NCBI GenBank assembly: GCA_022843225.1
Contig: JALHOC010000002.1
Location: 1-64,000, forward strand
Length of the DNA stretch: 64,000 bases
Source of the DNA: Hyphomonadaceae bacterium
GTDB lineage: Bacteria; Pseudomonadota; Alphaproteobacteria; Caulobacterales; Aquidulcibacteraceae
Direction: 5' to 3'
Numbering within the stretch: position 1 is the first letter of the stretch; every line of letters starts with the position of its first letter. The translations under genes were made by a program, and so were the position numbers. The notes beneath the pieces were generated by a model that did not search any database, was not told the origin of the DNA, and worked only from the letters and a program-made list of their open reading frames with translations. Positions 1 to 64,000 of this stretch are shown here, piece after piece.

Positions 1-46
1 AAAAAGCAAACCCGGAAACGCGCCGCGTTGTCCGGCTAAAGCCGCT

Positions 47-550
47 TCACCGCGCCAGCAGCGCCAGCAGGAGCCCATATTCCTCTTCCATCAAGCCATT
101 GCGGCGCGCGCGCTCGACAGCCTCACGGCCTTCGCCGGCGATCGCGGGCGCCCAGGCGCGTAGCGCCTCGCAACGCGTCGCGCTCGGCGTCTCGCGGCTC
201 TGTACGGCAAGGCCCACGAGCGTCGCCACATAGCGGCCGACGCCTTCGCGCACTTCCGCTGCGCCGCCTCGGCTGGCGGCGGCGTTCATCGCGCCGATCT
301 CCAAGGCGCCGACCAAGCCCGCATTGACCACATCGCGCATACGCACGTCGCAGGCGAAACTGTCGCCCAGCGCATTGGACCAAAGCTCGGTGGTGCGCTC
401 GACTTGCGTTTGCGTGGGGCGGCCGGCGAGCAACGCCGCCCACGCGCCGCGGCTGGCGGCGTCAGCGTAGCGCAAGGACGGGCCGCTCTCGGGCACGGTA
501 GCGCAGGCGGCGAGGGCGGCAAGGGCGCACAAGGATGAGGCAAGACGCAT
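47..550 (-). CDS. Putative lipoprotein of unknown function
   Basis: A 167-residue protein I do not recognise. It starts with a short positively charged end and a hydrophobic stretch ending in a lipobox-like LAALAAC (Cys16), so it is probably an envelope lipoprotein. The rest is Ala/Arg-rich and probably helical, with two further cysteines (in SFACD and TRCEA) that could pair if the protein is exported. It reads leftward; only 46 bases precede its stop in the window, so its downstream context is unknown. The 142 bases between it and the next, divergent gene hold both promoters but no element I can name. Confidence 0.6.
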   Translation of the reverse strand: MRLASSLCALAALAACATVPESGPSLRYADAASRGAWAALLAGRPTQTQVERTTELWSNALGDSFACDVRMRDVVNAGLVGALEIGAMNAAASRGGAAEVREGVGRYVATLVGLAVQSRETPSATRCEALRAWAPAIAGEGREAVERARRNGLMEEEYGLLLALLAR

Positions 551-692
551 GTGAGACTTCCCTTCTGGTGGCGCAGCTTAGCCGCTCAACGCTGCTCCAG
601 TAACCTTTCATTCACCGCAAATCACCGACCCTAACCCCCCGTTAGATCAATTTCGGCAGCGATCCGATCAACGCGAGCGGGAGGCGCGTGGC

Positions 693-941
693 ATGCGTAA
701 ATACAAGCCGTTGCAAGCTCATCTCGAGCGGCGCAGAGGCCGCCCGGAAATGCTCACCTTCGAGGACATCGAGTGCATTATCGGCAAGGAATTGCCGAAG
801 AGCGCGCTCGTCCATCGCTCGTTCTGGGCCAACGACAACCAGGATCACCACAGCCATGCGCGCGCCTGGATGGGCGCGGGGTATCGCGTGGCCTATGTGG
901 ATCGCGATCAGAAGGTCGTCCGCTTCGAGCGCACGCGCTAG
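693..941 (+). CDS. Small DUF7662-like protein
   Basis: An 82-residue basic protein. The order of motifs (KYKPLQAHL near the start, LTFEDIECIIG in the middle, then a WAND...HSHARAW segment and a final VAYVD..KVVRF strand) matches, from memory, the small DUF7662-type family, whose role is unknown. The ATG has a purine-rich GGGAGG about ten bases upstream. It stands alone between two lipoprotein genes. The family assignment is recalled, not searched; the coding call rests on the conserved-looking motifs and ribosome-binding site. Confidence 0.6.
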   Translation: MRKYKPLQAHLERRRGRPEMLTFEDIECIIGKELPKSALVHRSFWANDNQDHHSHARAWMGAGYRVAYVDRDQKVVRFERTR

Positions 942-1005
942 CTCTCTGTATCCGGGCCTTGATTGAGCGCCTCTCCAGGTCACAATAGAAGCCTGAGAGG
1001 GCTTC

Positions 1006-1551
1006 ATGATGCGCACGTTTTTCGCGGCTCTTGCCGTTTGCTTCGCAGCCGCCTGCACGGATGTGGCGCCGAATTCGGATGGCGAGCTCGCGGGTGGGCC
1101 GGCCGAGGGCTACACGCTTGAGGTCAGGGCCGACGCCGGCGAGCAGATCTATCTTGTCACATCGCCCGAAGGTCGCACCGTAGCCGCGCGTGTCGCGGAC
1201 GGCGTCTCAACGTTGATGGAGACCTCCGCCGTACGCGCGCTAGCGGCAACTCCAACCGATGAAACGTCGATGGAGGAGGTTGTCTCGCTGCGCATGCCCG
1301 GCGTGGATCTTTCGGTGAGCGGCGATCCCAACCAGAAGGGCGAGGAGGGCGGTGGGCGTGTGTCGATCAATGTCGGCGGTCACAGCATCGAAGTGAACGC
1401 TAGCGAAGGCGGCCCTGGCCAAACCGACGACAACGCGCATGTGCTTATTCGCGGCGTGCCTGAATCCGAAGCGCGCGCTTTCATCGTCAAGGCTGATCAA
1501 GTGTCGCCCGCCGTGCAAGCCGAAATGCTTGCCGCACTAGGGCTGGACTAA
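1006..1551 (+). CDS. Putative lipoprotein, acidic, unknown function
   Basis: A 181-residue protein with a hydrophobic leader ending in CFAAAC, a plausible lipobox with Cys17, followed by an acidic, Gly-rich body and no domain I recognise. A GAGAGGG ribosome-binding site precedes two adjacent ATG codons (1006 and 1009); either may be used. The mature part looks soluble and beta-rich (alternating strands such as GRVSINVGGHSIEVN). Probably anchored in the envelope. No operon partner: the next gene starts 80 bases downstream. Confidence 0.6.
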   Translation: MMRTFFAALAVCFAAACTDVAPNSDGELAGGPAEGYTLEVRADAGEQIYLVTSPEGRTVAARVADGVSTLMETSAVRALAATPTDETSMEEVVSLRMPGVDLSVSGDPNQKGEEGGGRVSINVGGHSIEVNASEGGPGQTDDNAHVLIRGVPESEARAFIVKADQVSPAVQAEMLAALGLD

Positions 1552-1631
1552 AGTTCACACGCGCGCCATTGCCCGGCCGCGAGGCCCGCTATAGAGCCCC
1601 GTGAGCGTTACGCAAAGTTGGCCGGGGATAC

Positions 1632-3710
1632 ATGGGGGAAGTTTGCATGCATTATGGCGCGCGCGCGGTTGCGGCTCTTGTCTCGGTCCTTGCGCTCGCG
1701 GCTGCGCCTGTACGGGCCGAAGAGGGCTTCTGGACCTTCGACAACTTCCCTACCGCGCGCATGCAGACGCAATTGGGTTGGGCGCCGGATCAGGCTTGGC
1801 TTGATCGCGTGATGGCGGGCGCGGCGCGCCTGCCGGGTTGCTCGGGCGCGAATGTCAGCAGTGACGGCCTCGTTCTCACCAACCATCATTGCGTTATCGC
1901 TTGCGTCGGCAACATCTCGTCGGCGCAAGCCAATTATGTGCGCGATGGCTTTATGGCGCGCACGCGCGCGGAGGAGCGTCGCTGCCCTGGCTACGCCATC
2001 CAGGTGCTGGAGCGCATGAGCAATGTCACCGATGCGATCAACGCCGCGACATTGAACATTCCCGCCGAAGGGTTCGCCCGCGCGCGCGACGCCGAGATCG
2101 CGCGGCTGGAGGGGCAATGCTCCAATGGCGCGCATCGCTGCGAAGTCGTGACGCTCTATCAGGGCGGCCGTTATGCGCTTTACGAATACAAGCGCTATGA
2201 CGATGTGCGGATGGTGTTCGCGCCCGAGCATCAGATCGCGGCTTTTGGCGGCGATCCTGACAATTACAATTTCCCACGGTACTCGCTCGATTTCGCGTTC
2301 CTACGTCTCTACCAAGACGGCCAGCCCGCGCAAACGCCGACGCATCTTTCCATGCGGTTCACGCCGCTTGAGGCCAATGAGATTGTGTTGCTCGCCGGCA
2401 ATCCCGGCACGACGGCGCGCTTGCGCACGACGGCTGAGCTTGCGTTCACCCGTGATGTGCAGCTGCCATGGGGCTTGCTCAACCTCTCGGAAGCGCGCGG
2501 CCGCTTGATCGCATATTCGGCGCAAGGGCCAGAGCAAGAACGCGTCGCCTCGAGCGCGTTCCAGGGCGTCGAAAACCTGATAAAGCGCGGTTGGGGGCAA
2601 CGAGGAGCGCTGACGGATGCGGCTTCGTTCGCGCGCGCCGTCGCTGCCGAGGAAGATCTCCGCACCCGCATCAATCGCAACCGCGCCTCCGCGCGCGAGA
2701 CGGGCGATCCATGGGGAGAGATCGCGCGTGCGCAGGCCGCATATCGTCCGTTCTTCTTGCGTCACCAATTGCTTGAAGCCGCAGCCGCGCCGCGTTCCAG
2801 TTTATTCGCCTGGGCGCGCGACATCGTGCGCGCCGCCGACGAGCGCGCCAAGCCCGATGGCGAGCGCCTGCCGCGCTACACCGATGCGCGCATCGCCACG
2901 GCAGAACGCTTTGTGCTCGGCAATCAGCCGGTGTCTGCCGACTTTGAGACGCTCAATCTCGAAATGTGGCTCTCCAAGGTGCGTGAGTACTTAACCGTCG
3001 ATGATGCGGCTACGCGCGCCATTCTGGGACGCGAAAGTCCGCAAATGCTGGCGGCGCGTCTTGCGCAATCGCGCTTGGCTGATCCGGCCGTGCGCGCGCA
3101 GCTGTGGCAAGGCGGTGCTGCGGCGGTGGCGGTCTCCGACGATCCAATGATCGTGTTCGTGCGCTCTTGGGATGGCCAAGCGCGCGCGGTGCGCGAGCGT
3201 TTTGTGCGCGAGGTCGAGGGGCCGGTTGCACAGGCGCATGAGCGCTTGGCGCGCGCGCGCTTCCGCGCGTTTGGCGAAAGCGCTTATCCCGACGCCACCG
3301 GCACGCCGCGTCTATCCTATGGCCGCATGCAGGGATGGACGCAGCCCGATGGCACAGAGGTGCCGCCGTTTACGCGCATCAGCGGGCTTTACGAGCGCGC
3401 CACTGGTGCCGCGCCATTTGCCTTGACGCAGCGTTGGATCGACGCGCGCGCGCGTCTGGATGCGAACACGATTTACAACGCCGTCAGCAGCACGGAGAGT
3501 GTCGGCGGCAGCTCGGGCAGCCCGCTCTTGGATCGCGAGGGGCGCGTGGTTGGCGCTGGCTTCGACGGCAACATCCACGCCACAGCAGGCACGTTTTTTT
3601 ACGATGGTGCGCTGAACCGCACCGTGTCGGTCACGGCGACCGCGATCCGCGCATCGCTGCTCAACGTGTACGACATGCCAAGGCTCGTTGCCGAGCTCGA
3701 GGGGCGCTAG
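1632..3710 (+). CDS. S46 family dipeptidyl-peptidase (DPP7/DPP11 type)
   Basis: A 692-residue exported serine peptidase of family S46, which removes dipeptides from the N-termini of peptides in the periplasm. A signal peptide (hydrophobic stretch to about residue 29, APVRA-E) is followed by the chymotrypsin-like fold with TNHHC at 83-87 (catalytic His), a DPDNYNFPRYSLDF segment that carries the family's Asp region, and GSSGSP at 626-631, where Ser628 matches the nucleophile. Length fits the family (about 700). The start at 1632 could instead be the ATG at 1647, which gives a more typical leader. Whether it cuts after hydrophobic (DPP7) or acidic (DPP11) residues cannot be told by eye. Confidence 0.93.
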   Translation: MGEVCMHYGARAVAALVSVLALAAAPVRAEEGFWTFDNFPTARMQTQLGWAPDQAWLDRVMAGAARLPGCSGANVSSDGLVLTNHHCVIACVGNISSAQANYVRDGFMARTRAEERRCPGYAIQVLERMSNVTDAINAATLNIPAEGFARARDAEIARLEGQCSNGAHRCEVVTLYQGGRYALYEYKRYDDVRMVFAPEHQIAAFGGDPDNYNFPRYSLDFAFLRLYQDGQPAQTPTHLSMRFTPLEANEIVLLAGNPGTTARLRTTAELAFTRDVQLPWGLLNLSEARGRLIAYSAQGPEQERVASSAFQGVENLIKRGWGQRGALTDAASFARAVAAEEDLRTRINRNRASARETGDPWGEIARAQAAYRPFFLRHQLLEAAAAPRSSLFAWARDIVRAADERAKPDGERLPRYTDARIATAERFVLGNQPVSADFETLNLEMWLSKVREYLTVDDAATRAILGRESPQMLAARLAQSRLADPAVRAQLWQGGAAAVAVSDDPMIVFVRSWDGQARAVRERFVREVEGPVAQAHERLARARFRAFGESAYPDATGTPRLSYGRMQGWTQPDGTEVPPFTRISGLYERATGAAPFALTQRWIDARARLDANTIYNAVSSTESVGGSSGSPLLDREGRVVGAGFDGNIHATAGTFFYDGALNRTVSVTATAIRASLLNVYDMPRLVAELEGR

Positions 3711-4121
3711 CTATTTCAGTCCGCCCATCTTGCGGATGAGCTTCCACTCATCGGCGGTGACGGGCTGCACCGAAAGCCGCGAGTTCTTGACCAGCACCAT
3801 GTTGGCGAGCTTTGGCTCGGCTTTGATCGCGGCCAAAGTCACCGGGGTCTTGAAGGGCTCGACGGCCTTAAAGTCCACGCAGACAAAAGCGCCGGTCTTG
3901 TCGGTAGCGTCGGGATAGGCCTCGCGCATCACTTCGCTGACGCCGACCACCGCCTTGCCTTCGTTAGAATGATAGTAGAAGGCGCGGTCGCCGGTCTTCA
4001 TTGCGCTCAGGTGCGCCTTGGCCTGATGATTGCGAACGCCGGTCCAGGAATCGACGCCCTTCTTGACGTGGCTCTCCCACGACCAGACGTCGGGTTCACT
4101 CTTGATCAACCAATACGACAT
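3711..4121 (-). CDS. EVE domain-containing protein
   Basis: A 136-residue single-domain protein that begins with MSYWLIKSEPDVWSW, the hallmark of the EVE (PUA-like) fold, and continues with GVRNHQA and an FYYHSNE strand. EVE domains bind modified bases in DNA or RNA; the cellular substrate of the stand-alone bacterial form is not established. It is convergent with the S46 peptidase and its stop codon abuts that gene's stop with no gap. The 125 bases between its start and the ABC transporter genes hold the divergent promoters; nothing else was recognised there. Confidence 0.9.
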   Translation of the reverse strand: MSYWLIKSEPDVWSWESHVKKGVDSWTGVRNHQAKAHLSAMKTGDRAFYYHSNEGKAVVGVSEVMREAYPDATDKTGAFVCVDFKAVEPFKTPVTLAAIKAEPKLANMVLVKNSRLSVQPVTADEWKLIRKMGGLK

Positions 4122-4246
4122 CCACGCCCCCGAAGCCCAAACCGGCGAAAATTCGCCCAGCGCCGCGTGTGAATCAAGCGGCTGGCTGGAAAGATGCGAC
4201 CAATCGCCTTGATCTTCGGCGTAGGCTCAGCCACGTGTGACCTGGC

Positions 4247-5185
4247 ATGAATTTAGCGCTCGAAGCAGAGGGGCTGGTCAAGCGCTACGGCGCGCGAACC
4301 GCCGTCCAGGACATTTCCTTCCAAGTCCCGCAAGGGGCGATTTATGGCGTGCTCGGTCCAAACGGAGCGGGCAAATCATCGACCTTGCGTATGATCGTGG
4401 GCGTGTTGAAGCCCAGCGCGGGGCGGGTCACGCTGCTGGGCGGCCCCGTGACGCGCGCGACATTGAAGCGCGTCGGCTATCTGCCGGAGGAGCGCGGCCT
4501 GTATCGCAATATGAGCGCGCGTTCGGCGATTGCGTATCTCGCCCGGCTCAAGGGTACGCCGGCCAATGTCGCGTTCAAGCGCGCGGATACGCTTCTGGAA
4601 TCGCACGGTCTTGGTTCGGTTCGCACTAAGAAGATCAAGACGCTCTCAAAGGGCATGGCGCAGAAGGTGCAGGTCTTAGGCGCGATCGCGCACGAGCCGG
4701 ACTTCATCATCTTCGATGAACCGTTTTCTGGTCTCGATCCCGTCAATCAACGTGTGCTTGAGGAAACCATTCGCGCCCAGGCCGCAGCCGGGCGAACGAT
4801 TCTGTTCTCGACGCACGTCATGGAGCACGCCGAGCGCTTATGCGACCGTATCGTGCTGATCGCGCAAGGCAAGAAGGCGTTCGAAGGCACCGTCCCCGAA
4901 GCGCTCGCCTTGGCCCCAAGCGCGGCCGTGCTGGAAACCGAAGGCAATTTCGATCTGGCGGCGGCGCTTGCGCCGCGTGGATTCGCATTGACCGCCGAAG
5001 GCGAAGAGCATGGCAATCGCCGCTGGCGCGCCAAGCTCGACGCTGAAAAAGGGTCGCGGCAACTCCTGCAAGCCTGCGTGGAAACAGGCGCGCCGCTTTC
5101 GTTGTTCGAGCCCGCGCGCGCGAGCTTGCATGAAGCGTTCGTCGCGCTGGTTGGCGACAAGGTTGCTGTTGGAGGCGGCGCCTGA
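4247..5185 (+). CDS. ABC transporter ATP-binding protein, NatA-like
   Basis: A 312-residue ABC ATPase. Walker A is GPNGAGKS at 37-44, the signature is LSKGM, and Walker B is FIIFDEPFSGLDP, so the ATPase is intact, with a switch His in STHVMEHA. The C-terminal 90 residues form the extra domain typical of NatA-type exporters. It overlaps the permease gene by one base (5185), so the two are translated as a unit. NatAB systems export Na+ or other small molecules; the substrate here is unknown. Confidence 0.92.
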   Translation: MNLALEAEGLVKRYGARTAVQDISFQVPQGAIYGVLGPNGAGKSSTLRMIVGVLKPSAGRVTLLGGPVTRATLKRVGYLPEERGLYRNMSARSAIAYLARLKGTPANVAFKRADTLLESHGLGSVRTKKIKTLSKGMAQKVQVLGAIAHEPDFIIFDEPFSGLDPVNQRVLEETIRAQAAAGRTILFSTHVMEHAERLCDRIVLIAQGKKAFEGTVPEALALAPSAAVLETEGNFDLAAALAPRGFALTAEGEEHGNRRWRAKLDAEKGSRQLLQACVETGAPLSLFEPARASLHEAFVALVGDKVAVGGGA

Positions 5186-6621
5186 TGCACCCTGTCTTTC
5201 TCGTCGCGCGGCGTGATTACCTCGCTTATGTAAGCGCCTGGGGCTTTTGGCTTTCGCTCTTGACTGCGCCGCTTTTGATGGGCGCGGTGATATTTGCGCC
5301 GTTGCTGCTGTCGCGCGCCGAGCCGCCGCGGGTGTTGGCCGTGGTGGGCGAACGCGCGACTGACGCCGCCTTGGTGCGGCACGCGTTCGAGACCTCCGCG
5401 CGCGAGTCCGCCCGCGAGGAAATTGAAATTTATCTCCGCGCCGCTGCCTCGGGTGCATCACCTGCGGCGCTCGCCGCATTTGATGCGGAGAGCGATCTGG
5501 CGCGCGCCATCAGCGCGGCGCGAGACAGCGTGCGCGCGTCCGCGCCGAACGCTGCCGCCGCGTTTCCCACGCCGATGACCCGGTACTTGATCGCGAACGC
5601 GCCCGCCTCAGATATTGAGGGCGTGAAGCCGTATCTGGATGGCCAGGATTTACCTGATGGCCGTACGCTCTATGGCGCCCTCAACATTCGGCGTGACGCC
5701 GCCGGCGCGCCGCTGATTGAGTATTGGAGCGTCAATCTCCAGCACGACGAGCCGACTGTGATCGCGCGCAACGCGTTGCGGCTTGAGATGCAGCGCGAGG
5801 CGCTGGCCGCGCAAGGTTTGCCGCCAAACGAAGCTGACAAGCTCTCGGATCTCGAACCGGAAACCGCACAATTTGATCCACGTCAGGCCACGGGCGACAC
5901 CCAGGTCACCAGCCGGCAGCGGGCGCCCTTTATCGCGTCGATCGTGCTGGCGTTTGTCTTGTGGGCCGTTGTGTTTTCGGCAGCCAACATGCTGCTGACG
6001 AGCGTCATCGAGGAGAAGTCGAACAAGATTCTCGACACCTTGTTGACGAGTGTCTCTCCGCTTCAAATGCTGATCGGGAAGCTGCTGGGCGTCGCCGCCT
6101 TGAGCGCGACTTTGTTCGCGTTCTGGGGGGCGCTCGGGGGACTTGGACTGAGCCAAGCTGCCGCGATGATGAGCGAGTCCCGCATGGGCGATCTCGCGGC
6201 GGCGTTTTTGGATCCGCAGTTGATCGCGGCCTTCGCCGTAGGCTTTGTCGCGGGTTATCTGATGTACGGCGCGGTGTTCCTGGCGCTCGGATCATTGTGT
6301 GAATCAATCCAAGAGACCCAAACGCTGCTTGGCCCCGTCATGTTCGTGCTCATGATGCCGATGCTGCTGCTCGGGCCGGCGATCGATAATCCAAGCGCTC
6401 CGCTGATTGTCGGCGCCTCCTGGATCCCGACGTTTACGCCCTTTCTCATCCTGATCCGTGCGCCTGCCGGTTTAAGCTGGGGGGAGATCGCGGGCATGGG
6501 GGCGGTGATGGGCGTGTCGATCATCGTCATTCTCATCATCGCGGCTCGCGTGTTCCAAGCTGGCGTCGTCAATCAATTGTCGGCGACCAATCTGTTCGGG
6601 CGCAAGGCAAAAGCCGAATAG
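5185..6621 (+). CDS. ABC-2 type permease, NatB-like
   Basis: A 478-residue inner-membrane permease. One N-terminal helix (about 15-40) is followed by a long soluble extracytoplasmic region to about residue 245, then a cluster of five or more helices, the arrangement of NatB and other ABC-2 exporters. The motif NMLLTSVIEEKSNKILD..LLTSVSP in the first cytoplasmic loop is typical of this family. It is the membrane partner of the ATPase just upstream. It ends three bases before the convergent VOC gene. Confidence 0.9.
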   Translation: MHPVFLVARRDYLAYVSAWGFWLSLLTAPLLMGAVIFAPLLLSRAEPPRVLAVVGERATDAALVRHAFETSARESAREEIEIYLRAAASGASPAALAAFDAESDLARAISAARDSVRASAPNAAAAFPTPMTRYLIANAPASDIEGVKPYLDGQDLPDGRTLYGALNIRRDAAGAPLIEYWSVNLQHDEPTVIARNALRLEMQREALAAQGLPPNEADKLSDLEPETAQFDPRQATGDTQVTSRQRAPFIASIVLAFVLWAVVFSAANMLLTSVIEEKSNKILDTLLTSVSPLQMLIGKLLGVAALSATLFAFWGALGGLGLSQAAAMMSESRMGDLAAAFLDPQLIAAFAVGFVAGYLMYGAVFLALGSLCESIQETQTLLGPVMFVLMMPMLLLGPAIDNPSAPLIVGASWIPTFTPFLILIRAPAGLSWGEIAGMGAVMGVSIIVILIIAARVFQAGVVNQLSATNLFGRKAKAE

Positions 6622-6624
6622 GAC

Positions 6625-6990
6625 TCAGACGGCGCGCCAACCGAGAAGATAAAGTCGCCGGCCTTCGGGATCCTTGAACGGGCGCAGCACATGCTCTCGG
6701 TCGCCGTGTCGTTGCACTACCATGGCGTCGCGCTCGAATACGATGCCGCGAGAGATCAACGCGGCCTCCGTGGTTGCCCAATCTTCTGGCTCGAAATAGA
6801 GCGTGACGTCATTGCCCAAGATGGGCGATTCCGTCGCTTCGCCGATCATCAGGTTGGTCGCGCCAGCTTGCAGGAAGGTCATGCCGTTAGCGGAGAACAA
6901 GACCGGAAAGCCAAGCATGTCGCGGTAGAACGCGATCAGATCGGTGGCTCGGGTCGACACAAGACCGACCTGGCAAACACCCTTCATCAT
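6625..6990 (-). CDS. VOC family protein (glyoxalase/bleomycin-resistance fold)
   Basis: About 121 residues with the beta-alpha-beta-beta-beta pattern of VOC proteins: GLVSTRATDLIAFYRDMLGFP at the start of the first module and FKDPEGRRLYLLGW at the end of the second. The start is placed at the paired ATGs 6990/6987 because GGGAG lies a few bases upstream; the open frame extends further but without family similarity. Members bind a metal and include lyases, dioxygenases and resistance proteins; the substrate here is unknown. It is divergent from the PLP decarboxylase gene with 81 bases between the starts. Confidence 0.85.
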   Translation of the reverse strand: MMKGVCQVGLVSTRATDLIAFYRDMLGFPVLFSANGMTFLQAGATNLMIGEATESPILGNDVTLYFEPEDWATTEAALISRGIVFERDAMVVQRHGDREHVLRPFKDPEGRRLYLLGWRAV

Positions 6991-7071
6991 CTCAATCTCC
7001 CGTGCAAAGTGGCGTATCTGCAGATGCATCCGCTGATAATCGTCGATAAAGCATGCCTGCGAGGGACGGCA

Positions 7072-8478
7072 ATGAACTCTGAGCACAAAGCCATGCTGAA
7101 CGCTATTGTCGAACGTGCGGTCGCGTTTCGCGCTGGCGCGGGCGCACGGCCGCATCGCCCGGATATCGGCTACCGCGAGATGCTGAAGCGTTTCGATCGG
7201 ATTGCCCCGCAAGATGGCATGCCAGCGGACGACGTGATCGATGAGCTCGCTGCGCTCGTCGACGGCGGGCTCGCCAACATGACTGGCCCGCGCTTCTTCG
7301 GCTGGGTGATCGGCGCAAGCGCACCCGCCGGCCTCGCCGCGGACTGGCTGACCAGCGCCTGGGCGCAGAACACGGGCAATGCGCTGGCGACGCCCGCGTC
7401 GTCAGCGTGCGAGGAAATCGCCGGGCGCTGGATTCTGGAGCTGTTGGACCTGCCGCGCGAGAGTTCGGTTGGTTTCGTCACCGGAGGCACGATGGCGAAC
7501 TTCACCTGCCTTGCAGCGGCGCGCAACGAAGTGCTGCGGCGCGCCGGCTGGGACGTGGAGGCCGATGGCCTCATCGGTGCGCCGGGTGTTCATGTCGTTG
7601 TCGGAGAGGAAGCACATTCGACGGTGTTCTCGGCGCTGCGCTATCTGGGCTTGGGCGCAAAGCGCGTGGTGAGTGTGGCGGTTGACGAACAAGGCCGCAT
7701 GCGCAGGGGCGCCTTCTCCGCCGCGATCGCCAAGCTTGACGGACCCATCATCGCCATCGCGCAAGCAGGGCACATCAATTCAGGCGCATTCGATCCCATC
7801 GGCGAGATCGCCGATCTTGTTCATGCGAAGGGCGGTTGGCTGCATGTCGATGGCGCGATTGGGTTGTGGGCGGCGGCTGTGCCGGAGTTTACGCATTTGA
7901 CACGTGGGCTCAACAAGGCAGATTCCTGGGGCGGCGACGGACACAAATGGCTGCAGACGCCGCATGATTGCGGCTACGCGATCGTGCGACATGCCGAGGC
8001 GCATCGGCGCGCCATGTTGATTGCCGCAAGCTATCTGCCCGCAGGCGAAGAGCGTCATCCAGCGGATTATGTTCCCGAACTCTCGCGGCGTGCGCGGGGC
8101 TTCGCGACCTGGGCGATGCTACGTCATCTTGGCCGCAAAGGGTTGGCGGCTATGGTGAGCCACCATTGCGCGCTAGCGCGGCGAATGGGCGAACGTCTCG
8201 CCGCCGCGCCCGATGTCGAGGTCATGAACGATGTTGTCTTAAACCAAGTCGCTGTACGCGTGGGCAGCGATCTGGATAGCGCGACAGCGGATGCGCTAAC
8301 GGTGCAAACCATCGCGCGCATTCAAGAGGACGGGGTGTGCTTCGTCGGCGGCGCGTTGTGGCGCGGGCGACAAATCATTCGCGTGTCTGTGATCGGCGAG
8401 AGCACAACCGAAGCGGATATCGACGCGAGCGCCGATGCCATCTTGAAGGCATGGCGGAGTGTGCGCGCCGAGACTTAA
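7072..8478 (+). CDS. PLP-dependent group II decarboxylase family protein
   Basis: A 468-residue fold-type I PLP enzyme related to aromatic-L-amino-acid and glutamate decarboxylases. Evidence: TGGTMANF (phosphate contact), EEAHSTV, HVDGAIG with the cofactor Asp, and the lysine motif [14 protein letters not shown]. The ATG at 7072 is chosen because GAGGGA lies just upstream and because the reading frame before it overlaps the VOC gene. The amino-acid substrate cannot be read from the sequence. It is convergent with lysK and overlaps that gene's end by four bases. Confidence 0.85.
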
Positions 8479-10064
8479 GCGACCTTGAATAACTCGCCGG
8501 CCAGCCCCTTGCGTAACAACGTGCTGGTTTCGCGCACACCGAAAATCGCCGCGAACTGGCCAAAGCGCGGCCCGCTTTCGACCCCGAACAGCACTTCGTA
8601 GAGCGCTTTGAACCAATCGCGCAGCGGCTCGAAGCCGTGCTCTTTGCCGACCGCATAGACCTCGTTCTGGATCGCTTCGCCGTCGGTCGTGTCGGCGGGC
8701 AGTGCATCGAGACGCGCGATCAAGTCTTCGAACGCGGCGTGCTCCTTGTCGCTGGCGGCGCGGAAGCGCTTAGTCGGTTTGATGAAGTCCTCGAAATAGC
8801 GGATGGCGTAGCCGCAGAGCTTGTCGAGGAATGGGTGCGTCGCGGGCGTTGTGCCTGGCGCGTATTTGGCGATGAACGCCCAGAGCAGATCTTTGGTCTC
8901 GGCGTTGGAGGCCGAAACCAAATTCATCAGCAGCGCAAACGAGATCGGTGTGAGGTCCTTGGGCGGCGCGCCCGCGTGGATGTGCCAGGCGGGGTTTTCC
9001 AATTGCTCGGCCAGGTTCTGGCCATGATAGCTCTCGACGTAAGCCAGATACTCGTCCACCGCCTTCGGGATCACGTCGAAATAGAGCTTCTTGGCGGTGC
9101 GCGGCTTCTGGAAATTATAGAGCGACAGGCTCTCCGGCGCGGCATAGGCCAGCCATTGCTCGACGCTTATGCCGTTGCCTTTGGTCTTGGATATTTTCTC
9201 GCCGTGCTGGTCGAGAAACATCTCGTACACGTAATTCACTGGCGGCTCGGCCCCGAGCGCCTTGCAGATACGCGCATAGATGCCCTGGTTGGGCTGGTGG
9301 TCTTTGCCGAACATTTCGAAATCGACGCCGAGGGCGGCCCAGCGCATGCCGAAATCGGGCTTCCATTGCATCTTGGCGCGCCCGCCCGTTACCGGCTGCG
9401 TGATCTCTTCGCCGTCCTCGTCATCGAAGGTGATCGTGCCTGCGGCCGCATCGATGCGCTTCATCGGCACATAGAGCACGCGCCCTGATTTGGGCGAAAT
9501 CGGCAGGAACGGCGAATAGGTTTGCCGCCGCTCCTCGCCGAGCGTCGGCAGCATGATCGCCATGAGTTCGTCATAGACGGCGAGCGCCTTGAGCAAGGTC
9601 GCGTCGAAGGCGCCGGATTTGTAGAGTTCGGTGGCGGATTTGAATTCGTACTCGAAGCCGAAAGAATCGAGAAAGGCGCAGAGCCGCGCATTGTTGTGAT
9701 GGGCGAAGCTCGCATGCGTGCCGAACGGATCGGGCACGTCGGTCAACGGCCGCTGCATGTAGTCGCGTAGCATGTCGTGATTGGGCACGTTCTCGGGCAG
9801 CTTGCGCATGCCGTCCATGTCGTCGGAGACGCAGATAATCTTGGTGGCGATCTTGCCGTCGGTCAGTACACAGAAGGCGTGGCGCACCATGCTGGTGCGC
9901 ACCACTTCGCCGAACGTGCCGATGTGCGGCAGGCCGGAGGGCCCGTAGCCGGTCTCGAAAATCACCACGTCCTTGGGGCGCTTCTGCACCCGCTCCAAGA
10001 GCAGGCGTGCTTGTTCGAACGGCCAAGCCTTGGCGCCGGCGGCGAGGGTGGTGAGGTCGTTCAT
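8475..10064 (-). CDS. lysK: Lysyl-tRNA synthetase, class I
   Basis: A 529-residue enzyme that charges tRNA-Lys using the class I Rossmann fold, the archaeal-type form that replaces LysS in many alphaproteobacteria. The HIGH-like motif is GLPHIGT near residue 44 and the KMSKS-like loop is [10 protein letters not shown]. Length fits the family. The start at 10064 ([10 protein letters not shown]) follows GGAATCG; the open frame continues upstream for 157 more codons without similarity to the family and through the sixA promoter. I see no T-box or other leader element before it. Confidence 0.95.
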
Positions 10065-10172
10065 TCTGTCGATTCCATTGCAATATGCTTCGCATAACGT
10101 GCTGGCACACGCGGCGCCAGCGGTGAGAGAGCTGTTGCGCTTTCCTACGGGGCCTGCACACTCCTGAATCGA

Positions 10173-10670
10173 ATGCGCACACTCATTCTGCTCCGCCACG
10201 CCAAGGCCGTACGCGCTCACGAAGCGCCCAGCGACGAGGCGCGCGCGCTCACAGGGCGCGGTAAGCGCGAGGCGGCCCTGGCGGGTGCGGCAATCGAGGA
10301 TGCGGGTATGAAGCCGACCTTGGCGCTCGTCTCGAGCGCGACGCGCACGCGCGAAACCGCCGAGTACGGCTTGCAAAATTTCGCGCTCGAAACGCGGATC
10401 GAGGAGGCGCTCTACCACGCGGCGGCCGAGAGCATCTGGGACGCCTTCGGCGCGAGCGACGCGGATTGTGTCGTGGTCGTCGGCCACAATCCGGGCATCG
10501 GCGAATTGACGGCCAGATTGATCCATCAAGCGCATGATGGATCAAAACTGGCGCGCGAATTCTCTGGTCATTTCCCGACAGCAGCCTTCGCGGCGTTTGA
10601 AGTCAAGGGCGATTTGCTTCGCGCCGCCGGGCCCCGCTTGATCGCCGCTTGGAAGCCGGAACGCGGCTGA
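10173..10670 (+). CDS. SixA-type histidine phosphatase
   Basis: A 165-residue phosphohistidine phosphatase of the histidine phosphatase superfamily. The catalytic motif LLRHAKA is at residues 6-12 (His9 would form the phosphoenzyme), with TRTRETAEY and [11 protein letters not shown] supplying the second Arg and second His. SixA enzymes remove phosphate from phosphohistidine proteins such as HPt or PTS components. It is divergent from lysK (108-base gap) and convergent with the SDR gene. Confidence 0.85.
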
Positions 10671-10688
10671 GTCAGGTCCGGCTTAAGG

Positions 10689-11456
10689 CTAGAACGATAT
10701 TCCCGAGCCGCCGGACGCGTCGATCACTTGTCCTGTGGTCCATGCGCCGCCTGTGCCGATGAGTGCGAGCGTCAGCTGCGCGATGTCCTCGGGTTGGCCG
10801 ATGCGCTTCAGCGCTTGCTTGCCGAGAATGAAATCAGGCCCGCCCGCCAACATCGGATCGGACATGTCCGTTTTGATCACGCCTGGCGCAATTGCGTTCA
10901 CGGTGATGTTGCGCGGCGCGAGGTGGCCCGCGAGCGAGCGCGTGAAGCTATCCACCCAGCCCTTGCTGGCACTGTAGGCGAGCCCGGACGGAACGCCGAC
11001 ACGCGTGACGGCGCTGGACAAGTTGATGACGCGTCCGCCATCACGCAAACGCTCGCTCGCGTGCTGGGACACGAAGTACACCGCGCGAATATTGACGTTT
11101 GTGAGCTTGTCGAAATCAGTCGCGCTCAATTGCTCGAGCGTGCCGAACGGCGCAATGCCGGCATTGTTGACCAGAATGTCGAATTTGTTGCTGCCCGTGC
11201 GCTTTTCCAACTCGATATCGAGGGAGCGGAACAAGGTGTCTGGCCCGTCCAGCAGCGCAAGGTCAGCCTGAATGGCGAAGGCGTCTCCGCCCGCGGCCTT
11301 GATGCCGGCAACGGCTTCGTCGGCTTTGCTTTTGCTGCCGCCAAAGTGCACTGCCACGAGCGCGCCCTCGGCCGCCAGCGTTTTCGCGATCGCGCGTCCA
11401 ATGCCCCGGGATGCGCCGGTGACTAGCGCAACTTTGCCGTTGAGTGATTGTGACAT
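10689..11456 (-). CDS. SDR family oxidoreductase
   Basis: A 255-residue classical short-chain dehydrogenase/reductase. The NAD(P) motif TGASRGIG is near residue 14, NNAG is present, and the catalytic Ser-Tyr-Lys set is seen as NLSSAV followed by YSASKGW. The start at 11456 is supported by AGGAG upstream. Resembles 3-oxoacyl-ACP reductase-like SDRs and short-chain reductases used in detoxification; the substrate is not known. It is the only gene of its transcription unit. Confidence 0.9.
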   Translation of the reverse strand: MSQSLNGKVALVTGASRGIGRAIAKTLAAEGALVAVHFGGSKSKADEAVAGIKAAGGDAFAIQADLALLDGPDTLFRSLDIELEKRTGSNKFDILVNNAGIAPFGTLEQLSATDFDKLTNVNIRAVYFVSQHASERLRDGGRVINLSSAVTRVGVPSGLAYSASKGWVDSFTRSLAGHLAPRNITVNAIAPGVIKTDMSDPMLAGGPDFILGKQALKRIGQPEDIAQLTLALIGTGGAWTTGQVIDASGGSGISF

Positions 11457-11552
11457 GTTTGAGGCTCCTCGCTCGTTGAAGCAGAAACTTGGGTCGCATG
11501 CGCGCAAGCTCAATGGCTCAGGCAGGGCGTGCGCCGAAGCGATGCTTAAGCG

Positions 11553-12176
11553 CTACTGGCTCGCCCACACGATGCGCGCGACCCAATCGATGTCCGCGAT
11601 GGCGAGGCTGCGCGCCGGATGCGCTGTATTGAGCGACAGCAATTCCATACTTTGGTCGTTCCGCCGCCCCAGCACCTTGGCCATCACTTCGCCCGCGCGC
11701 GTGCGCACCACGACACGGTCGCCGCGCCGCACAGCTGCGCCGGGCTGTACGATCACGATGTCGCCGGCGCGAAACACCGGCTCCATGGAATCGCCGGCGA
11801 TTTCGAGCGCATAGACGCGGTCCTCGCCCAGGTCGGGGAAGCGCACTGTCTCGTCGGCGCCAATCGGGAAGCCTTGGTCATCGAAGAAGCCGTGCGCACC
11901 CGCGCGCGCCATGCCCACGATCGGGATCGCGCGCCCCGCCCCGCCCGGGCGATCATCGAGCAAAGCGGCGAACTCGTCCCACGCGGTTTCGGCTGCCGAT
12001 AAGGCGAGCGCCACGCTTTCGGTCGAGGGCCAACGTTCCCGACCGTCGGGCGTCTGCCGCTTGGACTTATTGAACGTGGTTGGGTCGAGACCGGCAGCCC
12101 GCGCGAGCCCCGAAGCCGAGAGCCCCCGGCGCGCCGCCAAGGCATCGATCGCCCGCCAGATTCGAGCATGCTGCAT
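11553..12176 (-). CDS. XRE-type HTH / S24 (LexA-like) repressor
   Basis: A 207-residue protein with an N-terminal helix-turn-helix (about 1-65) and a C-terminal S24 peptidase domain like LexA, CI and UmuD. The catalytic pair is Ser130 in GDSMEP and Lys167 in GEVMAKVLG, and an Ala92-Gly93 bond lies 37-38 residues before the Ser, where self-cleavage happens in the family. It should therefore be a repressor that can be inactivated by self-cleavage, in response to RecA filaments or another signal. No clear ribosome-binding site is visible. It is divergent from pyrD with 170 bases between them, where its operator may lie; no phage genes are near. Confidence 0.85.
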   Translation of the reverse strand: MQHARIWRAIDALAARRGLSASGLARAAGLDPTTFNKSKRQTPDGRERWPSTESVALALSAAETAWDEFAALLDDRPGGAGRAIPIVGMARAGAHGFFDDQGFPIGADETVRFPDLGEDRVYALEIAGDSMEPVFRAGDIVIVQPGAAVRRGDRVVVRTRAGEVMAKVLGRRNDQSMELLSLNTAHPARSLAIADIDWVARIVWASQ

Positions 12177-12346
12177 GGGGTCAGGCTTTTAGCGCACCGA
12201 CCAGGAATATCAACCCATCAATAGGATTGTGGTCCCATGTGAATGCAGCCAAAGCTGGCATCGCGCGCGTTCAGGTCTGCGGGAGCGCGAAGCGCGACCC
12301 GAGGTCGTGCTAGGGCCCAAGCGCAGAATCGGCCAAGTCCGGGGCG

Positions 12347-13411
12347 GTGAGTTTGATCCAAGATATGGCTGCCGGCGCCTTGCGCCTGATTGACCCTGAA
12401 CGGGCGCACGCCATGGCGGTCTGGGCGTTGCGTGCGGGGCTCGGTCCGCGTACGCGCGCGGACCGCTGGCCGAGATTGCGCACGACACTTGCCGGACTTG
12501 ACTTGGCGAACCCGATCGGGCTCGCCGCCGGCTTCGATAAAAACTGTGAGGTCCCTGACGCAGCGCTCGCCACGGGCTTCGGCTTTGTCGAGTGCGGGAC
12601 TGTCACGCCGCTGGCTCAGCCCGGAAATCCGCGCCCGCGTCTCTTTCGGCTGGCCCAAGATCGCGGCGTCATCAATCGCTTGGGGTTCAACAATAGGGGC
12701 CTCGATAGCTTCATCGATCGTCTCGCGGGGCGCGCGCATCGCAGCGGCGTGGTAGGCGCCAACGTAGGCGCCAACAAGGAAAGCGCCGATCGTATCGGCG
12801 ATTATGTGCGCGGCATGGGACGCGCCTGGAAGTATGCCGCCTACATTACCGCGAACATCTCTTCGCCAAACACACCGGGCTTGCGCGGCCTCCAGGAGCG
12901 CGGTGCGCTTGAGGATTTACTCGGTCGTCTGCGTGAAGCGCGCGCGCCATTGACCGCCGCGCATGGGCGGCGACCGCTCTTCCTCAAAGTTGCGCCTGAC
13001 CTTGATGACATCGCCGTTCGTGACATCGCCGAGCTTGCGCTCGAGTACGAGCTTGATGCGCTGATTGTATCCAACACCACGTTGCAGCGTCCGCCGCAGC
13101 TGACGTCAGATCATAGCGACGAGCAGGGGGGGCTTTCCGGGCAGCCCTTATTTCAGATTTCCACCCATACCTTGCGCGCCTTCGCACAGGCGCTCCAAGG
13201 GCGCTTGCCGTTGGTCGGTGTTGGCGGGATTGCGAGCGGGTCAGACGCGTTGGTGAAGATCAAGGCTGGCGCCAGCGCTGTACAAGTCTATTCGGCTCTG
13301 GCCTATGAAGGGCCGGGCCTTGTCGCGCGTATGCTGCACGACCTCGATGGCTTGCTCGCGGCCGAGGGGTTCGATGCTGTCGCCCAGGCTGTCGGCGCTG
13401 ATCAGAGCTAG
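12347..13411 (+). CDS. pyrD: Dihydroorotate dehydrogenase (quinone), class 2
   Basis: A 354-residue FMN enzyme that oxidises dihydroorotate to orotate in pyrimidine synthesis, passing electrons to quinone at the inner membrane. Evidence: NPIGLAAGFDKN, GTVTPLAQPGNPRPRLFR, NRLGFNN, NISSPNTPGLR with the class 2 catalytic Ser, and VGVGGIASG near the end. The N-terminal helix expected in class 2 is present. The start is read as GTG at 12347; an ATG at 12365 is an alternative. It ends one base before the convergent mlaC-like gene. Confidence 0.95.
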   Translation: MSLIQDMAAGALRLIDPERAHAMAVWALRAGLGPRTRADRWPRLRTTLAGLDLANPIGLAAGFDKNCEVPDAALATGFGFVECGTVTPLAQPGNPRPRLFRLAQDRGVINRLGFNNRGLDSFIDRLAGRAHRSGVVGANVGANKESADRIGDYVRGMGRAWKYAAYITANISSPNTPGLRGLQERGALEDLLGRLREARAPLTAAHGRRPLFLKVAPDLDDIAVRDIAELALEYELDALIVSNTTLQRPPQLTSDHSDEQGGLSGQPLFQISTHTLRAFAQALQGRLPLVGVGGIASGSDALVKIKAGASAVQVYSALAYEGPGLVARMLHDLDGLLAAEGFDAVAQAVGADQS

Positions 13412-13412
13412 A

Positions 13413-14084
13413 CTAGCCGCTCGAAGCGGTTAGCCGAGTGCGCATCGACGCCGTCTGTCCCTGAATTTGGGTCATCAACGCGCGGATATTGCCATTGCTG
13501 CGATCAAGCGCGGCGAGGAAGTCGCGCTGTTGTTGCTGCGCCATCCAGATTTCATTGCCGTCGATGACGAGCGAGATATCGACGACCTTCCAAGCGTTCC
13601 CAGTACGTAGCAAACGCCATTGCACGGGCAACGGACGGCTTGCGCCGCGCGGCGTGATTTCACTGCGGACGATGACATCGCGCCCAGGCGTGCGCTCGAT
13701 GGAGCCGACGACGCGGATCGTGCCGCCGCTATAGCGTTCGAGCTGGGTTTCATAGACCGCGATGGCGTAATCCTGGAACGCGCGTGACCAGTCCGCGCGT
13801 AGCGTTTGGTCGGCGCGCAACTGCGTGCCGTAGCGTCCGAGGACGAAGGTCGCGATCCGCGGCATATCCGAGAATTGCGCCATCAGCCGGTTGAATGTCT
13901 GCTGGCGTTGCGAGAGCGCGACGCTGCGGTCGCCAAGGGTGCGCAGCGCCTCGGTCGCGTTCGCTTGCACATAGGCCTCGGCCTCGGAATTGCGCGCGGC
14001 CTGAGCGCTCGGGATCGTCGCGATCATCGCCGCGGCCAACAGGGCGCCGAAGAAAGCGCCGCGCGTCACAAAACCGGTCGTCAC
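13413..14084 (-). CDS. MlaC/Ttg2D family phospholipid-binding protein
   Basis: A 223-residue exported protein with a signal peptide (to about residue 29, SAQA-A) and the MlaC fold: FNRLMAQFSDMPRIATFVLGRY near the start and a VVDISLVIDGNEI segment near the end. MlaC shuttles phospholipids across the periplasm between MlaA at the outer membrane and MlaFEDB at the inner membrane. It lies three bases downstream of the mlaA homologue. No mlaFEDB genes are in the window. Confidence 0.9.
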   Translation of the reverse strand: MTTGFVTRGAFFGALLAAAMIATIPSAQAARNSEAEAYVQANATEALRTLGDRSVALSQRQQTFNRLMAQFSDMPRIATFVLGRYGTQLRADQTLRADWSRAFQDYAIAVYETQLERYSGGTIRVVGSIERTPGRDVIVRSEITPRGASRPLPVQWRLLRTGNAWKVVDISLVIDGNEIWMAQQQQRDFLAALDRSNGNIRALMTQIQGQTASMRTRLTASSG

Positions 14085-14087
14085 GTC

Positions 14088-14891
14088 TTAGTCTCCAGCC
14101 TTTGCCAATACGGACGCATCCGGTGTTTGGATGATGGCGGGTGCGTTCGGCGCTTCTTGAATCGGTTCACTATGTATGGTTTCGAAATCAGGCAAATCCT
14201 GGACATCCGCCGGGCCATTTTGGATCGCGCTTTCGCGCAACAATCCGTAGGTGCTGCGGAACGTGACGTAAGGATCGAGGGAGTCGGCGCGCACGGAATC
14301 GATCGCTTCAAGCGTCGCTTCGCGCACCGACAGCGCAGTCATCACCGTGCGTGTTGTACGCACCGTGTCGGCGTCATCGAAATCGGCCCAACGCAGAGGA
14401 TCAAGTGCGCTGTCGACGACACGCCCGACTGTATCGCGAACTGTTGTAGGTCCCATCAGCGGCACAAAGATGTAGGGACCTGCATCGACGCCCCACACGG
14501 CGAGTGTTTGGCCGAAGTCCTCGTCGTGACGCTCAAGGCCCATGGCTTCGGCGGGATCGAACACGCCCGCGAGGCCAATTGTCGAGTTCAGGCTGAAGCG
14601 CGCCGCCGTGGTTCCGGCGCGACCGACTTCGCCTTGCAAGACATCATTGGCGAAAATCACAGGGCCGCGCAGGTTTTGCAGAACGTTACGCACGCCCTCG
14701 CGAAAGAGCCTGGGCGTCACCGCGCGGTAGCCGCGCGCGACAGGCTCGAGGATGGCGTTGTCGAGGCCCTCATGAACGGCGAAGAGGTCGCGGTTCAAGC
14801 CTTCCCACGGGTCGGAGACAGTGTCTTGCGCAAAGGCGTTCGGCGCACAAAACGCGGTCGCGAGACCTAGTGCAAACAGTGTACGGCGCAT
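14088..14891 (-). CDS. MlaA/VacJ family outer-membrane lipid-trafficking protein
   Basis: A 267-residue MlaA homologue that, in the known system, forms a pore in the outer membrane and takes phospholipid from its outer leaflet. Family motifs: DPWEGLNRDLF, NLRGPVIFANDVLQG, LNSTIGLAGVFDPA, and FGQTLAVWGVDAGPYIFVP in two parts. Odd: the leader has Cys15 in TAFC, with Phe just before Cys, which is not a standard lipobox, while a normal signal peptidase I site (AFA-Q) follows. The start at 14891 is chosen over one eight codons upstream because GGGAG precedes it. The 234 bases upstream to the met regulator start hold no other gene. Confidence 0.9.
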   Translation of the reverse strand: MRRTLFALGLATAFCAPNAFAQDTVSDPWEGLNRDLFAVHEGLDNAILEPVARGYRAVTPRLFREGVRNVLQNLRGPVIFANDVLQGEVGRAGTTAARFSLNSTIGLAGVFDPAEAMGLERHDEDFGQTLAVWGVDAGPYIFVPLMGPTTVRDTVGRVVDSALDPLRWADFDDADTVRTTRTVMTALSVREATLEAIDSVRADSLDPYVTFRSTYGLLRESAIQNGPADVQDLPDFETIHSEPIQEAPNAPAIIQTPDASVLAKAGD

Positions 14892-15105
14892 CAAGTGTGG
14901 CTCCCGGAGCGGCACATAAGGCCCGAGGATGGTTAATCAACTTTAGCGATCTCTGAACCTTTCAGAAGACGAGCGCGATCAAGGGAATGCGGTTGGGGTT
15001 AACTAGCAGATTTAAAGTGGAAAAAAGTGAAATGCGGCGCTGCGGCAACAGCTCCGCGAAATTATCCCCAATTGGCGCGCCAAGGCGGGGCTTTCCAAGC
15101 ACGCG

Positions 15106-15135
15106 TTGAAATGTCATATAAAGATATGCTTATAT
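15106..15135 (+). promoter_or_regulatory. Promoter with SahR-like palindromic operator
   Basis: TTGAAA (15106-15111) and CTTATA/TTATAT (15129-15135), 17-18 bases apart, look like a sigma-70 promoter. A 20-base near palindrome, ATATAAAGATATGCTTATAT (15116-15135), covers the spacer and -10 box; 16 of its 20 bases are symmetric. AT-rich palindromes of this form are recalled as sites of SahR, an ArsR-family repressor of SAM-cycle genes. It stands directly before an ArsR-methyltransferase fusion gene followed by metF and metH, which fits autoregulation. Inference, not tested. Confidence 0.6.
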
Positions 15136-16097
15136 CGCCAAGTCCGGTGCGCTGCCAACGCGAAACCGAGCGTGTGGTTGGCGCCCTGCGCGCCGCAGGC
15201 GAGCAGACGCGGCTGCGGGTGCTGGCGCTGCTCACCGAAGGCGAATTGGCGGTAGGGGAGTTGGCGCAGGCCTTGGGGCAGAGCCAGCCGCGCGTCAGCC
15301 GCCACCTAAGGCTTTTGACGGAAGCGGGTCTGGTCGAGCGCGCTCCCGAAGGCGCGTGGGTGTTTTACCGCCTGCCGCGCGCCGACACGCCCGAGCGCTG
15401 GCTCGCGGAAACTGCGCTTGCCATGCTCGACCCGTCGGAGCCGGTGCTTGCACGCGATGCGGATCGGCTCGAGGCCATCCGCGCCGCGCGTGACGATGCC
15501 GCCGCATCGTACTTTGCGCGCAACGCCGAGGATTGGGCGCGCGTACGTGCGTTGCATCTACCTGAAGCCGATATCGAGAGCGGAATTCTTTCAGCCGCCG
15601 GCGCTGGTCCGTTTGAGTACATGGTCGATGTCGGCGTCGGCCAAGGCCGCATGATCCAGCTGTTCGCCGATCGTGTGCGTCGTGCGGAGGGCTTCGACAC
15701 GTCGCGTCAGATGCTGGCGATCGCGCGTGCTTCGCTCGATGAGCTGAAAACCAAGGCCGCCGTGCGCTTTGGCGACGCTTATGCGCCGCCGGTTGAGGCG
15801 GGCGCCGATCTCGTCACTATTCACCAGGTACTGCACTTTCTAGCCGACCCAGGCCGCGCCGTGCAGGAAGCCGCGCGTCTGCTGAAGCGCGGCGGGCGCT
15901 TGGTGGTTGTCGACTTTGCTCCTCATCGTCTGGAGTTTCTGCGCGCAGAGCACGCGCATCGGCGCCTTGGCTTTACCGACGACGAGGTCATCGTCTGGTA
16001 TGCGGCCGCGGGCGTGATCGATGTACAAACCACAACCTTGGCGCCGAAGACGAGCGACCAGCTCACCGTGAAAATCTGGGCGGGGGAAAAGGCATGA
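15126..16097 (+). CDS. ArsR-family regulator fused to a SAM methyltransferase domain (SahR-like)
   Basis: A protein of about 323 residues with an N-terminal winged helix (ALRAAGEQTRLRVLALL, then LGQSQPRVSRHLRLL as the recognition region) and a C-terminal class I methyltransferase fold (VDVGVGQGRMIQLFA, FGDAY, IHQVLHF, LLKRGGRLVVVDF). This fusion precedes metF/metH in many alphaproteobacteria and probably senses S-adenosylhomocysteine or SAM to control the operon. The start is uncertain: ATG 15126 lies inside the operator; ATG 15111 and GTG 15147 or 15174 are alternatives, the GTGs fitting better if transcription begins near 15142. It overlaps metF by four bases. Confidence 0.85.
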   Translation: MLISPSPVRCQRETERVVGALRAAGEQTRLRVLALLTEGELAVGELAQALGQSQPRVSRHLRLLTEAGLVERAPEGAWVFYRLPRADTPERWLAETALAMLDPSEPVLARDADRLEAIRAARDDAAASYFARNAEDWARVRALHLPEADIESGILSAAGAGPFEYMVDVGVGQGRMIQLFADRVRRAEGFDTSRQMLAIARASLDELKTKAAVRFGDAYAPPVEAGADLVTIHQVLHFLADPGRAVQEAARLLKRGGRLVVVDFAPHRLEFLRAEHAHRRLGFTDDEVIVWYAAAGVIDVQTTTLAPKTSDQLTVKIWAGEKA

Positions 16098-17005
16098 CGA
16101 TCACGCACGCTCAGAATCTGATCGCGGAGGCGGCTGAGAAGCTCGGTCAGCCGCGTGTCTCGTTTGAATTCTTCCCCCCGAAAACCGACGCGCTCGAAAC
16201 CCAACTCTGGGAGGCGATCCGCAAGCTGGAGCGCCTCAGCCCCAGTTTCGTATCCGTGACCTATGGCGCGGGTGGCTCGACGCGCGATCGCACGCATCGG
16301 ACGGTGGCGCGCATCGTCGCCGAGACCGGCATGAAGCCCGCCGCGCACCTCACCTGCGTTGGCGCGAGCCGCAGCGACATCGATGACGTCCTACGCGAGT
16401 ATTGGGCGGCGGGCGTGCGTCATATCGTGGCGTTGCGCGGCGATCCGCCCGGCGGTGTAGGAACGTCGTTCACGCCGCACCCCGAAGGCTATGCGAGCGC
16501 AGCCGATCTGGTGGCGGGCGCCAAAAGCATCGCGGATTTCGAGATCTCGGTGGCGGTGCATCCGGAGAAACACCCCGAAAGTCCATCCTGGGATGCTGAG
16601 ATCGACAATTTCAAACGCAAGCTTGATGCTGGCGCCACGCGCGGCGTGTCGCAATTCTTTCTCGACGCCGACACGTTCCTCACTTTCAGGGATCGCTTGG
16701 CGCGCGCGGGCGTCACAGCGCCGATTTTGCCCGGCATCATGCCCGTGACCAATTACAAGGGACTAGTAAAAATGGCGGAGGGCTGCGGCGCCAGCGTGCC
16801 GCGTTGGTTGACCACGATCTTCGATGGGTTAGACGACGATCCCGAAACGCGCCGGCTTGTCGCGGCTGCGATAACAGCTGAACTGTGCGCGCGGCTCTAT
16901 GCCGAGGGCGTCGAGGATTTTCACTTCTACACGCTCAACCGCGCCGATCTCACCATGGCGATCTGCCGGATCTTCGGCGTGCGCGTGTCAAAAGAGGCTG
17001 CATGA
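16094..17005 (+). CDS. metF: Methylenetetrahydrofolate reductase
   Basis: A 303-residue FAD enzyme that reduces 5,10-methylene-THF to 5-methyl-THF, the methyl donor for methionine synthase. Evidence: VSFEFFPPKTD near residue 24, SVTYGAGGSTRDRT, HLTCVGASR, ALRGDPPGG, and GIMPVTNYKGL in the TIM barrel. Length fits the bacterial form without the eukaryotic regulatory domain. It overlaps both neighbours by ATGA junctions, so translation is coupled along the operon and methyl-THF supply is tied to the synthase. Confidence 0.97.
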   Translation: MTITHAQNLIAEAAEKLGQPRVSFEFFPPKTDALETQLWEAIRKLERLSPSFVSVTYGAGGSTRDRTHRTVARIVAETGMKPAAHLTCVGASRSDIDDVLREYWAAGVRHIVALRGDPPGGVGTSFTPHPEGYASAADLVAGAKSIADFEISVAVHPEKHPESPSWDAEIDNFKRKLDAGATRGVSQFFLDADTFLTFRDRLARAGVTAPILPGIMPVTNYKGLVKMAEGCGASVPRWLTTIFDGLDDDPETRRLVAAAITAELCARLYAEGVEDFHFYTLNRADLTMAICRIFGVRVSKEAA

Positions 17006-18066
17006 TGAACCGCGAACAACGCCTCGCCGCGCTCAACGCTGAAATGGCCAAGCGCATCCTGATCCTCGATGGATCGATGGGTGCCTATCTGCAAGGCTTT
17101 GGGCTGACCACCAACGACTTCCACGGCACGCGGTTCGTGGAGCATCCGATGTCGCTCAAGGGCGACAACGATCTGCTTGTGCTCACGCAGCCTCAGGTCA
17201 TCACGAAAGTACACGAGGGTTACTTCGCTGCCGGCGCCGACATCGCCTCCACCAATACGTTCAACGCTACGCGAATCAGCCAGGCGGAATATGCGCTCGA
17301 AGACGTGGTGTACGAGATCAATGTCGAGGCCGCGCGTCTCGCCCGCGCGGCTGCGGACAAATTCGAGGCGCAAGATGGACGCCCGCGCGCGGTGGCCGGC
17401 GCGCTGGGGCCAACGACGAAGTTGCTCTCGATGTCGCCGGAGGTCGGCGACCCCGGTCGGCGCGATGTCAACTTCGAGACGATGGCGAAGAATTACGAGG
17501 AGCAGGCGTTGGGGCTGATCGAAGGCGGCGCCGATCTTCTGCTGATCGAGACCATCACCGATACGTTAAACGCCAAGTCCGCGCTCTGGGGCGCGTGGGA
17601 AGCGTTTGACAAAACGGGGGTGGAACTGCCGCTCTGGATTTCGGGCACGATCACGGATCGCTCAGGCCGAACGCTCTCGGGCCAAACCGTGGAGGCATTT
17701 TACAATTCGGTGCGGCACGCCAAGCCGTGGGCGGTGGGGCTCAATTGCGCGCTGGGGCCAGTGGAAATGCGCGCCTTCCTCGCCGATCTTGCGCGGGTGG
17801 CCGAGTGCGCGGTGAGCGCCTATCCGAACGCCGGCTTGCCGAACGCCATGGGCGGCTATGATGAAACCCCGCACTCGATGGAAGCTCACTATGCAGAGTG
17901 GGCGCGGGCCGGCTTGCTCAACATCGCCGGCGGTTGTTGCGGCACCACGCCGGAGCATATCGAACACATGAAGCATGCGGTGGAGGGCGTGACGCCGCGC
18001 GTTGCGCCGATGCCTGACGCGCGCTTGCGGCTTGCGGGGCTGGAACCATTCACGGCGGTGGCGTGA
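17002..18066 (+). CDS. metH: Methionine synthase, homocysteine S-methyltransferase half (split MetH)
   Basis: A 354-residue protein equal to the first domain of MetH. ILDGSMGAYLQ opens the barrel, and the zinc ligands appear as GLNCALGP and GGCCGTTPEH. In full-length MetH this module binds homocysteine and is joined to the folate and cobalamin modules; here those are in the gene at 18550. Split MetH is known in Caulobacter-type alphaproteobacteria. It starts at ATG 17002, inside the stop of metF (ATGA), and its TGA overlaps the ATG of the next gene by one base. Confidence 0.93.
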   Translation: MMNREQRLAALNAEMAKRILILDGSMGAYLQGFGLTTNDFHGTRFVEHPMSLKGDNDLLVLTQPQVITKVHEGYFAAGADIASTNTFNATRISQAEYALEDVVYEINVEAARLARAAADKFEAQDGRPRAVAGALGPTTKLLSMSPEVGDPGRRDVNFETMAKNYEEQALGLIEGGADLLLIETITDTLNAKSALWGAWEAFDKTGVELPLWISGTITDRSGRTLSGQTVEAFYNSVRHAKPWAVGLNCALGPVEMRAFLADLARVAECAVSAYPNAGLPNAMGGYDETPHSMEAHYAEWARAGLLNIAGGCCGTTPEHIEHMKHAVEGVTPRVAPMPDARLRLAGLEPFTAVA

Positions 18067-18548
18067 TGGAAACGTCAGACGCAATTTCGCTTGTTGCGAC
18101 CGTCCTGGCGCTTGTTGCGCTGACGGTGTCGATCTCGGAGGCTCTGGCAAATCGCCCCAGGCTCCGCTTGAAGTATAGCTACGCAATGGGCGTGGGGGGA
18201 ATGACGGGCGAGTGGATTGTGATCAGCGCGACGAACTGGGGGCGACAGGCCACAACGATCGATAGCGTTTCAATTGAGTTTCCCGGATTGCGAGGTGCAG
18301 ACGGCCAGTCGAAGCACACACCACACATACCCCAGATGCAGAACGGAATTGCCGTTGGCAAACAGTGCCCCTTCCTTCTCGAAGTCGGCCATGCCGCCGA
18401 TTTCCATTTTCCCCTGGCGCCCAGGGAGATTGAGGACGAGGAGGGTACTTTGCAGACCCTCATCAAGCGGTACGGTGCCACGGCACGCATAACTACGAGC
18501 TGGCATAGAAAACCTCTGCGGCTTTCGATATCGAAAGCCGAACGATAG
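18066..18548 (+). CDS. Unknown small membrane protein inside the metH operon
   Basis: A 160-residue protein I do not recognise. One membrane helix is likely at about residues 6-28 ([19 protein letters not shown]), followed by a basic turn and a soluble, probably beta-sandwich region with [13 protein letters not shown] and a C-terminal [10 protein letters not shown]. The topology may place the soluble part in the cytoplasm. The gene begins at an ATG that overlaps the metH N-half stop (TGATG) and ends one base before the metH C-half, so it must be co-transcribed. Its base composition is visibly less GC-rich than its neighbours, with more A/T-ending codons, suggesting acquisition. A role in methionine synthesis is not shown. 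Confidence 0.75.
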
Positions 18549-18549
18549 C

Positions 18550-21192
<2,643 letters not shown>

Positions 21193-21286
21193 GGTCGGTT
21201 CGTCTGGCTGGATGCATCAATCGTCGCAATTGCTATGGCGCCGTTGGCGCGGCCCGGCTATCAGGACGAAAATCCATGAGGGCGCT

Positions 21287-24106
21287 ATGAATAGGCTTGT
21301 TTCGTTCTTCGTTGCGGTAATCGCGCTCGCGTCATGCGCAACTGCTTCGGCGCCCCAGCCGCAAGCCGTCGCGGTCGCGCCGCTCGAATTCACCACGCGC
21401 ACGCTGCCGAACGGCTTGCGCGTTTATGCCATGCCGGACGCCAACACCGCCAATGTCTCGGTGCAAGTCTGGTATGATGTGGGCTCGGTCGACGATCCGG
21501 CCGGCCGTTCCGGCTTCGCGCACCTCTTCGAGCACATCATGTTCAAATCGACGCGCAATATGCCGTCGGAAACCATGGATCGGCTCACGGAGGATGTCGG
21601 CGGCTTCAACAACGCCTCCACCTACGACGATTTCACCAATTACTTCCAAGTCGTGCCGGCCAACCATTTGCGCCGTATCTTGTGGGCGGAAGCCGAGCGC
21701 ATGAGTTCGCTGGTCGTCGATCCCGCCGTCTTCGACTCCGAGCGCGACGTGGTGAAGGAAGAATTGCGCCAACGCATTCTCGCATCGCCTTATGGGCGGC
21801 TGTTCGGCTTCTATCTCGCGCAGGCGAATTTCAGCGTGCATCCGTATGGACGCCCTGGAATCGGCTCGATCGAGGATTTGGACGCCGCCACCGTGGAGGA
21901 CGTGCGCGCGTTCCACGCGACCTGGTATCGGCCTGACAACGCCGTGCTCGTCGTCGCCGGTAATTTCGACCCGGCTCAGCTCGATGCTTGGATCAACGAG
22001 TATTTCGGCGATATCGCTCGGCCCAATCGCCCGATCCCGCGCGACTATCCCGCCGAGCCCGTGCGCACGCAGCCGCGCGATTACACGACCTACGCGCCGA
22101 ACGTGCCGTTGCCCGCGGTGATGATGTCCTACCCGCAACCAGCTTCCACGAGCCCGGACATTCCGGTTCTGATGGTGCTCGACGCGATCCTATCGCGTGG
22201 GGAATCTTCGCGGCTCTATCAATCTTTGGTCTATGACCAACAGGTCGCGGCACAGGTGTTCACCAATCTTGAAGCCACGCAGGACCCCGGCGCCTATTCG
22301 CTGTTCGCGATCCTGTCTGACGGCAAGACAGTGGAAGAAGGCGTCGCCAGCCTGAGCGCTGAAGTCGCGCGGTTGCGGGATGCGCCGGTGACGCAAGCCG
22401 AGCTTGACGAAGCCAAGAATGAAATTGTCACGGCGACCATCGAAGGCCGCGAGACCGCCTATGGGCGCGCCTTCGAACTTGCCGACGCAGTCATCCGCTA
22501 TGGTGACGCCGCTTATGCGGATCGCCTGCTCGCCGCCATTCAAGCGACGACAGCAGCCGACGTTCAGCGTGTGGCGCGCGCGATCCTCAATGATCAGCGC
22601 CGCGTCATTGTGCGCTACCTGCCTGAGGAAGATGGCCGCAGCGGCGATGTGATCACCACAGCATCGACCATTCAGGCGAACGCGCTGTCGATCCCCGCCT
22701 CGGAGATCGCGGTGTTCACGCTTGCGCCCGAGGGCCAGCGCGAACCGATCCCAGCCGCAGGCGCCCCGGTGAGCGCGCGGATTCCCGCCACCGCGCAACG
22801 CACGCTGGCGAACGGCATGCGGGTGATCGTCGCGCCCAATCGGGCGCTGCCGTTGATCAGCGCCGATTTGCGTATCGCGTCAGGAGGCGTGTCCGATCCA
22901 GCAGACCGCGCCGGGCTTGCTTCAATGACGGCCGATCTGCTGACGCGCGGCACCACGACTCGCAGCGCCACGGATATTGCGCGCCAGATTGAATCGCTGG
23001 GTGCGGAAATCTCCTCTGGCGGCGGCTTGGATTCATCGGCGGTATCGCTGCAAACGCGCAGCGACCGGGCTCAGGCGGCGTTCACTGTGTTTGCCGATGT
23101 CGTGCGCAATCCTGCCTTTGCGCCGGAAGAGCTCGATCGCGCCAAGAGCCAGGCGCTTGATGGCCTGCAAGTGGCATTAAGCGAACCGGGCTCGATCGCG
23201 GGGTTTGCTATGACACGCGCGCTGTTCGGCGAAACGCCGTACGGCGCGGTGGCGTCGCCGCGCAGCATTGCAGCGATCACACGCGAAGAGGCTGCGGGCT
23301 TTCACAGCACGTATTGGCGCCCGGATAATGCGGTACTGGTGATTGCAGGCGATGTGTCCGCCGACGAAGGCTTTGCGCTTGCTGAAAGCTATTTCGGCGC
23401 GTGGGCCAATCCGCCGGGCGAGCGTCCGCGTCGTCCCGACGCCACGGCGCATGCGCCGCAACCGCGCACCATCGTCGTTGACCTACCCGGAACGGGGCAG
23501 GCGGCGGTCTTGATGGGCTTGCGCGGCGTATCGCGCACGGATGGGGATTACTTCCCACTTCTGGTCGCCAACAATGTGTTGGGCGGCGGCTATTCGGCGC
23601 GCCTCAACGCTGAGATACGCATTCGGCGCGGGCTCTCCTACGGCGCCGGCTCAAGCTTGCAGGCGCGCGTGGCGCCGGGGCCGATCGTGGCGTCTGCACA
23701 AACCCGCAACGATGCTGCGGTTCAGGTGGTTCAGCTCATGACTGCCGAGATCGACCGTATCGGCGATGCAGCCGCGCCCGAGGGCGAACTCACGGCGCGC
23801 AAGGCGGTGCTGATTGGCGGTTTTGGCCGCAGCATCGAAACCACCTCGGGGCTCGCCGGCCAGATCTCGACCTTGGCTCTGTACGGCCTGCCGCCCGAGC
23901 GGCTCGGCGCCTATGTCGCGGATGTGTCGAACGTGACGCCGGAGCAGGCACGCGCCGCCGCCGCGCGCTATTTCGATCCGGCGCGCGCCGATCTGGTTGT
24001 TGTTGGCGATGCGCAACAATTCTATCCGGCGCTGCGTCGCCTTCGGCCCAACGCCGAACGCATCGCGGCGACGGACTTGAATCTTGATCGTGAGGCATTG
24101 CGCTAA
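21287..24106 (+). CDS. M16 family zinc peptidase, two fused domains, lipoprotein
   Basis: A 939-residue exported peptidase of the insulinase/pitrilysin family. A lipobox (VIALASC) follows the leader, so it is likely membrane-anchored in the envelope. The first M16 unit has the inverted zinc motif HLFEH at 79-83 (His79, Glu82, His83). The second unit, from about residue 500, has PADRAGLASMTADLLTRG in place of the motif and is therefore non-catalytic, as usual for the paired form. A typical role is degradation of peptides in the periplasm. Start chosen at ATG 21287, where the leader begins. Confidence 0.92.
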   Translation: MNRLVSFFVAVIALASCATASAPQPQAVAVAPLEFTTRTLPNGLRVYAMPDANTANVSVQVWYDVGSVDDPAGRSGFAHLFEHIMFKSTRNMPSETMDRLTEDVGGFNNASTYDDFTNYFQVVPANHLRRILWAEAERMSSLVVDPAVFDSERDVVKEELRQRILASPYGRLFGFYLAQANFSVHPYGRPGIGSIEDLDAATVEDVRAFHATWYRPDNAVLVVAGNFDPAQLDAWINEYFGDIARPNRPIPRDYPAEPVRTQPRDYTTYAPNVPLPAVMMSYPQPASTSPDIPVLMVLDAILSRGESSRLYQSLVYDQQVAAQVFTNLEATQDPGAYSLFAILSDGKTVEEGVASLSAEVARLRDAPVTQAELDEAKNEIVTATIEGRETAYGRAFELADAVIRYGDAAYADRLLAAIQATTAADVQRVARAILNDQRRVIVRYLPEEDGRSGDVITTASTIQANALSIPASEIAVFTLAPEGQREPIPAAGAPVSARIPATAQRTLANGMRVIVAPNRALPLISADLRIASGGVSDPADRAGLASMTADLLTRGTTTRSATDIARQIESLGAEISSGGGLDSSAVSLQTRSDRAQAAFTVFADVVRNPAFAPEELDRAKSQALDGLQVALSEPGSIAGFAMTRALFGETPYGAVASPRSIAAITREEAAGFHSTYWRPDNAVLVIAGDVSADEGFALAESYFGAWANPPGERPRRPDATAHAPQPRTIVVDLPGTGQAAVLMGLRGVSRTDGDYFPLLVANNVLGGGYSARLNAEIRIRRGLSYGAGSSLQARVAPGPIVASAQTRNDAAVQVVQLMTAEIDRIGDAAAPEGELTARKAVLIGGFGRSIETTSGLAGQISTLALYGLPPERLGAYVADVSNVTPEQARAAAARYFDPARADLVVVGDAQQFYPALRRLRPNAERIAATDLNLDREALR

Positions 24107-24152
24107 GCTGACGTGACGCGCGCGCCCGACTCGGATTAACCACGACCTTGCT

Positions 24153-24521
24153 TTGGCCGTGTCTCAATTCTTTCGGGTGTGCGCCGCCGCGTTGGCGCTG
24201 AGTTCGCTTTCCTTTGCGGCAGGCGTCGCGGGGGATTTGTCGGACCCGCCGCCCGTGTCCGGCACAACTGTAGTGCTGCGAATCCCGCCGCCCTTGCCGC
24301 TCGATACGCCGCGCGCCGGGCCGTTGCCGCCCTTGCGCACCGCCTCGGCTGCAGCGCGTCCCGTCCAAGTCCAGCCTGAGCCAGTGATCGAACGCGCCGC
24401 CAACATCGAGGTTATCGCCTTCACTGACGCGGCCCTGGCTGCCGATCACGAACTCATTCACTCTGCGCCAGACCGCCCGTTCGCCTCATTAAACAAGGCC
24501 GAGCCGGTCAAGTTGGGCTGA
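24153..24521 (+). CDS. Putative small exported Pro-rich protein
   Basis: A 122-residue unknown. A signal peptide (VCAAALALSSLSFAAGVAG) is followed by a Pro-rich stretch (IPPPLPLDTPRAGPLPPL) and a short acidic end. No ATG suits it; TTG at 24153 or GTG at 24159 would start it, and the ribosome-binding site is weak. The signal peptide and the absence of a better candidate in 24107-24608 favour it, but expression is unproven. Confidence 0.45.
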   Translation: MAVSQFFRVCAAALALSSLSFAAGVAGDLSDPPPVSGTTVVLRIPPPLPLDTPRAGPLPPLRTASAAARPVQVQPEPVIERAANIEVIAFTDAALAADHELIHSAPDRPFASLNKAEPVKLG

Positions 24522-24570
24522 TAAGTGCGGCATTGCCGCAACAGCGCCGCTGATCGCCTGCAACACCGCC

Positions 24571-24595
24571 AAAAAAGCGCCCAGGTCCGGGCGCT
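24571..24595 (-). terminator. Hairpin with T-run on the minus strand
   Basis: AGCGCCC (24576-24582) pairs with GGGCGCT (24589-24595) around a six-base loop. On the minus strand the stem is followed by six T residues, the form of an intrinsic terminator; on the plus strand only CTTCTC follows. No minus-strand gene ends here, and the hairpin lies 13 bases before a plus-strand start codon, so it may stop antisense transcripts or act in the leader. Confidence 0.4.
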
Positions 24596-24608
24596 CTTCT
24601 CATTGCCC

Positions 24609-25376
24609 ATGAGCCACAACAACGGGCCGATTCTTTCTATGCGAGGGGCGGCGGCATTCGCCGCTGCCTTGGCTTTTGCCGGCGCTCCCAGGCCGGCCGA
24701 GGCGCAGCAGCCGCGCCCGTCCACGCCGCCGGTTCAGGGGCTCTATTCCGTCAACTCCGCCGCGACGCGCTATTCCACGCCCGATGGGGCGGTGCGCTTT
24801 GTGTTTGATCGCAGCTCCGGCAGTCGCGCCGCGTTGGTGCGCTTCGAGGGCGATGACGAGGTTCACGTGCTGCGCCCCTACATGGCGGCGGGCGGCGGCG
24901 AAATTTATCGCACCGACGATGGCGATGTGATGCTGCGCGTTACGCCGCATGGCGGCATCATCGTCTACACGCGCGCGCTGCGCACAGGGGCGCCGGCCTC
25001 CGAGGAAGAAGATGTCGCGCCGCTGACGCCTGCGGCGATGGCGTTCGCCGAAATGCAGGATCGCTTCCGGCAATTGCAGATGCGCGCGCGCCGTAGCATC
25101 GGCCAGCAGGTGACGTTCACCGCGCCCGCGCAAGTTACGGCGCCTGCCGCTGGCGTGATTGTCGATGCGGCTGAGCGCGCGGCCGAAGGCCTAGCCGCAG
25201 CGCCGATGACGAATGTACGTCGCGTGGTGCTGTCGATTGGCGCTGCGCCCGCCGTGGCGGTGCGTGGCGACACCTTGTTTGTGCAGGTGGCACCGCAGAT
25301 GGGATATGCGGGGCGTCCGTCGTCGAGCGCGATCCGCAACGTCGTCGCCGGTGAAGTGCAAGGCCCTGAGCAATAA
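24609..25376 (+). CDS. Exported protein, DUF4908-like
   Basis: A 255-residue exported protein with a signal peptide ending near GAPRPAEAQ. The body contains AVRFVFDRSSGSRAALVRF, a repeat-free beta-rich region and a C-terminal strand VVLSIGAAPAVAVRGDTLFV. From memory it resembles DUF4908, a Caulobacterales family of unknown function. Start at ATG 24609; ATG 24639 would give a shorter leader. Its stop is followed by a bidirectional hairpin shared with gloB. Confidence 0.7.
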   Translation: MSHNNGPILSMRGAAAFAAALAFAGAPRPAEAQQPRPSTPPVQGLYSVNSAATRYSTPDGAVRFVFDRSSGSRAALVRFEGDDEVHVLRPYMAAGGGEIYRTDDGDVMLRVTPHGGIIVYTRALRTGAPASEEEDVAPLTPAAMAFAEMQDRFRQLQMRARRSIGQQVTFTAPAQVTAPAAGVIVDAAERAAEGLAAAPMTNVRRVVLSIGAAPAVAVRGDTLFVQVAPQMGYAGRPSSSAIRNVVAGEVQGPEQ

Positions 25377-25388
25377 AAAGCCCGGAGC

Positions 25389-25422
25389 AATAGGCAGGCG
25401 CTTGTTCTGCGCGTCTCCTATT
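25389..25422. terminator. Likely bidirectional terminator between convergent genes
   Basis: AATAGG (25389-25394) pairs with CCTATT (25417-25422), and an inner GCGC/GCGC stem (25398-25401 and 25409-25412 region) closes a short loop. AAAAA lies just outside on the left, giving a T-run for minus-strand transcripts. It overlaps the gloB stop codon. The arrangement suits ending both the DUF4908-like gene and gloB. Confidence 0.4.
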
Positions 25423-26179
25423 TGAAGTTATCCTTCCTGAGGCGCACCTCGCCGAAGGCTTCCCAATCTTGCGCGTTCGGCATGCCTATCGCGGCCTTCA
25501 GCAAGGGCGCGCGCAGGAACGGATTTGTGGCCTTCTCAACCGACAAGGTCATGGGCACGGTCGGCTTGCCGGCGGCGCGCAGCGCCTTCACATAGTCCAC
25601 GCGCGCTTGCAACGCCGCATTGTCCGGATCGATGGCGAGGGCGAAGCGGGCATTCGAGAGTGTGTATTCGTGTGCGCAATAGAGCGTCGCATCGTCGGGC
25701 AGCGCCGCGATCCGCGACAGGCTCGCCCACATTTGCTCCGCCGTGCCCTCGAATAGGCGCCCGCAGCCCATAGCGAACAATGCATCGCCGACAAAGCCAA
25801 CGTTTTCCGTGTCGAGCACATAAGCGATGTGGCCCAAGGTGTGCCCGCCGACATCGACAACACGCGCTTCATAACCGCCGAGCCTCACCACATCGCCGTC
25901 GGCGACAATGCGATCGGGCGCTGTGCCGATGCGCTCGACTTCGGCGGGGCCAGTGACGCGCGCGCCAGTCTTGGCCTTGATCTCGGCATTGCCCCCGGCA
26001 TGGTCTGGATGCCAATGCGTGTTCCAAACATCGGTGATGCGCCAGCCTTTCAAGTCGGCTTGACGCAGGATCTCGGCGGCATCGGGCGTGTCGATCGTCG
26101 CGGTCGCGCCGCTTTCGGTATCGTGCGCCAGAAAGCCGTAATTATCTTCGAGGCAGGGGAATTGATGAATTTGAAGCAT
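25418..26179 (-). CDS. gloB: Hydroxyacylglutathione hydrolase (glyoxalase II)
   Basis: A 253-residue metallo-beta-lactamase-fold hydrolase that releases D-lactate and glutathione from lactoylglutathione. Metal motif THWHPDHAGG, then GHTLGHIAY, FVGDALFAMGCGRLFEG and CAHEYT are all present. The C-terminal part has TNPFLR, the glutathione-side motif. Length fits the family. It is divergent from the methyltransferase gene at 26203, with 23 bases between starts; this head-to-head pair is common in alphaproteobacteria. Confidence 0.95.
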   Translation of the reverse strand: MLQIHQFPCLEDNYGFLAHDTESGATATIDTPDAAEILRQADLKGWRITDVWNTHWHPDHAGGNAEIKAKTGARVTGPAEVERIGTAPDRIVADGDVVRLGGYEARVVDVGGHTLGHIAYVLDTENVGFVGDALFAMGCGRLFEGTAEQMWASLSRIAALPDDATLYCAHEYTLSNARFALAIDPDNAALQARVDYVKALRAAGKPTVPMTLSVEKATNPFLRAPLLKAAIGMPNAQDWEAFGEVRLRKDNFK

Positions 26180-26202
26180 AACCTAGCTTAGCTTCCAAAC
26201 CC

Positions 26203-26934
26203 ATGCGCGTCGATGTTCTTGCCTTGCAGCGTTTTTACGCCTCGCCCTTGGGCGAAGCCGCGCGCCGGGCGACGGCGCGGCGGCTCCAGGCTCTGTGGGG
26301 CGACGCGCGGGGACTTGACATCTTGGGAGTCGGCTACGCGGCGCCTTATATCGACGCCTTCCGTGAAAGCGCGCGCCGAGCCTTGGCGATGATGCCGGCC
26401 GAGCAGGGCGCGGAGCCCTGGCCTGCTGACGGGCGGTCGCTGACTGTGCTGGCTGACGATACGCGCTTGCCCTTTATGGATGCGATCTTCGATCGGGTGC
26501 TGTTGGTTCACGCGCTGGAAGAGAGTAGCGCTATGCGCCCCTTGCTGCGTGACGTTTGGCGGGTGATGGCGCCTGAAGGCCGGCTTGTAGTGATTGCGGC
26601 TAATCGTTGGAGTTGGTGGGCGCAATCAGGCGTTACGCCGCTTGGGCATGGGCGTCCGTATTCGCGCACGCAACTTTCGAGCTTACTGACCGACGCGATG
26701 TTCGAGCCGGTGGCGTCCGCGCGCGCGCTCTATGCGCCGCCGTCGACCTGGGGGCCGTTTGTGCGCGCCGCCGATGCGTTCGAGCGCGTTGGCGAGGTGG
26801 TGTGGCCAGCTTTGGGCGGGGTGGTGCTGATGGAGGCGGTGAAGCGCCTCTATGCAACTACTGCGCGCTCAGAAGGCCGCGTGTTGCTGGCCAAGGCGCC
26901 TGAACGCAAACGCCAAGGCGCGCCTAAAGGCTGA
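26203..26934 (+). CDS. Class I SAM-dependent methyltransferase
   Basis: A 243-residue protein. The Rossmann-like start is degenerate (GLDILGVGYAAPY), followed by VLADDTRLPFMDAIFDRVLLVHALEE and a VWRVMAPEGRLVVIAANR motif, the order of a class I methyltransferase. Divergent from gloB. The substrate is unknown, and the first glycine motif is weak, so activity is not certain. The 98 bases downstream hold the next promoter. Confidence 0.8.
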   Translation: MRVDVLALQRFYASPLGEAARRATARRLQALWGDARGLDILGVGYAAPYIDAFRESARRALAMMPAEQGAEPWPADGRSLTVLADDTRLPFMDAIFDRVLLVHALEESSAMRPLLRDVWRVMAPEGRLVVIAANRWSWWAQSGVTPLGHGRPYSRTQLSSLLTDAMFEPVASARALYAPPSTWGPFVRAADAFERVGEVVWPALGGVVLMEAVKRLYATTARSEGRVLLAKAPERKRQGAPKG

Positions 26935-27032
26935 CGTGCGCTAACTGCTGTTCGTCGCACCCCCAGTGCAAGCGCGCGGCTTTCGGCTAAGCTGCGACCT
27001 CAGACAACCATACTATATAAAGGGGAATTTCC

Positions 27033-28880
27033 ATGTTCATGTCACGCCGCACCGTTCTGACGGGCACTGCAGCTGGTCTGGTGCTTGCCGCATGCGCGCG
27101 CCCCGCCGGGCCAGAGCTCAGCGCGTTGTTGGAGCGGATCTCGACCGACATCCTGCGCGAAGCGCCCGAGTACGCGACGAGCCTTGCCGTGTCCGAGGAA
27201 CAAGCCGGCGGGCGCTACATGGATCGTTTGAGCGACGCCTCCAAGGAAGGCTTCCTGCGCGGTCGCGCCGTTGGCGAGCGCGCCATCGCCGATCTCCGCC
27301 GCATCAATCGCGACACCCTCTCGGCGCAGGATCAAGTCACTTATGACGTCGTCAGCACGGCGATCGAGAACAATCTTGCGACGGCGGCGTTCGCGTTTGG
27401 CGGCGGCGCGGGCGCGCCCTACGTCGTCACCCAACTCACCGGTTCCTACACCGGCACGCCGGATTTTCTCGCCAGCCAACACCAAGTCACCAATCGCGAA
27501 CTGGCCGACGCATATCTGACGCGCATGTCGGCCTATGCGCGCGTGCTCGATCAAGAGACCGTCCGCATGGGCGAAGACGCGGCTGCAGGCGTCATTCCGC
27601 CCAGCTTCTGCATTCAGCGCGGCGACAATGCTGGCGCGATCCCCCAATTGCGCAGTTTCACGACGACCGCGCCGGCGCAAAATGTCTTGGTAGCGTCATT
27701 CGCGCAGAAGCTCGCGAGCGTGGCCGATATTGCCGAAGCCGACAAGGCGACGCTGACGCAACGTGCGCAGGCCATTCTCACCGATGAAATCCTGCCGGCC
27801 TATCAGCGCCAGATCGACGCGCTGACTGGGCTGTTGCCGCGCGCCACCACCGACGCCGGCATCTGGAAGTTGGCGCAAGGCGAAGAGATGTACGCTGCAT
27901 CGCTGCGCAACCAAACCACGACCACGATGAGCGCCGACGAAATTCACACCATGGGCGTCGAGCTGGTGACGTCGATCAACGCCGAAATGGACACGATCCT
28001 GAAGGCCAACGGTCTCACCCGCGGAACGGTGGCTGAACGTGTGCAAGCCTTGGCGCGGCGGCCTGATCAGATTTATCCGAGCACCGAAGCGGGCCGCACG
28101 CGGCTTCTCGCGGACCTCAACGCGCAAGTTGAAGCGATCAAGGCGCGCATGCCTGAATACTTCGGCACGCTCGCGCGCGCGCAATTGGAGATCAAGCGCA
28201 TCCCGGAATTTACCCAGGCCGGCGCACCAGGCGGCTATTATCAGAGTGCGGCGCTCGATGGGTCGCGGCCCGGCGCGTACTACATCAATCTGCGCGACCC
28301 CGCGACGGAATGGCCGAAGTTCACCTTGCCCACACTCAGCTACCACGAGGGTGTCCCGGGCCATCACTGGCAAATCTCGATCCAGCAGGAAGCCGGCGCG
28401 TTGCCTTTCATCCGCAGCGCACTGCTTGGGTTCAACGCCTACGCCGAAGGCTGGGGGCTGTACGCCGAGCAATTGGCCGACGAGATCGGAATGTACGCGA
28501 CCGACCCGTTCGGCAAAGTCGGCTATCTGCAATCAGCGGCGTTCCGCGCCTCGCGCCTCGTCGTCGATACCGGTATCCACGCCAAGCGCTGGACCCGCGA
28601 GCAGGCGATCGCCTCTATGGTGGCGGCGACCGGCGATCAGGAAAGCAATATCGTCACCGAGGTCGAGCGCTATTGCGTGTGGCCGGGCCAAGCCTGCGGC
28701 TACATGGTTGGTCGCCAGGCCATCGTGAAAATGCGCGAAGACGCCCGCACCGCTTTGGGCGCCAATTTCGACGTCAAGGGCTTCCACGACACCATTCTCA
28801 CCAATGGCTCGACGCCGCTCTCGGTTGCCGAAAGCCTCGTGCAACAATGGGTGGCGACGGTGTCCGGCCCGGCGCGGTAA
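27033..28880 (+). CDS. DUF885 family protein, putative Tat-exported lipoprotein
   Basis: A 615-residue DUF885 protein, a family with a zinc-metallopeptidase-like HExxxH segment; here it is HEGVPGHHWQ. The leader has a twin Arg (SRRTVL) and a lipobox (VLAAC), suggesting export by Tat and lipid anchoring. Other conserved parts are AYAEGWGLYAEQL and PGQACGYMVG near the end. A strong AAGGGGAA ribosome-binding site precedes ATG 27033. Many members are suspected peptidases; the substrate is unknown. It ends in a strong terminator. Confidence 0.88.
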   Translation: MFMSRRTVLTGTAAGLVLAACARPAGPELSALLERISTDILREAPEYATSLAVSEEQAGGRYMDRLSDASKEGFLRGRAVGERAIADLRRINRDTLSAQDQVTYDVVSTAIENNLATAAFAFGGGAGAPYVVTQLTGSYTGTPDFLASQHQVTNRELADAYLTRMSAYARVLDQETVRMGEDAAAGVIPPSFCIQRGDNAGAIPQLRSFTTTAPAQNVLVASFAQKLASVADIAEADKATLTQRAQAILTDEILPAYQRQIDALTGLLPRATTDAGIWKLAQGEEMYAASLRNQTTTTMSADEIHTMGVELVTSINAEMDTILKANGLTRGTVAERVQALARRPDQIYPSTEAGRTRLLADLNAQVEAIKARMPEYFGTLARAQLEIKRIPEFTQAGAPGGYYQSAALDGSRPGAYYINLRDPATEWPKFTLPTLSYHEGVPGHHWQISIQQEAGALPFIRSALLGFNAYAEGWGLYAEQLADEIGMYATDPFGKVGYLQSAAFRASRLVVDTGIHAKRWTREQAIASMVAATGDQESNIVTEVERYCVWPGQACGYMVGRQAIVKMREDARTALGANFDVKGFHDTILTNGSTPLSVAESLVQQWVATVSGPAR

Positions 28881-28906
28881 GGGCGCCACGAGCAAGAATG
28901 CCAATC

Positions 28907-28942
28907 GCGGCGGCGTGAGCAATCACGTCGCCGCTTTTGTTT
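28907..28942 (+). terminator. Strong intrinsic terminator after the DUF885 gene
   Basis: A 12-base-pair stem, GCGGCGGCGTGA (28907-28918) with TCACGTCGCCGC (28923-28934), one G-U pair, loop GCAA, followed by TTTTGTTT. It should stop transcripts from the DUF885 gene and overlaps the stop of the convergent DUF1365 gene. Confidence 0.8.
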
Positions 28943-29672
28943 GTCCCCCTCGCCCCAGATAGCGCACGCCCTTGGTCCACATTTTCAGCGCTTCCCAATG
29001 GATTCCGGCCACGACCATGAACGTCATCAACGGATTGCCGGCCCAGGCACGCAAGAGGTTCCCATCGGTCAAATCGCGCCGCGTACCCGCGAAGGAGGCG
29101 GTGAGCGCAATGTCGCGACCGCGTTTGACAGTCATCGACACTACCGCGCGCTCGCCCGGTGGCGTTACGCGGAATTCGTAATGCAGCGCGGCTTCCAGAA
29201 AAGGCGAGACGAAAAACGCTTTCTCGCACGCTTGCTCGATTTGCCCATTCGGCGTGGGCGCTGACGGCAACACATAGAAATGCCGTTCGCCGAACGTATT
29301 CGAGACTTCGTGTACTAAGGCGGCCAATGCGCCATCGCGGCGGTAGCAGAAATAGACGCTGAGCGGATTGAATACGTAGTTGAACAAGCGCGGCATGGTC
29401 AGCAGTACGATGCGCCCGCCGTCCCAGGCGATCGCGGCCTCGCGGAGTTTGACTTCTATTTGTGGGCGGATCGGCGCGCCAGTGCGCGCGCCATGATCGC
29501 GATCATGCAGGGCCAGCAAATTGAAGCGATTGTGCGAGAAGAAGCGCAAGCGTTGGTCGATTGCGGTCACGTCATCGAGATCAAGCGCAAGCATGAACAC
29601 GCTGTATCTCAACCGGTGCTTGTCCGGGCGGGCATGGGCTACGTGGCCCGTATAGATCGCCGAGGCGCTCAC
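28923..29672 (-). CDS. DUF1365 domain-containing protein
   Basis: A 249-residue protein of family DUF1365. Motifs: YTGHVAHARPDKHRLRY at the start, FNPLSVYFCY, VSNTFGERHFY, and PLMTFMVVAGIHWEALK at the end. In Rhodobacter-type genomes this family sits beside an FAD amine-oxidase-like protein and a cyclopropane-fatty-acid-type methyltransferase under the singlet-oxygen sigma factor, and is tied to fatty-acid modification. Here it overlaps the FAD gene by four bases and is downstream of it, so it should belong to the same sigma-E regulon. No methyltransferase partner follows. Confidence 0.9.
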   Translation of the reverse strand: MSASAIYTGHVAHARPDKHRLRYSVFMLALDLDDVTAIDQRLRFFSHNRFNLLALHDRDHGARTGAPIRPQIEVKLREAAIAWDGGRIVLLTMPRLFNYVFNPLSVYFCYRRDGALAALVHEVSNTFGERHFYVLPSAPTPNGQIEQACEKAFFVSPFLEAALHYEFRVTPPGERAVVSMTVKRGRDIALTASFAGTRRDLTDGNLLRAWAGNPLMTFMVVAGIHWEALKMWTKGVRYLGRGGQTKAAT

Positions 29673-31021
29673 GCAGCCGCGGCCGCGCGCTGGGGTTCAG
29701 GCGTCACATAGATGCGGCCTGATTCATTGGCGACCCGCCACGGACGACGGACACCGCCTAAATGCTCCGCCGCAGCCAGACCTGCCTGTAGGCCGTCCTC
29801 GTGGAAACCGGCGCCGAAATGCGCGCCGCAGAACCAGGTGTTGCGCACCCCTTGCAGCGACCAGAGCTTTTCCTGCGCGCGCATCGCGGCTGCGTCGAAC
29901 AGCGGGTGCTCGTATTCAGTATCGTACAGCACGCTGTCCCCGCGTGGCATGGTGCGTGGGTTGAGCGTGAGGAAGAGCTGTTCGCGGCTTTCGATGCGCT
30001 GCAATTTGTTCATCCAATAGGAGACAACGCAACCGCCGTCAGGATTGTCGCCGACATAATTCCAGCTGGCCCAGAGGTTTTGTCGGCGCGGCATCAAGGC
30101 GCGGTCGGTGTGCAGAATCGCGCGATTTCTACTGTAGCGAAACGCGCCGAGCAGAGAACGCTCCTCAGCGTTGGGGTCCGCGAGCATCGCCAGCGCTTCG
30201 TTGGCGTGGGTGGCGATGATGATGTTGTCGAAGCGTTGCGTCTCGCCCTTGGCGTCGCGCACCCACACGCCGTCGCCCTCGCGGCGCACGGAGACCGCGC
30301 CCGAACCAAGGCGTGCATTGGACGCGTACGGCGCGGTGAGTTTTTCGATGTAGGCGCGGCTGCCGCCTTCAACCGTGCGCCATTGCGGGCGGCCTTTGAG
30401 TTTCAAGAGGCCATGATTTTCGAAGAAGCGCACGAACGCGCAGGCGGGATAACTGTGAATTTCCGCCATCGACGCCGACCAGATCGCGGCCGCCTGCGGC
30501 AGCAAATGATCGTTGCGGAAGGCGTCGCCATAGCCGCGCTGGGTGAGATAATCGCCCAGAGAAATCATATCGGCGCGCGTCGCTTCCATATCGGTGGGCG
30601 CGGTCTTGTAGAAGCGTAGCAGGTCGCGCGTCATCGACCAGAAGCGCGGACTGATTAGGTTGCGCCCGCCGCCCAAGAACGCCATGGCGCCAACGGAGGA
30701 GTATTCCATCGCACCGCCATTCAGCGACACGCCGAACGACATGTCGGACGGTTTGGTGGGCACGCCGAGATGGTCGAAGAGCGCGATCAGATTGGGGTAG
30801 GTGGCGTCATTGTAAACGATGAAGCCAGTGTCCACAGGGGTGGGCCCAAGGCTCGTATTCACCACGACCGTGTTGGAATGGCCGCCAAGCCGGTCATTTT
30901 TCTCATACAATGTGACGTCATGACGTTGGCTCATGAGCCAGGCGGCCGACATGCCGGCTATGCCCGAGCCGATCACGGCGACATTTTGCCGGCGCCCGGT
31001 CTGTACGGAGGTAAAAGCCAT
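29669..31021 (-). CDS. FAD/NAD(P)-dependent amine-oxidase-like oxidoreductase
   Basis: A 450-residue flavoprotein. The dinucleotide fold begins VAVIGSGIAGMSAAW near residue 14, followed by YEKNDRLGGHSNTV, and the C-terminal FAD motif is FCGAHFGAGFHEDGLQAG. It is the first gene of a two-gene operon with DUF1365 and is divergent from the ECF sigma gene; a TGATCC/TACTCA promoter lies before it. Family members in this context are linked to the response to singlet oxygen and to membrane fatty-acid modification; the reaction here is inferred only. Confidence 0.9.
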   Translation of the reverse strand: MAFTSVQTGRRQNVAVIGSGIAGMSAAWLMSQRHDVTLYEKNDRLGGHSNTVVVNTSLGPTPVDTGFIVYNDATYPNLIALFDHLGVPTKPSDMSFGVSLNGGAMEYSSVGAMAFLGGGRNLISPRFWSMTRDLLRFYKTAPTDMEATRADMISLGDYLTQRGYGDAFRNDHLLPQAAAIWSASMAEIHSYPACAFVRFFENHGLLKLKGRPQWRTVEGGSRAYIEKLTAPYASNARLGSGAVSVRREGDGVWVRDAKGETQRFDNIIIATHANEALAMLADPNAEERSLLGAFRYSRNRAILHTDRALMPRRQNLWASWNYVGDNPDGGCVVSYWMNKLQRIESREQLFLTLNPRTMPRGDSVLYDTEYEHPLFDAAAMRAQEKLWSLQGVRNTWFCGAHFGAGFHEDGLQAGLAAAEHLGGVRRPWRVANESGRIYVTPEPQRAAAAA

Positions 31022-31065
31022 TCGAGAATCCCATGCCAGCGAGGGGGGCCTCGATGGTACGGGGC

Positions 31066-31095
31066 TGAGTACGTGGGGTTTCGGGGCGTGGATCA
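31066..31095 (-). promoter_or_regulatory. ECF sigma-type promoter of the FAD/DUF1365 operon
   Basis: On the minus strand TGATCC (31095-31090), 18 bases, then TACTCA (31071-31066). TGATCC is the -35 box recalled for the RpoE-ChrR sigma family of Rhodobacter. Its -35 lies three bases from that of the divergent promoter. Confidence 0.65.
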
Positions 31096-31098
31096 GAG

Positions 31099-31128
31099 TG
31101 ATCCGCAGTTGCCGCGCGTGCGTACCCT
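31099..31128 (+). promoter_or_regulatory. ECF sigma-type promoter of the rpoE-chrR operon
   Basis: TGATCC (31099-31104), 18 bases, then TACCCT (31123-31128), ahead of the sigma gene at 31206. The same box and spacing as the divergent promoter suggest autoregulation by the encoded sigma factor. The leader would be about 70 bases. Confidence 0.65.
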
Positions 31129-31205
31129 GTGCGATGCCGGTTCAAGCCTATGCCAACGCCCCGCCGCGTGCGGCCCCTGGGCCGCGAAGGAAGCTAGCTT
31201 TGGCT

Positions 31206-31763
31206 ATGCCGTCTGACATTCTGGACACCGACGAGGTCTTGCTGGCGCGCGTCGCCCAGGGCGATAGAGACGCGTTCGCGCGGCTGTTCGCGGGCTATGC
31301 GCGCAAGGTGAAGTCCTATCTGATCAAGCTCGGCGCGCCTGGGGCGATCGCAGAGGATCTGGCTCAGGATGCTATGGTCTCCGTCTGGCGGCGGGCGGCG
31401 TCCTACGATCCCTTGAAGGCCAAGGCCTCGACCTGGATTTTCGTGGTCGCGCGCAATGCCTGGATTGACCGCTTGCGCCGTGAGCGCGTCGAACTTGCGT
31501 ATCGCGACACCTTGATCTCTGGAGAGGAGAGCGACGACGAGGCGCCGGACGAAGCAGCCATGCGCGGTCAGACCGAAGAGCAGATGGCGACGGCCCTCGC
31601 CAAGCTCTCGCCCGAACAACGCCAAGTCGTTCAATTATCCTTTTTCGAAGATCGTGCGCATTCTGAGATCGCCGAACGGCTGGCCTTGCCGCTTGGCACC
31701 GTTAAGTCACGTTTGAGGCTCGCGCTCATGAAGTTGAGAGCGCATTGGGAGCAGTATTCATGA
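31206..31763 (+). CDS. rpoE: ECF RNA polymerase sigma factor, RpoE/ChrR group
   Basis: A 185-residue ECF sigma factor. Region 2 contains DAFARLFAGYARKVKSYL and EDLAQDAMVSVWRRA; region 4 contains LSPEQRQVVQLSFFEDRAHSEIAERL and GTVKSRLRLALMKLR. The following gene is its ChrR-type anti-sigma factor with a four-base ATGA overlap, the pairing of the singlet-oxygen response system. Start at ATG 31206; the upstream open frame covers the promoter and has no similarity. The gene name follows the Rhodobacter usage and is by similarity. Confidence 0.9.
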   Translation: MPSDILDTDEVLLARVAQGDRDAFARLFAGYARKVKSYLIKLGAPGAIAEDLAQDAMVSVWRRAASYDPLKAKASTWIFVVARNAWIDRLRRERVELAYRDTLISGEESDDEAPDEAAMRGQTEEQMATALAKLSPEQRQVVQLSFFEDRAHSEIAERLALPLGTVKSRLRLALMKLRAHWEQYS

Positions 31764-32377
31764 GCCCGCGTCATCATCCCTCCACCGAAGTGCTGACGGC
31801 CTATGCGGCGGGCACGCTGGAACCGGGCTTCGGCCTGGTTGTGGGCGCGCATTTTGAAGCATGCTCGGCGTGCCGGGGGCATGTGGCGGCGTTGCAGGCG
31901 GCGTCTGGCGAAGCGTTGCGCGCATTGCCGGATGCCGAGATCGCGTTTGATACGCTCGACCGCGTGATGGCGCGGCTGGATGCGGCGCCTACGCCGGCGC
32001 CGGCGCGCGACGAACGCCCGTTTCTGGAGCGCTTGCCGCTGAAGCCTAGGAAGTGGGTGGCCCCCGGGGTGTGGGTGGCTGCGGTTGACACCCCCCATGC
32101 TCCAGACAATCGCGTCTACGTGCTTTCAGTGGCCGCTGGCGCGATGACGGCCCGGCACGAACACTCGGGGGCTGAGTTTTGCACCGTGCTCAAGGGCGCG
32201 TTCCGCGATGAGACCGGGGTCTATCGCGCCGGTGATTTCGCCGCCGCTGATGACGATCTCAACCATAAGCCCGTAATCGAGGGCGATGAAGCGTGCGTGT
32301 GTCTGTTCGCTACGGAGGGCCGCCTAAAGCCACAAGGTCTGCTAGGGCGCGTGGCGTTCGCCTACGCGAACGTTTGA
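31760..32377 (+). CDS. chrR: ChrR-type zinc anti-sigma factor with cupin domain
   Basis: A 205-residue anti-sigma factor. The N-terminal zinc module has His near residues 5-6 and HFEACSAC (His-x3-Cys-x2-Cys), which holds the sigma factor. The C-terminal cupin (about 95-195) has ARHEHSGAEF and a second HKPVIEGDE segment, the part needed in ChrR for release upon singlet oxygen. It is co-transcribed and coupled with the sigma gene by an ATGA overlap. Binding residues seem kept, so the switch should work. Confidence 0.92.
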   Translation: MSPRHHPSTEVLTAYAAGTLEPGFGLVVGAHFEACSACRGHVAALQAASGEALRALPDAEIAFDTLDRVMARLDAAPTPAPARDERPFLERLPLKPRKWVAPGVWVAAVDTPHAPDNRVYVLSVAAGAMTARHEHSGAEFCTVLKGAFRDETGVYRAGDFAAADDDLNHKPVIEGDEACVCLFATEGRLKPQGLLGRVAFAYANV

Positions 32378-32381
32378 GTGA

Positions 32382-33476
32382 TCAGGCCGCTTCGGCGGCG
32401 CCTACGGATTGAAGTATGCGCGTACCGAAGGGCGCGAGCGGTTGCGGGCGATAGTTTGCATCGCCCGCATACCTGAGCCGTGCGGCCTCGTGTACATCCT
32501 CGAAGCGCGTCAAGCCGGTGCGCCAACGCGCCCCCGCGAGCTTCAGCAATGATGCGCCTTTGGCCCCGAGCGGCGCGCCGATCGGATCAATCTCAGCTAA
32601 GGCGGAGGAGAGCACCGAGCCCGGCTCGCGCGCGAAGGTGAGTCCAGCCGTCTCCGCGCCCTCCACCACCCACATCAGTGCGCAATTGGACAGGCCACGC
32701 GAAAAATCGTCGCCGCCGACGCCGCCATGATCGCCCGGGAACCAGGCTTGGATCACCCGTTCAGGCGCGTTTGGCGCGTTGAAGCTCGCGACATTGCTCC
32801 ACAGCGTCGGTGTGAAGGCGGCGCGGCGCTCGTCGGTCGCCACCGCGTGGCGGGCGAACTCCACTGAGCGCGAGAGCGTTGTGTCGTGAAACTGATAACG
32901 CTCATTGAGTCCAAGATTGATCGGCAGCACGCGTGGGATGCCGAGCGCGCCAACTGTGTCCCACACGCCGAGAAAGCGGATGCGCAGATCGACAGGCGGC
33001 GTCGTGAACGGCATGGCGAGCTTGGGCCAGGCGATCGCGTGCGCGGCGCGAAATTTCTCGGCGTCGGGCGTGTCGGCGCCGAGGTCGCGGTTGCGGTAGA
33101 GATCAAGCGCGGCGCGGGCTTTGTCGACATGCGCGCGGCGCAGGATGCCGCATTTTCGCACGAGGCCAGCGAGGGTGCGCACGGTATAGGCGCCGCGCGA
33201 GAAGCCGAAGAAGTAGAGCTGATCGCCCGGCTCGTAATTGAGGTTGAGGAAGAGGTATGCGTCGAGCAGATGATCGTCGAGATCGGCGCCGGTCATGCCT
33301 TGCCACAGGCTCATGCCGCCAAGTGATGCGCCCACGCCCACCGAATAATACACGATCTGCGGCACGCCCTTGGCGTCGCGCGGCGCGATCGCGCGGGCAG
33401 TCAGCGCCACATTCGTCAAAGCGCCCGCATAGAGCCGTTGCCAGGTGCCGTCGCAGCAGATGACGAGACGCTTCAT
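32382..33476 (-). CDS. DUF2235 alpha/beta hydrolase-like protein
   Basis: A 364-residue protein of the DUF2235 family (Tle1-like phospholipase fold). RLVICCDGTWQ opens it, with the nucleophile motif FFGFSRGAYTVRTL (G-F-S-R-G) and VWDTVGALGIP, HDTTLS and PGDHGGVGG downstream, where the Asp and His of the triad are expected. Members include T6SS effectors and stand-alone cytoplasmic hydrolases; no T6SS or immunity gene is near, so the stand-alone form is more likely. It starts eight bases after metW on the same strand, so it may be part of the metX-metW unit. Confidence 0.88.
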   Translation of the reverse strand: MKRLVICCDGTWQRLYAGALTNVALTARAIAPRDAKGVPQIVYYSVGVGASLGGMSLWQGMTGADLDDHLLDAYLFLNLNYEPGDQLYFFGFSRGAYTVRTLAGLVRKCGILRRAHVDKARAALDLYRNRDLGADTPDAEKFRAAHAIAWPKLAMPFTTPPVDLRIRFLGVWDTVGALGIPRVLPINLGLNERYQFHDTTLSRSVEFARHAVATDERRAAFTPTLWSNVASFNAPNAPERVIQAWFPGDHGGVGGDDFSRGLSNCALMWVVEGAETAGLTFAREPGSVLSSALAEIDPIGAPLGAKGASLLKLAGARWRTGLTRFEDVHEAARLRYAGDANYRPQPLAPFGTRILQSVGAAEAA

Positions 33477-33484
33477 TGCACGTG

Positions 33485-34108
33485 TCAGGATGCCAACAGG
33501 AACACGGCCTCTTCGGCGAACCAATTGGCGCGCCAGAGCACCTTGGCGAATGGCGCGCCGGGATTACCATGGGTAAGCGGCACTGCGCGTTCGATATTGA
33601 ACCGCATCGTGCGCGCGAAGACGGCGAAGTCTCGCACGCTGGTCGGGTGGGCCGTCTGTGCGCCGAAAAGTGTCGGTAGGCTCCCTTTGAAGAAGAGCCG
33701 CATGCGGGCTTGCAGGTGCGCGCTATTGCGGATCGAGACGATCACGCGCTCGCCAATGCGAGCGGCCTGCCTCAACGCATCCTGTGGACGGCGCAGCTCC
33801 TGCAGCGTGTGCGAAAAGATCACATAGTCAAACGCGCCACTCGGCACATCGGCCAGATCGCGCTCGGCGTCTCCTTGCGCCACGGCCAGCCCGCGCCGTA
33901 CGCACGCATGCACTTTTGCGGCTTCAAGCTCTAAGCCGCGTGCGCGGATATTGCGTTCACGCGCAAGATAGGCCATCAGCGCGCCGTCGCCGCAGCCGAT
34001 GTCGAGTACGCGCGCGCCTTCGCCGATCATCGCAGCGATGATCTCGTGATCGGGGCGGGGGCGCGCCTCCTCGCGCGGCAGCGCTTGAACCAGTTCGAGA
34101 TGCGCCAT
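33485..34108 (-). CDS. metW: Methionine biosynthesis protein MetW
   Basis: A 207-residue methyltransferase-fold protein with VLDIGCGDGALMAYL and FDYVIFSHTLQEL, and a RVIVSIRNSAHLQARMRL segment typical of MetW. MetW is paired with MetX in proteobacteria and is needed for, or regulates, homoserine acetylation. Its ATG overlaps the stop of the metX-like gene by one base (TGATG). An upstream in-frame TTG at 34111 is also possible. Confidence 0.92.
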   Translation of the reverse strand: MAHLELVQALPREEARPRPDHEIIAAMIGEGARVLDIGCGDGALMAYLARERNIRARGLELEAAKVHACVRRGLAVAQGDAERDLADVPSGAFDYVIFSHTLQELRRPQDALRQAARIGERVIVSIRNSAHLQARMRLFFKGSLPTLFGAQTAHPTSVRDFAVFARTMRFNIERAVPLTHGNPGAPFAKVLWRANWFAEEAVFLLAS

Positions 34109-35247
34109 CAATTGGCTCCCGTTTGCAGCGCTAGGCCGCGCGCGGCAGCCGCTGAATCGATGAAGCCGGTGAGCGCCGCTTCAAACGCCGAATCCTCGCC
34201 GAGATAAGAATCATTGCCCTGCTCGCTCTCGATTTCGATATAGGCGGCGTCGGCGCCGGCGGCGATCAATGCGCGGGCGATGGCGCGGCTCTCCTCGGGC
34301 GGGTAGCGCCAATCGCTGGTGAACGCGAACACGCCGTGCCGGGTTTGGCCGCCCTGGAAGGCGTTGGCGAGCCTGCCGCCGAAATCAGCGCCAAGGTCGA
34401 AGCCGTCCATGGCGCGCGAGAGGTACAAGAACGCGTTTGCGTCGAAGCGCTCGATGACGCCGGGCTGGTGTTCGAGCGCGAAGCCCAAACGTTCGCTGGC
34501 GTGTGCGGTTTCGAAGCGAGCCCGCACATCGCGTTCCGAGACGCTTGGCATCTGCAACGCCGCGCGGGCCACGGCCAAGCCTTTGCTCGGGCGCACGCCA
34601 TGAGCGTAATAGGCGCCGTTGCGCCAGTCGAGGTCGGCCATGATCGCTTGCCGGCCAAGCTCGCCGAAGGCGATGTTCTGCGCGGTGTGGCGCGCCGCGC
34701 TTGCGACGGTCGCGCACGCGAACACGCGCTTAGGGTAGGCGCTCGCCCAGTTCAGCGCCTGCATGCCGCCGAGGCCCGCGCCGATGACGAGGAACAGGTT
34801 GGGAATGTCGAGCGCTTCAATCAGCATGGCTTGAGCGCGCACGGTGTCGGCGATTGTGATCTGTGGGAAGCGCAAGCCATAGGGTTTACCGTCCCGCGCA
34901 AGCGCATTGGGGCCTGTTGTGCCCATCGATCCGCCGAGCACATTGGCGCAAATCACGAATAGGCGATTGGTGTCGATCACCCGGCCCGGGCCGACGATGC
35001 GCGGCCACCAGGGCGGGCGCCCGGTCAACGGATTGGGGCTGGCGACGAATTGGTCGTTCAGCACGTCATGGCACACCAGCACGGCGTTGCTGTGGGCGGC
35101 GTTCAACGTGCCGTAGGTCTCGAACGCGATAGTCAGCGGCGCGATGACGTCGCCGCTGGCCAGCTGCAGCTTCGCGTCTGACTCGAAGGACAGCGTGCGT
35201 AGGCCGCCCGCCGCTTGGATTTTCGCCGTCGCGCCTGAGTGATTCAT
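34108..35247 (-). CDS. MetX-like alpha/beta hydrolase lacking catalytic Ser and His
   Basis: A 379-residue homologue of homoserine O-acetyltransferase (MetX), the first step of direct-sulfhydrylation methionine synthesis. The fold and many motifs are kept (FETYGTLNAAHSNAVLVCH, NVLGGSMGTTGP, TSDWRYPPEESR with Asp312). The nucleophile motif, normally GGSMGGMQ, reads GAGLGGMQ, so Ser is Gly158, and the last motif, normally GHDAFL, reads GNDSYL, so the catalytic His is Asn345. The CHALTGD segment is also changed to CHDVLND. I checked both codons in the nucleotides (GGC, AAT). It should lack normal acyltransferase activity. It is the first gene of a unit with metW, divergent from the chorismate mutase gene. 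Confidence 0.85.
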   Translation of the reverse strand: MNHSGATAKIQAAGGLRTLSFESDAKLQLASGDVIAPLTIAFETYGTLNAAHSNAVLVCHDVLNDQFVASPNPLTGRPPWWPRIVGPGRVIDTNRLFVICANVLGGSMGTTGPNALARDGKPYGLRFPQITIADTVRAQAMLIEALDIPNLFLVIGAGLGGMQALNWASAYPKRVFACATVASAARHTAQNIAFGELGRQAIMADLDWRNGAYYAHGVRPSKGLAVARAALQMPSVSERDVRARFETAHASERLGFALEHQPGVIERFDANAFLYLSRAMDGFDLGADFGGRLANAFQGGQTRHGVFAFTSDWRYPPEESRAIARALIAAGADAAYIEIESEQGNDSYLGEDSAFEAALTGFIDSAAAARGLALQTGAN

Positions 35248-35366
35248 GGGCGCATGTATAAGCTGCGTCGCCCGTTAAGCATCCCCCGAGGGGCGGAGCG
35301 CCTGTGAGTGAACCTCATCTGGCGCGGACGTTGGCGATTGCTGAGAAACGCAGCTAGAGTGCCTAC

Positions 35367-36191
35367 ATGAATGACGCGGTAACCCCGAGCGATCCTCAGG
35401 TCGCCGCGCTGGAGGCGATCCAGCGCGATGTGGAGGGCGTCGATTCCCAATTGCTCGTTCTGATAGCGGAGCGTTTGCGTCTGATTGACCGCATCGCCGC
35501 GCTGAAGGCGCCCGCGCCCGGCTTGCCCATTCGTACCGGACGCGAAGTAACCCTTCTGCGCCGCCTGGCGGCGAGCGCGATCGCGCCGGCGGAGCGTGAG
35601 CTGGTTGTTGAACTCTGGCGCGCGCTGATCGCGGCTTCGCTGCGCCGTCAGCGTGTCATTGACGTGGTGGTCGGCGGCGGCCGGGGCGACCCGACGCGGT
35701 TGTTCGACATCGCACGGCGTCATTTCGGCGCCCGCACGCGCATCACCCATTTGGGCGAATCACAGGCCGCGTTGCAGCGCGTCGTCGATAGTCCCGACGC
35801 TGTTGTGGCGGTGACGCCGTGGCCGGCCGCGCCTGGCGTCGGCGCCTGGTGGCCGGCTCTGTCGGAGCGGCGCTTTCATCATCTGCATGTGATTGCCGGC
35901 CTGCCGCTGATGGGCCCCAGCGGCGAAGAGCCTGAGGCTGCGGTGTTTGCGGCGTCGCCGCCCGATGAAGCCGGCGGGGACGCAACGCTCATCCTCGCCT
36001 TCGATCCGCATCATAAGGTGACGCGCGCCTTGGGCGAGATCGGGTTTATCGGCAAGGAAGTCGCACGTGCGGAGCCGCGCGTTCTGGTGCGCATCGAGGG
36101 CTATGTCGCGCCGGAGGATCCGCGCGTCGCCGCGCTGACGCGCCATGGGCTCGACAATGCGCGCGTGCTTGGCTGCTACGCACGGATTTGA
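35367..36191 (+). CDS. Chorismate mutase (AroQ type) with C-terminal extension
   Basis: A 274-residue protein. Residues about 12-95 form the all-helical AroQ chorismate mutase (IQRDVEGVDSQLLVLIAERL, RLIDRIAALKA, ELVVELWRALIAASL). The remaining 180 residues are a separate alpha/beta region I do not recognise; it is not an obvious prephenate dehydratase domain. It makes prephenate for the following tyrA, whose start lies five bases after this stop. The order metX-like, mutase, tyrA is common in alphaproteobacteria. The 119-base gap to the divergent metX-like gene holds mutually exclusive small GC hairpins but no riboswitch I recognise. Confidence 0.85.
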   Translation: MNDAVTPSDPQVAALEAIQRDVEGVDSQLLVLIAERLRLIDRIAALKAPAPGLPIRTGREVTLLRRLAASAIAPAERELVVELWRALIAASLRRQRVIDVVVGGGRGDPTRLFDIARRHFGARTRITHLGESQAALQRVVDSPDAVVAVTPWPAAPGVGAWWPALSERRFHHLHVIAGLPLMGPSGEEPEAAVFAASPPDEAGGDATLILAFDPHHKVTRALGEIGFIGKEVARAEPRVLVRIEGYVAPEDPRVAALTRHGLDNARVLGCYARI

Positions 36192-36196
36192 ACTCC

Positions 36197-37114
36197 ATGC
36201 CACGCATCTTTGAACGCATCGCCATCCTGGGCGTCGGCTTGATCGGCGCTTCCATCGCGCATGCGGCGCGTGAAGGGAGCGCAGCCGGGACCATAGCATT
36301 GTTCGACGTTGACACCGCGGTGCGACAGCGCGCGCGCGAACTCGATCTGGGCGAGGTGTTTGAAGATGCGGCAAGCACCGTCGCCGACGCCGATCTTGTC
36401 GTGCTCGCGGTTCCAGTCGGCGCCATGGGCGCGGCGATCGAAGCGGCGGGGCCGAGCTTGAAGTCCGGCGCGATCGTCACGGACGTGGGCTCGGTAAAGG
36501 GCGCGGTCATCAATGCTGTCGGTGCGCACCTGCCGGCGCACGCGTTGTTCATCCCGGGCCATCCGATCGCGGGCACCGAGCGTTCGGGCCCCGATGCGGG
36601 CTTTGCATCCTTGTTTAAGGGGCGCTGGCACATCCTAACGCCGTTGGTGGATGCACGCGCTGAGTACGCGGCGGCGCTGGATAAGCTCGCGGCGTTCTGG
36701 CGCGCGCTGGGCGCCAATGTCGAGCATATGGATGCGGCCCGTCACGACGTGGTGCTGGCGGTGACTAGCCATTTGCCGCATTTGATCGCGTTTAACATCG
36801 TGGCGATGGCGGAGGATCTGGAGAGCGTCACCGAGAGCGAAGTGGTGAAATACTCCGCTTCCGGTTTTCGCGACTTCACCCGTATCGCGGCGTCCGATCC
36901 CACCATGTGGCGCGACGTGTTCTTGAACAACCGCGAAGCGGTGCTGGAAGTGCTCGGTCGCTTCTCGGAGGATTTGGCAGCGCTGCAGCGCGCCATACGC
37001 TGGAGCGACGGCCAGCAATTGTACGACTTGTTCGATCGGGCGCGACGCATGCGGCGTGAAGTCATTGAAGCTGGCCAAGACACGCCCGCGCCAAACTGGG
37101 GCCGGGAAAATTAG
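36197..37114 (+). CDS. tyrA: Prephenate/arogenate dehydrogenase
   Basis: A 305-residue NAD(P)-dependent TyrA. The nucleotide-binding start is IAILGVGLIGASIAHA, followed by VLAVPVGAM, TDVGSVKG, HPIAGTERSG and VTSHLPHLIAF with the catalytic His. It converts prephenate or arogenate toward tyrosine. It starts five bases after the mutase gene stop. It ends 17 bases before the stop of the convergent TIR gene. Confidence 0.95.
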   Translation: MPRIFERIAILGVGLIGASIAHAAREGSAAGTIALFDVDTAVRQRARELDLGEVFEDAASTVADADLVVLAVPVGAMGAAIEAAGPSLKSGAIVTDVGSVKGAVINAVGAHLPAHALFIPGHPIAGTERSGPDAGFASLFKGRWHILTPLVDARAEYAAALDKLAAFWRALGANVEHMDAARHDVVLAVTSHLPHLIAFNIVAMAEDLESVTESEVVKYSASGFRDFTRIAASDPTMWRDVFLNNREAVLEVLGRFSEDLAALQRAIRWSDGQQLYDLFDRARRMRREVIEAGQDTPAPNWGREN

Positions 37115-37131
37115 CCAAAGATTGCGCCGCA

Positions 37132-38175
37132 TCACCCGCCGCAGATTTCAGCCTGCTCTTGCGTGCGCATTTCCCATGAGCAGGAGTAGGCAGGATCGGC
37201 AGAGCAGAAGAAGCCGCCGGGCGTCTGCTGGCAGGAACAGGGCGACTCCGTGAAGCTCACTTGGCCGTTTCGATAGCCATCATTCGCCGCGATGCCCCGG
37301 CAAGCGCGTTCGCCATTGGTGCGTGCACTTTCGCGCGCGGCTTGGCATGCTGCGGCTTCGGTGGGCGCGGGAGTAGCGTTGACGCCGCGAATGACTTGCC
37401 CGACGCGCCCCGGCTGCCAGACTTCACGCGTTTCGGTGCGGCAGGTCAGCAAGATGTCGCGCACGCGGCCGGCATAGGCGCCGTTTGGGTACACAACCAG
37501 ATAGCTCTGAAAATCTTGCCGCGTCTTGGAGGCGATCGCCTGGTTCCAGGCGGCTTGCTCCGCAGCTTGCGGCGCGCCGGCGGTTGAGTCCGCCTGAGGC
37601 TGCGACGTACCCGGCGGCGTGAGGACCGTGCCGGCGCTCGGGGCGACGGCGCCGGGGTACGGTCGCGTCACGTACAAGAATGTGCCGATGGAGGCGATCG
37701 CCAGTATCGCCAGGGCGGCAAGGATCGGCAGTGCATTGCCGCGCGAACGCCGGCGCGGCGCGGCTTCAAGCCCTTTGGGGCGTTCTCCGCTCACGATCGC
37801 GCGTAAGGCGCCAAGCACCAATTGCCAGTGTTGGTCCTTGGTGTTGCCGGTCCAGCCGATGAGATCGCCCATCTGGATCAAGGAGAAGCCGAGCGGGGGG
37901 TCAACATCGTCGATGCGGATGGGCAGCAGGATGCCGCGATTTTTTCCGACGCCCGCTTCTTCCTTCACCCAAGGCGCGTTGATCGACTGATCGGACCAGA
38001 TGGCGATCACCGCTTTGGCGGCGGTGAGCTCGTTCTGGATGGTCTGATCCCATTGCGCGCCAGGCGTGATGCCGTGATCCCACCACACCGAAAAGCCTTC
38101 GGCGCGCAGCCCTTCGACGATGCGGACGACGCGCCCAGCGTCTTCTTTTTTATATGAAATAAAAATGTCAGCCAT
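37132..38175 (-). CDS. TIR-domain membrane protein with Cys-rich C-terminus
   Basis: A 347-residue protein with a TIR domain at 1-130 (DIFISYKKEDAGRV; EGFSVWWDHGITPGAQW; AVIAIWSDQSINAPWV; catalytic-type Glu in WVKEE at 69-73, where SARM1 has W-V-H-K-E). A basic stretch and one membrane helix follow (about 148-169), then a Pro/Ala linker, a YLVVYPNGAYAGRVRDIL segment like that in bacterial caspase-like proteins, and a tail with eight Cys between 245 and 345. The TIR part should be cytoplasmic and the tail periplasmic. TIR domains of this sort are NADases in several anti-phage systems; no partner gene is seen. It follows the DUF2125 gene by 78 bases. Confidence 0.85.
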   Translation of the reverse strand: MADIFISYKKEDAGRVVRIVEGLRAEGFSVWWDHGITPGAQWDQTIQNELTAAKAVIAIWSDQSINAPWVKEEAGVGKNRGILLPIRIDDVDPPLGFSLIQMGDLIGWTGNTKDQHWQLVLGALRAIVSGERPKGLEAAPRRRSRGNALPILAALAILAIASIGTFLYVTRPYPGAVAPSAGTVLTPPGTSQPQADSTAGAPQAAEQAAWNQAIASKTRQDFQSYLVVYPNGAYAGRVRDILLTCRTETREVWQPGRVGQVIRGVNATPAPTEAAACQAARESARTNGERACRGIAANDGYRNGQVSFTESPCSCQQTPGGFFCSADPAYSCSWEMRTQEQAEICGG

Positions 38176-38253
38176 CGCCGGTCCCCTTGGCTTGCTCGCT
38201 CAAGTATCAGCGGCGAGGGCGCGACGCCAAGATTTGTTGCAGCAGATGTTTTC

Positions 38254-39258
38254 CTAATACACCGGCCCCAGCGGCCGCAGGCTGAGGCCTTCGAGGCGCA
38301 GCCAGCCGTCGCCGGCTTCGACATCGAGCGTGATGTCGTCGCCGGAAATTGCGTAGCCGGCCGCGAGCAGGGCGAGCGCGCGCTTGGCGTCGCGATCCAC
38401 GTTCGGCCCATTGGCGATGGCGTTGAACACCGGGGCGGGGCGCTCGATGGGAATCTCCAACGCGCCTTGCAAGCGGCGCTCGCTATCCAAACCCCCTTCG
38501 CCGCGCCCGTCGGCTTCGAGCGGCCCCCAGGCGAGCGACAGCGCTTCAAATCGCAACCGCCCGCCTGCTTCGCGCCACGGCCCCAACGGATCGGCTTGCG
38601 CGCCGTCCATCAACGCCGCGCCATGGGTGACGACAATGGCCGCCCGCAATGTGTTTACGTCGAGACCGAAGCTTTCGAACGAGCGCACGGGGCGGGGCAA
38701 CACGATGCCCTGTGCATCGAGTGCAACTTGGTAGTCGCCAGCAGCACGCGGATCGTGGCGCGCGTTCAGCACCACTTTGCGCGCCAGGAACACGCCCTCC
38801 TGCGCTTGATCGTCGAGTTGCAGATTGTCGGTCTCGACGCCCGCGACGGCGAGCGCGCCGTTTTCTGTGCGCACGCTCGCGATCAAGGTATCGGCGACGA
38901 TTTGGGTCGTCGCGCCATTCTCGCGCGTCACAATTATCGGCGCTTCGGCTTCGAAGATGATATGCTCGGTGTTGAGCAATTGAATATGCAGATCGACGCG
39001 CGCTGTGCTCATGCCCCAACCGCCGCGCGCGGGCGTGTAGCGCACATCTTGCAGCTCAAGCCGCAGCAAGACTGGAAAGCCATGGCGCACGACGCGCCCG
39101 ATCGCGGCTTGCGCGCCGGCTGCGTTTTGCGCCGCGACCCAGTCATTGAGCCGCCGCTCGGCTGTGCCGGCGACCACGAACCAATAGCTCACCCAGCCAA
39201 TCGCAAGCACGACAAACAGCGCCCACGGCGCGACCAGCCAGAGCCATTTGCGTGTCAT
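38254..39258 (-). CDS. DUF2125 domain-containing membrane-anchored protein
   Basis: A 334-residue protein with a single N-terminal helix (about 7-29) and a long beta-rich region. YTPARGGWGMSTARVDLHIQLL and RLRFEALSLAWGPLEADGRG fit DUF2125, a conserved alphaproteobacterial envelope family of unknown function usually found near tyrA. It overlaps the plsC-like gene by four bases and is the last gene of the ftsE-led run unless the TIR gene is also included. Confidence 0.88.
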   Translation of the reverse strand: MTRKWLWLVAPWALFVVLAIGWVSYWFVVAGTAERRLNDWVAAQNAAGAQAAIGRVVRHGFPVLLRLELQDVRYTPARGGWGMSTARVDLHIQLLNTEHIIFEAEAPIIVTRENGATTQIVADTLIASVRTENGALAVAGVETDNLQLDDQAQEGVFLARKVVLNARHDPRAAGDYQVALDAQGIVLPRPVRSFESFGLDVNTLRAAIVVTHGAALMDGAQADPLGPWREAGGRLRFEALSLAWGPLEADGRGEGGLDSERRLQGALEIPIERPAPVFNAIANGPNVDRDAKRALALLAAGYAISGDDITLDVEAGDGWLRLEGLSLRPLGPVY

Positions 39259-39986
39259 GAGGATGTCGCGCTCCGGCGCTTCTCGGGGGGCAGCAAGGCC
39301 TGGCTCTCACGCTCGATCACCTCTTCAAGCTGACGCATGAATTCCTCGCGCGGCAAGCCGGCGGGGATCGGCGGCAGCACTTTGAACGTGACATGGCCGG
39401 GTTTGCGGATGAGGCCCTTCGGCTTCCAGATCAGGCCAGTGTTTACTGCGACGGGCGTCACCGGGATGTTGAGGTCTTTATACATCGCAGCGATGCCGGG
39501 CTTGTAATCGGGCGGTGCATCCAGCTCCTGGCGTGTGCCTTCGGGAAAGATCAAAACTTGCCCGCCTTTGGCTACCGCGTCGCGGGCGCCGCGCACGATG
39601 CTTTTCAGCGCCTTAGCGTGCCCCCCGCGATCGACCGCGATTTGGTTGCGCTTGAGATAAGCGCCAAGCACCGGCGAGGCGCCGAGCTCTTCCTTGTAGA
39701 CATAGACGGGGCGCGGAAAAATCAACGCCGGCGCTATGGTGTCAAGCATGCTCTGATGTTTCATCGCGATCAGTGCGCCGCCTTGGGGCACGTGTTCCAA
39801 GCCTTCAAAGCTCACGCGCGCGCCGACGATCCAGCGCAGGCCCCAGACCGTCGTGCGCCCCCAGGTGCGCAGCGCCGTCCAGACATGGCGCTCATTGGCG
39901 AGCACCCACGGCCAGAGGCCGATACCGATCACAAGCAATGTGGCATAGAGCCAAATGACGAACAGGATGGATCGGATCAAGTTCAT
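39255..39986 (-). CDS. Lysophospholipid acyltransferase (PlsC family)
   Basis: A 243-residue acyltransferase, probably 1-acyl-glycerol-3-phosphate acyltransferase of phospholipid synthesis. An N-terminal membrane helix, then the catalytic HX4D as KHQSMLD, the substrate loop FPEGTRQ and a VAVNTG segment, are all present. Overlaps by four bases at both ends with the DUF2125 and YdcF-like genes. The acyl specificity is unknown. Confidence 0.92.
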   Translation of the reverse strand: MNLIRSILFVIWLYATLLVIGIGLWPWVLANERHVWTALRTWGRTTVWGLRWIVGARVSFEGLEHVPQGGALIAMKHQSMLDTIAPALIFPRPVYVYKEELGASPVLGAYLKRNQIAVDRGGHAKALKSIVRGARDAVAKGGQVLIFPEGTRQELDAPPDYKPGIAAMYKDLNIPVTPVAVNTGLIWKPKGLIRKPGHVTFKVLPPIPAGLPREEFMRQLEEVIERESQALLPPEKRRSATSS

Positions 39987-40612
39987 GCGGGCGTTTCGCT
40001 GGGCGCTTCTTCGGCCGGCGATGGTTCGGACGCGCCGAGGCTCAAGAGCGCTTCACGTCCGCGAATGACGAGGTATTTCACGTATTCCGCGCCGAGGCGG
40101 CTCGCGGCGCCGAGATCGCTGCGCCACAGCGCGGGATCGGTCCAGCGTGTGCGCACGGGGTAGGGAATGATCTCCACATCGGGCATCGCAAGCGACAATT
40201 CAGCCTGCGAGCGCGGCATATGATAATCGTCCGTCACCAGGATGATCTTGGTGTAATTGTGCGTGCGCGCCCACTCGGCGGTCTCGGAGGCGTTGCCGAG
40301 CGTGTCGGTGGCGACGCGGCCAAGATCGACGCAGCATGCGCCAAGCGCCGGATCGACATTGAGCGCTTGAAAAAGTTCTTCGTCGGTGACGATACGATTC
40401 ACGCCGGAGATGAGCAGGCGCTCGCCCTTGCCTTCTTGTAGTAAGCGCACGCCGGTTTCGAGCCGCTCGAATGTGCCGCCGGTGAGCGCGACCACGGCTT
40501 GCGCTTGCGGCGGGGGCTCTGGCTCAGCGCGAACGCGCGTCGCGAAATTCCAGAAGCCCAGCACAAACACAGCCACGGCGATGATCAGCGCCCACAAACC
40601 TAAAGATCGCAT
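39983..40612 (-). CDS. YdcF/DUF218 family protein
   Basis: A 209-residue protein with one N-terminal helix (about 5-24) and the DUF218 fold: AVVALTGGTFERLETGVRLL, LLISGVNR, LGRVATDTLGNASETAEWA and VTDDYHMPRSQAEL. DUF218 proteins are linked to envelope and peptidoglycan processes; the reaction is unknown. It starts on the last base of ftsX and ends in an overlap with the plsC-like gene. Confidence 0.9.
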   Translation of the reverse strand: MRSLGLWALIIAVAVFVLGFWNFATRVRAEPEPPPQAQAVVALTGGTFERLETGVRLLQEGKGERLLISGVNRIVTDEELFQALNVDPALGACCVDLGRVATDTLGNASETAEWARTHNYTKIILVTDDYHMPRSQAELSLAMPDVEIIPYPVRTRWTDPALWRSDLGAASRLGAEYVKYLVIRGREALLSLGASEPSPAEEAPSETPA

Positions 40613-41475
40613 CAGCCGAGCCTCGCGGCCTGGCCATGGAAGTAGCTCGCGGCGGACCGTGCGCCGACGCCGGCGGCCAACGCGGCCACGATCGGCGCCG
40701 CGATCAAGGGGGCGAGGTCCATCGGCAGAATCATGCTTGGCAAAGTTTCGACGCTCGCGCCCGGAATCGCCAGCAACATTATGGAAAGGCCAGCGAAGCC
40801 CGCCATCGCGCCGCCCGCAATGCCAGCATAAAAGCCGAGCAGGGCGGCCTCGTCGCCGATGCGGCCGACGGCCTGGTCATGCGTGGCGCCGAGATCGGTC
40901 ATGACGGTGACCAATTCGCGCCGCCGCGCCGCGAGGCTGCGCGCTGCGAGCGAGATGATGATCGCCATCACCAAAGCAAAGAGCCCAGCGCCCCAAAGCG
41001 CGGCGGCGGCCACACGGCCCGCGAGGCCCCCGCCGCCGGCCGCGTCGGGCGCTTGGACAACGTCGGCGGTGACCCCGCCCTGGGCGAGCGCGGCGACAAT
41101 GTCGCCATTGATGTCGGCGGTGGGATCGAGCGCCGGCTCCAACTCGATCTCAATGAGACGCAGCGGGGGAAGGTCTTGCGCGCGAACCTCTGACCCGCCC
41201 CATTGGCGCAGCAGCGCAGCGGCGCGGCCGGCTGTCATCGGCGCGGCGGAGCTGACATGCGGCGCGAGCGCTAAAGCGGCTTCGGCGGCGGCGACGCCCT
41301 CCCGCCCTTCGGGGGCCAGCACGCGGACGATGGCGTAATTGGTGCGTTCGGTTTCGTAATTGGCGGCCAGACGATCAACCGCGCGCGCCGCCAGCCCAGC
41401 CGCCACCGCCGCGAACACCGCAAACGCAAGTGTCCAAAACAAGGCCCGCTCGACCCCGGACAGCGCGTTCCTCAT
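40612..41475 (-). CDS. ftsX: Cell division protein FtsX
   Basis: A 287-residue permease-like protein with the FtsX layout: an N-terminal cytoplasmic tail and helix, a soluble periplasmic loop (about 45-150), then three helices, with SLAARSLAARRRELVTVMTDLGATH in the cytoplasmic connection. FtsX joins FtsE to control peptidoglycan hydrolases at the septum. It overlaps ftsE by four bases. Confidence 0.9.
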   Translation of the reverse strand: MRNALSGVERALFWTLAFAVFAAVAAGLAARAVDRLAANYETERTNYAIVRVLAPEGREGVAAAEAALALAPHVSSAAPMTAGRAAALLRQWGGSEVRAQDLPPLRLIEIELEPALDPTADINGDIVAALAQGGVTADVVQAPDAAGGGGLAGRVAAAALWGAGLFALVMAIIISLAARSLAARRRELVTVMTDLGATHDQAVGRIGDEAALLGFYAGIAGGAMAGFAGLSIMLLAIPGASVETLPSMILPMDLAPLIAAPIVAALAAGVGARSAASYFHGQAARLG

Positions 41476-42209
41476 TCGAACGCCTCCGCGTCCTCGGTCG
41501 CCGGGTGATCAACGGGCGATATCCTGCCGTGCTCGATGCGCCAGCGCAAAATGGGGCCGCATTCGGCGAGGCTCTCGTCTTGGCTGGCGATAATCACGCC
41601 AGCGCCGACGCGGCGCATTTCAGACAGCAATCGCACAATGCGCCGCCCATCGGCGGGAGACATATTGGCGGTAGGGTCATCTGCCAAGATGAGGTCCGGC
41701 TTGCCCGCGAGCGCACGTGCGATCGCGGTGCGGCGGCGCTCGGCGCCGGAGAGTTTTTCCACAGGCAGATCAGCGGCTTCACCGAGGCCCACGAAGTCCA
41801 CAAGTTCACGAACGTCGTCGACATAATCGCGGGCTTTGCGGGCACCCATCTTGAGCGGCATGGCGATGTTGTCGAACGCGCTCCATTGCTCAACGAACAC
41901 AGGATTTTCAGCGACATAGCCAATGCGCCGTTTCAAACTCGCCAAGCTCCGTGGCGAGGCGCGTCCGACGTCGACGCCCAGGATTACAAGCCGGCCAGAT
42001 CGCGGCGGCAGTGCTAGCCTGAGCACATGAGTCAGTGTAGTCTTTCCTGCTGCAGCTGGACCGGTGATTAGGGCCACCTCACCAGTACGCGCTTCGAAAT
42101 CTACACCCACCAGAACGGTGGACGCGCCGTAACCGGAATCGACTCTCGTCATGCGGACGAGAACGCCGCGTTTGAAGAGTTCGAGATCAGGGCTGGGAGT
42201 TCGCGCCAT
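41472..42209 (-). CDS. ftsE: Cell division ATP-binding protein FtsE, altered catalytic residues
   Basis: A 245-residue ABC ATPase paired with ftsX. Walker A is GPAAAGKTT and the signature LSGAE, but Walker B reads LILADDPTANM, so the catalytic Glu is Asp178, and the switch reads IASQDE where ATHD is usual, so His is Gln210. I checked both codons in the nucleotides (GAC, CAA). ATP binding should be kept while hydrolysis may be weakened. In E. coli FtsEX, ATP hydrolysis drives amidase activation through EnvC. First gene of the run; divergent from the zinc-ribbon gene with 68 bases between. Confidence 0.9.
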   Translation of the reverse strand: MARTPSPDLELFKRGVLVRMTRVDSGYGASTVLVGVDFEARTGEVALITGPAAAGKTTLTHVLRLALPPRSGRLVILGVDVGRASPRSLASLKRRIGYVAENPVFVEQWSAFDNIAMPLKMGARKARDYVDDVRELVDFVGLGEAADLPVEKLSGAERRRTAIARALAGKPDLILADDPTANMSPADGRRIVRLLSEMRRVGAGVIIASQDESLAECGPILRWRIEHGRISPVDHPATEDAEAFE

Positions 42210-42277
42210 GACTGGACAAGCCGAATAGAATCAACGCACCAAGTACTTCTACCAGGGGCTGTAAACGTTAACTTACC

Positions 42278-43165
42278 ATGATATTAACCTGTTCGTCTTG
42301 CTCCACGCGCTATTACGCTGATGACTCCGCCATCGGAGCGGCGGGTCGAACTGTTCGTTGTGCCGCATGCGGCTTCTCATGGTTCGCCGAGCCTCAGCTT
42401 GAGCTGCGCGCCACGGCCGCCGTATCGGAGGCCCAGGTTGACGCTGCGCAAGCGCGCGAACCCCTAACCCGCGAACGTGTCGAAAGATTGCGCAGGGCGG
42501 CTGAGCAGCCAGGCCCGGCGCCTTCGGCCGCCGCTAGATTCCGCGCCCAACAGGCCGAGCGTATGCGCAAGGATCGTACGCGGGCCGCGATCGCCGTGTG
42601 GGGCGCGACGGGCGCTGCCGTGGCGGCGTCCGCTTCGGGTATGGTGATGTTCCGCCAGGACGTGGCCGAGATTTGGCCCCGCTCAGCCAGCGCCTTCGCC
42701 GCGCTCGGTCTTGATGTGAACGTCTATGGCCTTGAGTTTTATGACCTTGCGGTCGAGCGCGCCTTCGATGGCCCAACGCCAATCTTGCTGGTCTCGGGTG
42801 AAGTCCGAAACATCGGCCGCGACGATAAGATGGTGCCGCCGGTGCGGTTGTCGCTGCGTGACTCGCAATCGAGCGAAATCTTCGAACTGGTCAACCAGAT
42901 CTCGGACCAGCCGGTTGAAGCGGGCGCGGCGATCCCTTTCCAGATTCGCGTGGAAAATCCGCCGGCCGACGCAGTCGATCTCGAAGCTACGTTCGCGAGC
43001 TTCGCTGAGCTTTCCGTCGCTGACGGAACGGCGCATGTGTCGCCAGCTGTCGATCTGCACGCGGAGGAGCCGCTGCTGTTGACCGAGCCGGTAGGCGATG
43101 CTGTGACGGTTGACGGCATTGGCGGCCCTGTTGATGGGCTGGCACCGCGCTTTACCGGTGGCTGA
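42278..43165 (+). CDS. MJ0042-type zinc-ribbon membrane protein
   Basis: A 295-residue protein that opens with LTCSSCSTRYY and VRCAACGFSW, the two Cys pairs of the MJ0042 zinc ribbon. A helix at about residues 108-128 crosses the membrane and the C-terminal part is a beta-rich, DUF3426-like domain (VSGEVRNIGRD, LEATFASFAELSVADG). Divergent position from ftsE is conserved in Caulobacter-like genomes. Its end overlaps the hpt start. Function unknown. Confidence 0.88.
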   Translation: MILTCSSCSTRYYADDSAIGAAGRTVRCAACGFSWFAEPQLELRATAAVSEAQVDAAQAREPLTRERVERLRRAAEQPGPAPSAAARFRAQQAERMRKDRTRAAIAVWGATGAAVAASASGMVMFRQDVAEIWPRSASAFAALGLDVNVYGLEFYDLAVERAFDGPTPILLVSGEVRNIGRDDKMVPPVRLSLRDSQSSEIFELVNQISDQPVEAGAAIPFQIRVENPPADAVDLEATFASFAELSVADGTAHVSPAVDLHAEEPLLLTEPVGDAVTVDGIGGPVDGLAPRFTGG

Positions 43166-43679
43166 CGCACCGCTGCGCATTCTTCTCAGTGAAGCAGAGA
43201 TCGCAGCGCGCGTTGACGCGTTGGCTGAAGCTCTGTGCGCGGACGTTGACGATAGCTGGACGATTGTTGCCTTGCTCCAGGGCGCCATTCCCTTTGCAGC
43301 GGATTTGATGCGCGCGTTGGAACGGCGTGGGCGACATCCGATCTACGATTCACTTTGGCTGGAGAGCTATCGCGACGCGCGGGAAAGTTCAGGAAAAGTC
43401 ATGGTGCGCGCCGATATTGCGCGCCCGATCGAGGGTAGGTCCGCGCTCATTCTGGACGATGTGTTCGAGAGTGGCCGCACGTTGGCCTATGCGCGCGCGC
43501 ATCTGATGGCCAAGGGCGCTACCCGCACGCTCGCCTGCGCCTTCGCGCGCAAGCCGCAAGCGCTGGGTGAAACCATCGATCACATCTGTTGGGATGGCCC
43601 GGCGGACTTTTTGGTCGGCTATGGCATGGACGACGCCGGGCGCTACCGTGGCTTGCCCTATATCGCGGCGATCGATTAG
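43158..43679 (+). CDS. hpt: Hypoxanthine phosphoribosyltransferase
   Basis: A protein of about 173 residues for purine salvage: hypoxanthine or guanine plus PRPP to IMP or GMP. The PRPP loop ALILDDVFESGRTL is clear, with LLQGAIPFAADLMRAL as the first loop. The GTG at 43158 gives a normal length; it overlaps the previous gene by eight bases. ATG 43134 or 43110 would add an N-terminal extension. It ends 22 bases before the stop of the convergent histidine kinase gene; a small GCCCC/GGGGC hairpin lies between. Confidence 0.9.
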   Translation: MADAPLRILLSEAEIAARVDALAEALCADVDDSWTIVALLQGAIPFAADLMRALERRGRHPIYDSLWLESYRDARESSGKVMVRADIARPIEGRSALILDDVFESGRTLAYARAHLMAKGATRTLACAFARKPQALGETIDHICWDGPADFLVGYGMDDAGRYRGLPYIAAID

Positions 43680-43701
43680 CGCCCCGATGGGGCCGCAAGC
43701 T

Positions 43702-45624
43702 TCAGGCGTTCAAGGTCAGCGCCACGCGAGACCCGTTCGGTGAACTGGTAACGTCGAGCGCCGCGCCAAGGCGCTGGGCGCGCGTGCGCATGTTGGCGAT
43801 ACCGCGGCCTGAGCTGACCATGGCCGCGTCAAATCCTTTGCCGTCGTCCGCAAGCGCGATCTCGACCAATGAAGGACTGATCCGTTGCAGCGAAACCGAA
43901 AGGCGTTTCGGCGCACCGTGCTTGAGTGCATTCGTGCAAGCTTCTTGCAGGATTCTGTAAATCTGCAGCGTCTTGTCGGGGCCAATGTCGGGCGTGTCGC
44001 CGACATCCTCAATGGCCCACACAAGCGCTGCGTCGGCAGCCTCGCAACGCGGCTCAATGCGGGCGCGAAAGGCGCCCAGCGCGCCCGTCAGCGACCCCTC
44101 GCCTTGCTCCAACGAATCCACCACCATGCGTAGATCGTCGAGGCTTTGTTCGAGGCCGCCAACCAAGGCATGGTCGGACAATTTTCCTGAACGGGCCTGC
44201 AGGATAAGGCCGATCAATTGACCGCCAATGCCGTCGTGCATGTCGCGCATGATGCGGCTGCGTTCTTCAACGAGCATTTCCGAGCGTTCGCGGCGCTGAA
44301 TCTCGGCCAGCGTCGCGCGGATCTCTCGCTCGCGCAGCGCGACCAGCCCGTTCAGCTTGTCGGCTGTTGCGGTTGCGGCCTCGAAGATTCCGCGCGCGCG
44401 CGCGGCTAGAGAAACCAGAAGCGCCAGCGGAAAAAACGCGACCGCCGCGCCTAGAAACACACCGTAAGTGCCGAAGAATTGGACCATGATTATGTCCGCT
44501 ATCGCCGCCACAATCACAAACACGAAAGCCGAGGCCTCGATCGGGTGACGGAAGCCGGCGCGCGCGTAGAAAATGATGATGCGCACCGCGCAGAACGCCA
44601 TCGCGACGATGCCGAACAATCCTGTGACACGATTGATGTCCTGCGTGCCGACCATCGGGTCGAAGGAGAGCCGCCATGACGTGAAAAGCGCGGTTGCGGC
44701 AATCAGGGCGCCGACGCTATAGGCGAGCCATCGTCGCGCGCGCCATCCCCAAGGATCAAGCGCTAAAGCCAGCAAGGGGTGGCGTGGCGATCGCGGCTGG
44801 GCGAACACGGATGTCCACTCGATAAAGAACCACACAGCGCACAACAGCGTCGCCATGAAGGAGACGAGATAGACCCCGTTATTGGCGTTTGCGCCCCACG
44901 GCGCCGTGGTCAGCAGCAGGCCAACATGCTGGCCAACCCATGCCGTGGCCAAGGCCCCAAGGGAAAACAACAGGGCGCGCGCGCCGAACAAGGGCGCCGC
45001 GCAGAAGCAAAAGAACGCCACGAATGCGCCCACGACCGCATTGGCGAAGGGCAGGTCTGCGCGCAGCAAACGCAGCATCAGAAAAGAAGGATAGAGCTGA
45101 TCGTAGCCGCCGATGTGAAACGGCCGCAGGTGCCCAAAGCCCACCGCACGCTGCACCAAAATGTCGAGGCGCGCGCCCGGGCGCGCTAGCTCTGATGGAA
45201 TGCGCAGCAGCTGCGGGCGTCGTCCCATCGCTGGTGGCGGGCCGTCAGCGCGCCCTACGCCGCCAATGAGGGCGCCGTCCACATACGCCAAGGCGTTGTC
45301 GTGCGCCGAGACAATCAAGATGGCCGGATAGCGTTGCGCCGCGTCCTGCGCCGTAAGGGTTGTCCGATAGACGGTCCCCGAAGGCGTGCAACACTCCTCG
45401 CGTGGTATGTCGGTGAAGCTGAATGCGGCGTCGGGTAGCTCGACATAGCTGTTTGTTGGAAGTTGTGCGGCGAGCACTTGCGAGACCTGTCGGCCTGGTA
45501 TGTCTTCAGTTCGTGCGTTGACAAAGTACAGACCCGCGCTCATCGCGATCTGGAGCGCCACAATCAGAATGGCGAGCCGCCAGGTGAGTCGTAACGACTG
45601 CGCGGGTGGTGAAGCGGTGAACAC
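43702..45624 (-). CDS. Sensor histidine kinase, HisKA_3 type, with 7TM-like sensor region
   Basis: A 640-residue kinase. A first helix (about 17-35) and an extracytoplasmic beta-rich domain to about 175 are followed by a block of seven or so helices (about 190-415), like 7TMR-DISM receptors, then a coiled coil, the phosphoacceptor region RIMRDMHDGIGGQLIGL with His463, and an ATPase domain with QEACTNALKHG and GRGIANMRTRAQ. The response regulator gene is 33 bases upstream on the same strand. The signal is unknown. Confidence 0.92.
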   Translation of the reverse strand: MFTASPPAQSLRLTWRLAILIVALQIAMSAGLYFVNARTEDIPGRQVSQVLAAQLPTNSYVELPDAAFSFTDIPREECCTPSGTVYRTTLTAQDAAQRYPAILIVSAHDNALAYVDGALIGGVGRADGPPPAMGRRPQLLRIPSELARPGARLDILVQRAVGFGHLRPFHIGGYDQLYPSFLMLRLLRADLPFANAVVGAFVAFFCFCAAPLFGARALLFSLGALATAWVGQHVGLLLTTAPWGANANNGVYLVSFMATLLCAVWFFIEWTSVFAQPRSPRHPLLALALDPWGWRARRWLAYSVGALIAATALFTSWRLSFDPMVGTQDINRVTGLFGIVAMAFCAVRIIIFYARAGFRHPIEASAFVFVIVAAIADIIMVQFFGTYGVFLGAAVAFFPLALLVSLAARARGIFEAATATADKLNGLVALREREIRATLAEIQRRERSEMLVEERSRIMRDMHDGIGGQLIGLILQARSGKLSDHALVGGLEQSLDDLRMVVDSLEQGEGSLTGALGAFRARIEPRCEAADAALVWAIEDVGDTPDIGPDKTLQIYRILQEACTNALKHGAPKRLSVSLQRISPSLVEIALADDGKGFDAAMVSSGRGIANMRTRAQRLGAALDVTSSPNGSRVALTLNA

Positions 45625-45657
45625 GGCCCAGACCTAGCGCAGCGCGCGCGCCCCGCG

Positions 45658-46323
45658 CTAGTCGTTGAGCCGGATCAAGCCGGCTTGAACAGCTTCGAAC
45701 ACCGCTTCGCTGCGCGAATTGACGGCCAGTTTTCGGTAGATCGACTTGACGTGGTCGGCGACAGTATGTGGCGAGATGCCATGCAAACGCGCCACTTCCT
45801 TGTAGCGAAAGCCCTTCGCGAGGTCGGTCAGCACGGCAACCTCTTTTTCGGTGAGGGGCGCGTCGCCTTCTAGGCGTCTGCCGCTGTTCTGCTCGCGCAT
45901 GCGCGCCAGAATGTGGCTTGCGACCGTAGGGCTGATTGGCGCGCCGCCTTCAAGCACGCTGCGGATCGCGGCCTCCGCCTCGGTCTCGCTGGCGCCTTTC
46001 AGAAGATAGCCGTCCGCGCCCGCCTCGATCGCGCGCACTACGCTGCGCGCATCGCCGAAAATGCTGACGACGATGATCTTGATCTTGGGATAGCGCGCCC
46101 GCGCATCTCGGATCAGGTCAACGCCATTGCCATCGGGTAAGGCGAGATCGATCAGCAAAACATCGACGCCGCCGGCCAGCAGCGCACGACCGGCTCTGAG
46201 CGTGTCCGCTAGGCCGGCGATGTCGAGTTCCGGCGCCTTGAGGACGATGCGCGCCAAATCCTCGCGCAGAATCGCATCGTCTTCGACGATGGCGACCCGT
46301 GCGCGAGGATGGGTTTGACTCAA
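45658..46323 (-). CDS. NarL/FixJ-family response regulator
   Basis: A 221-residue regulator: receiver domain with VAIVEDD at 10-16 and phosphoacceptor Asp59 in LLIDLALPDG, then a LuxR-type HTH with LTEKEVAVLTDLAKGFRYKEVA and HGISPHTVADHVKSIYRKL. The start is TTG at 46323, supported by AAGGAC 11 bases upstream; no ATG is available. It forms a two-component pair with the kinase gene downstream. Its target is not visible; the secreted-protein gene 52 bases upstream is a candidate. Confidence 0.92.
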   Translation of the reverse strand: MSQTHPRARVAIVEDDAILREDLARIVLKAPELDIAGLADTLRAGRALLAGGVDVLLIDLALPDGNGVDLIRDARARYPKIKIIVVSIFGDARSVVRAIEAGADGYLLKGASETEAEAAIRSVLEGGAPISPTVASHILARMREQNSGRRLEGDAPLTEKEVAVLTDLAKGFRYKEVARLHGISPHTVADHVKSIYRKLAVNSRSEAVFEAVQAGLIRLND

Positions 46324-46375
46324 TACGATTTTGTCCTTGCGACGACACTATGCGTACGCACTGGCGCCGCGCCAG

Positions 46376-46819
46376 TCAGTTCAGAACTGGTGGTGGGGCT
46401 GGGTCGTCGTCGTCTTGGTTGTGGTCATAGATCGCCCACGCCACGCCAACGCCTGCGCCGAGGATCAGCCAGTTCACCGGCTTGCTGAACCAGCCGCCGT
46501 CGCCATCGCCGGCGGCATTGAGCGTAAGAGGCGTTTCAAGCCTAGGCGCGCTGCCATTGAGCGAGAACGTGAACATATCAAAGCTACGGGCCTGACCACC
46601 CAACGATTGGGTAAAACCGAACGAAAGGCTAGGATCGCGGCGGTCGGCTTCGGCCTCGCCAAATGGGAGCGACAACCGCATGCGCACGCCGTCATCGCTG
46701 CCTGCGCGCTGGGAGGCGATCTGGTCAAACTCGCGACCAAAGTCCTCTGCGTTTGCAGTCGATGCGAACGCGCCTACGCCGATAGCTGCGGCCAAGGCTA
46801 AACTTGTGGATCGTTTCAT
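46376..46819 (-). CDS. Exported protein of unknown function
   Basis: A 147-residue protein with a signal peptide (LALAAAIGVGAFASTANA-E). After it come VRMRLSLPFG and LSFGFTQSLGG, then a Gly-rich stretch, a second hydrophobic helix (WLILGAGVGVAWAIY) near the end and an Asp/Pro tail. This second helix may place it in the membrane. Start at ATG 46819 because GGAGG lies about ten bases upstream; ATG 46828 is too close to that site. Just upstream of the response regulator gene on the same strand. Confidence 0.6.
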   Translation of the reverse strand: MKRSTSLALAAAIGVGAFASTANAEDFGREFDQIASQRAGSDDGVRMRLSLPFGEAEADRRDPSLSFGFTQSLGGQARSFDMFTFSLNGSAPRLETPLTLNAAGDGDGGWFSKPVNWLILGAGVGVAWAIYDHNQDDDDPAPPPVLN

Positions 46820-46894
46820 GGGCGTCATGCCTCCAGGCGGCGAATCCGCTGGTCGAGAGGGTGCTGCCCGGTTTCTGCGGCGCCTACCGCATGT

Positions 46895-47431
46895 TTATGG
46901 GGTGTCACGCCGCTGAAACGTCAGCGCCAATTGGCCACCGGCCCCGTCCTGGAGGCGCAGCTGCAAAGCGGCGGCTTCGGCGGCGAAGGCGACGGGCACG
47001 TCGCCCATGCGTCCGCAAGAATAGGTGAGCCTGGGCTCGGGCGTTTCGGTCAGGGTCGCTGTCCAGGTGTCGAGCGCGCGGCCTTCGCCGGCGCCGGCCC
47101 AATTGAGCGTCACGACGCCGTCGGCGCCTTCTGTGACGCCCAGCGCCACCGCGCGCGTGCCGGTCCAGCCGGTTGCGGAATTGATGCGAACGGCGCTGCT
47201 CAAATCGTAAACGCCCGGCGCGATGCGCCCGCCGCGCAAATCGGACGCCGCTGCCGCCACTGCGACTTCGTCCTGCACCGCGACCAGCTTTGTTGTGTCG
47301 GGCGTCAACGCATTGCATACAACCACGGGCGTCGGCGCCGGCGGCGCTTCGCTCTGTTGGTTGGAGGCTGGCGGCGAGCACGCGGCGAGAAGCAGTGCAA
47401 ACGCCACGCTCGAAGTTGTGAGAGCCCGCAT
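46895..47431 (-). CDS. Putative lipoprotein downstream of the DUF4175 gene
   Basis: A 178-residue protein with a lipobox in the leader (FALLLAAC, Cys18) and a Pro-rich linker. The mature part contains VYDLSSAVRINSATGWTGTR and a C-terminal LQLRLQDGAGGQLALTF strand pair. No family recognised. AGGAG precedes ATG 47431, and the gene starts 16 bases after the DUF4175 stop, so the two form an operon. Confidence 0.75.
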   Translation of the reverse strand: MRALTTSSVAFALLLAACSPPASNQQSEAPPAPTPVVVCNALTPDTTKLVAVQDEVAVAAAASDLRGGRIAPGVYDLSSAVRINSATGWTGTRAVALGVTEGADGVVTLNWAGAGEGRALDTWTATLTETPEPRLTYSCGRMGDVPVAFAAEAAALQLRLQDGAGGQLALTFQRRDTP

Positions 47432-47447
47432 CTTGTCGTCTCCTGGG

Positions 47448-50009
47448 TTAGCTGTCGCCAAAGCGCTGCAATAGGCGGCGCAGATAATCGCGTTCCGCTT
47501 CTGGGCGGTTGGGATCCTGCGCGCGCTCGAGAATGTCGTCGAGTATTTCGCGCGCGCGGACGGGGTCGGCTTGGTTCGGCACCGCGTCGCCGCCTTCGTC
47601 GCCCACGGAGCGCCCAAGAGGATCGCGTTGCCCGCCGCCGCTTTCACCTTCGCCTTGGGCTTGGCGCCCTTCGCGGCCACGTGCGCGCATTTCGGCGGCG
47701 AGATCGTCGGCGCCTTCGCGCAAACGATCGAGCGCCGCGGCTTGCGCGGCCGCCGCGCCTTCGAGATCGCCGCGTCGAAGCGCGTTCTCGGCTTGTCGCA
47801 TGGCTTCGCCAGCGGCATTGAGGTCCGGGCTTGGGGCTGCGCCCGACTCATCAGCTTGGCGCTGGGCGTCGGCGAGGCCTTGGCGGATTTCAGCCTGGCG
47901 CGCTGCCAGTTCATCGCCGCCCTGGCCGCCGGTTTGGTTCCCGCCGCCGCCGCCCTGGCCGCTCTGCTGCTGTTGTTGCTCCTGTTGGGTTTCGTTGTTG
48001 AGCGCACGTTGCTCACCCATGGTTTCGGAGAGCTGATCCATGCTTTCTTGCATGCGTTGATCTTGCTCGCTTTCGCCGCCTTCGCCTTGGCTCTCGGCCA
48101 ATTGCACATCGAGGTTTTGCAGGATGTCGGCCAGCATGTTCAGCATTTGCTGCGCTTCGGCCGTGCGTCCTTGCTCGCTCAAGCGTTGGGCTTCGGCCAA
48201 CATCTCCTCAATGTCGCGACCGCTGATGTCGGTCTGCTCTTGGGTGTCTTCGAGATTAGAGGTTTCGCCATTGCGAACGGCCTCCTGCACCAGGGCTTGC
48301 ATATAGCGTTCGGTGGCGCTGCGCAGAGCTTCGAACAATTGCTGGATACGCTCGGGCGGCGCGCCGCTTTGGAGCGCTTCCGCGAGTTGGCGTTGCGCTT
48401 CTTCAAGCGCGCGTCGTGCGTCGGCTGCGCCGCCATATTCGGCGCGGAGCGCCGTGCGCCAGAGCGTGTCGGCCGCGAACGCGGTGTCGTCGATGCCGCG
48501 CGCGACATCCAATTGCGACCGCGCCAGCCGCAGTCCCGCGAATACGGCCAAATCCCGGAAATAGCCGTCCTCCGGCGCGATGGTCAGCGCATCGATCAAG
48601 CGCGCTGCGCGTCGTACGCCATCAGGCGCCCGTTGCAGCGCCGCATCGCGTCCAAAGTCGCGCACCTCGATGCGCTGGTTGCCGGTGTCGCCTATCGGCA
48701 GGTTCCGTCGCGCCACACGCGCTTCGCCGCGATAGGGGCGGCGGTCGGTCAGCACATGGCGGCGCACCTCGATGGCCGCGCGCGCCAGCGGTTGCAGGAA
48801 GATTTTCTCGGGTAAGTTCACGTGTAGCGGATCGCTCACACCTTCCTGGCCAGTGGCGTCGATGGCGACGATGCGCGCTTCCACCTCCATCCCAGCGTAG
48901 GGATGGTCGGCGAGCGCGACCTCGATCTCGGCTTCAGCCTTGCGCGGATCGCCCGCCGGAGATTCAAACTCGATATCGACGGGATCGGCACGCGTGAGGC
49001 CTTCTGGCGGATCGAGCGGGCGCGCGCGCAGCACCAGCCGGCGCAAGCCAAAATCATCCGAGGCGCGCCACGCAATGGTCGCGCGCTCGTTTGGCAACAG
49101 CGTGATCGGCGCCGCGAAGGCGGCTTCTGGCGCGGCGTCGCGTTGCGGCGCGATGCGCCAGCCAGCGCGGGTATGAAAGCGCACGATTTTCAACCGCCCC
49201 GCGTGATCAATGGCCATGCGCGCTTCCCAGGCGCCGTCAGCAGCGCGCGTAAAGCGCTGCGCTTGGCGCGCGCCCCCGCCCTCGAACACCAGAAGCGGTG
49301 CACCGACAGGTCCGGTCACGCGCACCATGGCTTCGCCAGACGGCGGTGTCTCCACGCGCTGGCCTAACATGTCGCTCAGCGAGATCGGCGCGGCGTGAGT
49401 GTACTCCGCCGGCGTCAGCCAAGCTTCCACCACCATCTCCTGGTCGCCGAGCAAAGGCCCAGGGTCCGGCAGAAACGCGCGCACGATGCGATCGCCGAAA
49501 TCGCCGCTACTCGCGAACACCGCCACGCCGATAAGACCAGCAAGCAAGCCATAGCGTAGCCGGAAGCGGTCGATATCGTCGAGGCGCAGTTTCAAGCCGC
49601 TGGCGCGCGCGCGTTCGGCGCGGGCGATGGCGTGGTCTTGCTCCTTACGCCAAAGCGCCACCGTCAGCGCGTCATACCGCGTGGGTTGATCGCGTAGCGC
49701 TTCAAACGCGCTCGCTTCCAGTTTTGAATCCGACGCGAGTCGTGTGCGCGCTTCCGCTTCGCTGGGCGCTGCCCAGGCCCGGCGTGCGCGTACGCTTAGC
49801 CAGGCGAACACGCCGAGCGCGGCCAACGCGGAGAAGCTTTGCGCCAAGATCGGCAAACGCTCATGGGCGCCGCTCGCGGCGATCAGCGCCCAGGCTGCGA
49901 TCGCAAACAAGAGCCAGTAGCCCGCCCGCAACGCCCGCTCAATGGCGAGCGCGCGGCCTGCGCGTCTGGTTTCGCGCGCGAGCTGGGCAAGGGCGTCGCT
50001 GTGCTTCAT
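47448..50009 (-). CDS. DUF4175 / TIGR02302 family membrane protein
   Basis: An 853-residue protein with two N-terminal helices (about 30-70), a third near 155-172, a large extracytoplasmic beta-rich region (about 180-430), and long helical, probably coiled-coil parts. Near residue 690 is a Gln/Gly tract (EQQQQQSGQGGGGG). The pattern fits the alphaproteobacterial TIGR02302/DUF4175 family, function unknown, usually near lysA-argH as here. The 102 bases before it hold only the promoter. The C-terminal region ends LRRLLQRFGDS. Confidence 0.88.
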   Translation of the reverse strand: MKHSDALAQLARETRRAGRALAIERALRAGYWLLFAIAAWALIAASGAHERLPILAQSFSALAALGVFAWLSVRARRAWAAPSEAEARTRLASDSKLEASAFEALRDQPTRYDALTVALWRKEQDHAIARAERARASGLKLRLDDIDRFRLRYGLLAGLIGVAVFASSGDFGDRIVRAFLPDPGPLLGDQEMVVEAWLTPAEYTHAAPISLSDMLGQRVETPPSGEAMVRVTGPVGAPLLVFEGGGARQAQRFTRAADGAWEARMAIDHAGRLKIVRFHTRAGWRIAPQRDAAPEAAFAAPITLLPNERATIAWRASDDFGLRRLVLRARPLDPPEGLTRADPVDIEFESPAGDPRKAEAEIEVALADHPYAGMEVEARIVAIDATGQEGVSDPLHVNLPEKIFLQPLARAAIEVRRHVLTDRRPYRGEARVARRNLPIGDTGNQRIEVRDFGRDAALQRAPDGVRRAARLIDALTIAPEDGYFRDLAVFAGLRLARSQLDVARGIDDTAFAADTLWRTALRAEYGGAADARRALEEAQRQLAEALQSGAPPERIQQLFEALRSATERYMQALVQEAVRNGETSNLEDTQEQTDISGRDIEEMLAEAQRLSEQGRTAEAQQMLNMLADILQNLDVQLAESQGEGGESEQDQRMQESMDQLSETMGEQRALNNETQQEQQQQQSGQGGGGGNQTGGQGGDELAARQAEIRQGLADAQRQADESGAAPSPDLNAAGEAMRQAENALRRGDLEGAAAAQAAALDRLREGADDLAAEMRARGREGRQAQGEGESGGGQRDPLGRSVGDEGGDAVPNQADPVRAREILDDILERAQDPNRPEAERDYLRRLLQRFGDS

Positions 50010-50111
50010 CGGCGCGTGACCCTAACAGGGCCGATCTGGCCAAACCATGGCCGTCGCCCGTTTGGGCATGCGGCTCGTCGTGGCGTTGTGATTAATTCGC
50101 CGCCAAGGACG

Positions 50112-50690
50112 TCACCACGAGGCTGGCGGCGCAGGAACGGGGCGGGCGAGGTCGAATTCGACACGGAAATGGCGGTTCGGGCGGCGCAGCTCATAGGCGA
50201 ATATTCGACCCGGCTGCACCTCAAGCGCCCAGACATTGTCCACCGAGGCGGGCAGGTCGCCTTCGATGAACAGCTGACGCGAGAAGGCGTCTGCGGGAAA
50301 TTCTTGGCGCTCGACAGTACCGAGCGCTGTGGTGTCGCCCCCGTACTGGCTGAGCCTGTCTTCCGAGCCGTCCTCATGGTGATGGACGTGCTTGAGACGC
50401 AGACCGGAATCCGTGCGGGTCACAACCCATGTGCGCGAGCGGTTCGCGCCGATGTTAAACGGGATGCGCACTTCGGCGGCGGTGCAGTCGCGCACGTGCA
50501 TAACCAGGCGTTCGCTCCGGAATTGATCGTCCGCTGCATCGGTCGTGACGATGCGTCCTTCGAAGGCGCGTCCGCACAAATCCGAAAGCCGCGAGAAGAA
50601 CGCATCCTGCGGCGTGGGCGCTTGCGCAGTAGCGCAGGCGGCGAGCGAGAGACAAAACAGCAGTGCGCGCAAGGCATGGCGGTTGATCAT
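50112..50690 (-). CDS. Putative lipoprotein at the end of the lysA operon
   Basis: A 192-residue protein with a lipobox (LSLAAC, Cys18) and one further Cys pair (DLCGRAFEGRI and VRDCTAAEVRIPF). RTWVVTRTDSGLRLKHVHHHEDG is a distinctive segment, and the C-terminal part is beta-rich, ending in FDLARPVP. Similar hypothetical secreted proteins exist in other bacteria, function unknown. The ATG overlaps the lysA stop (ATGA), so translation is coupled with lysA. Confidence 0.75.
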   Translation of the reverse strand: MINRHALRALLFCLSLAACATAQAPTPQDAFFSRLSDLCGRAFEGRIVTTDAADDQFRSERLVMHVRDCTAAEVRIPFNIGANRSRTWVVTRTDSGLRLKHVHHHEDGSEDRLSQYGGDTTALGTVERQEFPADAFSRQLFIEGDLPASVDNVWALEVQPGRIFAYELRRPNRHFRVEFDLARPVPAPPASW

Positions 50691-51952
50691 TTCATCCACT
50701 CCGGCAGACGTTCGAGCGCCAATTGTTCATCCAACGTCCAGCGCCGCCGCACGATCTCGAACTGATCCCCGCGCACCAGCACTTCAGGCGCCAAGGCGCG
50801 CGCATTGTAGGTGGACGCCATGGTCGCGCCATAGGCGCCTGCAGATGAGAAGGCCACCAGATCGCCCGCTTGGAGCGGCGGCAGTGCGCGATTGCGGGTG
50901 AAGGTGTCGCCGGTTTCGCAGATCGGGCCGACTACATCGACAGGCTCATGGCGGGCGCCTGGCGGCGGTTCTTGGACCGGCCTGATGTCGTGATAGGCGT
51001 CGTAGATGGCTGGACGGATGAGGTCGTTCATGCCGGCGTCCAGCACCAGGATCGGCCGTCCGCGCCGCTCCTGGATACGGATTACGCGCGCAAGCAAAAC
51101 GCCCGCGTTCGCCGCAATCATGCGCCCGGGTTCGAAGGCGAGCTGGATGTCGAGACCGTCGAGCACGCGCGCTGCCATGCCAGCATAAAGCGCCGGCGAT
51201 GGTGGGTCGGGCTCATTGAAATAAGGCACGCCAAGCCCCCCGCCGAGGTCAAGCCGCTCGATCGTTATGCCATCGCCGCGCAAGCGCTCGACGAGGCCGC
51301 GCATCACCCCAAACGCCGCTTCCAAGGGCGCGAGGTCGCGAATTTGGCTGCCGATATGCACCGCCAGGCCCTTCGCGGTCAGGTGCGGATCAATATGCGC
51401 ACGTGCATAGAGTTGCAGCGCTTGTTCTGGCGATACGCCAAACTTCGCGTCGCCCTTGCCGGTGGAAATTTTTTCATGCCCGCCAGCGCCGACATCAGGG
51501 TTGACGCGGATCGCGATGGACGGCGCTTCACCTAAACTGCCAGCAATGCGCGATAAGGCATCGAGTTCGGCGACGCTTTCGACGTTGATCTGATACACGC
51601 GCGCTTTCACTGCGAACGCCAATTCGGATTCCGTTTTGCCGACGCCGGAGAAGATGATGCGCTCTGGCGGCACGCCGGCTTTGAGCGCGCGTTCGATCTC
51701 GCCTTGGCTTACGGTGTCCGCGCCTGCGCCCTTGCGCGCGAGCGTAGCCAGTACGGCGATGTTGGCGTTGGCCTTGACCGCAAACGCGACAAGAACGTCG
51801 CGCGGCGCGAACGCTTGCTTGAAGACAGCGTAATGATGCTCAAGCGTGGCGCTGGAATAGACATAAGCGGGCGTGCCGACAGCGGTTGCGATGGCGGAAA
51901 GCCTGACGCCCTCGCAGAACAATTCGCTATCGCGATATTCAAAGTGATTCAT
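50687..51952 (-). CDS. lysA: Diaminopimelate decarboxylase
   Basis: A 421-residue PLP enzyme that makes L-lysine from meso-diaminopimelate. The PLP lysine is in VAFAVKANANIAVL; HIGSQI, LGGGLGVPY, EPGRMI and CETGDTF are all present, and YGATMASTYN marks the end domain. Length fits the family. It sits in the order argH, lptM-like, lysA, lipoprotein on the minus strand. Confidence 0.97.
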   Translation of the reverse strand: MNHFEYRDSELFCEGVRLSAIATAVGTPAYVYSSATLEHHYAVFKQAFAPRDVLVAFAVKANANIAVLATLARKGAGADTVSQGEIERALKAGVPPERIIFSGVGKTESELAFAVKARVYQINVESVAELDALSRIAGSLGEAPSIAIRVNPDVGAGGHEKISTGKGDAKFGVSPEQALQLYARAHIDPHLTAKGLAVHIGSQIRDLAPLEAAFGVMRGLVERLRGDGITIERLDLGGGLGVPYFNEPDPPSPALYAGMAARVLDGLDIQLAFEPGRMIAANAGVLLARVIRIQERRGRPILVLDAGMNDLIRPAIYDAYHDIRPVQEPPPGARHEPVDVVGPICETGDTFTRNRALPPLQAGDLVAFSSAGAYGATMASTYNARALAPEVLVRGDQFEIVRRRWTLDEQLALERLPEWMK

Positions 51953-51972
51953 ATCGAGCTGACCATGACCAC

Positions 51973-52081
51973 TTCGTCATTCCGGTGCAATGCGGTGCAT
52001 TGAGCCGAAACCCGAGAGGAAACCCATCGCGCATAGCCGCCCCCTGCGGGTTCGCGCGCTGCGCGCCCCGGAATGACGAAG
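51973..52081. repeat. Intergenic inverted repeat between lptM-like and lysA genes
   Basis: CTTCGTCATTCCGG (51973-51986) is matched by CCGGAATGACGAAG (52068-52081), a perfect 14-base inverted repeat around an 81-base centre that is itself GC-rich (CGCGCTGCGCG). This form is like the dispersed palindromic repeats between genes in many Caulobacterales-type genomes. It lies in an operon gap and could form a hairpin that reduces read-through into lysA. No second copy seen in the window. Confidence 0.7.
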
Positions 52082-52090
52082 GGGTCTCAC

Positions 52091-52285
52091 TCAGCTCGGT
52101 TGCGCGCCGGTTTGGTATTGCGCGCAGCGCGCATCGGGCTGCTCGTTGCGCTCGATCTGGCGCGCACATTCGCGCCGGATGGCTTCGTCGCTGTTCCACA
52201 GTGGATCGGGGCGATCGAGGCCGCCTTTGACGCCGCACGCCGAAAGCAGCAACAGCGCGCACAAGCCCAGAACAAGGCGGCTCAT
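52091..52285 (-). CDS. LptM/YifL-like small lipoprotein
   Basis: A 64-residue lipoprotein. [20 protein letters not shown] matches the C-G-x-K-G-x-L start of LptM (YifL), which in E. coli stabilises the LptDE outer-membrane LPS translocon. The location between argH and lysA is the usual one. The ATG overlaps the argH stop by ATGA. Assignment by motif and context; the tail differs from the E. coli protein. Confidence 0.8.
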
Positions 52286-53697
52286 ATGAACATCTCCTTC
52301 CAGCGCGCGATCTGTTCGCGCACCCGCTCCGGGGCGGTCCCCCCATAGCTATCCCGGCTCTCGACCGATTTTTCAACCGTCAAGAGCGCCCGCGCAGCCT
52401 CATTGATGCGGGGATCGACAGCCTGGAACTCGTTGAGGTCGAGTTGCGCCAATTCCGCCACGCCTAGCTCCTCGGCGCGGCGCACAACCCGCCCAGTGAT
52501 CTCATGCGCCTCGCGGAAGGGGATTTTCAACTCGCGCACAAGCCAGTCGGCGAGGTCGGTGGCGGTGGAGTAGCCTTTCGCCGCCGCAGTGCGCATCGCC
52601 TCGCGATTGAAGCTTATGGTTTCGATCATGCCGATCATGGCGGTGACCGAGAGCGCGAACTGATCGAACGCGCCAAAGGTGAGCGCTTTGTCCTCTTGCA
52701 GGTCCTTGGAATAGGCAAGGGGAAGTTTCTGGATGATAGCGTTGAGCGCGGCGAAATCAGCGCCTACGCGCGCGGCCTTGGCGCGGATCAGCTCAGCGGC
52801 GTCTGGGTTGCGCTTCTGCGGCATGATCGAGGAGCCCGTCGACCAGGCATCGCTCAGACGCGCGAAGCCGAATTGCGGGCTCGTCCACAGCACGATCTCT
52901 TCGGCGAGGCGCGACAGATGCGTCATCGCAATCGAAAGGTTGGCGAGTGCAGCCAACGCGAAATCGCGCGAGCCAACCGCGTCGAGGGAGTTTGCCGCAG
53001 GTGCATGAAAGCCCAGATCATGCGCGGTGGCGTCGCGATCGATCGGATAGGAGGTGCCTGCCAGCGCCGCCGCGCCGAGCGGACACTCCCACGCGGCTTC
53101 GAGCGCGGCTCCAATCAAGCGCACGCGATCACGCTCGAACATCGACACATAAGCCAGCAGATGATGGCCGAGCGTGATCGGCTGGGCGGTCTGTAGATGG
53201 GTGAAGCCCGGCATCACCCAATCGGCGTGCGCGTCGGCTTGCTTCACCAGCGCCTTTTGCAGCGCGCGCAGGCCGTCGCCCGCTTCGCGCGAGGCGCGCA
53301 TGGTCCAGAGCTTGAAGTCGGTCGCGACCTGATCGTTGCGCGAGCGGCCCGTGTGCAGCCTTTTGCCGGCCTCGCCGATGCGCTCGGTTAGGCGCGCTTC
53401 GATATTGAGGTGGATGTCCTCCAATGCGGGCTTGAAAACGAACCGGCCTTCGACGATCTCCGCGGCGATTTGGTCAAGGCCGGCCTGTATCGCAGCATCG
53501 TCTTCTTTCGTTATAATACCTTGTCGGGCCAGCATGGCGGCATGCGCCTTCGAGCCTTCGATGTCTTCGCGCCACAGGCGTTTGTCGATGTCGATCGAAG
53601 CATTGATCGCTTGCATGGCGTCGTCGGGCTGTTGCGCGAAGCGCCCGCCCCACATGGCGTTGGATTGTGAAGAGGGCTTGGGCGTGAATTCGGACAT
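52282..53697 (-). CDS. argH: Argininosuccinate lyase
   Basis: A 471-residue enzyme that cleaves argininosuccinate to arginine and fumarate, the last step of arginine synthesis. [32 protein letters not shown] and the signature [12 protein letters not shown] are all seen, with YSKDLQEDK. Start at ATG 53697, with GAAGGT upstream; a GTG at 53712 is also in frame. Its 5' end overlaps by 14 bases the start of the divergent tlpA-like gene. Confidence 0.97.
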
Positions 53698-54304
53698 CGG
53701 ACCTTCGGTCACTAAGGGGCGGAATTGGGCGTTTACGGCAGCGCTGTTGATGCTGGCCGTCGGCGCGGCAGCGCTCCTTTACGTTCTTTTCGCCGCCTCT
53801 TCAAAGCCCGAAACGGGCGGGGGGTTGTCGCGTTATGCGGTTGGCGAAATGGCGGCGCTCACGATGCTGGAGGATGCGCCGCCGATACCTACGCGCACGC
53901 TCGCGGACGCAGCGGGTGCCGTAGCAAGCTTGCCGGATTTTCAAGGTGAAGTTCTGGTCGTGAACCTCTGGGCGACATGGTGCGCCCCGTGCATGGAAGA
54001 GATGCCCACGCTTGGGGCCTTGCAGCGTCGTTATGAAGGTCGCTTACGTGTGATCCCGATCAGCGTCGACAGCGAGGCCGATTTGGAGAAGGCCGAACGC
54101 GAGCTCGCCCGTCTCTCGAGTGGGGCGCTGCCGTTCTTCTCCGACATTAGTCGCGGCGTTTTGTTCGATCTACGCGCGCCGGGGATGCCGCTGACAGTGA
54201 TCTACAATCGACGCGGCGAGGAGATTGCGCGCCTCCCAGGCGCCGCTGAGTGGGGCGGCGATGACGCGGCGGCTCTGCTGGACGCCGTGTTGGCTGAGCC
54301 GTGA
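53684..54304 (+). CDS. TlpA-type thiol:disulfide oxidoreductase
   Basis: A 206-residue membrane-anchored thioredoxin-like protein. One helix (about 16-36) leads into a periplasmic domain with [19 protein letters not shown], the WCxPC active site, and a [12 protein letters not shown] cis-Pro loop. It probably keeps periplasmic thiols reduced, for example in cytochrome c maturation. The start is GTG 53684, with GAGGG upstream; the frame before it is antisense to argH. It overlaps the GNAT gene by four bases (GTGA). Confidence 0.88.
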
Positions 54305-54819
54305 GTTTGCCCCCGATCCTCGAAACCGAACGCCTGCGTTTGCGCGGTCATGCGTTGAGCGATTTCGACGCCGTCGCGGCGATGTGGGCCCACCCTGACG
54401 TCGTGCGCCACATTACCGGCAAGCCCTCGACGCGTGAGGAAAGCTGGGCGCGCCTGTTGCGCTATCCCGGCATGTGGGCGTTGCTGGGATATGGATTCTG
54501 GGCCGTGGAGGAGAAGGCGAGCGGGCGCTTCGCGGGCGAGGTCGGCTTTGCGGATTTCAAACGTGAGATCGAGCCAGAGATTGATGCGCCGGAGCAGGGG
54601 TGGTCGATGGCGCCGTGGGCGCAAGGGCGCGGGTATGCCTGCGAAGCGCTCGCCGCGACTATTGCTTGGGGTGAGTACCATTTCGGTCGACGCGACTTCA
54701 TGTGCATTATCTCGCCGGACAACGCGCCGTCGATCCGCGTGGCGGTGAAAGCTGGCTACCGTGAAATCGCGCGCACGACCTACAAAGACACGCCGACCGT
54801 CATGTTTCGGCGACCTTAG
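54301..54819 (+). CDS. GNAT family N-acetyltransferase (RimJ/RimL-like)
   Basis: A 172-residue acetyltransferase. LETERLRLRGHALSDFD at the start, the acetyl-CoA loop region AQGRGYACEALAATIAWG (R-G-x-G-x-A type), and ISPDNAPSIRVAVKAGY are typical of the RimJ/RimL branch. The target is unknown. GTG start within the tlpA stop, so coupled. Its end overlaps by four bases the end of the convergent lipoprotein gene. Confidence 0.9.
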   Translation: MSLPPILETERLRLRGHALSDFDAVAAMWAHPDVVRHITGKPSTREESWARLLRYPGMWALLGYGFWAVEEKASGRFAGEVGFADFKREIEPEIDAPEQGWSMAPWAQGRGYACEALAATIAWGEYHFGRRDFMCIISPDNAPSIRVAVKAGYREIARTTYKDTPTVMFRRP

Positions 54820-55634
54820 AGGAAGGGCGACATCGCCAACTTGATCCGCGAGCTTTGCGCGATCACGTCCTGGTAGGACGTCGGTTGCTCTGGCGCGATC
54901 GGTGTAGGCCAAAGGTCGAGATAGGTGTTCAGTTCGCGCAGCGAACGGCTGTAGGCCAACAAATTTGCACCCCGGATTTGGTCTTCGTAGATCACGAGCG
55001 CATGGCGCGCCGCAATCGCCGCGCCGTGCGAATGCTCGTATTCAATCGCGTCGACGCCATCGGGGCCGTTCACTTGCTGATAGAGCCCGGTTGAGATGTC
55101 GAGCATGCGAATGACAAGATCGGGACCGTTGACCTCCAGGCCCGACATCGCGGCGTCGATCGCGCGTTCGCCAGCTTGCAGATATTGCAGCATGCGCGCG
55201 CGCGTTGCGGTGGGATCGTTTGCTGCTTGGCGCAGTGGTGAAACATCCAGTCCCGCGAATTGATCGGCGGCGGGATCGTACACTTCGAGCAGGCCTTGCG
55301 AGATCAGCAGGCTGGCGGCTTCAGACGAAGCCTCGCCCGTGGCGTCATCGACAAGCAAAGTCGCCGCCAGCACGAAGCCGCGCAATTGCTGGAGGCGAAG
55401 CGCGCTCAGCTGATCGCCGGCAAGCCCAGCATAGGCCTGCGCCGCGCCCGCTTCGCCGGCCTCGCCGCTGCTGGCGCTGACTGGCGCGGGGGGCAGGGCT
55501 TCGCCCGCTTCGCCGTGTTGTGCCGCTTCACCGCTCTCGCCGGCATTCTCTCCGCCTTCGCCGCCGCAGGCCGCGAGGCCCACGACCGTGGCGATGCCCG
55601 CCGTACGCCAAAGTTTGTATGTCCAGGAGATCAT
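54816..55634 (-). CDS. Lipoprotein of unknown function, possible Fur target
   Basis: A 272-residue lipoprotein with lipobox VGLAAC (Cys23) followed by a low-complexity Glu/Gly/Ala linker with repeated GEAGEA units. The body is helical (LSALRLQQLRGFVLAATLL, MLQYLQAGERAIDAAM) and has a His-bearing EYEHSHG, which might bind metal. No family recognised. It is divergent from piuC, and a Fur-type palindrome lies 20 bases upstream of its ATG, suggesting iron regulation. Confidence 0.8.
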   Translation of the reverse strand: MISWTYKLWRTAGIATVVGLAACGGEGGENAGESGEAAQHGEAGEALPPAPVSASSGEAGEAGAAQAYAGLAGDQLSALRLQQLRGFVLAATLLVDDATGEASSEAASLLISQGLLEVYDPAADQFAGLDVSPLRQAANDPTATRARMLQYLQAGERAIDAAMSGLEVNGPDLVIRMLDISTGLYQQVNGPDGVDAIEYEHSHGAAIAARHALVIYEDQIRGANLLAYSRSLRELNTYLDLWPTPIAPEQPTSYQDVIAQSSRIKLAMSPFL

Positions 55635-55654
55635 TGTCCGAACTCTGGACGAAC

Positions 55655-55669
55655 TGCGAATAATTCGCA
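55655..55669. promoter_or_regulatory. Fur-box-like 7-1-7 palindrome
   Basis: TGCGAATAATTCGCA is a perfect 7-1-7 palindrome in the 48-base gap between piuC and the divergent lipoprotein gene. Its arms and spacing resemble Fur-family boxes recalled for alphaproteobacteria. It is 13 bases from the piuC ATG and 20 from the other, so it could repress both. Its place beside piuC, a gene commonly controlled by iron, supports this; not tested. Confidence 0.6.
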
Positions 55670-55682
55670 ACAAGAGAATGGC

Positions 55683-56354
55683 ATGACGCTGCTGCTTCAA
55701 TCCGTGCTCGAATCCGCCGACCTCGCTTCGGTGCGCGAAGGGCTCGCTGATCTTGCTTTCGGGCCCGGCAAACGCACGGCGGGAGCGACCGCGCGCGCGG
55801 TCAAGGACAACCTCCAGGCCGACGGCGCCGATCCACGCACGCAGGCGTTGGAGCGCTTCGTGGTGGAGGCGCTGCGACGACATCCTTTGTTTGAGATCGC
55901 CGCGCGGCCGGCCCGGCTGACGCGCGTGATGTTCTCAAAGTATGAGCGAGGCATGACCTATGGCGCGCATACTGACGATGCGCTGATGGGCGCGGGTGAC
56001 GACAAGCTCCGCACCGACCTCGCCTTCACCATCTTTCTCGCTGATGCGGCGACCTATGACGGTGGCGCGCTGGTGATGGAGAGCCCTCTCGGGGCGCAGG
56101 AGGTAAAGCTCGAGGCGGGCGACGCCATTCTCTATCCGGCGGGCTCCATCCATCATGTCGCGCCCGTGACGCGCGGTGTGCGCTTAGCGGCCGTTGGGTG
56201 GGTCGAGAGCTACGTGGCCGATGCCGCGCGGCGGGAGATATTGTTCGATCTTTCCATAGCGCGCGCGCGCTTGGCGGAAACCGGCGGCGCGCGCGAGGAG
56301 CTGCTGCGTTTGGACAAGTCGATCTCGAATTTGCTGCGGATGTGGGCGCGGTAA
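55683..56354 (+). CDS. piuC: PiuC-type Fe(II)/2-oxoglutarate PKHD hydroxylase
   Basis: A 223-residue member of the PKHD hydroxylase family, related to PiuC, which is linked to iron uptake. The metal triad is seen as YGAHTDDAL (His, Asp) and IHHVAPVTRG (His), with the 2-oxoglutarate Arg in GVRLAAVGW. Length fits PiuC (about 225). Start at ATG 55683; the ATG at 55678 is out of frame. A Fur-type box precedes it. No TonB receptor is adjacent, which is the more usual neighbour. Confidence 0.88.
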   Translation: MTLLLQSVLESADLASVREGLADLAFGPGKRTAGATARAVKDNLQADGADPRTQALERFVVEALRRHPLFEIAARPARLTRVMFSKYERGMTYGAHTDDALMGAGDDKLRTDLAFTIFLADAATYDGGALVMESPLGAQEVKLEAGDAILYPAGSIHHVAPVTRGVRLAAVGWVESYVADAARREILFDLSIARARLAETGGAREELLRLDKSISNLLRMWAR

Positions 56355-56356
56355 GT

Positions 56357-56875
56357 CTAGGCGCGTTGGCGAGACCAGGTCAGCGCGTCGGCTTCTGCCG
56401 CCTTGATGAAGGCTGCTTTGCCATCCTGATAGGCTTCGCCCGATTTTCCGCGAGCCAGCAACTCAGCTTTTAGCGCCGCGTATTCGGCAGCCCTGCTTGG
56501 ATGCGTTCTCATGTAGTCGCGGAACGCAAGGTGTCGCTCGATATCGAGTGAGTCATTCGCATAGACATGAAAGTGGTGCGTACGCACGCCCAGGGCGTTT
56601 GACTTGCGGAAGTAACGGCGCCCTTCGATGCCATACGCCCCCATCGCCTCGTACCCGATCGCTATGAGCGGCGCTGATCCCCGATTTAGAGAGGCGAGCG
56701 ATGCCGCGACGCCTAGCATGTCGATGATCGGCTTAGCGGGCATGTCTGGTATGGCTGTGCTGCCGATATGGTGGATATCCGAAAGACAGCACCCAAGCAG
56801 CGCGCGGAGGATCTTCGCCTCCTCAGCGAAGGCATCTCTCCAAGTGGGGTCGTAGGGAACAACAAGACGCGTCAT
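56357..56875 (-). CDS. GrpB/UPF0157 family protein
   Basis: A 172-residue protein of the GrpB family (nucleotidyltransferase-like fold). DIHHIGSTAIPDMPAKPIID is the family signature, followed by HHFHVY and HLAFRDYMRTHP. Function is unknown; some relatives are linked to CoaE fusions. It ends three bases from the convergent piuC stop. A stand-alone gene. Confidence 0.9.
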   Translation of the reverse strand: MTRLVVPYDPTWRDAFAEEAKILRALLGCCLSDIHHIGSTAIPDMPAKPIIDMLGVAASLASLNRGSAPLIAIGYEAMGAYGIEGRRYFRKSNALGVRTHHFHVYANDSLDIERHLAFRDYMRTHPSRAAEYAALKAELLARGKSGEAYQDGKAAFIKAAEADALTWSRQRA

Positions 56876-56896
56876 GGGGTGAGCGTAACGCGGCCG

Positions 56897-57718
56897 CTAT
56901 TGCTTCTCCGCGCCCAGCTTTTGCGCGTAGCCGCTCGCCACCAGAGTCGCCATCGCGTCGAATAACGCGTTGGGATCGCTGCGGCGTAGCTGCGCGACGT
57001 GCGCTTCCATGCCTTCCGCAAGGATGAGCTCACGTTGACCGGCGCGCAGTGCGTCGAGAATACGCGTCGCCGCCACATCGGGCGCCATGCCATTGTCGAT
57101 CGCGGAATCGCTGAAGCCGCGCGCTTGCGCGGCGGCGTCGAGGGCGTTCTTCGACACATTGGTGCGCACCGAGCCGGGCGCGACCACAAGCACACGTAGG
57201 CCCAAATGCGCAGTCTCGGCGCGCACGCTGTCGTGATAGCCGATGATGCCCGCCTTGGCGGCGCTATATGCGCTCCGCAAAGGTGGGCCTGCTATGCCGG
57301 CGACGCTTGAAATCGCAACGATGTCGCCGCCGCCCGCGCCAGCCATGCGCGGCAGCAGCGCTTGCGTTAGCGCAATCGGTGCAAGCAGGTCGACGTCGAT
57401 AATGCGCTGATAGACTTCAAACACGGTATCGACCGCTAGCGAGCGCTGCGAAATGCCGGCATTGTTCACGAGCCCGTCGATCCGCCCCGCCCAGGCCCAT
57501 GCTTCCTCGGCGAGAGCCGGAATGCGCTCATACGCAGTGGCTTCAAACGGGAGGATCAGAGTCTCGGTCTTGCAGCGCGCGGCGACCTCGTTAAGCGCTT
57601 CTACATTGCGCCCGGAGAGGATCAGTTTGGCGCCAGCTTGCGACAGTGCTTCCGCCAAAGCCGCGCCAATGCCGGAGGAGGCACCTGTGATCCACCAAGC
57701 TTTGTTCGCGAACATCAT
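56897..57718 (-). CDS. SDR family NAD(P)-dependent oxidoreductase
   Basis: A 273-residue classical SDR: TGASSGIG near residue 12, NNAGISQRS, ISSVAG and YSAAKAG (Tyr and Lys of the triad). The lipid-modifying DHRS7-like branch of SDRs is a fair match, but the substrate is unknown. GGAGG lies two bases before ATG 57718 and five before ATG 57715, so the second Met may be the true start. It follows the small membrane protein gene by nine bases and likely shares its transcript. Confidence 0.9.
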   Translation of the reverse strand: MMFANKAWWITGASSGIGAALAEALSQAGAKLILSGRNVEALNEVAARCKTETLILPFEATAYERIPALAEEAWAWAGRIDGLVNNAGISQRSLAVDTVFEVYQRIIDVDLLAPIALTQALLPRMAGAGGGDIVAISSVAGIAGPPLRSAYSAAKAGIIGYHDSVRAETAHLGLRVLVVAPGSVRTNVSKNALDAAAQARGFSDSAIDNGMAPDVAATRILDALRAGQRELILAEGMEAHVAQLRRSDPNALFDAMATLVASGYAQKLGAEKQ

Positions 57719-57727
57719 TGCCTCCGG

Positions 57728-58201
57728 TCACTGAAACGGTTGCACGTCCTGCACCATGATGCGCGATCGCGGCGCGCGCGGCGTCGTCAGAGCGATCCAG
57801 GCGAAGATGATGCCTGACGCGAGCGCAATCGGCAGCCCCAACAGCAATGTCAGCGGCGTCAATGTGAGCGCGGCGCCAAGGTCCTGCTGGTCGGCAAACA
57901 AGTGCGCGAACGCGAACGGTGCGGCCAGCGAGGCGAGAGCGCCAGCGATGACAACGTGTAGCACAACAATGCGCCGCGCCTTGGGCGCCCGTCCCAACGC
58001 CCAGCTTGCGCCGAGCGACCCAAGCGCGCCGGCGAACGCAGTCGCACCTATCGCCAGCGCCGCGCGCTGCACGCCCGGATCGTCCATGAACAGCAGCGCG
58101 GGCCAGCCAATCGCAAGCGCCAAAGCGAGCGGCGTCCACAGGATCGCAGGGACGCGCCAGGCCAATGTCGGCAAGCGTTCCGGGATGGGCGGGGGGCTCA
58201 T
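57728..58201 (-). CDS. Four-helix membrane protein of unknown function
   Basis: A 157-residue protein with four clear membrane helices (about 18-38, 47-68, 79-103 and 112-137), short loops and no charged catalytic motifs. No family recognised. Upstream partner of the SDR gene. Divergent from the DUF938 gene with 56 bases between starts. Confidence 0.7.
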   Translation of the reverse strand: MSPPPIPERLPTLAWRVPAILWTPLALALAIGWPALLFMDDPGVQRAALAIGATAFAGALGSLGASWALGRAPKARRIVVLHVVIAGALASLAAPFAFAHLFADQQDLGAALTLTPLTLLLGLPIALASGIIFAWIALTTPRAPRSRIMVQDVQPFQ

Positions 58202-58257
58202 GGGCGTTCAGTGTAGCGATTGGACCGCCGCCTGCTAGCCGGCTAGTCAAGCTGGGT

Positions 58258-58866
58258 GTGACAGACCGCCTAACCTCTCCCGCCACAGCGCGAAATCGCG
58301 GGCCTATCTTGGAGGTCCTGCGGCGCATCGCCCCCGCGAAGGCGCGCGTTCTCGAGATCGCCTCCGGAGCCGGCGAGCATGCAGTGTATGTCGCCCGCGC
58401 CATGCCGGGTTGGGATTGGCAGCCCAGCGATCCCGCACCAAGCGCGCGCGCAAGCATCTCGGCCTGGGGCGCCGAAGAGGGGCTTGGCAACGTTCGCGCG
58501 CCGCTGGCGATTGACGCAGCCGCGCCGGATTTGGGTGTAGTGGGGCCATTCGATCTCATCGTCGCAATCAACATGATTCACATCTCACCCTGGGCGGCGA
58601 CGTTGGGCTTGATGCGCGGCGCCGGGCGCCTGCTCACGGTGGATGGCGTGCTCTACACCTATGGCCCCTATCGCCGCGATGGGGGCCACACAGCGCCATC
58701 GAACGAAGCTTTCGATGCGTCGCTCAAGGCGCGCGACGCAAGCTGGGGCGTACGCGATGTCGCGGACGTCGAACGCGTCGCAGGTGAGCACGGGCTCAAA
58801 TTGCAGGAGATTGTGGAGATGCCCGCGAATAATCTGTCGTTGGTGTTTTCGCGCAACGGCTTTTGA
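58258..58866 (+). CDS. DUF938 family SAM-dependent methyltransferase
   Basis: A 202-residue protein of the DUF938 family. ATARNRGPILEVL and VLEIASGAGEHAVYVARAM (the SAM loop), then DLIVAINMIHISPW and YTYGPYRRDG are diagnostic. The substrate is unknown. The start is taken as GTG 58258, which gives the usual length; the frame is open upstream into the neighbouring gene's promoter. The 120 bases after it contain a CGCCACA/TGTGGCG hairpin (58912-58929) without a T-run. Confidence 0.88.
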   Translation: MTDRLTSPATARNRGPILEVLRRIAPAKARVLEIASGAGEHAVYVARAMPGWDWQPSDPAPSARASISAWGAEEGLGNVRAPLAIDAAAPDLGVVGPFDLIVAINMIHISPWAATLGLMRGAGRLLTVDGVLYTYGPYRRDGGHTAPSNEAFDASLKARDASWGVRDVADVERVAGEHGLKLQEIVEMPANNLSLVFSRNGF

Positions 58867-58986
58867 GTGCGCGTCTCACATCTTGTCCATGTCACGGCGA
58901 ATTAATGCAGCCGCCACATTCATGTGGCGCCGGGTGTCTATCTCGGCGGCGCGAACGCACTCCTGTTCGCGCAACGAGGACTTCAC

Positions 58987-59097
58987 ATGCGCAATGCAAT
59001 CACAGCACTCGAATGGACGCTTGGCGCGGCATTTCTGCTCGCCGTCGGCGCTCTCGCTTCACAAGGGGCGATGTTGATTTTCGGGCTGGCCTCGTGA
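58987..59097 (+). CDS. 36-residue single-helix membrane peptide
   Basis: A small open frame with a good GAGGA ribosome-binding site seven bases before ATG. It encodes MRNAITALEW then a hydrophobic helix rich in Ala, Leu and Gly, ending FGLAS. The pattern (short polar start, single helix, spaced ribosome-binding site) fits a real small membrane protein. No homologue recognised, and it stands alone between the DUF938 gene and the convergent hbd gene. Confidence 0.45.
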   Translation: MRNAITALEWTLGAAFLLAVGALASQGAMLIFGLAS

Positions 59098-59155
59098 TGT
59101 GACGCCATGGCGGCGGCGCGGTGTGCAGAACGCATGCCGCGCCGCTGCGGTCTCC

Positions 59156-60046
59156 TTACCGCGTCGGCGTCGGCGGGTCGGTGCGATAATCGTAGAAGCC
59201 GCGTTGCGTCTTGCGGCCCAGCCAGCCCGCTTCGACATATTTCACAAGCAGCGGGCAGGGCCGGTACTTGGAGTCAGCCAGCCCTTCGTGAAGCACTTGC
59301 ATAATCGAGAGGCAGGTATCGAGGCCGATAAAGTCTGCGAGTTCCAGCGGGCCCATCGGATGGTGGGCGCCCAATCTCATCGACTTGTCGATCGCATCAA
59401 CGGACCCCACGCCTTCGTACAACGTGTAGATCGCCTCGTTGATCATCGGCACCAAAACGCGGTTGACGATGAAGGCCGGAAAGTCCTCTGCATTGGCGAT
59501 CTTCTTGCCCAGGCTTTCGATAAACCGGATCGAGGTGTCGTAGGTTTCCTGGCTGGTGGCGAGCCCGCGGATGATCTCGACAAGCTCCATCACTGGCGCC
59601 GGGTTCATGAAATGAAGCCCAATAAATTTGTCGGCGCGCTCGGTCGTAGCGGCGAGGCGCGTAATCGAAATCGATGAAGTGTTCGAAGCGAGGATCGTTG
59701 ACGGTTTCAGGATGCCGCGCAGATCGGCGAACACTTTGCGCTTGGCTTCGTCTTGCTCGACAACGGATTCGATCACGAGATCGCACGCCTCGAACGCCGC
59801 CAGCTTCGGCGCCCCTTTGATCCGCTTAAGGCCCGAGTCCATGTCCGCTTTTTGAATGAGGCCGCGGCCGACCTGGCGGCGCATGTTCTTGCCGATGACT
59901 TCAAGGCCCGCATCAATGCGCGCGACGTCGGCATCGTTGAGCAGCACATCATAGCCGCCGAGCGCGCACACATGCGCGATGCCATTGCCCATTTGGCCGG
60001 CGCCAACGACGCCGACAATGCGAATAGTGTTCATCTTACCAGCCAT
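59156..60046 (-). CDS. 3-hydroxybutyryl-CoA dehydrogenase
   Basis: A 296-residue NAD-dependent enzyme that interconverts 3-hydroxybutyryl-CoA and acetoacetyl-CoA. VVGAGQMGNGIAHV is the NAD fold, with SNTSSISIT, HFMNPAPVMELVEII and VNRVLVPMINEA in the catalytic domain, and HPMGPLELADFIGLD at the end. ATG 60034 is a possible start (four residues shorter). It follows etfA by 78 bases on the same strand; the pairing with ETF suggests fatty-acid or butyrate-type oxidation. Confidence 0.93.
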   Translation of the reverse strand: MAGKMNTIRIVGVVGAGQMGNGIAHVCALGGYDVLLNDADVARIDAGLEVIGKNMRRQVGRGLIQKADMDSGLKRIKGAPKLAAFEACDLVIESVVEQDEAKRKVFADLRGILKPSTILASNTSSISITRLAATTERADKFIGLHFMNPAPVMELVEIIRGLATSQETYDTSIRFIESLGKKIANAEDFPAFIVNRVLVPMINEAIYTLYEGVGSVDAIDKSMRLGAHHPMGPLELADFIGLDTCLSIMQVLHEGLADSKYRPCPLLVKYVEAGWLGRKTQRGFYDYRTDPPTPTR

Positions 60047-60124
60047 AGGCGCTCACACGCCGCTGAAATGCAATTCTTGTTGCAGTGCAGCATAGCGCTG
60101 AGCGGGCGGGGCGCAAGGGGACCC

Positions 60125-61069
60125 TTAGATCCCCGCCTTGGTCAGCTCATCCATCAATTCTGGCACGGCGGCTTTATAGTCCGCGACCAGGCCGAAATCG
60201 GCGATCTGGAAGATTGGCGCTTCTTCGTCCTTGTTGATGGCGACGATGATCTTGCTGTCTTTCATGCCGGCCAGATGCTGGATGGCGCCGGAAATGCCGA
60301 TAGCGACGTAAAGCTCCGGCGCGACGACCTTGCCGGTCTGCCCAACCTGGTAATCGTTCGGCGCGTAGCCGGCATCCACGGCAGCGCGCGAGGCGCCCAC
60401 AGCGGCGCCAAGCTTGTCAGCCAGCGGATCGAGCACTTTATGGAATTCCTCGCTGGAGCCGAGTGCGCGCCCACCCGAGACGACGCGCTTGGCGGCGGTG
60501 AGTTCCGGGCGATCGGACTTCGCCATTTCTTCCGACACGAACGCCGATTTGAACGGCCCGCTCGGCGCGGCGATTGTCTCGACCGAAGCGCCGCCGCCGT
60601 CGCCGGTCGCCTTGAACGCAGTCGGCTGTACGGTCAGCACCTTCTTGGCCTGCTCGTCCTTCACCGTGATGATGGCGTTGCCGGCATAGATGGGGCGCAC
60701 GAAGGTGTCAGCGCCTTCGACGCCGATGACGCCGGACAGCTGCATCACGTCGAGCTTGGCGGCCACGCGCGGGGCGGCGTTCTTACCGGTCGTGGAGGCT
60801 GGAAAAAGCACCGCGTCATAATTGGCCATTAGCGGCACGATGAGCGCCTCAAGCGGCTCGGCCATTTGCTTGGCGAGAGTCGCGCCATCGGCATGCAATA
60901 CTTTGCGCACGCCCGCGATCTTCGCGGCCGCAGCGGCAGCGCCGCCAGCGTTCGAGCCGGCGACCAGCACATCGACATCCGCGCCCATTGCCTTGGCGGC
61001 GGATACGACTTTGTTGGTGGCGTCCTTCACCGACGCATGGTCGTGCTCAGCGACAACGAGAACGGCCAT
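60125..61069 (-). CDS. etfA: Electron transfer flavoprotein, alpha subunit
   Basis: A 314-residue FAD subunit of ETF, which carries electrons from acyl-CoA dehydrogenases to ETF-quinone oxidoreductase. [51 protein letters not shown] and [11 protein letters not shown] form the family's FAD site. It starts on the last base of etfB (TAATG). Complete. Confidence 0.97.
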
Positions 61070-61833
61070 TAGATCACTCCCGCTTCTTTGAGCTTGCCGA
61101 CGAGTTCGCCCGCCGTTTTCACTTTGATGCCGCCCGAGCGCTTTGGGGGCTCGGCGGTCTTGATCACTTTCAGGCGCGGCGCCACGTCAATACCCAAATC
61201 CGCGGGTGTTTTCACGTCGATCGGCTTTTTCTTCGCCTTCATGATGTTCGGCAGCGAGGCGTAGCGCGGCTCGTTCAAGCGCAGATCCGTCGTCACGATT
61301 GCCGGCAGGTCGACATCGAGCGTCTGCAGGCCGCCATCGACTTCGCGCGTCACTGAGGCCTTGCCGTCATGCAGCACGATCTTGGAGGCGAAGGTCGCTT
61401 GCGGCCAATCCAAGAGTGCGGCGAGCATCTGGCCGGTAGCGTTGTTGTCGTCATCGATGGCCTGCTTGCCGAGGATCACGAGATCGGGCTTCTCCGCCTC
61501 GATCACGGCCTTTAAGAGTTTCGCCACAGCCAGCGGCTCCACTTCGCCCTCGGCCTTCACCAGGATGCCGCGATCAGCGCCGATGGCGAGCGCGTTGCGG
61601 AGCGTTTCTTGCGCCTGCTCGGGGCCAATGGAGACCGCGACGATTTCGGTTGCAGCCCCGGCCGCGTGACCGCCGCCGCCTTCCTTCATGCGCACCGCTT
61701 CCTCGACCGCGATCTCGCAGAACGGGTTGATGGACATTTTGAGGTTAGAGAGGTCCACGCCCGACCCATCCGGCTTGACCCGGACCTTGAGATTATAGTC
61801 GAGCACCCGCTTGACCGGGACGAGCACTTTCAT
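61069..61833 (-). CDS. etfB: Electron transfer flavoprotein, beta subunit
   Basis: A 254-residue AMP-binding subunit of [17 protein letters not shown] at the start, [35 protein letters not shown] and the C-terminal recognition part with [20 protein letters not shown] are all present. It is the first gene of etfB-etfA-hbd. The 129 bases before it, up to the GTG of the divergent hydrolase gene, hold the promoters. Confidence 0.97.
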
Positions 61834-61962
61834 CGTTGAAATCCTTGAAGCTTTCCGTCAGTGCGCCGCAGCGCGCCATGCGAGCGCCATAAAGCGCGTC
61901 AGAAATGCCTCGTCAATGCGACTATAGAGACAACGCACCTATCGGGTTTCGGGAGAGCGCGC

Positions 61963-63114
61963 GTGATCGGACGTAGACCATTGCTGCTTGGCTCGGCTAT
62001 CGCCGCGCTTCGGGGAGGCGATGCCTGCGCGCAAGGCAGGGGCGATCCTAAGGGCGCGTCGGGGCCTGCCCCCCTCAGCGATCTGCACCTGGAGCGCCTG
62101 CGCGCGGCGGGCGGCGCGCCAGCTTTGGCGGCGGCCGCGCTGAATGTAGCGACCTCCTTCTCGGTGTCGGCGGCGCAAGGACTGCGCGCCGCTGACAGCA
62201 GCGAGCGCGTCACCATCGATGACAAATGGCATTTGGGCTCGATCACGAAATCGATGACCGCGACGCTTGCCGCGCAATGTGTGGAGGCGGGGGCCGTCGC
62301 CTGGGATGACACGGTGGGCGGTGTCCTTGGCGCGGCGATCCCCGACATGCGCGCAGAATACCGCGATGCGACCTTCCGCCATTTACTAAGCCATCGCGCC
62401 GGGCTGCAAGCCAACATTGGCATGGCTGATTTGCTGCGCTTCCCGCGTGAGAGCGCTGATTCACGCGCGGATCGCATCGCTTATGCGCGCGCCGGTTTGC
62501 GTCAAGCGCCGCGCGGACCGAGAGAGCAAACGTTTGAGTATTCCAACACGGGTTATGTGATTGCGGGCGCCATGCTGGAGGCCAAACTTGGCGTGCCGTG
62601 GGAAGTTTTGATCCAAGAGCGCTTGTTCCAGCGCTTCGGAATGATGAGCGCAGGCTTCGGCGCGCCGGGTGCGCCGGGCGCTTACGATCAACCTGTCGGG
62701 CACGCGCCGGGCTTGCTCGGTCGCTTACGTCCTCACCCGCCAGGCGACGCACTCACGGATAACGTTGCCGCATTGGGGCCGGCCGGGCGGGTGCACGCCA
62801 AGCTCGATGATGTGTTGCACTATCTGCGCTGTCATTGCGATCGCGTGCTCATGCTCGAGCGCGCTGAAAGCTGGGTGATGTTGCACACACCGCCGTTTGG
62901 CGGCGACTACGCCATGGGCTGGGTGAAACGGCCTGATGGCGCGCTGTGGCACAATGGCTCTAACACGCTGTGGTATGCCGAAATTTTGTTCGATCCCGCG
63001 CGCGATCTCGTTGCAGCCGCAGCCTGCAACGATGGCCGCGCCGACCAGATGAGCCATCCGGTCGGCGCCGCCTTATTGAGCGCGATGGAGACCGTGTCCG
63101 CGCCATTGAATTAG
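61963..63114 (+). CDS. Serine hydrolase of the beta-lactamase / class C family
   Basis: A 383-residue protein of the penicillin-binding/serine beta-lactamase-like family (Beta-lactamase domain). GSITKSMTATL carries the S-x-x-K nucleophile, YSNTGY the Tyr-x-Asn, and WHNGSNT the third motif (H-x-G). The leader has paired Arg (IGRRPLLLG), so Tat export is possible. The start is GTG 61963 with GGGAGA upstream. Substrate unknown: esterase, DD-peptidase or lactamase. It overlaps by four bases the end of the convergent YHS gene. Confidence 0.85.
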   Translation: MIGRRPLLLGSAIAALRGGDACAQGRGDPKGASGPAPLSDLHLERLRAAGGAPALAAAALNVATSFSVSAAQGLRAADSSERVTIDDKWHLGSITKSMTATLAAQCVEAGAVAWDDTVGGVLGAAIPDMRAEYRDATFRHLLSHRAGLQANIGMADLLRFPRESADSRADRIAYARAGLRQAPRGPREQTFEYSNTGYVIAGAMLEAKLGVPWEVLIQERLFQRFGMMSAGFGAPGAPGAYDQPVGHAPGLLGRLRPHPPGDALTDNVAALGPAGRVHAKLDDVLHYLRCHCDRVLMLERAESWVMLHTPPFGGDYAMGWVKRPDGALWHNGSNTLWYAEILFDPARDLVAAAACNDGRADQMSHPVGAALLSAMETVSAPLN

Positions 63115-63566
63115 CGGCTCAGCACGCGCGGCCAATTGGTATTGGCGTTACGGACGTGGCCGGGGATGTCCTGCTCCCAGCGGCGCTGAATTTCAGTGTT
63201 GTAGTTGAGGTAGAGCTTGCCATCGACGATCCGCCAATTGTTCGGATTGGCCGAGGCTGTGTAGCCCTGGCTTACCGCCCAGGCGCAATAACCGCCATAC
63301 TGGGGCAGGTAGCGCGCCGGATTGGCTTGGAACGCAGCCAGGTGTTCGGCGGAGGCGAAACGATACTCAACATTTTGATGCGTGGCGCGGAACTGCGTGG
63401 TCCCGCGGACGGGGCGTCCATCGGTGAAATAGGCGACGACGTCGTAACCGCCGACGCCAACGCTAGAGAACGGCGCGGTGTAAACCGGGCGCTCATCTGC
63501 GAGCGCTGGCGAGGCGGATACAAACGCTGCGAAGGCGAGGGCAAGTGCGGCGAAAATTTTACGCAT
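63111..63566 (-). CDS. Exported YHS domain protein
   Basis: A 151-residue protein with a signal peptide (ALAFAAFVSASPALA-D) and a YHS domain: VGVGGYDVVAYFTDGRPVRG, then FASAEHLAAFQANPARYLPQYGGYCAWAVSQG in two parts. YHS domains are often metal-binding; here Tyr, His and Cys are kept (GGYCAW). It follows the DoxX-like gene by 24 bases with AGGAG, so the two likely form an operon. Confidence 0.88.
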   Translation of the reverse strand: MRKIFAALALAFAAFVSASPALADERPVYTAPFSSVGVGGYDVVAYFTDGRPVRGTTQFRATHQNVEYRFASAEHLAAFQANPARYLPQYGGYCAWAVSQGYTASANPNNWRIVDGKLYLNYNTEIQRRWEQDIPGHVRNANTNWPRVLSR

Positions 63567-63590
63567 GGGAGGCTCCTCTTTACTTGATGA

Positions 63591-64000
63591 TCAAGCGGCG
63601 GCGCGAAGCGGTGTTGGCGCGATGCGTGGCGTGGGTACAAAGGTGCGGCCAAGATCGCGCACGAGGCCAGCAAGGTCGTCGCGGCGGATGATCATTAGCG
63701 TGAGCGTCGTCGCCCACACGATGCACGCCGCGATGAAAAGGCCCGCGCCGTCATTGTTTGGATCGATGCCGAGCGGCGTCCACAAATGGAAATTCACCGC
63801 ACCGCTCATCACCGCGAAACCGATCGCCGCGCCAACGGCGTTCAAGCGCTTGTAGCCCGGCAAAAGCCCAATCAGCAGCAGCGCGGACGCGAACAGCTCC
63901 GCCGTGCCGATGACGTATTGGCTGAACAGCCCCGTGTGCGCGAATAGGCCCGGCAAACCAAGCGTGCCCGCCCAACCATCAAGCCGGCCAAAGATTTCCT
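63591..64000 (-). CDS. DoxX-like membrane protein (cut by window end)
   Basis: At least 136 residues of a membrane protein whose 5' end lies beyond the window; the frame is open to base 64000. Four helices are seen, with YVIGTAELFASALLLIGLLPGYKRLNAVGAAIGFAVM and VNFHLWTPLGID, a pattern close to DoxX/DoxD-like proteins. It lies just upstream of the YHS gene. DoxX-type proteins are involved in membrane redox or stress responses; the role here is unknown. Confidence 0.75.
   Translation of the reverse strand, partial: EIFGRLDGWAGTLGLPGLFAHTGLFSQYVIGTAELFASALLLIGLLPGYKRLNAVGAAIGFAVMSGAVNFHLWTPLGIDPNNDGAGLFIAACIVWATTLTLMIIRRDDLAGLVRDLGRTFVPTPRIAPTPLRAAA

Follow-up and report, generated by a model that had tools for sequence, protein, structure and literature searches.

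In the Hyphomonadaceae genus that includes the window, the 64,000-nucleotide stretch of DNA analysed here, the MetX homologue encoded beside metW (MetX1) lacks the nucleophilic Ser of homoserine acyltransferases in all but one of the genomes where it was found, and its partner MetW lacks two family motifs in the same genomes. Comparisons of sequences suggest one old change that affected both proteins, followed by strong conservation of the altered pair. Our best explanation, to which we give a probability of about one half (0.53), is that MetX1 and MetW were released from homoserine acylation and would now form a conserved, ligand-binding pseudoenzyme pair.

The window gene and its neighbours

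Contig 2 of a draft assembly of 2.86 Mb (117 contigs, 99.5% complete) begins with the 64 kb of the window. The metX1 gene encodes a protein of 379 aa (Table 1) that passes the NCBIfam model for MetX, NF001209, with 371.6 bits versus a cut-off of 331. The TIGR01392 score of 326.9 is below the cut-off of 500, which is missed by all 30 genomes of the genus, including the Ser-bearing G009 (450). Most of the protein can be aligned with solved MetX chains, best with 2pl5, and an AlphaFold2 model obtained with no templates (pLDDT 86.7, pTM 0.89) retrieved MetX entries first when searched against the PDB with Foldseek, 2pl5 being the best match (E 8.1e-38) and 6pux, 8f2l and 6ioh standing within the first 14. 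The assignment to the MetX family made in a sequence-only reading of this DNA is thus confirmed. That reading had also claimed that the catalytic Ser and His are replaced by Gly158 and Asn345 while Asp312 is kept, and the alignment to the solved chains agrees with it on all three residues, placing Asp312 under the triad Asp.

PMC6937278 describes Thr61, Arg227, Tyr234 and Asp351 (Mt numbering) as lining the MetX tunnel; the numbering is taken from that paper, and the mapping of these residues onto the window protein is our own, from the alignments. The tunnel Arg and Asp are kept in the window protein, Tyr is replaced by Ser235 and Thr by Leu63.

Table 1. Positions in the window of the genes and codons discussed in the text
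Feature	Position	Strand	Basis
metX1, Ser-less MetX homologue	34108..35247	-	ORF, profile, alignment, model
Codon 158, GGC (Gly), where MetX has its catalytic Ser (Mt Ser157)	34774..34776	-	Codons and alignment to solved MetX (GGSMGGMQ)
Codon 345, AAT (Asn), where MetX has its catalytic His (Mt His350)	34213..34215	-	Codons and alignment (GHD)
Asp312, kept triad Asp (Mt Asp320)	34312..34314	-	Alignment
Arg228, kept tunnel Arg (Mt Arg227)	34564..34566	-	Alignment
Ser235, at the tunnel Tyr position of functional MetX (Mt Tyr234)	34543..34545	-	Alignment
Asp346, kept tunnel Asp (Mt Asp351)	34210..34212	-	Alignment
Ser107, replacing Cys of NVLGGC	34927..34929	-	Alignment
metW	33485..34111	-	Shares a few bases with metX1; has the SAM motif but has lost the family motifs
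Tle1-like T6SS phospholipase domain protein	32382..33524	-	PF09994, 252.9 bits
TIR-domain protein	37132..38175	-	PF13676, 75.1 bits
metH	17047..21081	+

We also looked at the surrounding genes. The gene of a Tle1-like T6SS phospholipase domain protein follows metW directly, and a similar protein was seen by eye beside metW in G009 and G010. Farther along, a TIR-domain protein with an apparent membrane segment (by eye) is encoded beside the prephenate dehydrogenase gene. In G009 (locus L120), a HisC-like aminotransferase gene (by eye) lies between a chorismate mutase-like gene and the prephenate dehydrogenase gene, a place where the window has none. No known RNA, SAM riboswitch included, was found near the genes at the gathering threshold in the window or in five other loci (L048, L114, L115, L119 and L120).

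Ser-less MetX1 and its MetW partner across the genus

Our sample comprised 30 genomes of the genus, known mostly from metagenomes. MetX1 was found in 28 of them and was missing only from G016 (65% complete) and G028 (57% complete). At the Ser position, 26 holders have Gly, one has Glu (G006) and one has Ser (G009). The 27 Ser-less genomes consist of 25 with a full-length MetX1 and two with a split gene (G015 and G023), broken near residue 128, the frame being intact in the other 26 holders. Since metX2 and its adjoining PLP (metB-like) gene are also in pieces in G015 and G023, an assembly error is likely behind the broken metX1. In the wider order, a nucleotide pattern designed to detect the Gly elbow had matches in 26 of 299 genomes, all in one genus of 54, the pattern covering Gly-Ala/Pro-Gly only, so that other losses of Ser escape it, as in G006. 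Nine loci of the clade (L079-L086 and L108) are labelled as MAGs from Hyphomonadaceae (6), Alphaproteobacteria (1), Caulobacteraceae (1) and Caulobacterales (1), and the eight that are full length all have Gly.

A tree built from 55 proteins placed all 25 full-length Ser-less MetX1 in one clade (support 100/100) with G009 as its sister, while the Ser-bearing protein of the next genus (G030) fell outside. This topology indicates that, as far as sampled, Ser was lost once, long ago in the genus. The history of His is different, as it is kept in 26 of the 27 Ser-less genomes (24 of the 25 full-length proteins and both split genes). The sequence-only reading had listed the losses of Ser and His together, and the two should be kept apart: both replacements are real, and the absence of Ser is shared by 27 of the 28 holders, but Asn345 recurs in none of the others, which points to a loss of His private to the window's species and separate from the older loss of Ser. 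Besides His345, the window protein has four private changes at columns that are invariant in the other 24; six such changes were counted in G012 and five in G002.

We then compared residues between the 25 full-length Ser-less proteins and 27 Ser-bearing MetX proteins. The equivalent of Tyr234 is lost in every Ser-less protein (Gly in 15, Ser in 8, Asn and Asp in one each), and the lid motif [VI].SYL occurs in none of them versus 26 of the 27 Ser-bearing rows. The Cys of NVLGGC, present in 27/27 Ser-bearing proteins, has been replaced by Ser in 21 Ser-less proteins and by Ala in the other 4. The changed CHALTGD loop that had been pointed out in the window protein turned out to be only partly a feature of the clade, the equivalent of Thr61 being still Thr in 15/25. 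Among the residues kept are Asp312 (25/25 full-length rows and 27/27 Ser-less genomes), Arg199 and Tyr213 (25/25 each), Arg228 (24/25, Lys in one) and Asp346 (24/25, Glu in one). Glu252, Arg314 and Leu197 are newly fixed in 25/25; the lid stretch at about columns 247-264 is gappy, so the columns of Glu252 and Phe260 hinge on how it is aligned. Overall, 133 columns are invariant among the 25 proteins.

No new invariant Ser or Cys that might substitute for the nucleophile was found in these 25 rows. Ser107 was ruled out as a replacement by the Ala of the four proteins mentioned above, in a count that leaves out the two split genes, which are out of frame there. Columns 59, 100, 169 and 178, which hold Ser or Cys in 25/25, were rejected as none is new: G009 has the same residues at columns 169 and 178, and it shares the motifs (LVCH and VIC) that contain columns 59 and 100.

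Compared with MetX homoserine O-acetyl/succinyltransferases (NF001209; PDB 2pl5, 6pux and 8f2l), the MetX1 clade shares the alpha/beta-hydrolase fold, the triad Asp, the tunnel Arg and Asp and the metW neighbour, but differs in lacking the nucleophilic Ser together with the tunnel Tyr and lid motif, to which the window protein adds the absence of His. The loss of Ser, Tyr and lid motif argues against acyl transfer, a prediction from aligned residues. The retention of Arg, of both Asp and mostly of His, together with low dN/dS, argues that the pocket would still bind something.

Selection was estimated as dN/dS by NG86 in 12 pairs that we picked among tree neighbours within the Ser-less clade. 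Values for metX1 ranged from 0.004 to 0.153, and from 0.004 to 0.062 in the six pairs of 91-100% identity (for example, G003/G004 with dN 0.018 and dS 0.65, or G001/G011 with dN 0.001 and dS 0.31), compared to 0.098-0.154 in five Ser-bearing pairs. The two pairs that include the window gene gave 0.24 and 0.20 at dS 0.78 and 1.09, which are probably saturated. For metW, the same 12 pairs gave 0.018-0.295. The stem of the Ser-less clade is longer than the branch of G009 (0.17 versus 0.074). These values indicate that metX1 of the Ser-less clade is under strong purifying selection and not decaying, in agreement with the earlier claim that the gene is intact, coupled with metW and under selection.

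To our knowledge, MetW has no settled biochemical role. According to a 2014 paper, it had been proposed to facilitate homoserine acylation (PMC4239095). A metW gene adjoins metX1 in 28/28 holders. In the window, its product matches PF07021 with 159 bits (cut-off 21) and carries the SAM motif VLDIGCGDG, while its TIGR02081 score of 149.4 is below the equivalog cut-off of 189.5. We searched for the family motifs FPNFGHW and N(I/L)H(L/F).(T/S) in loose forms: both were absent from MetW in 27/27 Ser-less genomes, which keep the SAM motif, and both were present in 26 of 28 Ser-bearing records, G045 lacking one motif and another record being cut by a contig end. With G009 as reference, the stretch of the lost motif is missing 6-10 residues in 19 of the 27 and 2-4 in six, and no deletion is seen there in G013 and G014. 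Thus, MetW of the Ser-less clade shares with the known family (PF07021, TIGR02081) its gene order, SAM-binding motif and PF07021 match and differs from it by the two conserved motifs and, in most genomes, by the deletion. Because the motifs are missing in the same 27 genomes as the Ser of MetX1, the two proteins appear, within our sampling, to have been altered on one and the same branch.

MetX2 and the route from homoserine to methionine

At E 0.001, the only other TIGR01392 match in the window genome lies on contig 57 and encodes MetX2, a protein of 318 aa with an intact triad (GASYGG, SSDQ and GHD) and 27% identity to MetX1. MetX2 passes NF006449, the model for homoserine O-succinyltransferase (302.9 bits versus a cut-off of 296), and its gene is directly upstream of a cystathionine gamma-synthase gene, metB (TIGR02080, 578.6 versus 504.55). 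A cystathionine beta-lyase is encoded on contig 30 (TIGR01324, 475.6 versus 365.9), and MetH inside the window, about 13 kb from metX1-metW; in several genomes of the genus, the homocysteine-binding part of MetH is found in a separate open frame. MetA was not found in the window genome. Because MetX2, MetB, beta-lyase and MetH are present, this genome is predicted to have the enzymes leading from homoserine to methionine without MetX1. MetX2, a short MetX of the NF006449 type, belongs to the same superfamily as MetX1, and its kind of reaction is the one presumed for the ancestral MetX1. It differs from the MetX1 of this genome by its intact triad, its length, its location on another contig and its metB neighbour.

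Across the genus, a complete or partial MetX2 was found in 24 of the 30 genomes and none in G009, G010, G014, G021, G024 and G025. Its Ser is kept in 31/31 aligned rows, and the 22 aligned copies of the genus form one clade (99/98). G018 (L130) has a second, strongly diverged copy (branch 1.26) that keeps Ser and His. In nine genomes from other families of the order, a MetX2-type gene is present and a full-length MetX1 is missing. As for G009, which has the Ser and no MetX2, it encodes an O-succinylhomoserine sulfhydrylase (TIGR01325, 516.5 versus a cut-off of 510.05), in a classification that covered part of the PF01053 genes of the genus. MetX1 together with this sulfhydrylase is presumably the ancestral route.

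The absence of MetX2 from G014 (81% complete) and G024 (92%), both placed among MetX2 relatives, may reflect gaps, while in G010 (99%), G021 (96%) and G025 (93%) it looks like true loss. These last three genomes also lack the metB that goes with MetX2, yet they keep the Ser-less MetX1-MetW pair as well as MetH. Among the PF01053 matches listed, which reach down to about 6e-5, each has two strong ones, the first to a PRK07049-type protein named as cystathionine gamma-synthase family and the second to a cystathionine beta-lyase (TIGR01324, 479-488 bits). MetA as the enzyme that took over was ruled out, PF04204 being found in 0/30 genomes of the genus. A third group of MetX-like genes occurs in eight genomes of the genus and was set aside as a rival of MetX: the three proteins read (L134, L136 and L138, out of eight) start with apparent signal peptides (by eye) and are probably exported hydrolases.

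Possible roles of the Ser-less pair

As shown above, Ser became Gly (Glu in one genome) on the branch leading to all sampled members of the genus but G009, with loss of the tunnel Tyr, of the lid motif and of the MetW family motifs on that same branch. In the pseudoenzyme explanation, take-over by MetX2-MetB would have freed MetX1-MetW from making acyl-homoserine, a single branch giving no order between the gain of MetX2 and the loss of Ser. MetX1 might still bind a homoserine-like ligand in its old pocket, and MetW SAM or SAH, so that the pair could signal the state of the amino-acid or SAM supply or scaffold another protein; the window's species would have gone one step further by dropping His too. 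Hydrolase folds retained without the nucleophile, as in MetX1, have a precedent in the NDRG-type non-catalytic alpha/beta hydrolases, which are eukaryotic and belong to an unrelated subfamily; we know of no metW partner for them. Our search of the open-access literature, with most subscription papers outside it, found no paper on a Ser-less MetX.

Several observations count against the pseudoenzyme explanation. First, the His-Asp dyad, kept in nearly all Ser-less genomes, goes beyond what a simple scaffold ought to require, and a Ser-independent reaction would also fit. Second, as MetX2 is absent from G010, G014, G021, G024 and G025, the take-over is not universal. Moreover, because beta-lyase, MetH and the PRK07049-type protein are kept, G010, G021 and G025 may run transsulfuration fed by some activator of homoserine, possibly MetX1 itself. 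The MetW of G013 and G014, which have no deletion at the lost motif, also speak against it. The claim that MetX and MetW turned together, in one ancestor, into a dedicated non-acylating pair, made of a pseudoenzyme with the homoserine pocket and a partner with the SAM fold, that serves as metabolite sensor or scaffold and outlived MetX2-MetB in three species is put forward only tentatively, at somewhat less than even odds. The sequence-only reading had proposed a non-catalytic partner or a changed chemistry, and these remain the leading possibilities; a role solely as regulator of another acyltransferase is weakened, because the three genomes without MetX2 keep the Ser-less pair.

Changed chemistry is a rather unlikely alternative, in which the His-Asp dyad and the homoserine pocket would run a Ser-free reaction, such as direct general-base catalysis acting on some other small molecule, and MetW would be the methyltransferase that assists it. 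The retention of His, Asp312, Arg228 and Asp346 in the absence of Ser is in its favour, as are the low dN/dS and the newly fixed polar Glu252 and Arg314. On the contrary, the window protein has lost even His, Tyr and the lid motif are gone, and no new neighbour gene hints at a substrate, the neighbours in G009 being the same by eye except for the HisC-like gene.

We consider it improbable that MetX1 is still a homoserine acyltransferase that works without Ser and with the help of MetW. MetH, beta-lyase and the gamma-synthase family protein of G010, G021 and G025 would need activated homoserine, and no other MetX and no MetA was found in these genomes; however, their MetX1 has lost Ser, Tyr and lid motif exactly as in the holders of MetX2, while G009, which has no MetX2 and possesses the O-succinylhomoserine sulfhydrylase, keeps all three. 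An equally doubtful possibility is that of a slowly decaying relic that persists by chance or through polar effects alone. The faster stem branch, the loss of His in one species and the dN/dS of the two window-gene pairs would fit such decay, but a frame intact in 26/28 holders (the two broken genes being in assemblies where metX2 and the metB-like gene are broken as well), the low dN/dS of the six closest pairs, the 133 invariant columns, the single old origin and the absence of the gene only from two genomes of 57% and 65% completeness speak against it. Finally, it is very improbable that the two codons reflect faulty assembly or sequencing, since the Ser-less state recurs in 27 genomes and only the Asn345 codon, one base from His and seen once in a draft assembly, rests on a single genome.

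If the pseudoenzyme explanation is true, this genus would provide a natural separation of the role of MetW from MetX catalysis. The clade links the MetW motifs with MetX catalysis and is a natural setting in which to test what else the pair does. In addition, annotation by profiles can miscall Ser-less proteins as homoserine acetyltransferases, as illustrated by the window protein, which passes NF001209.
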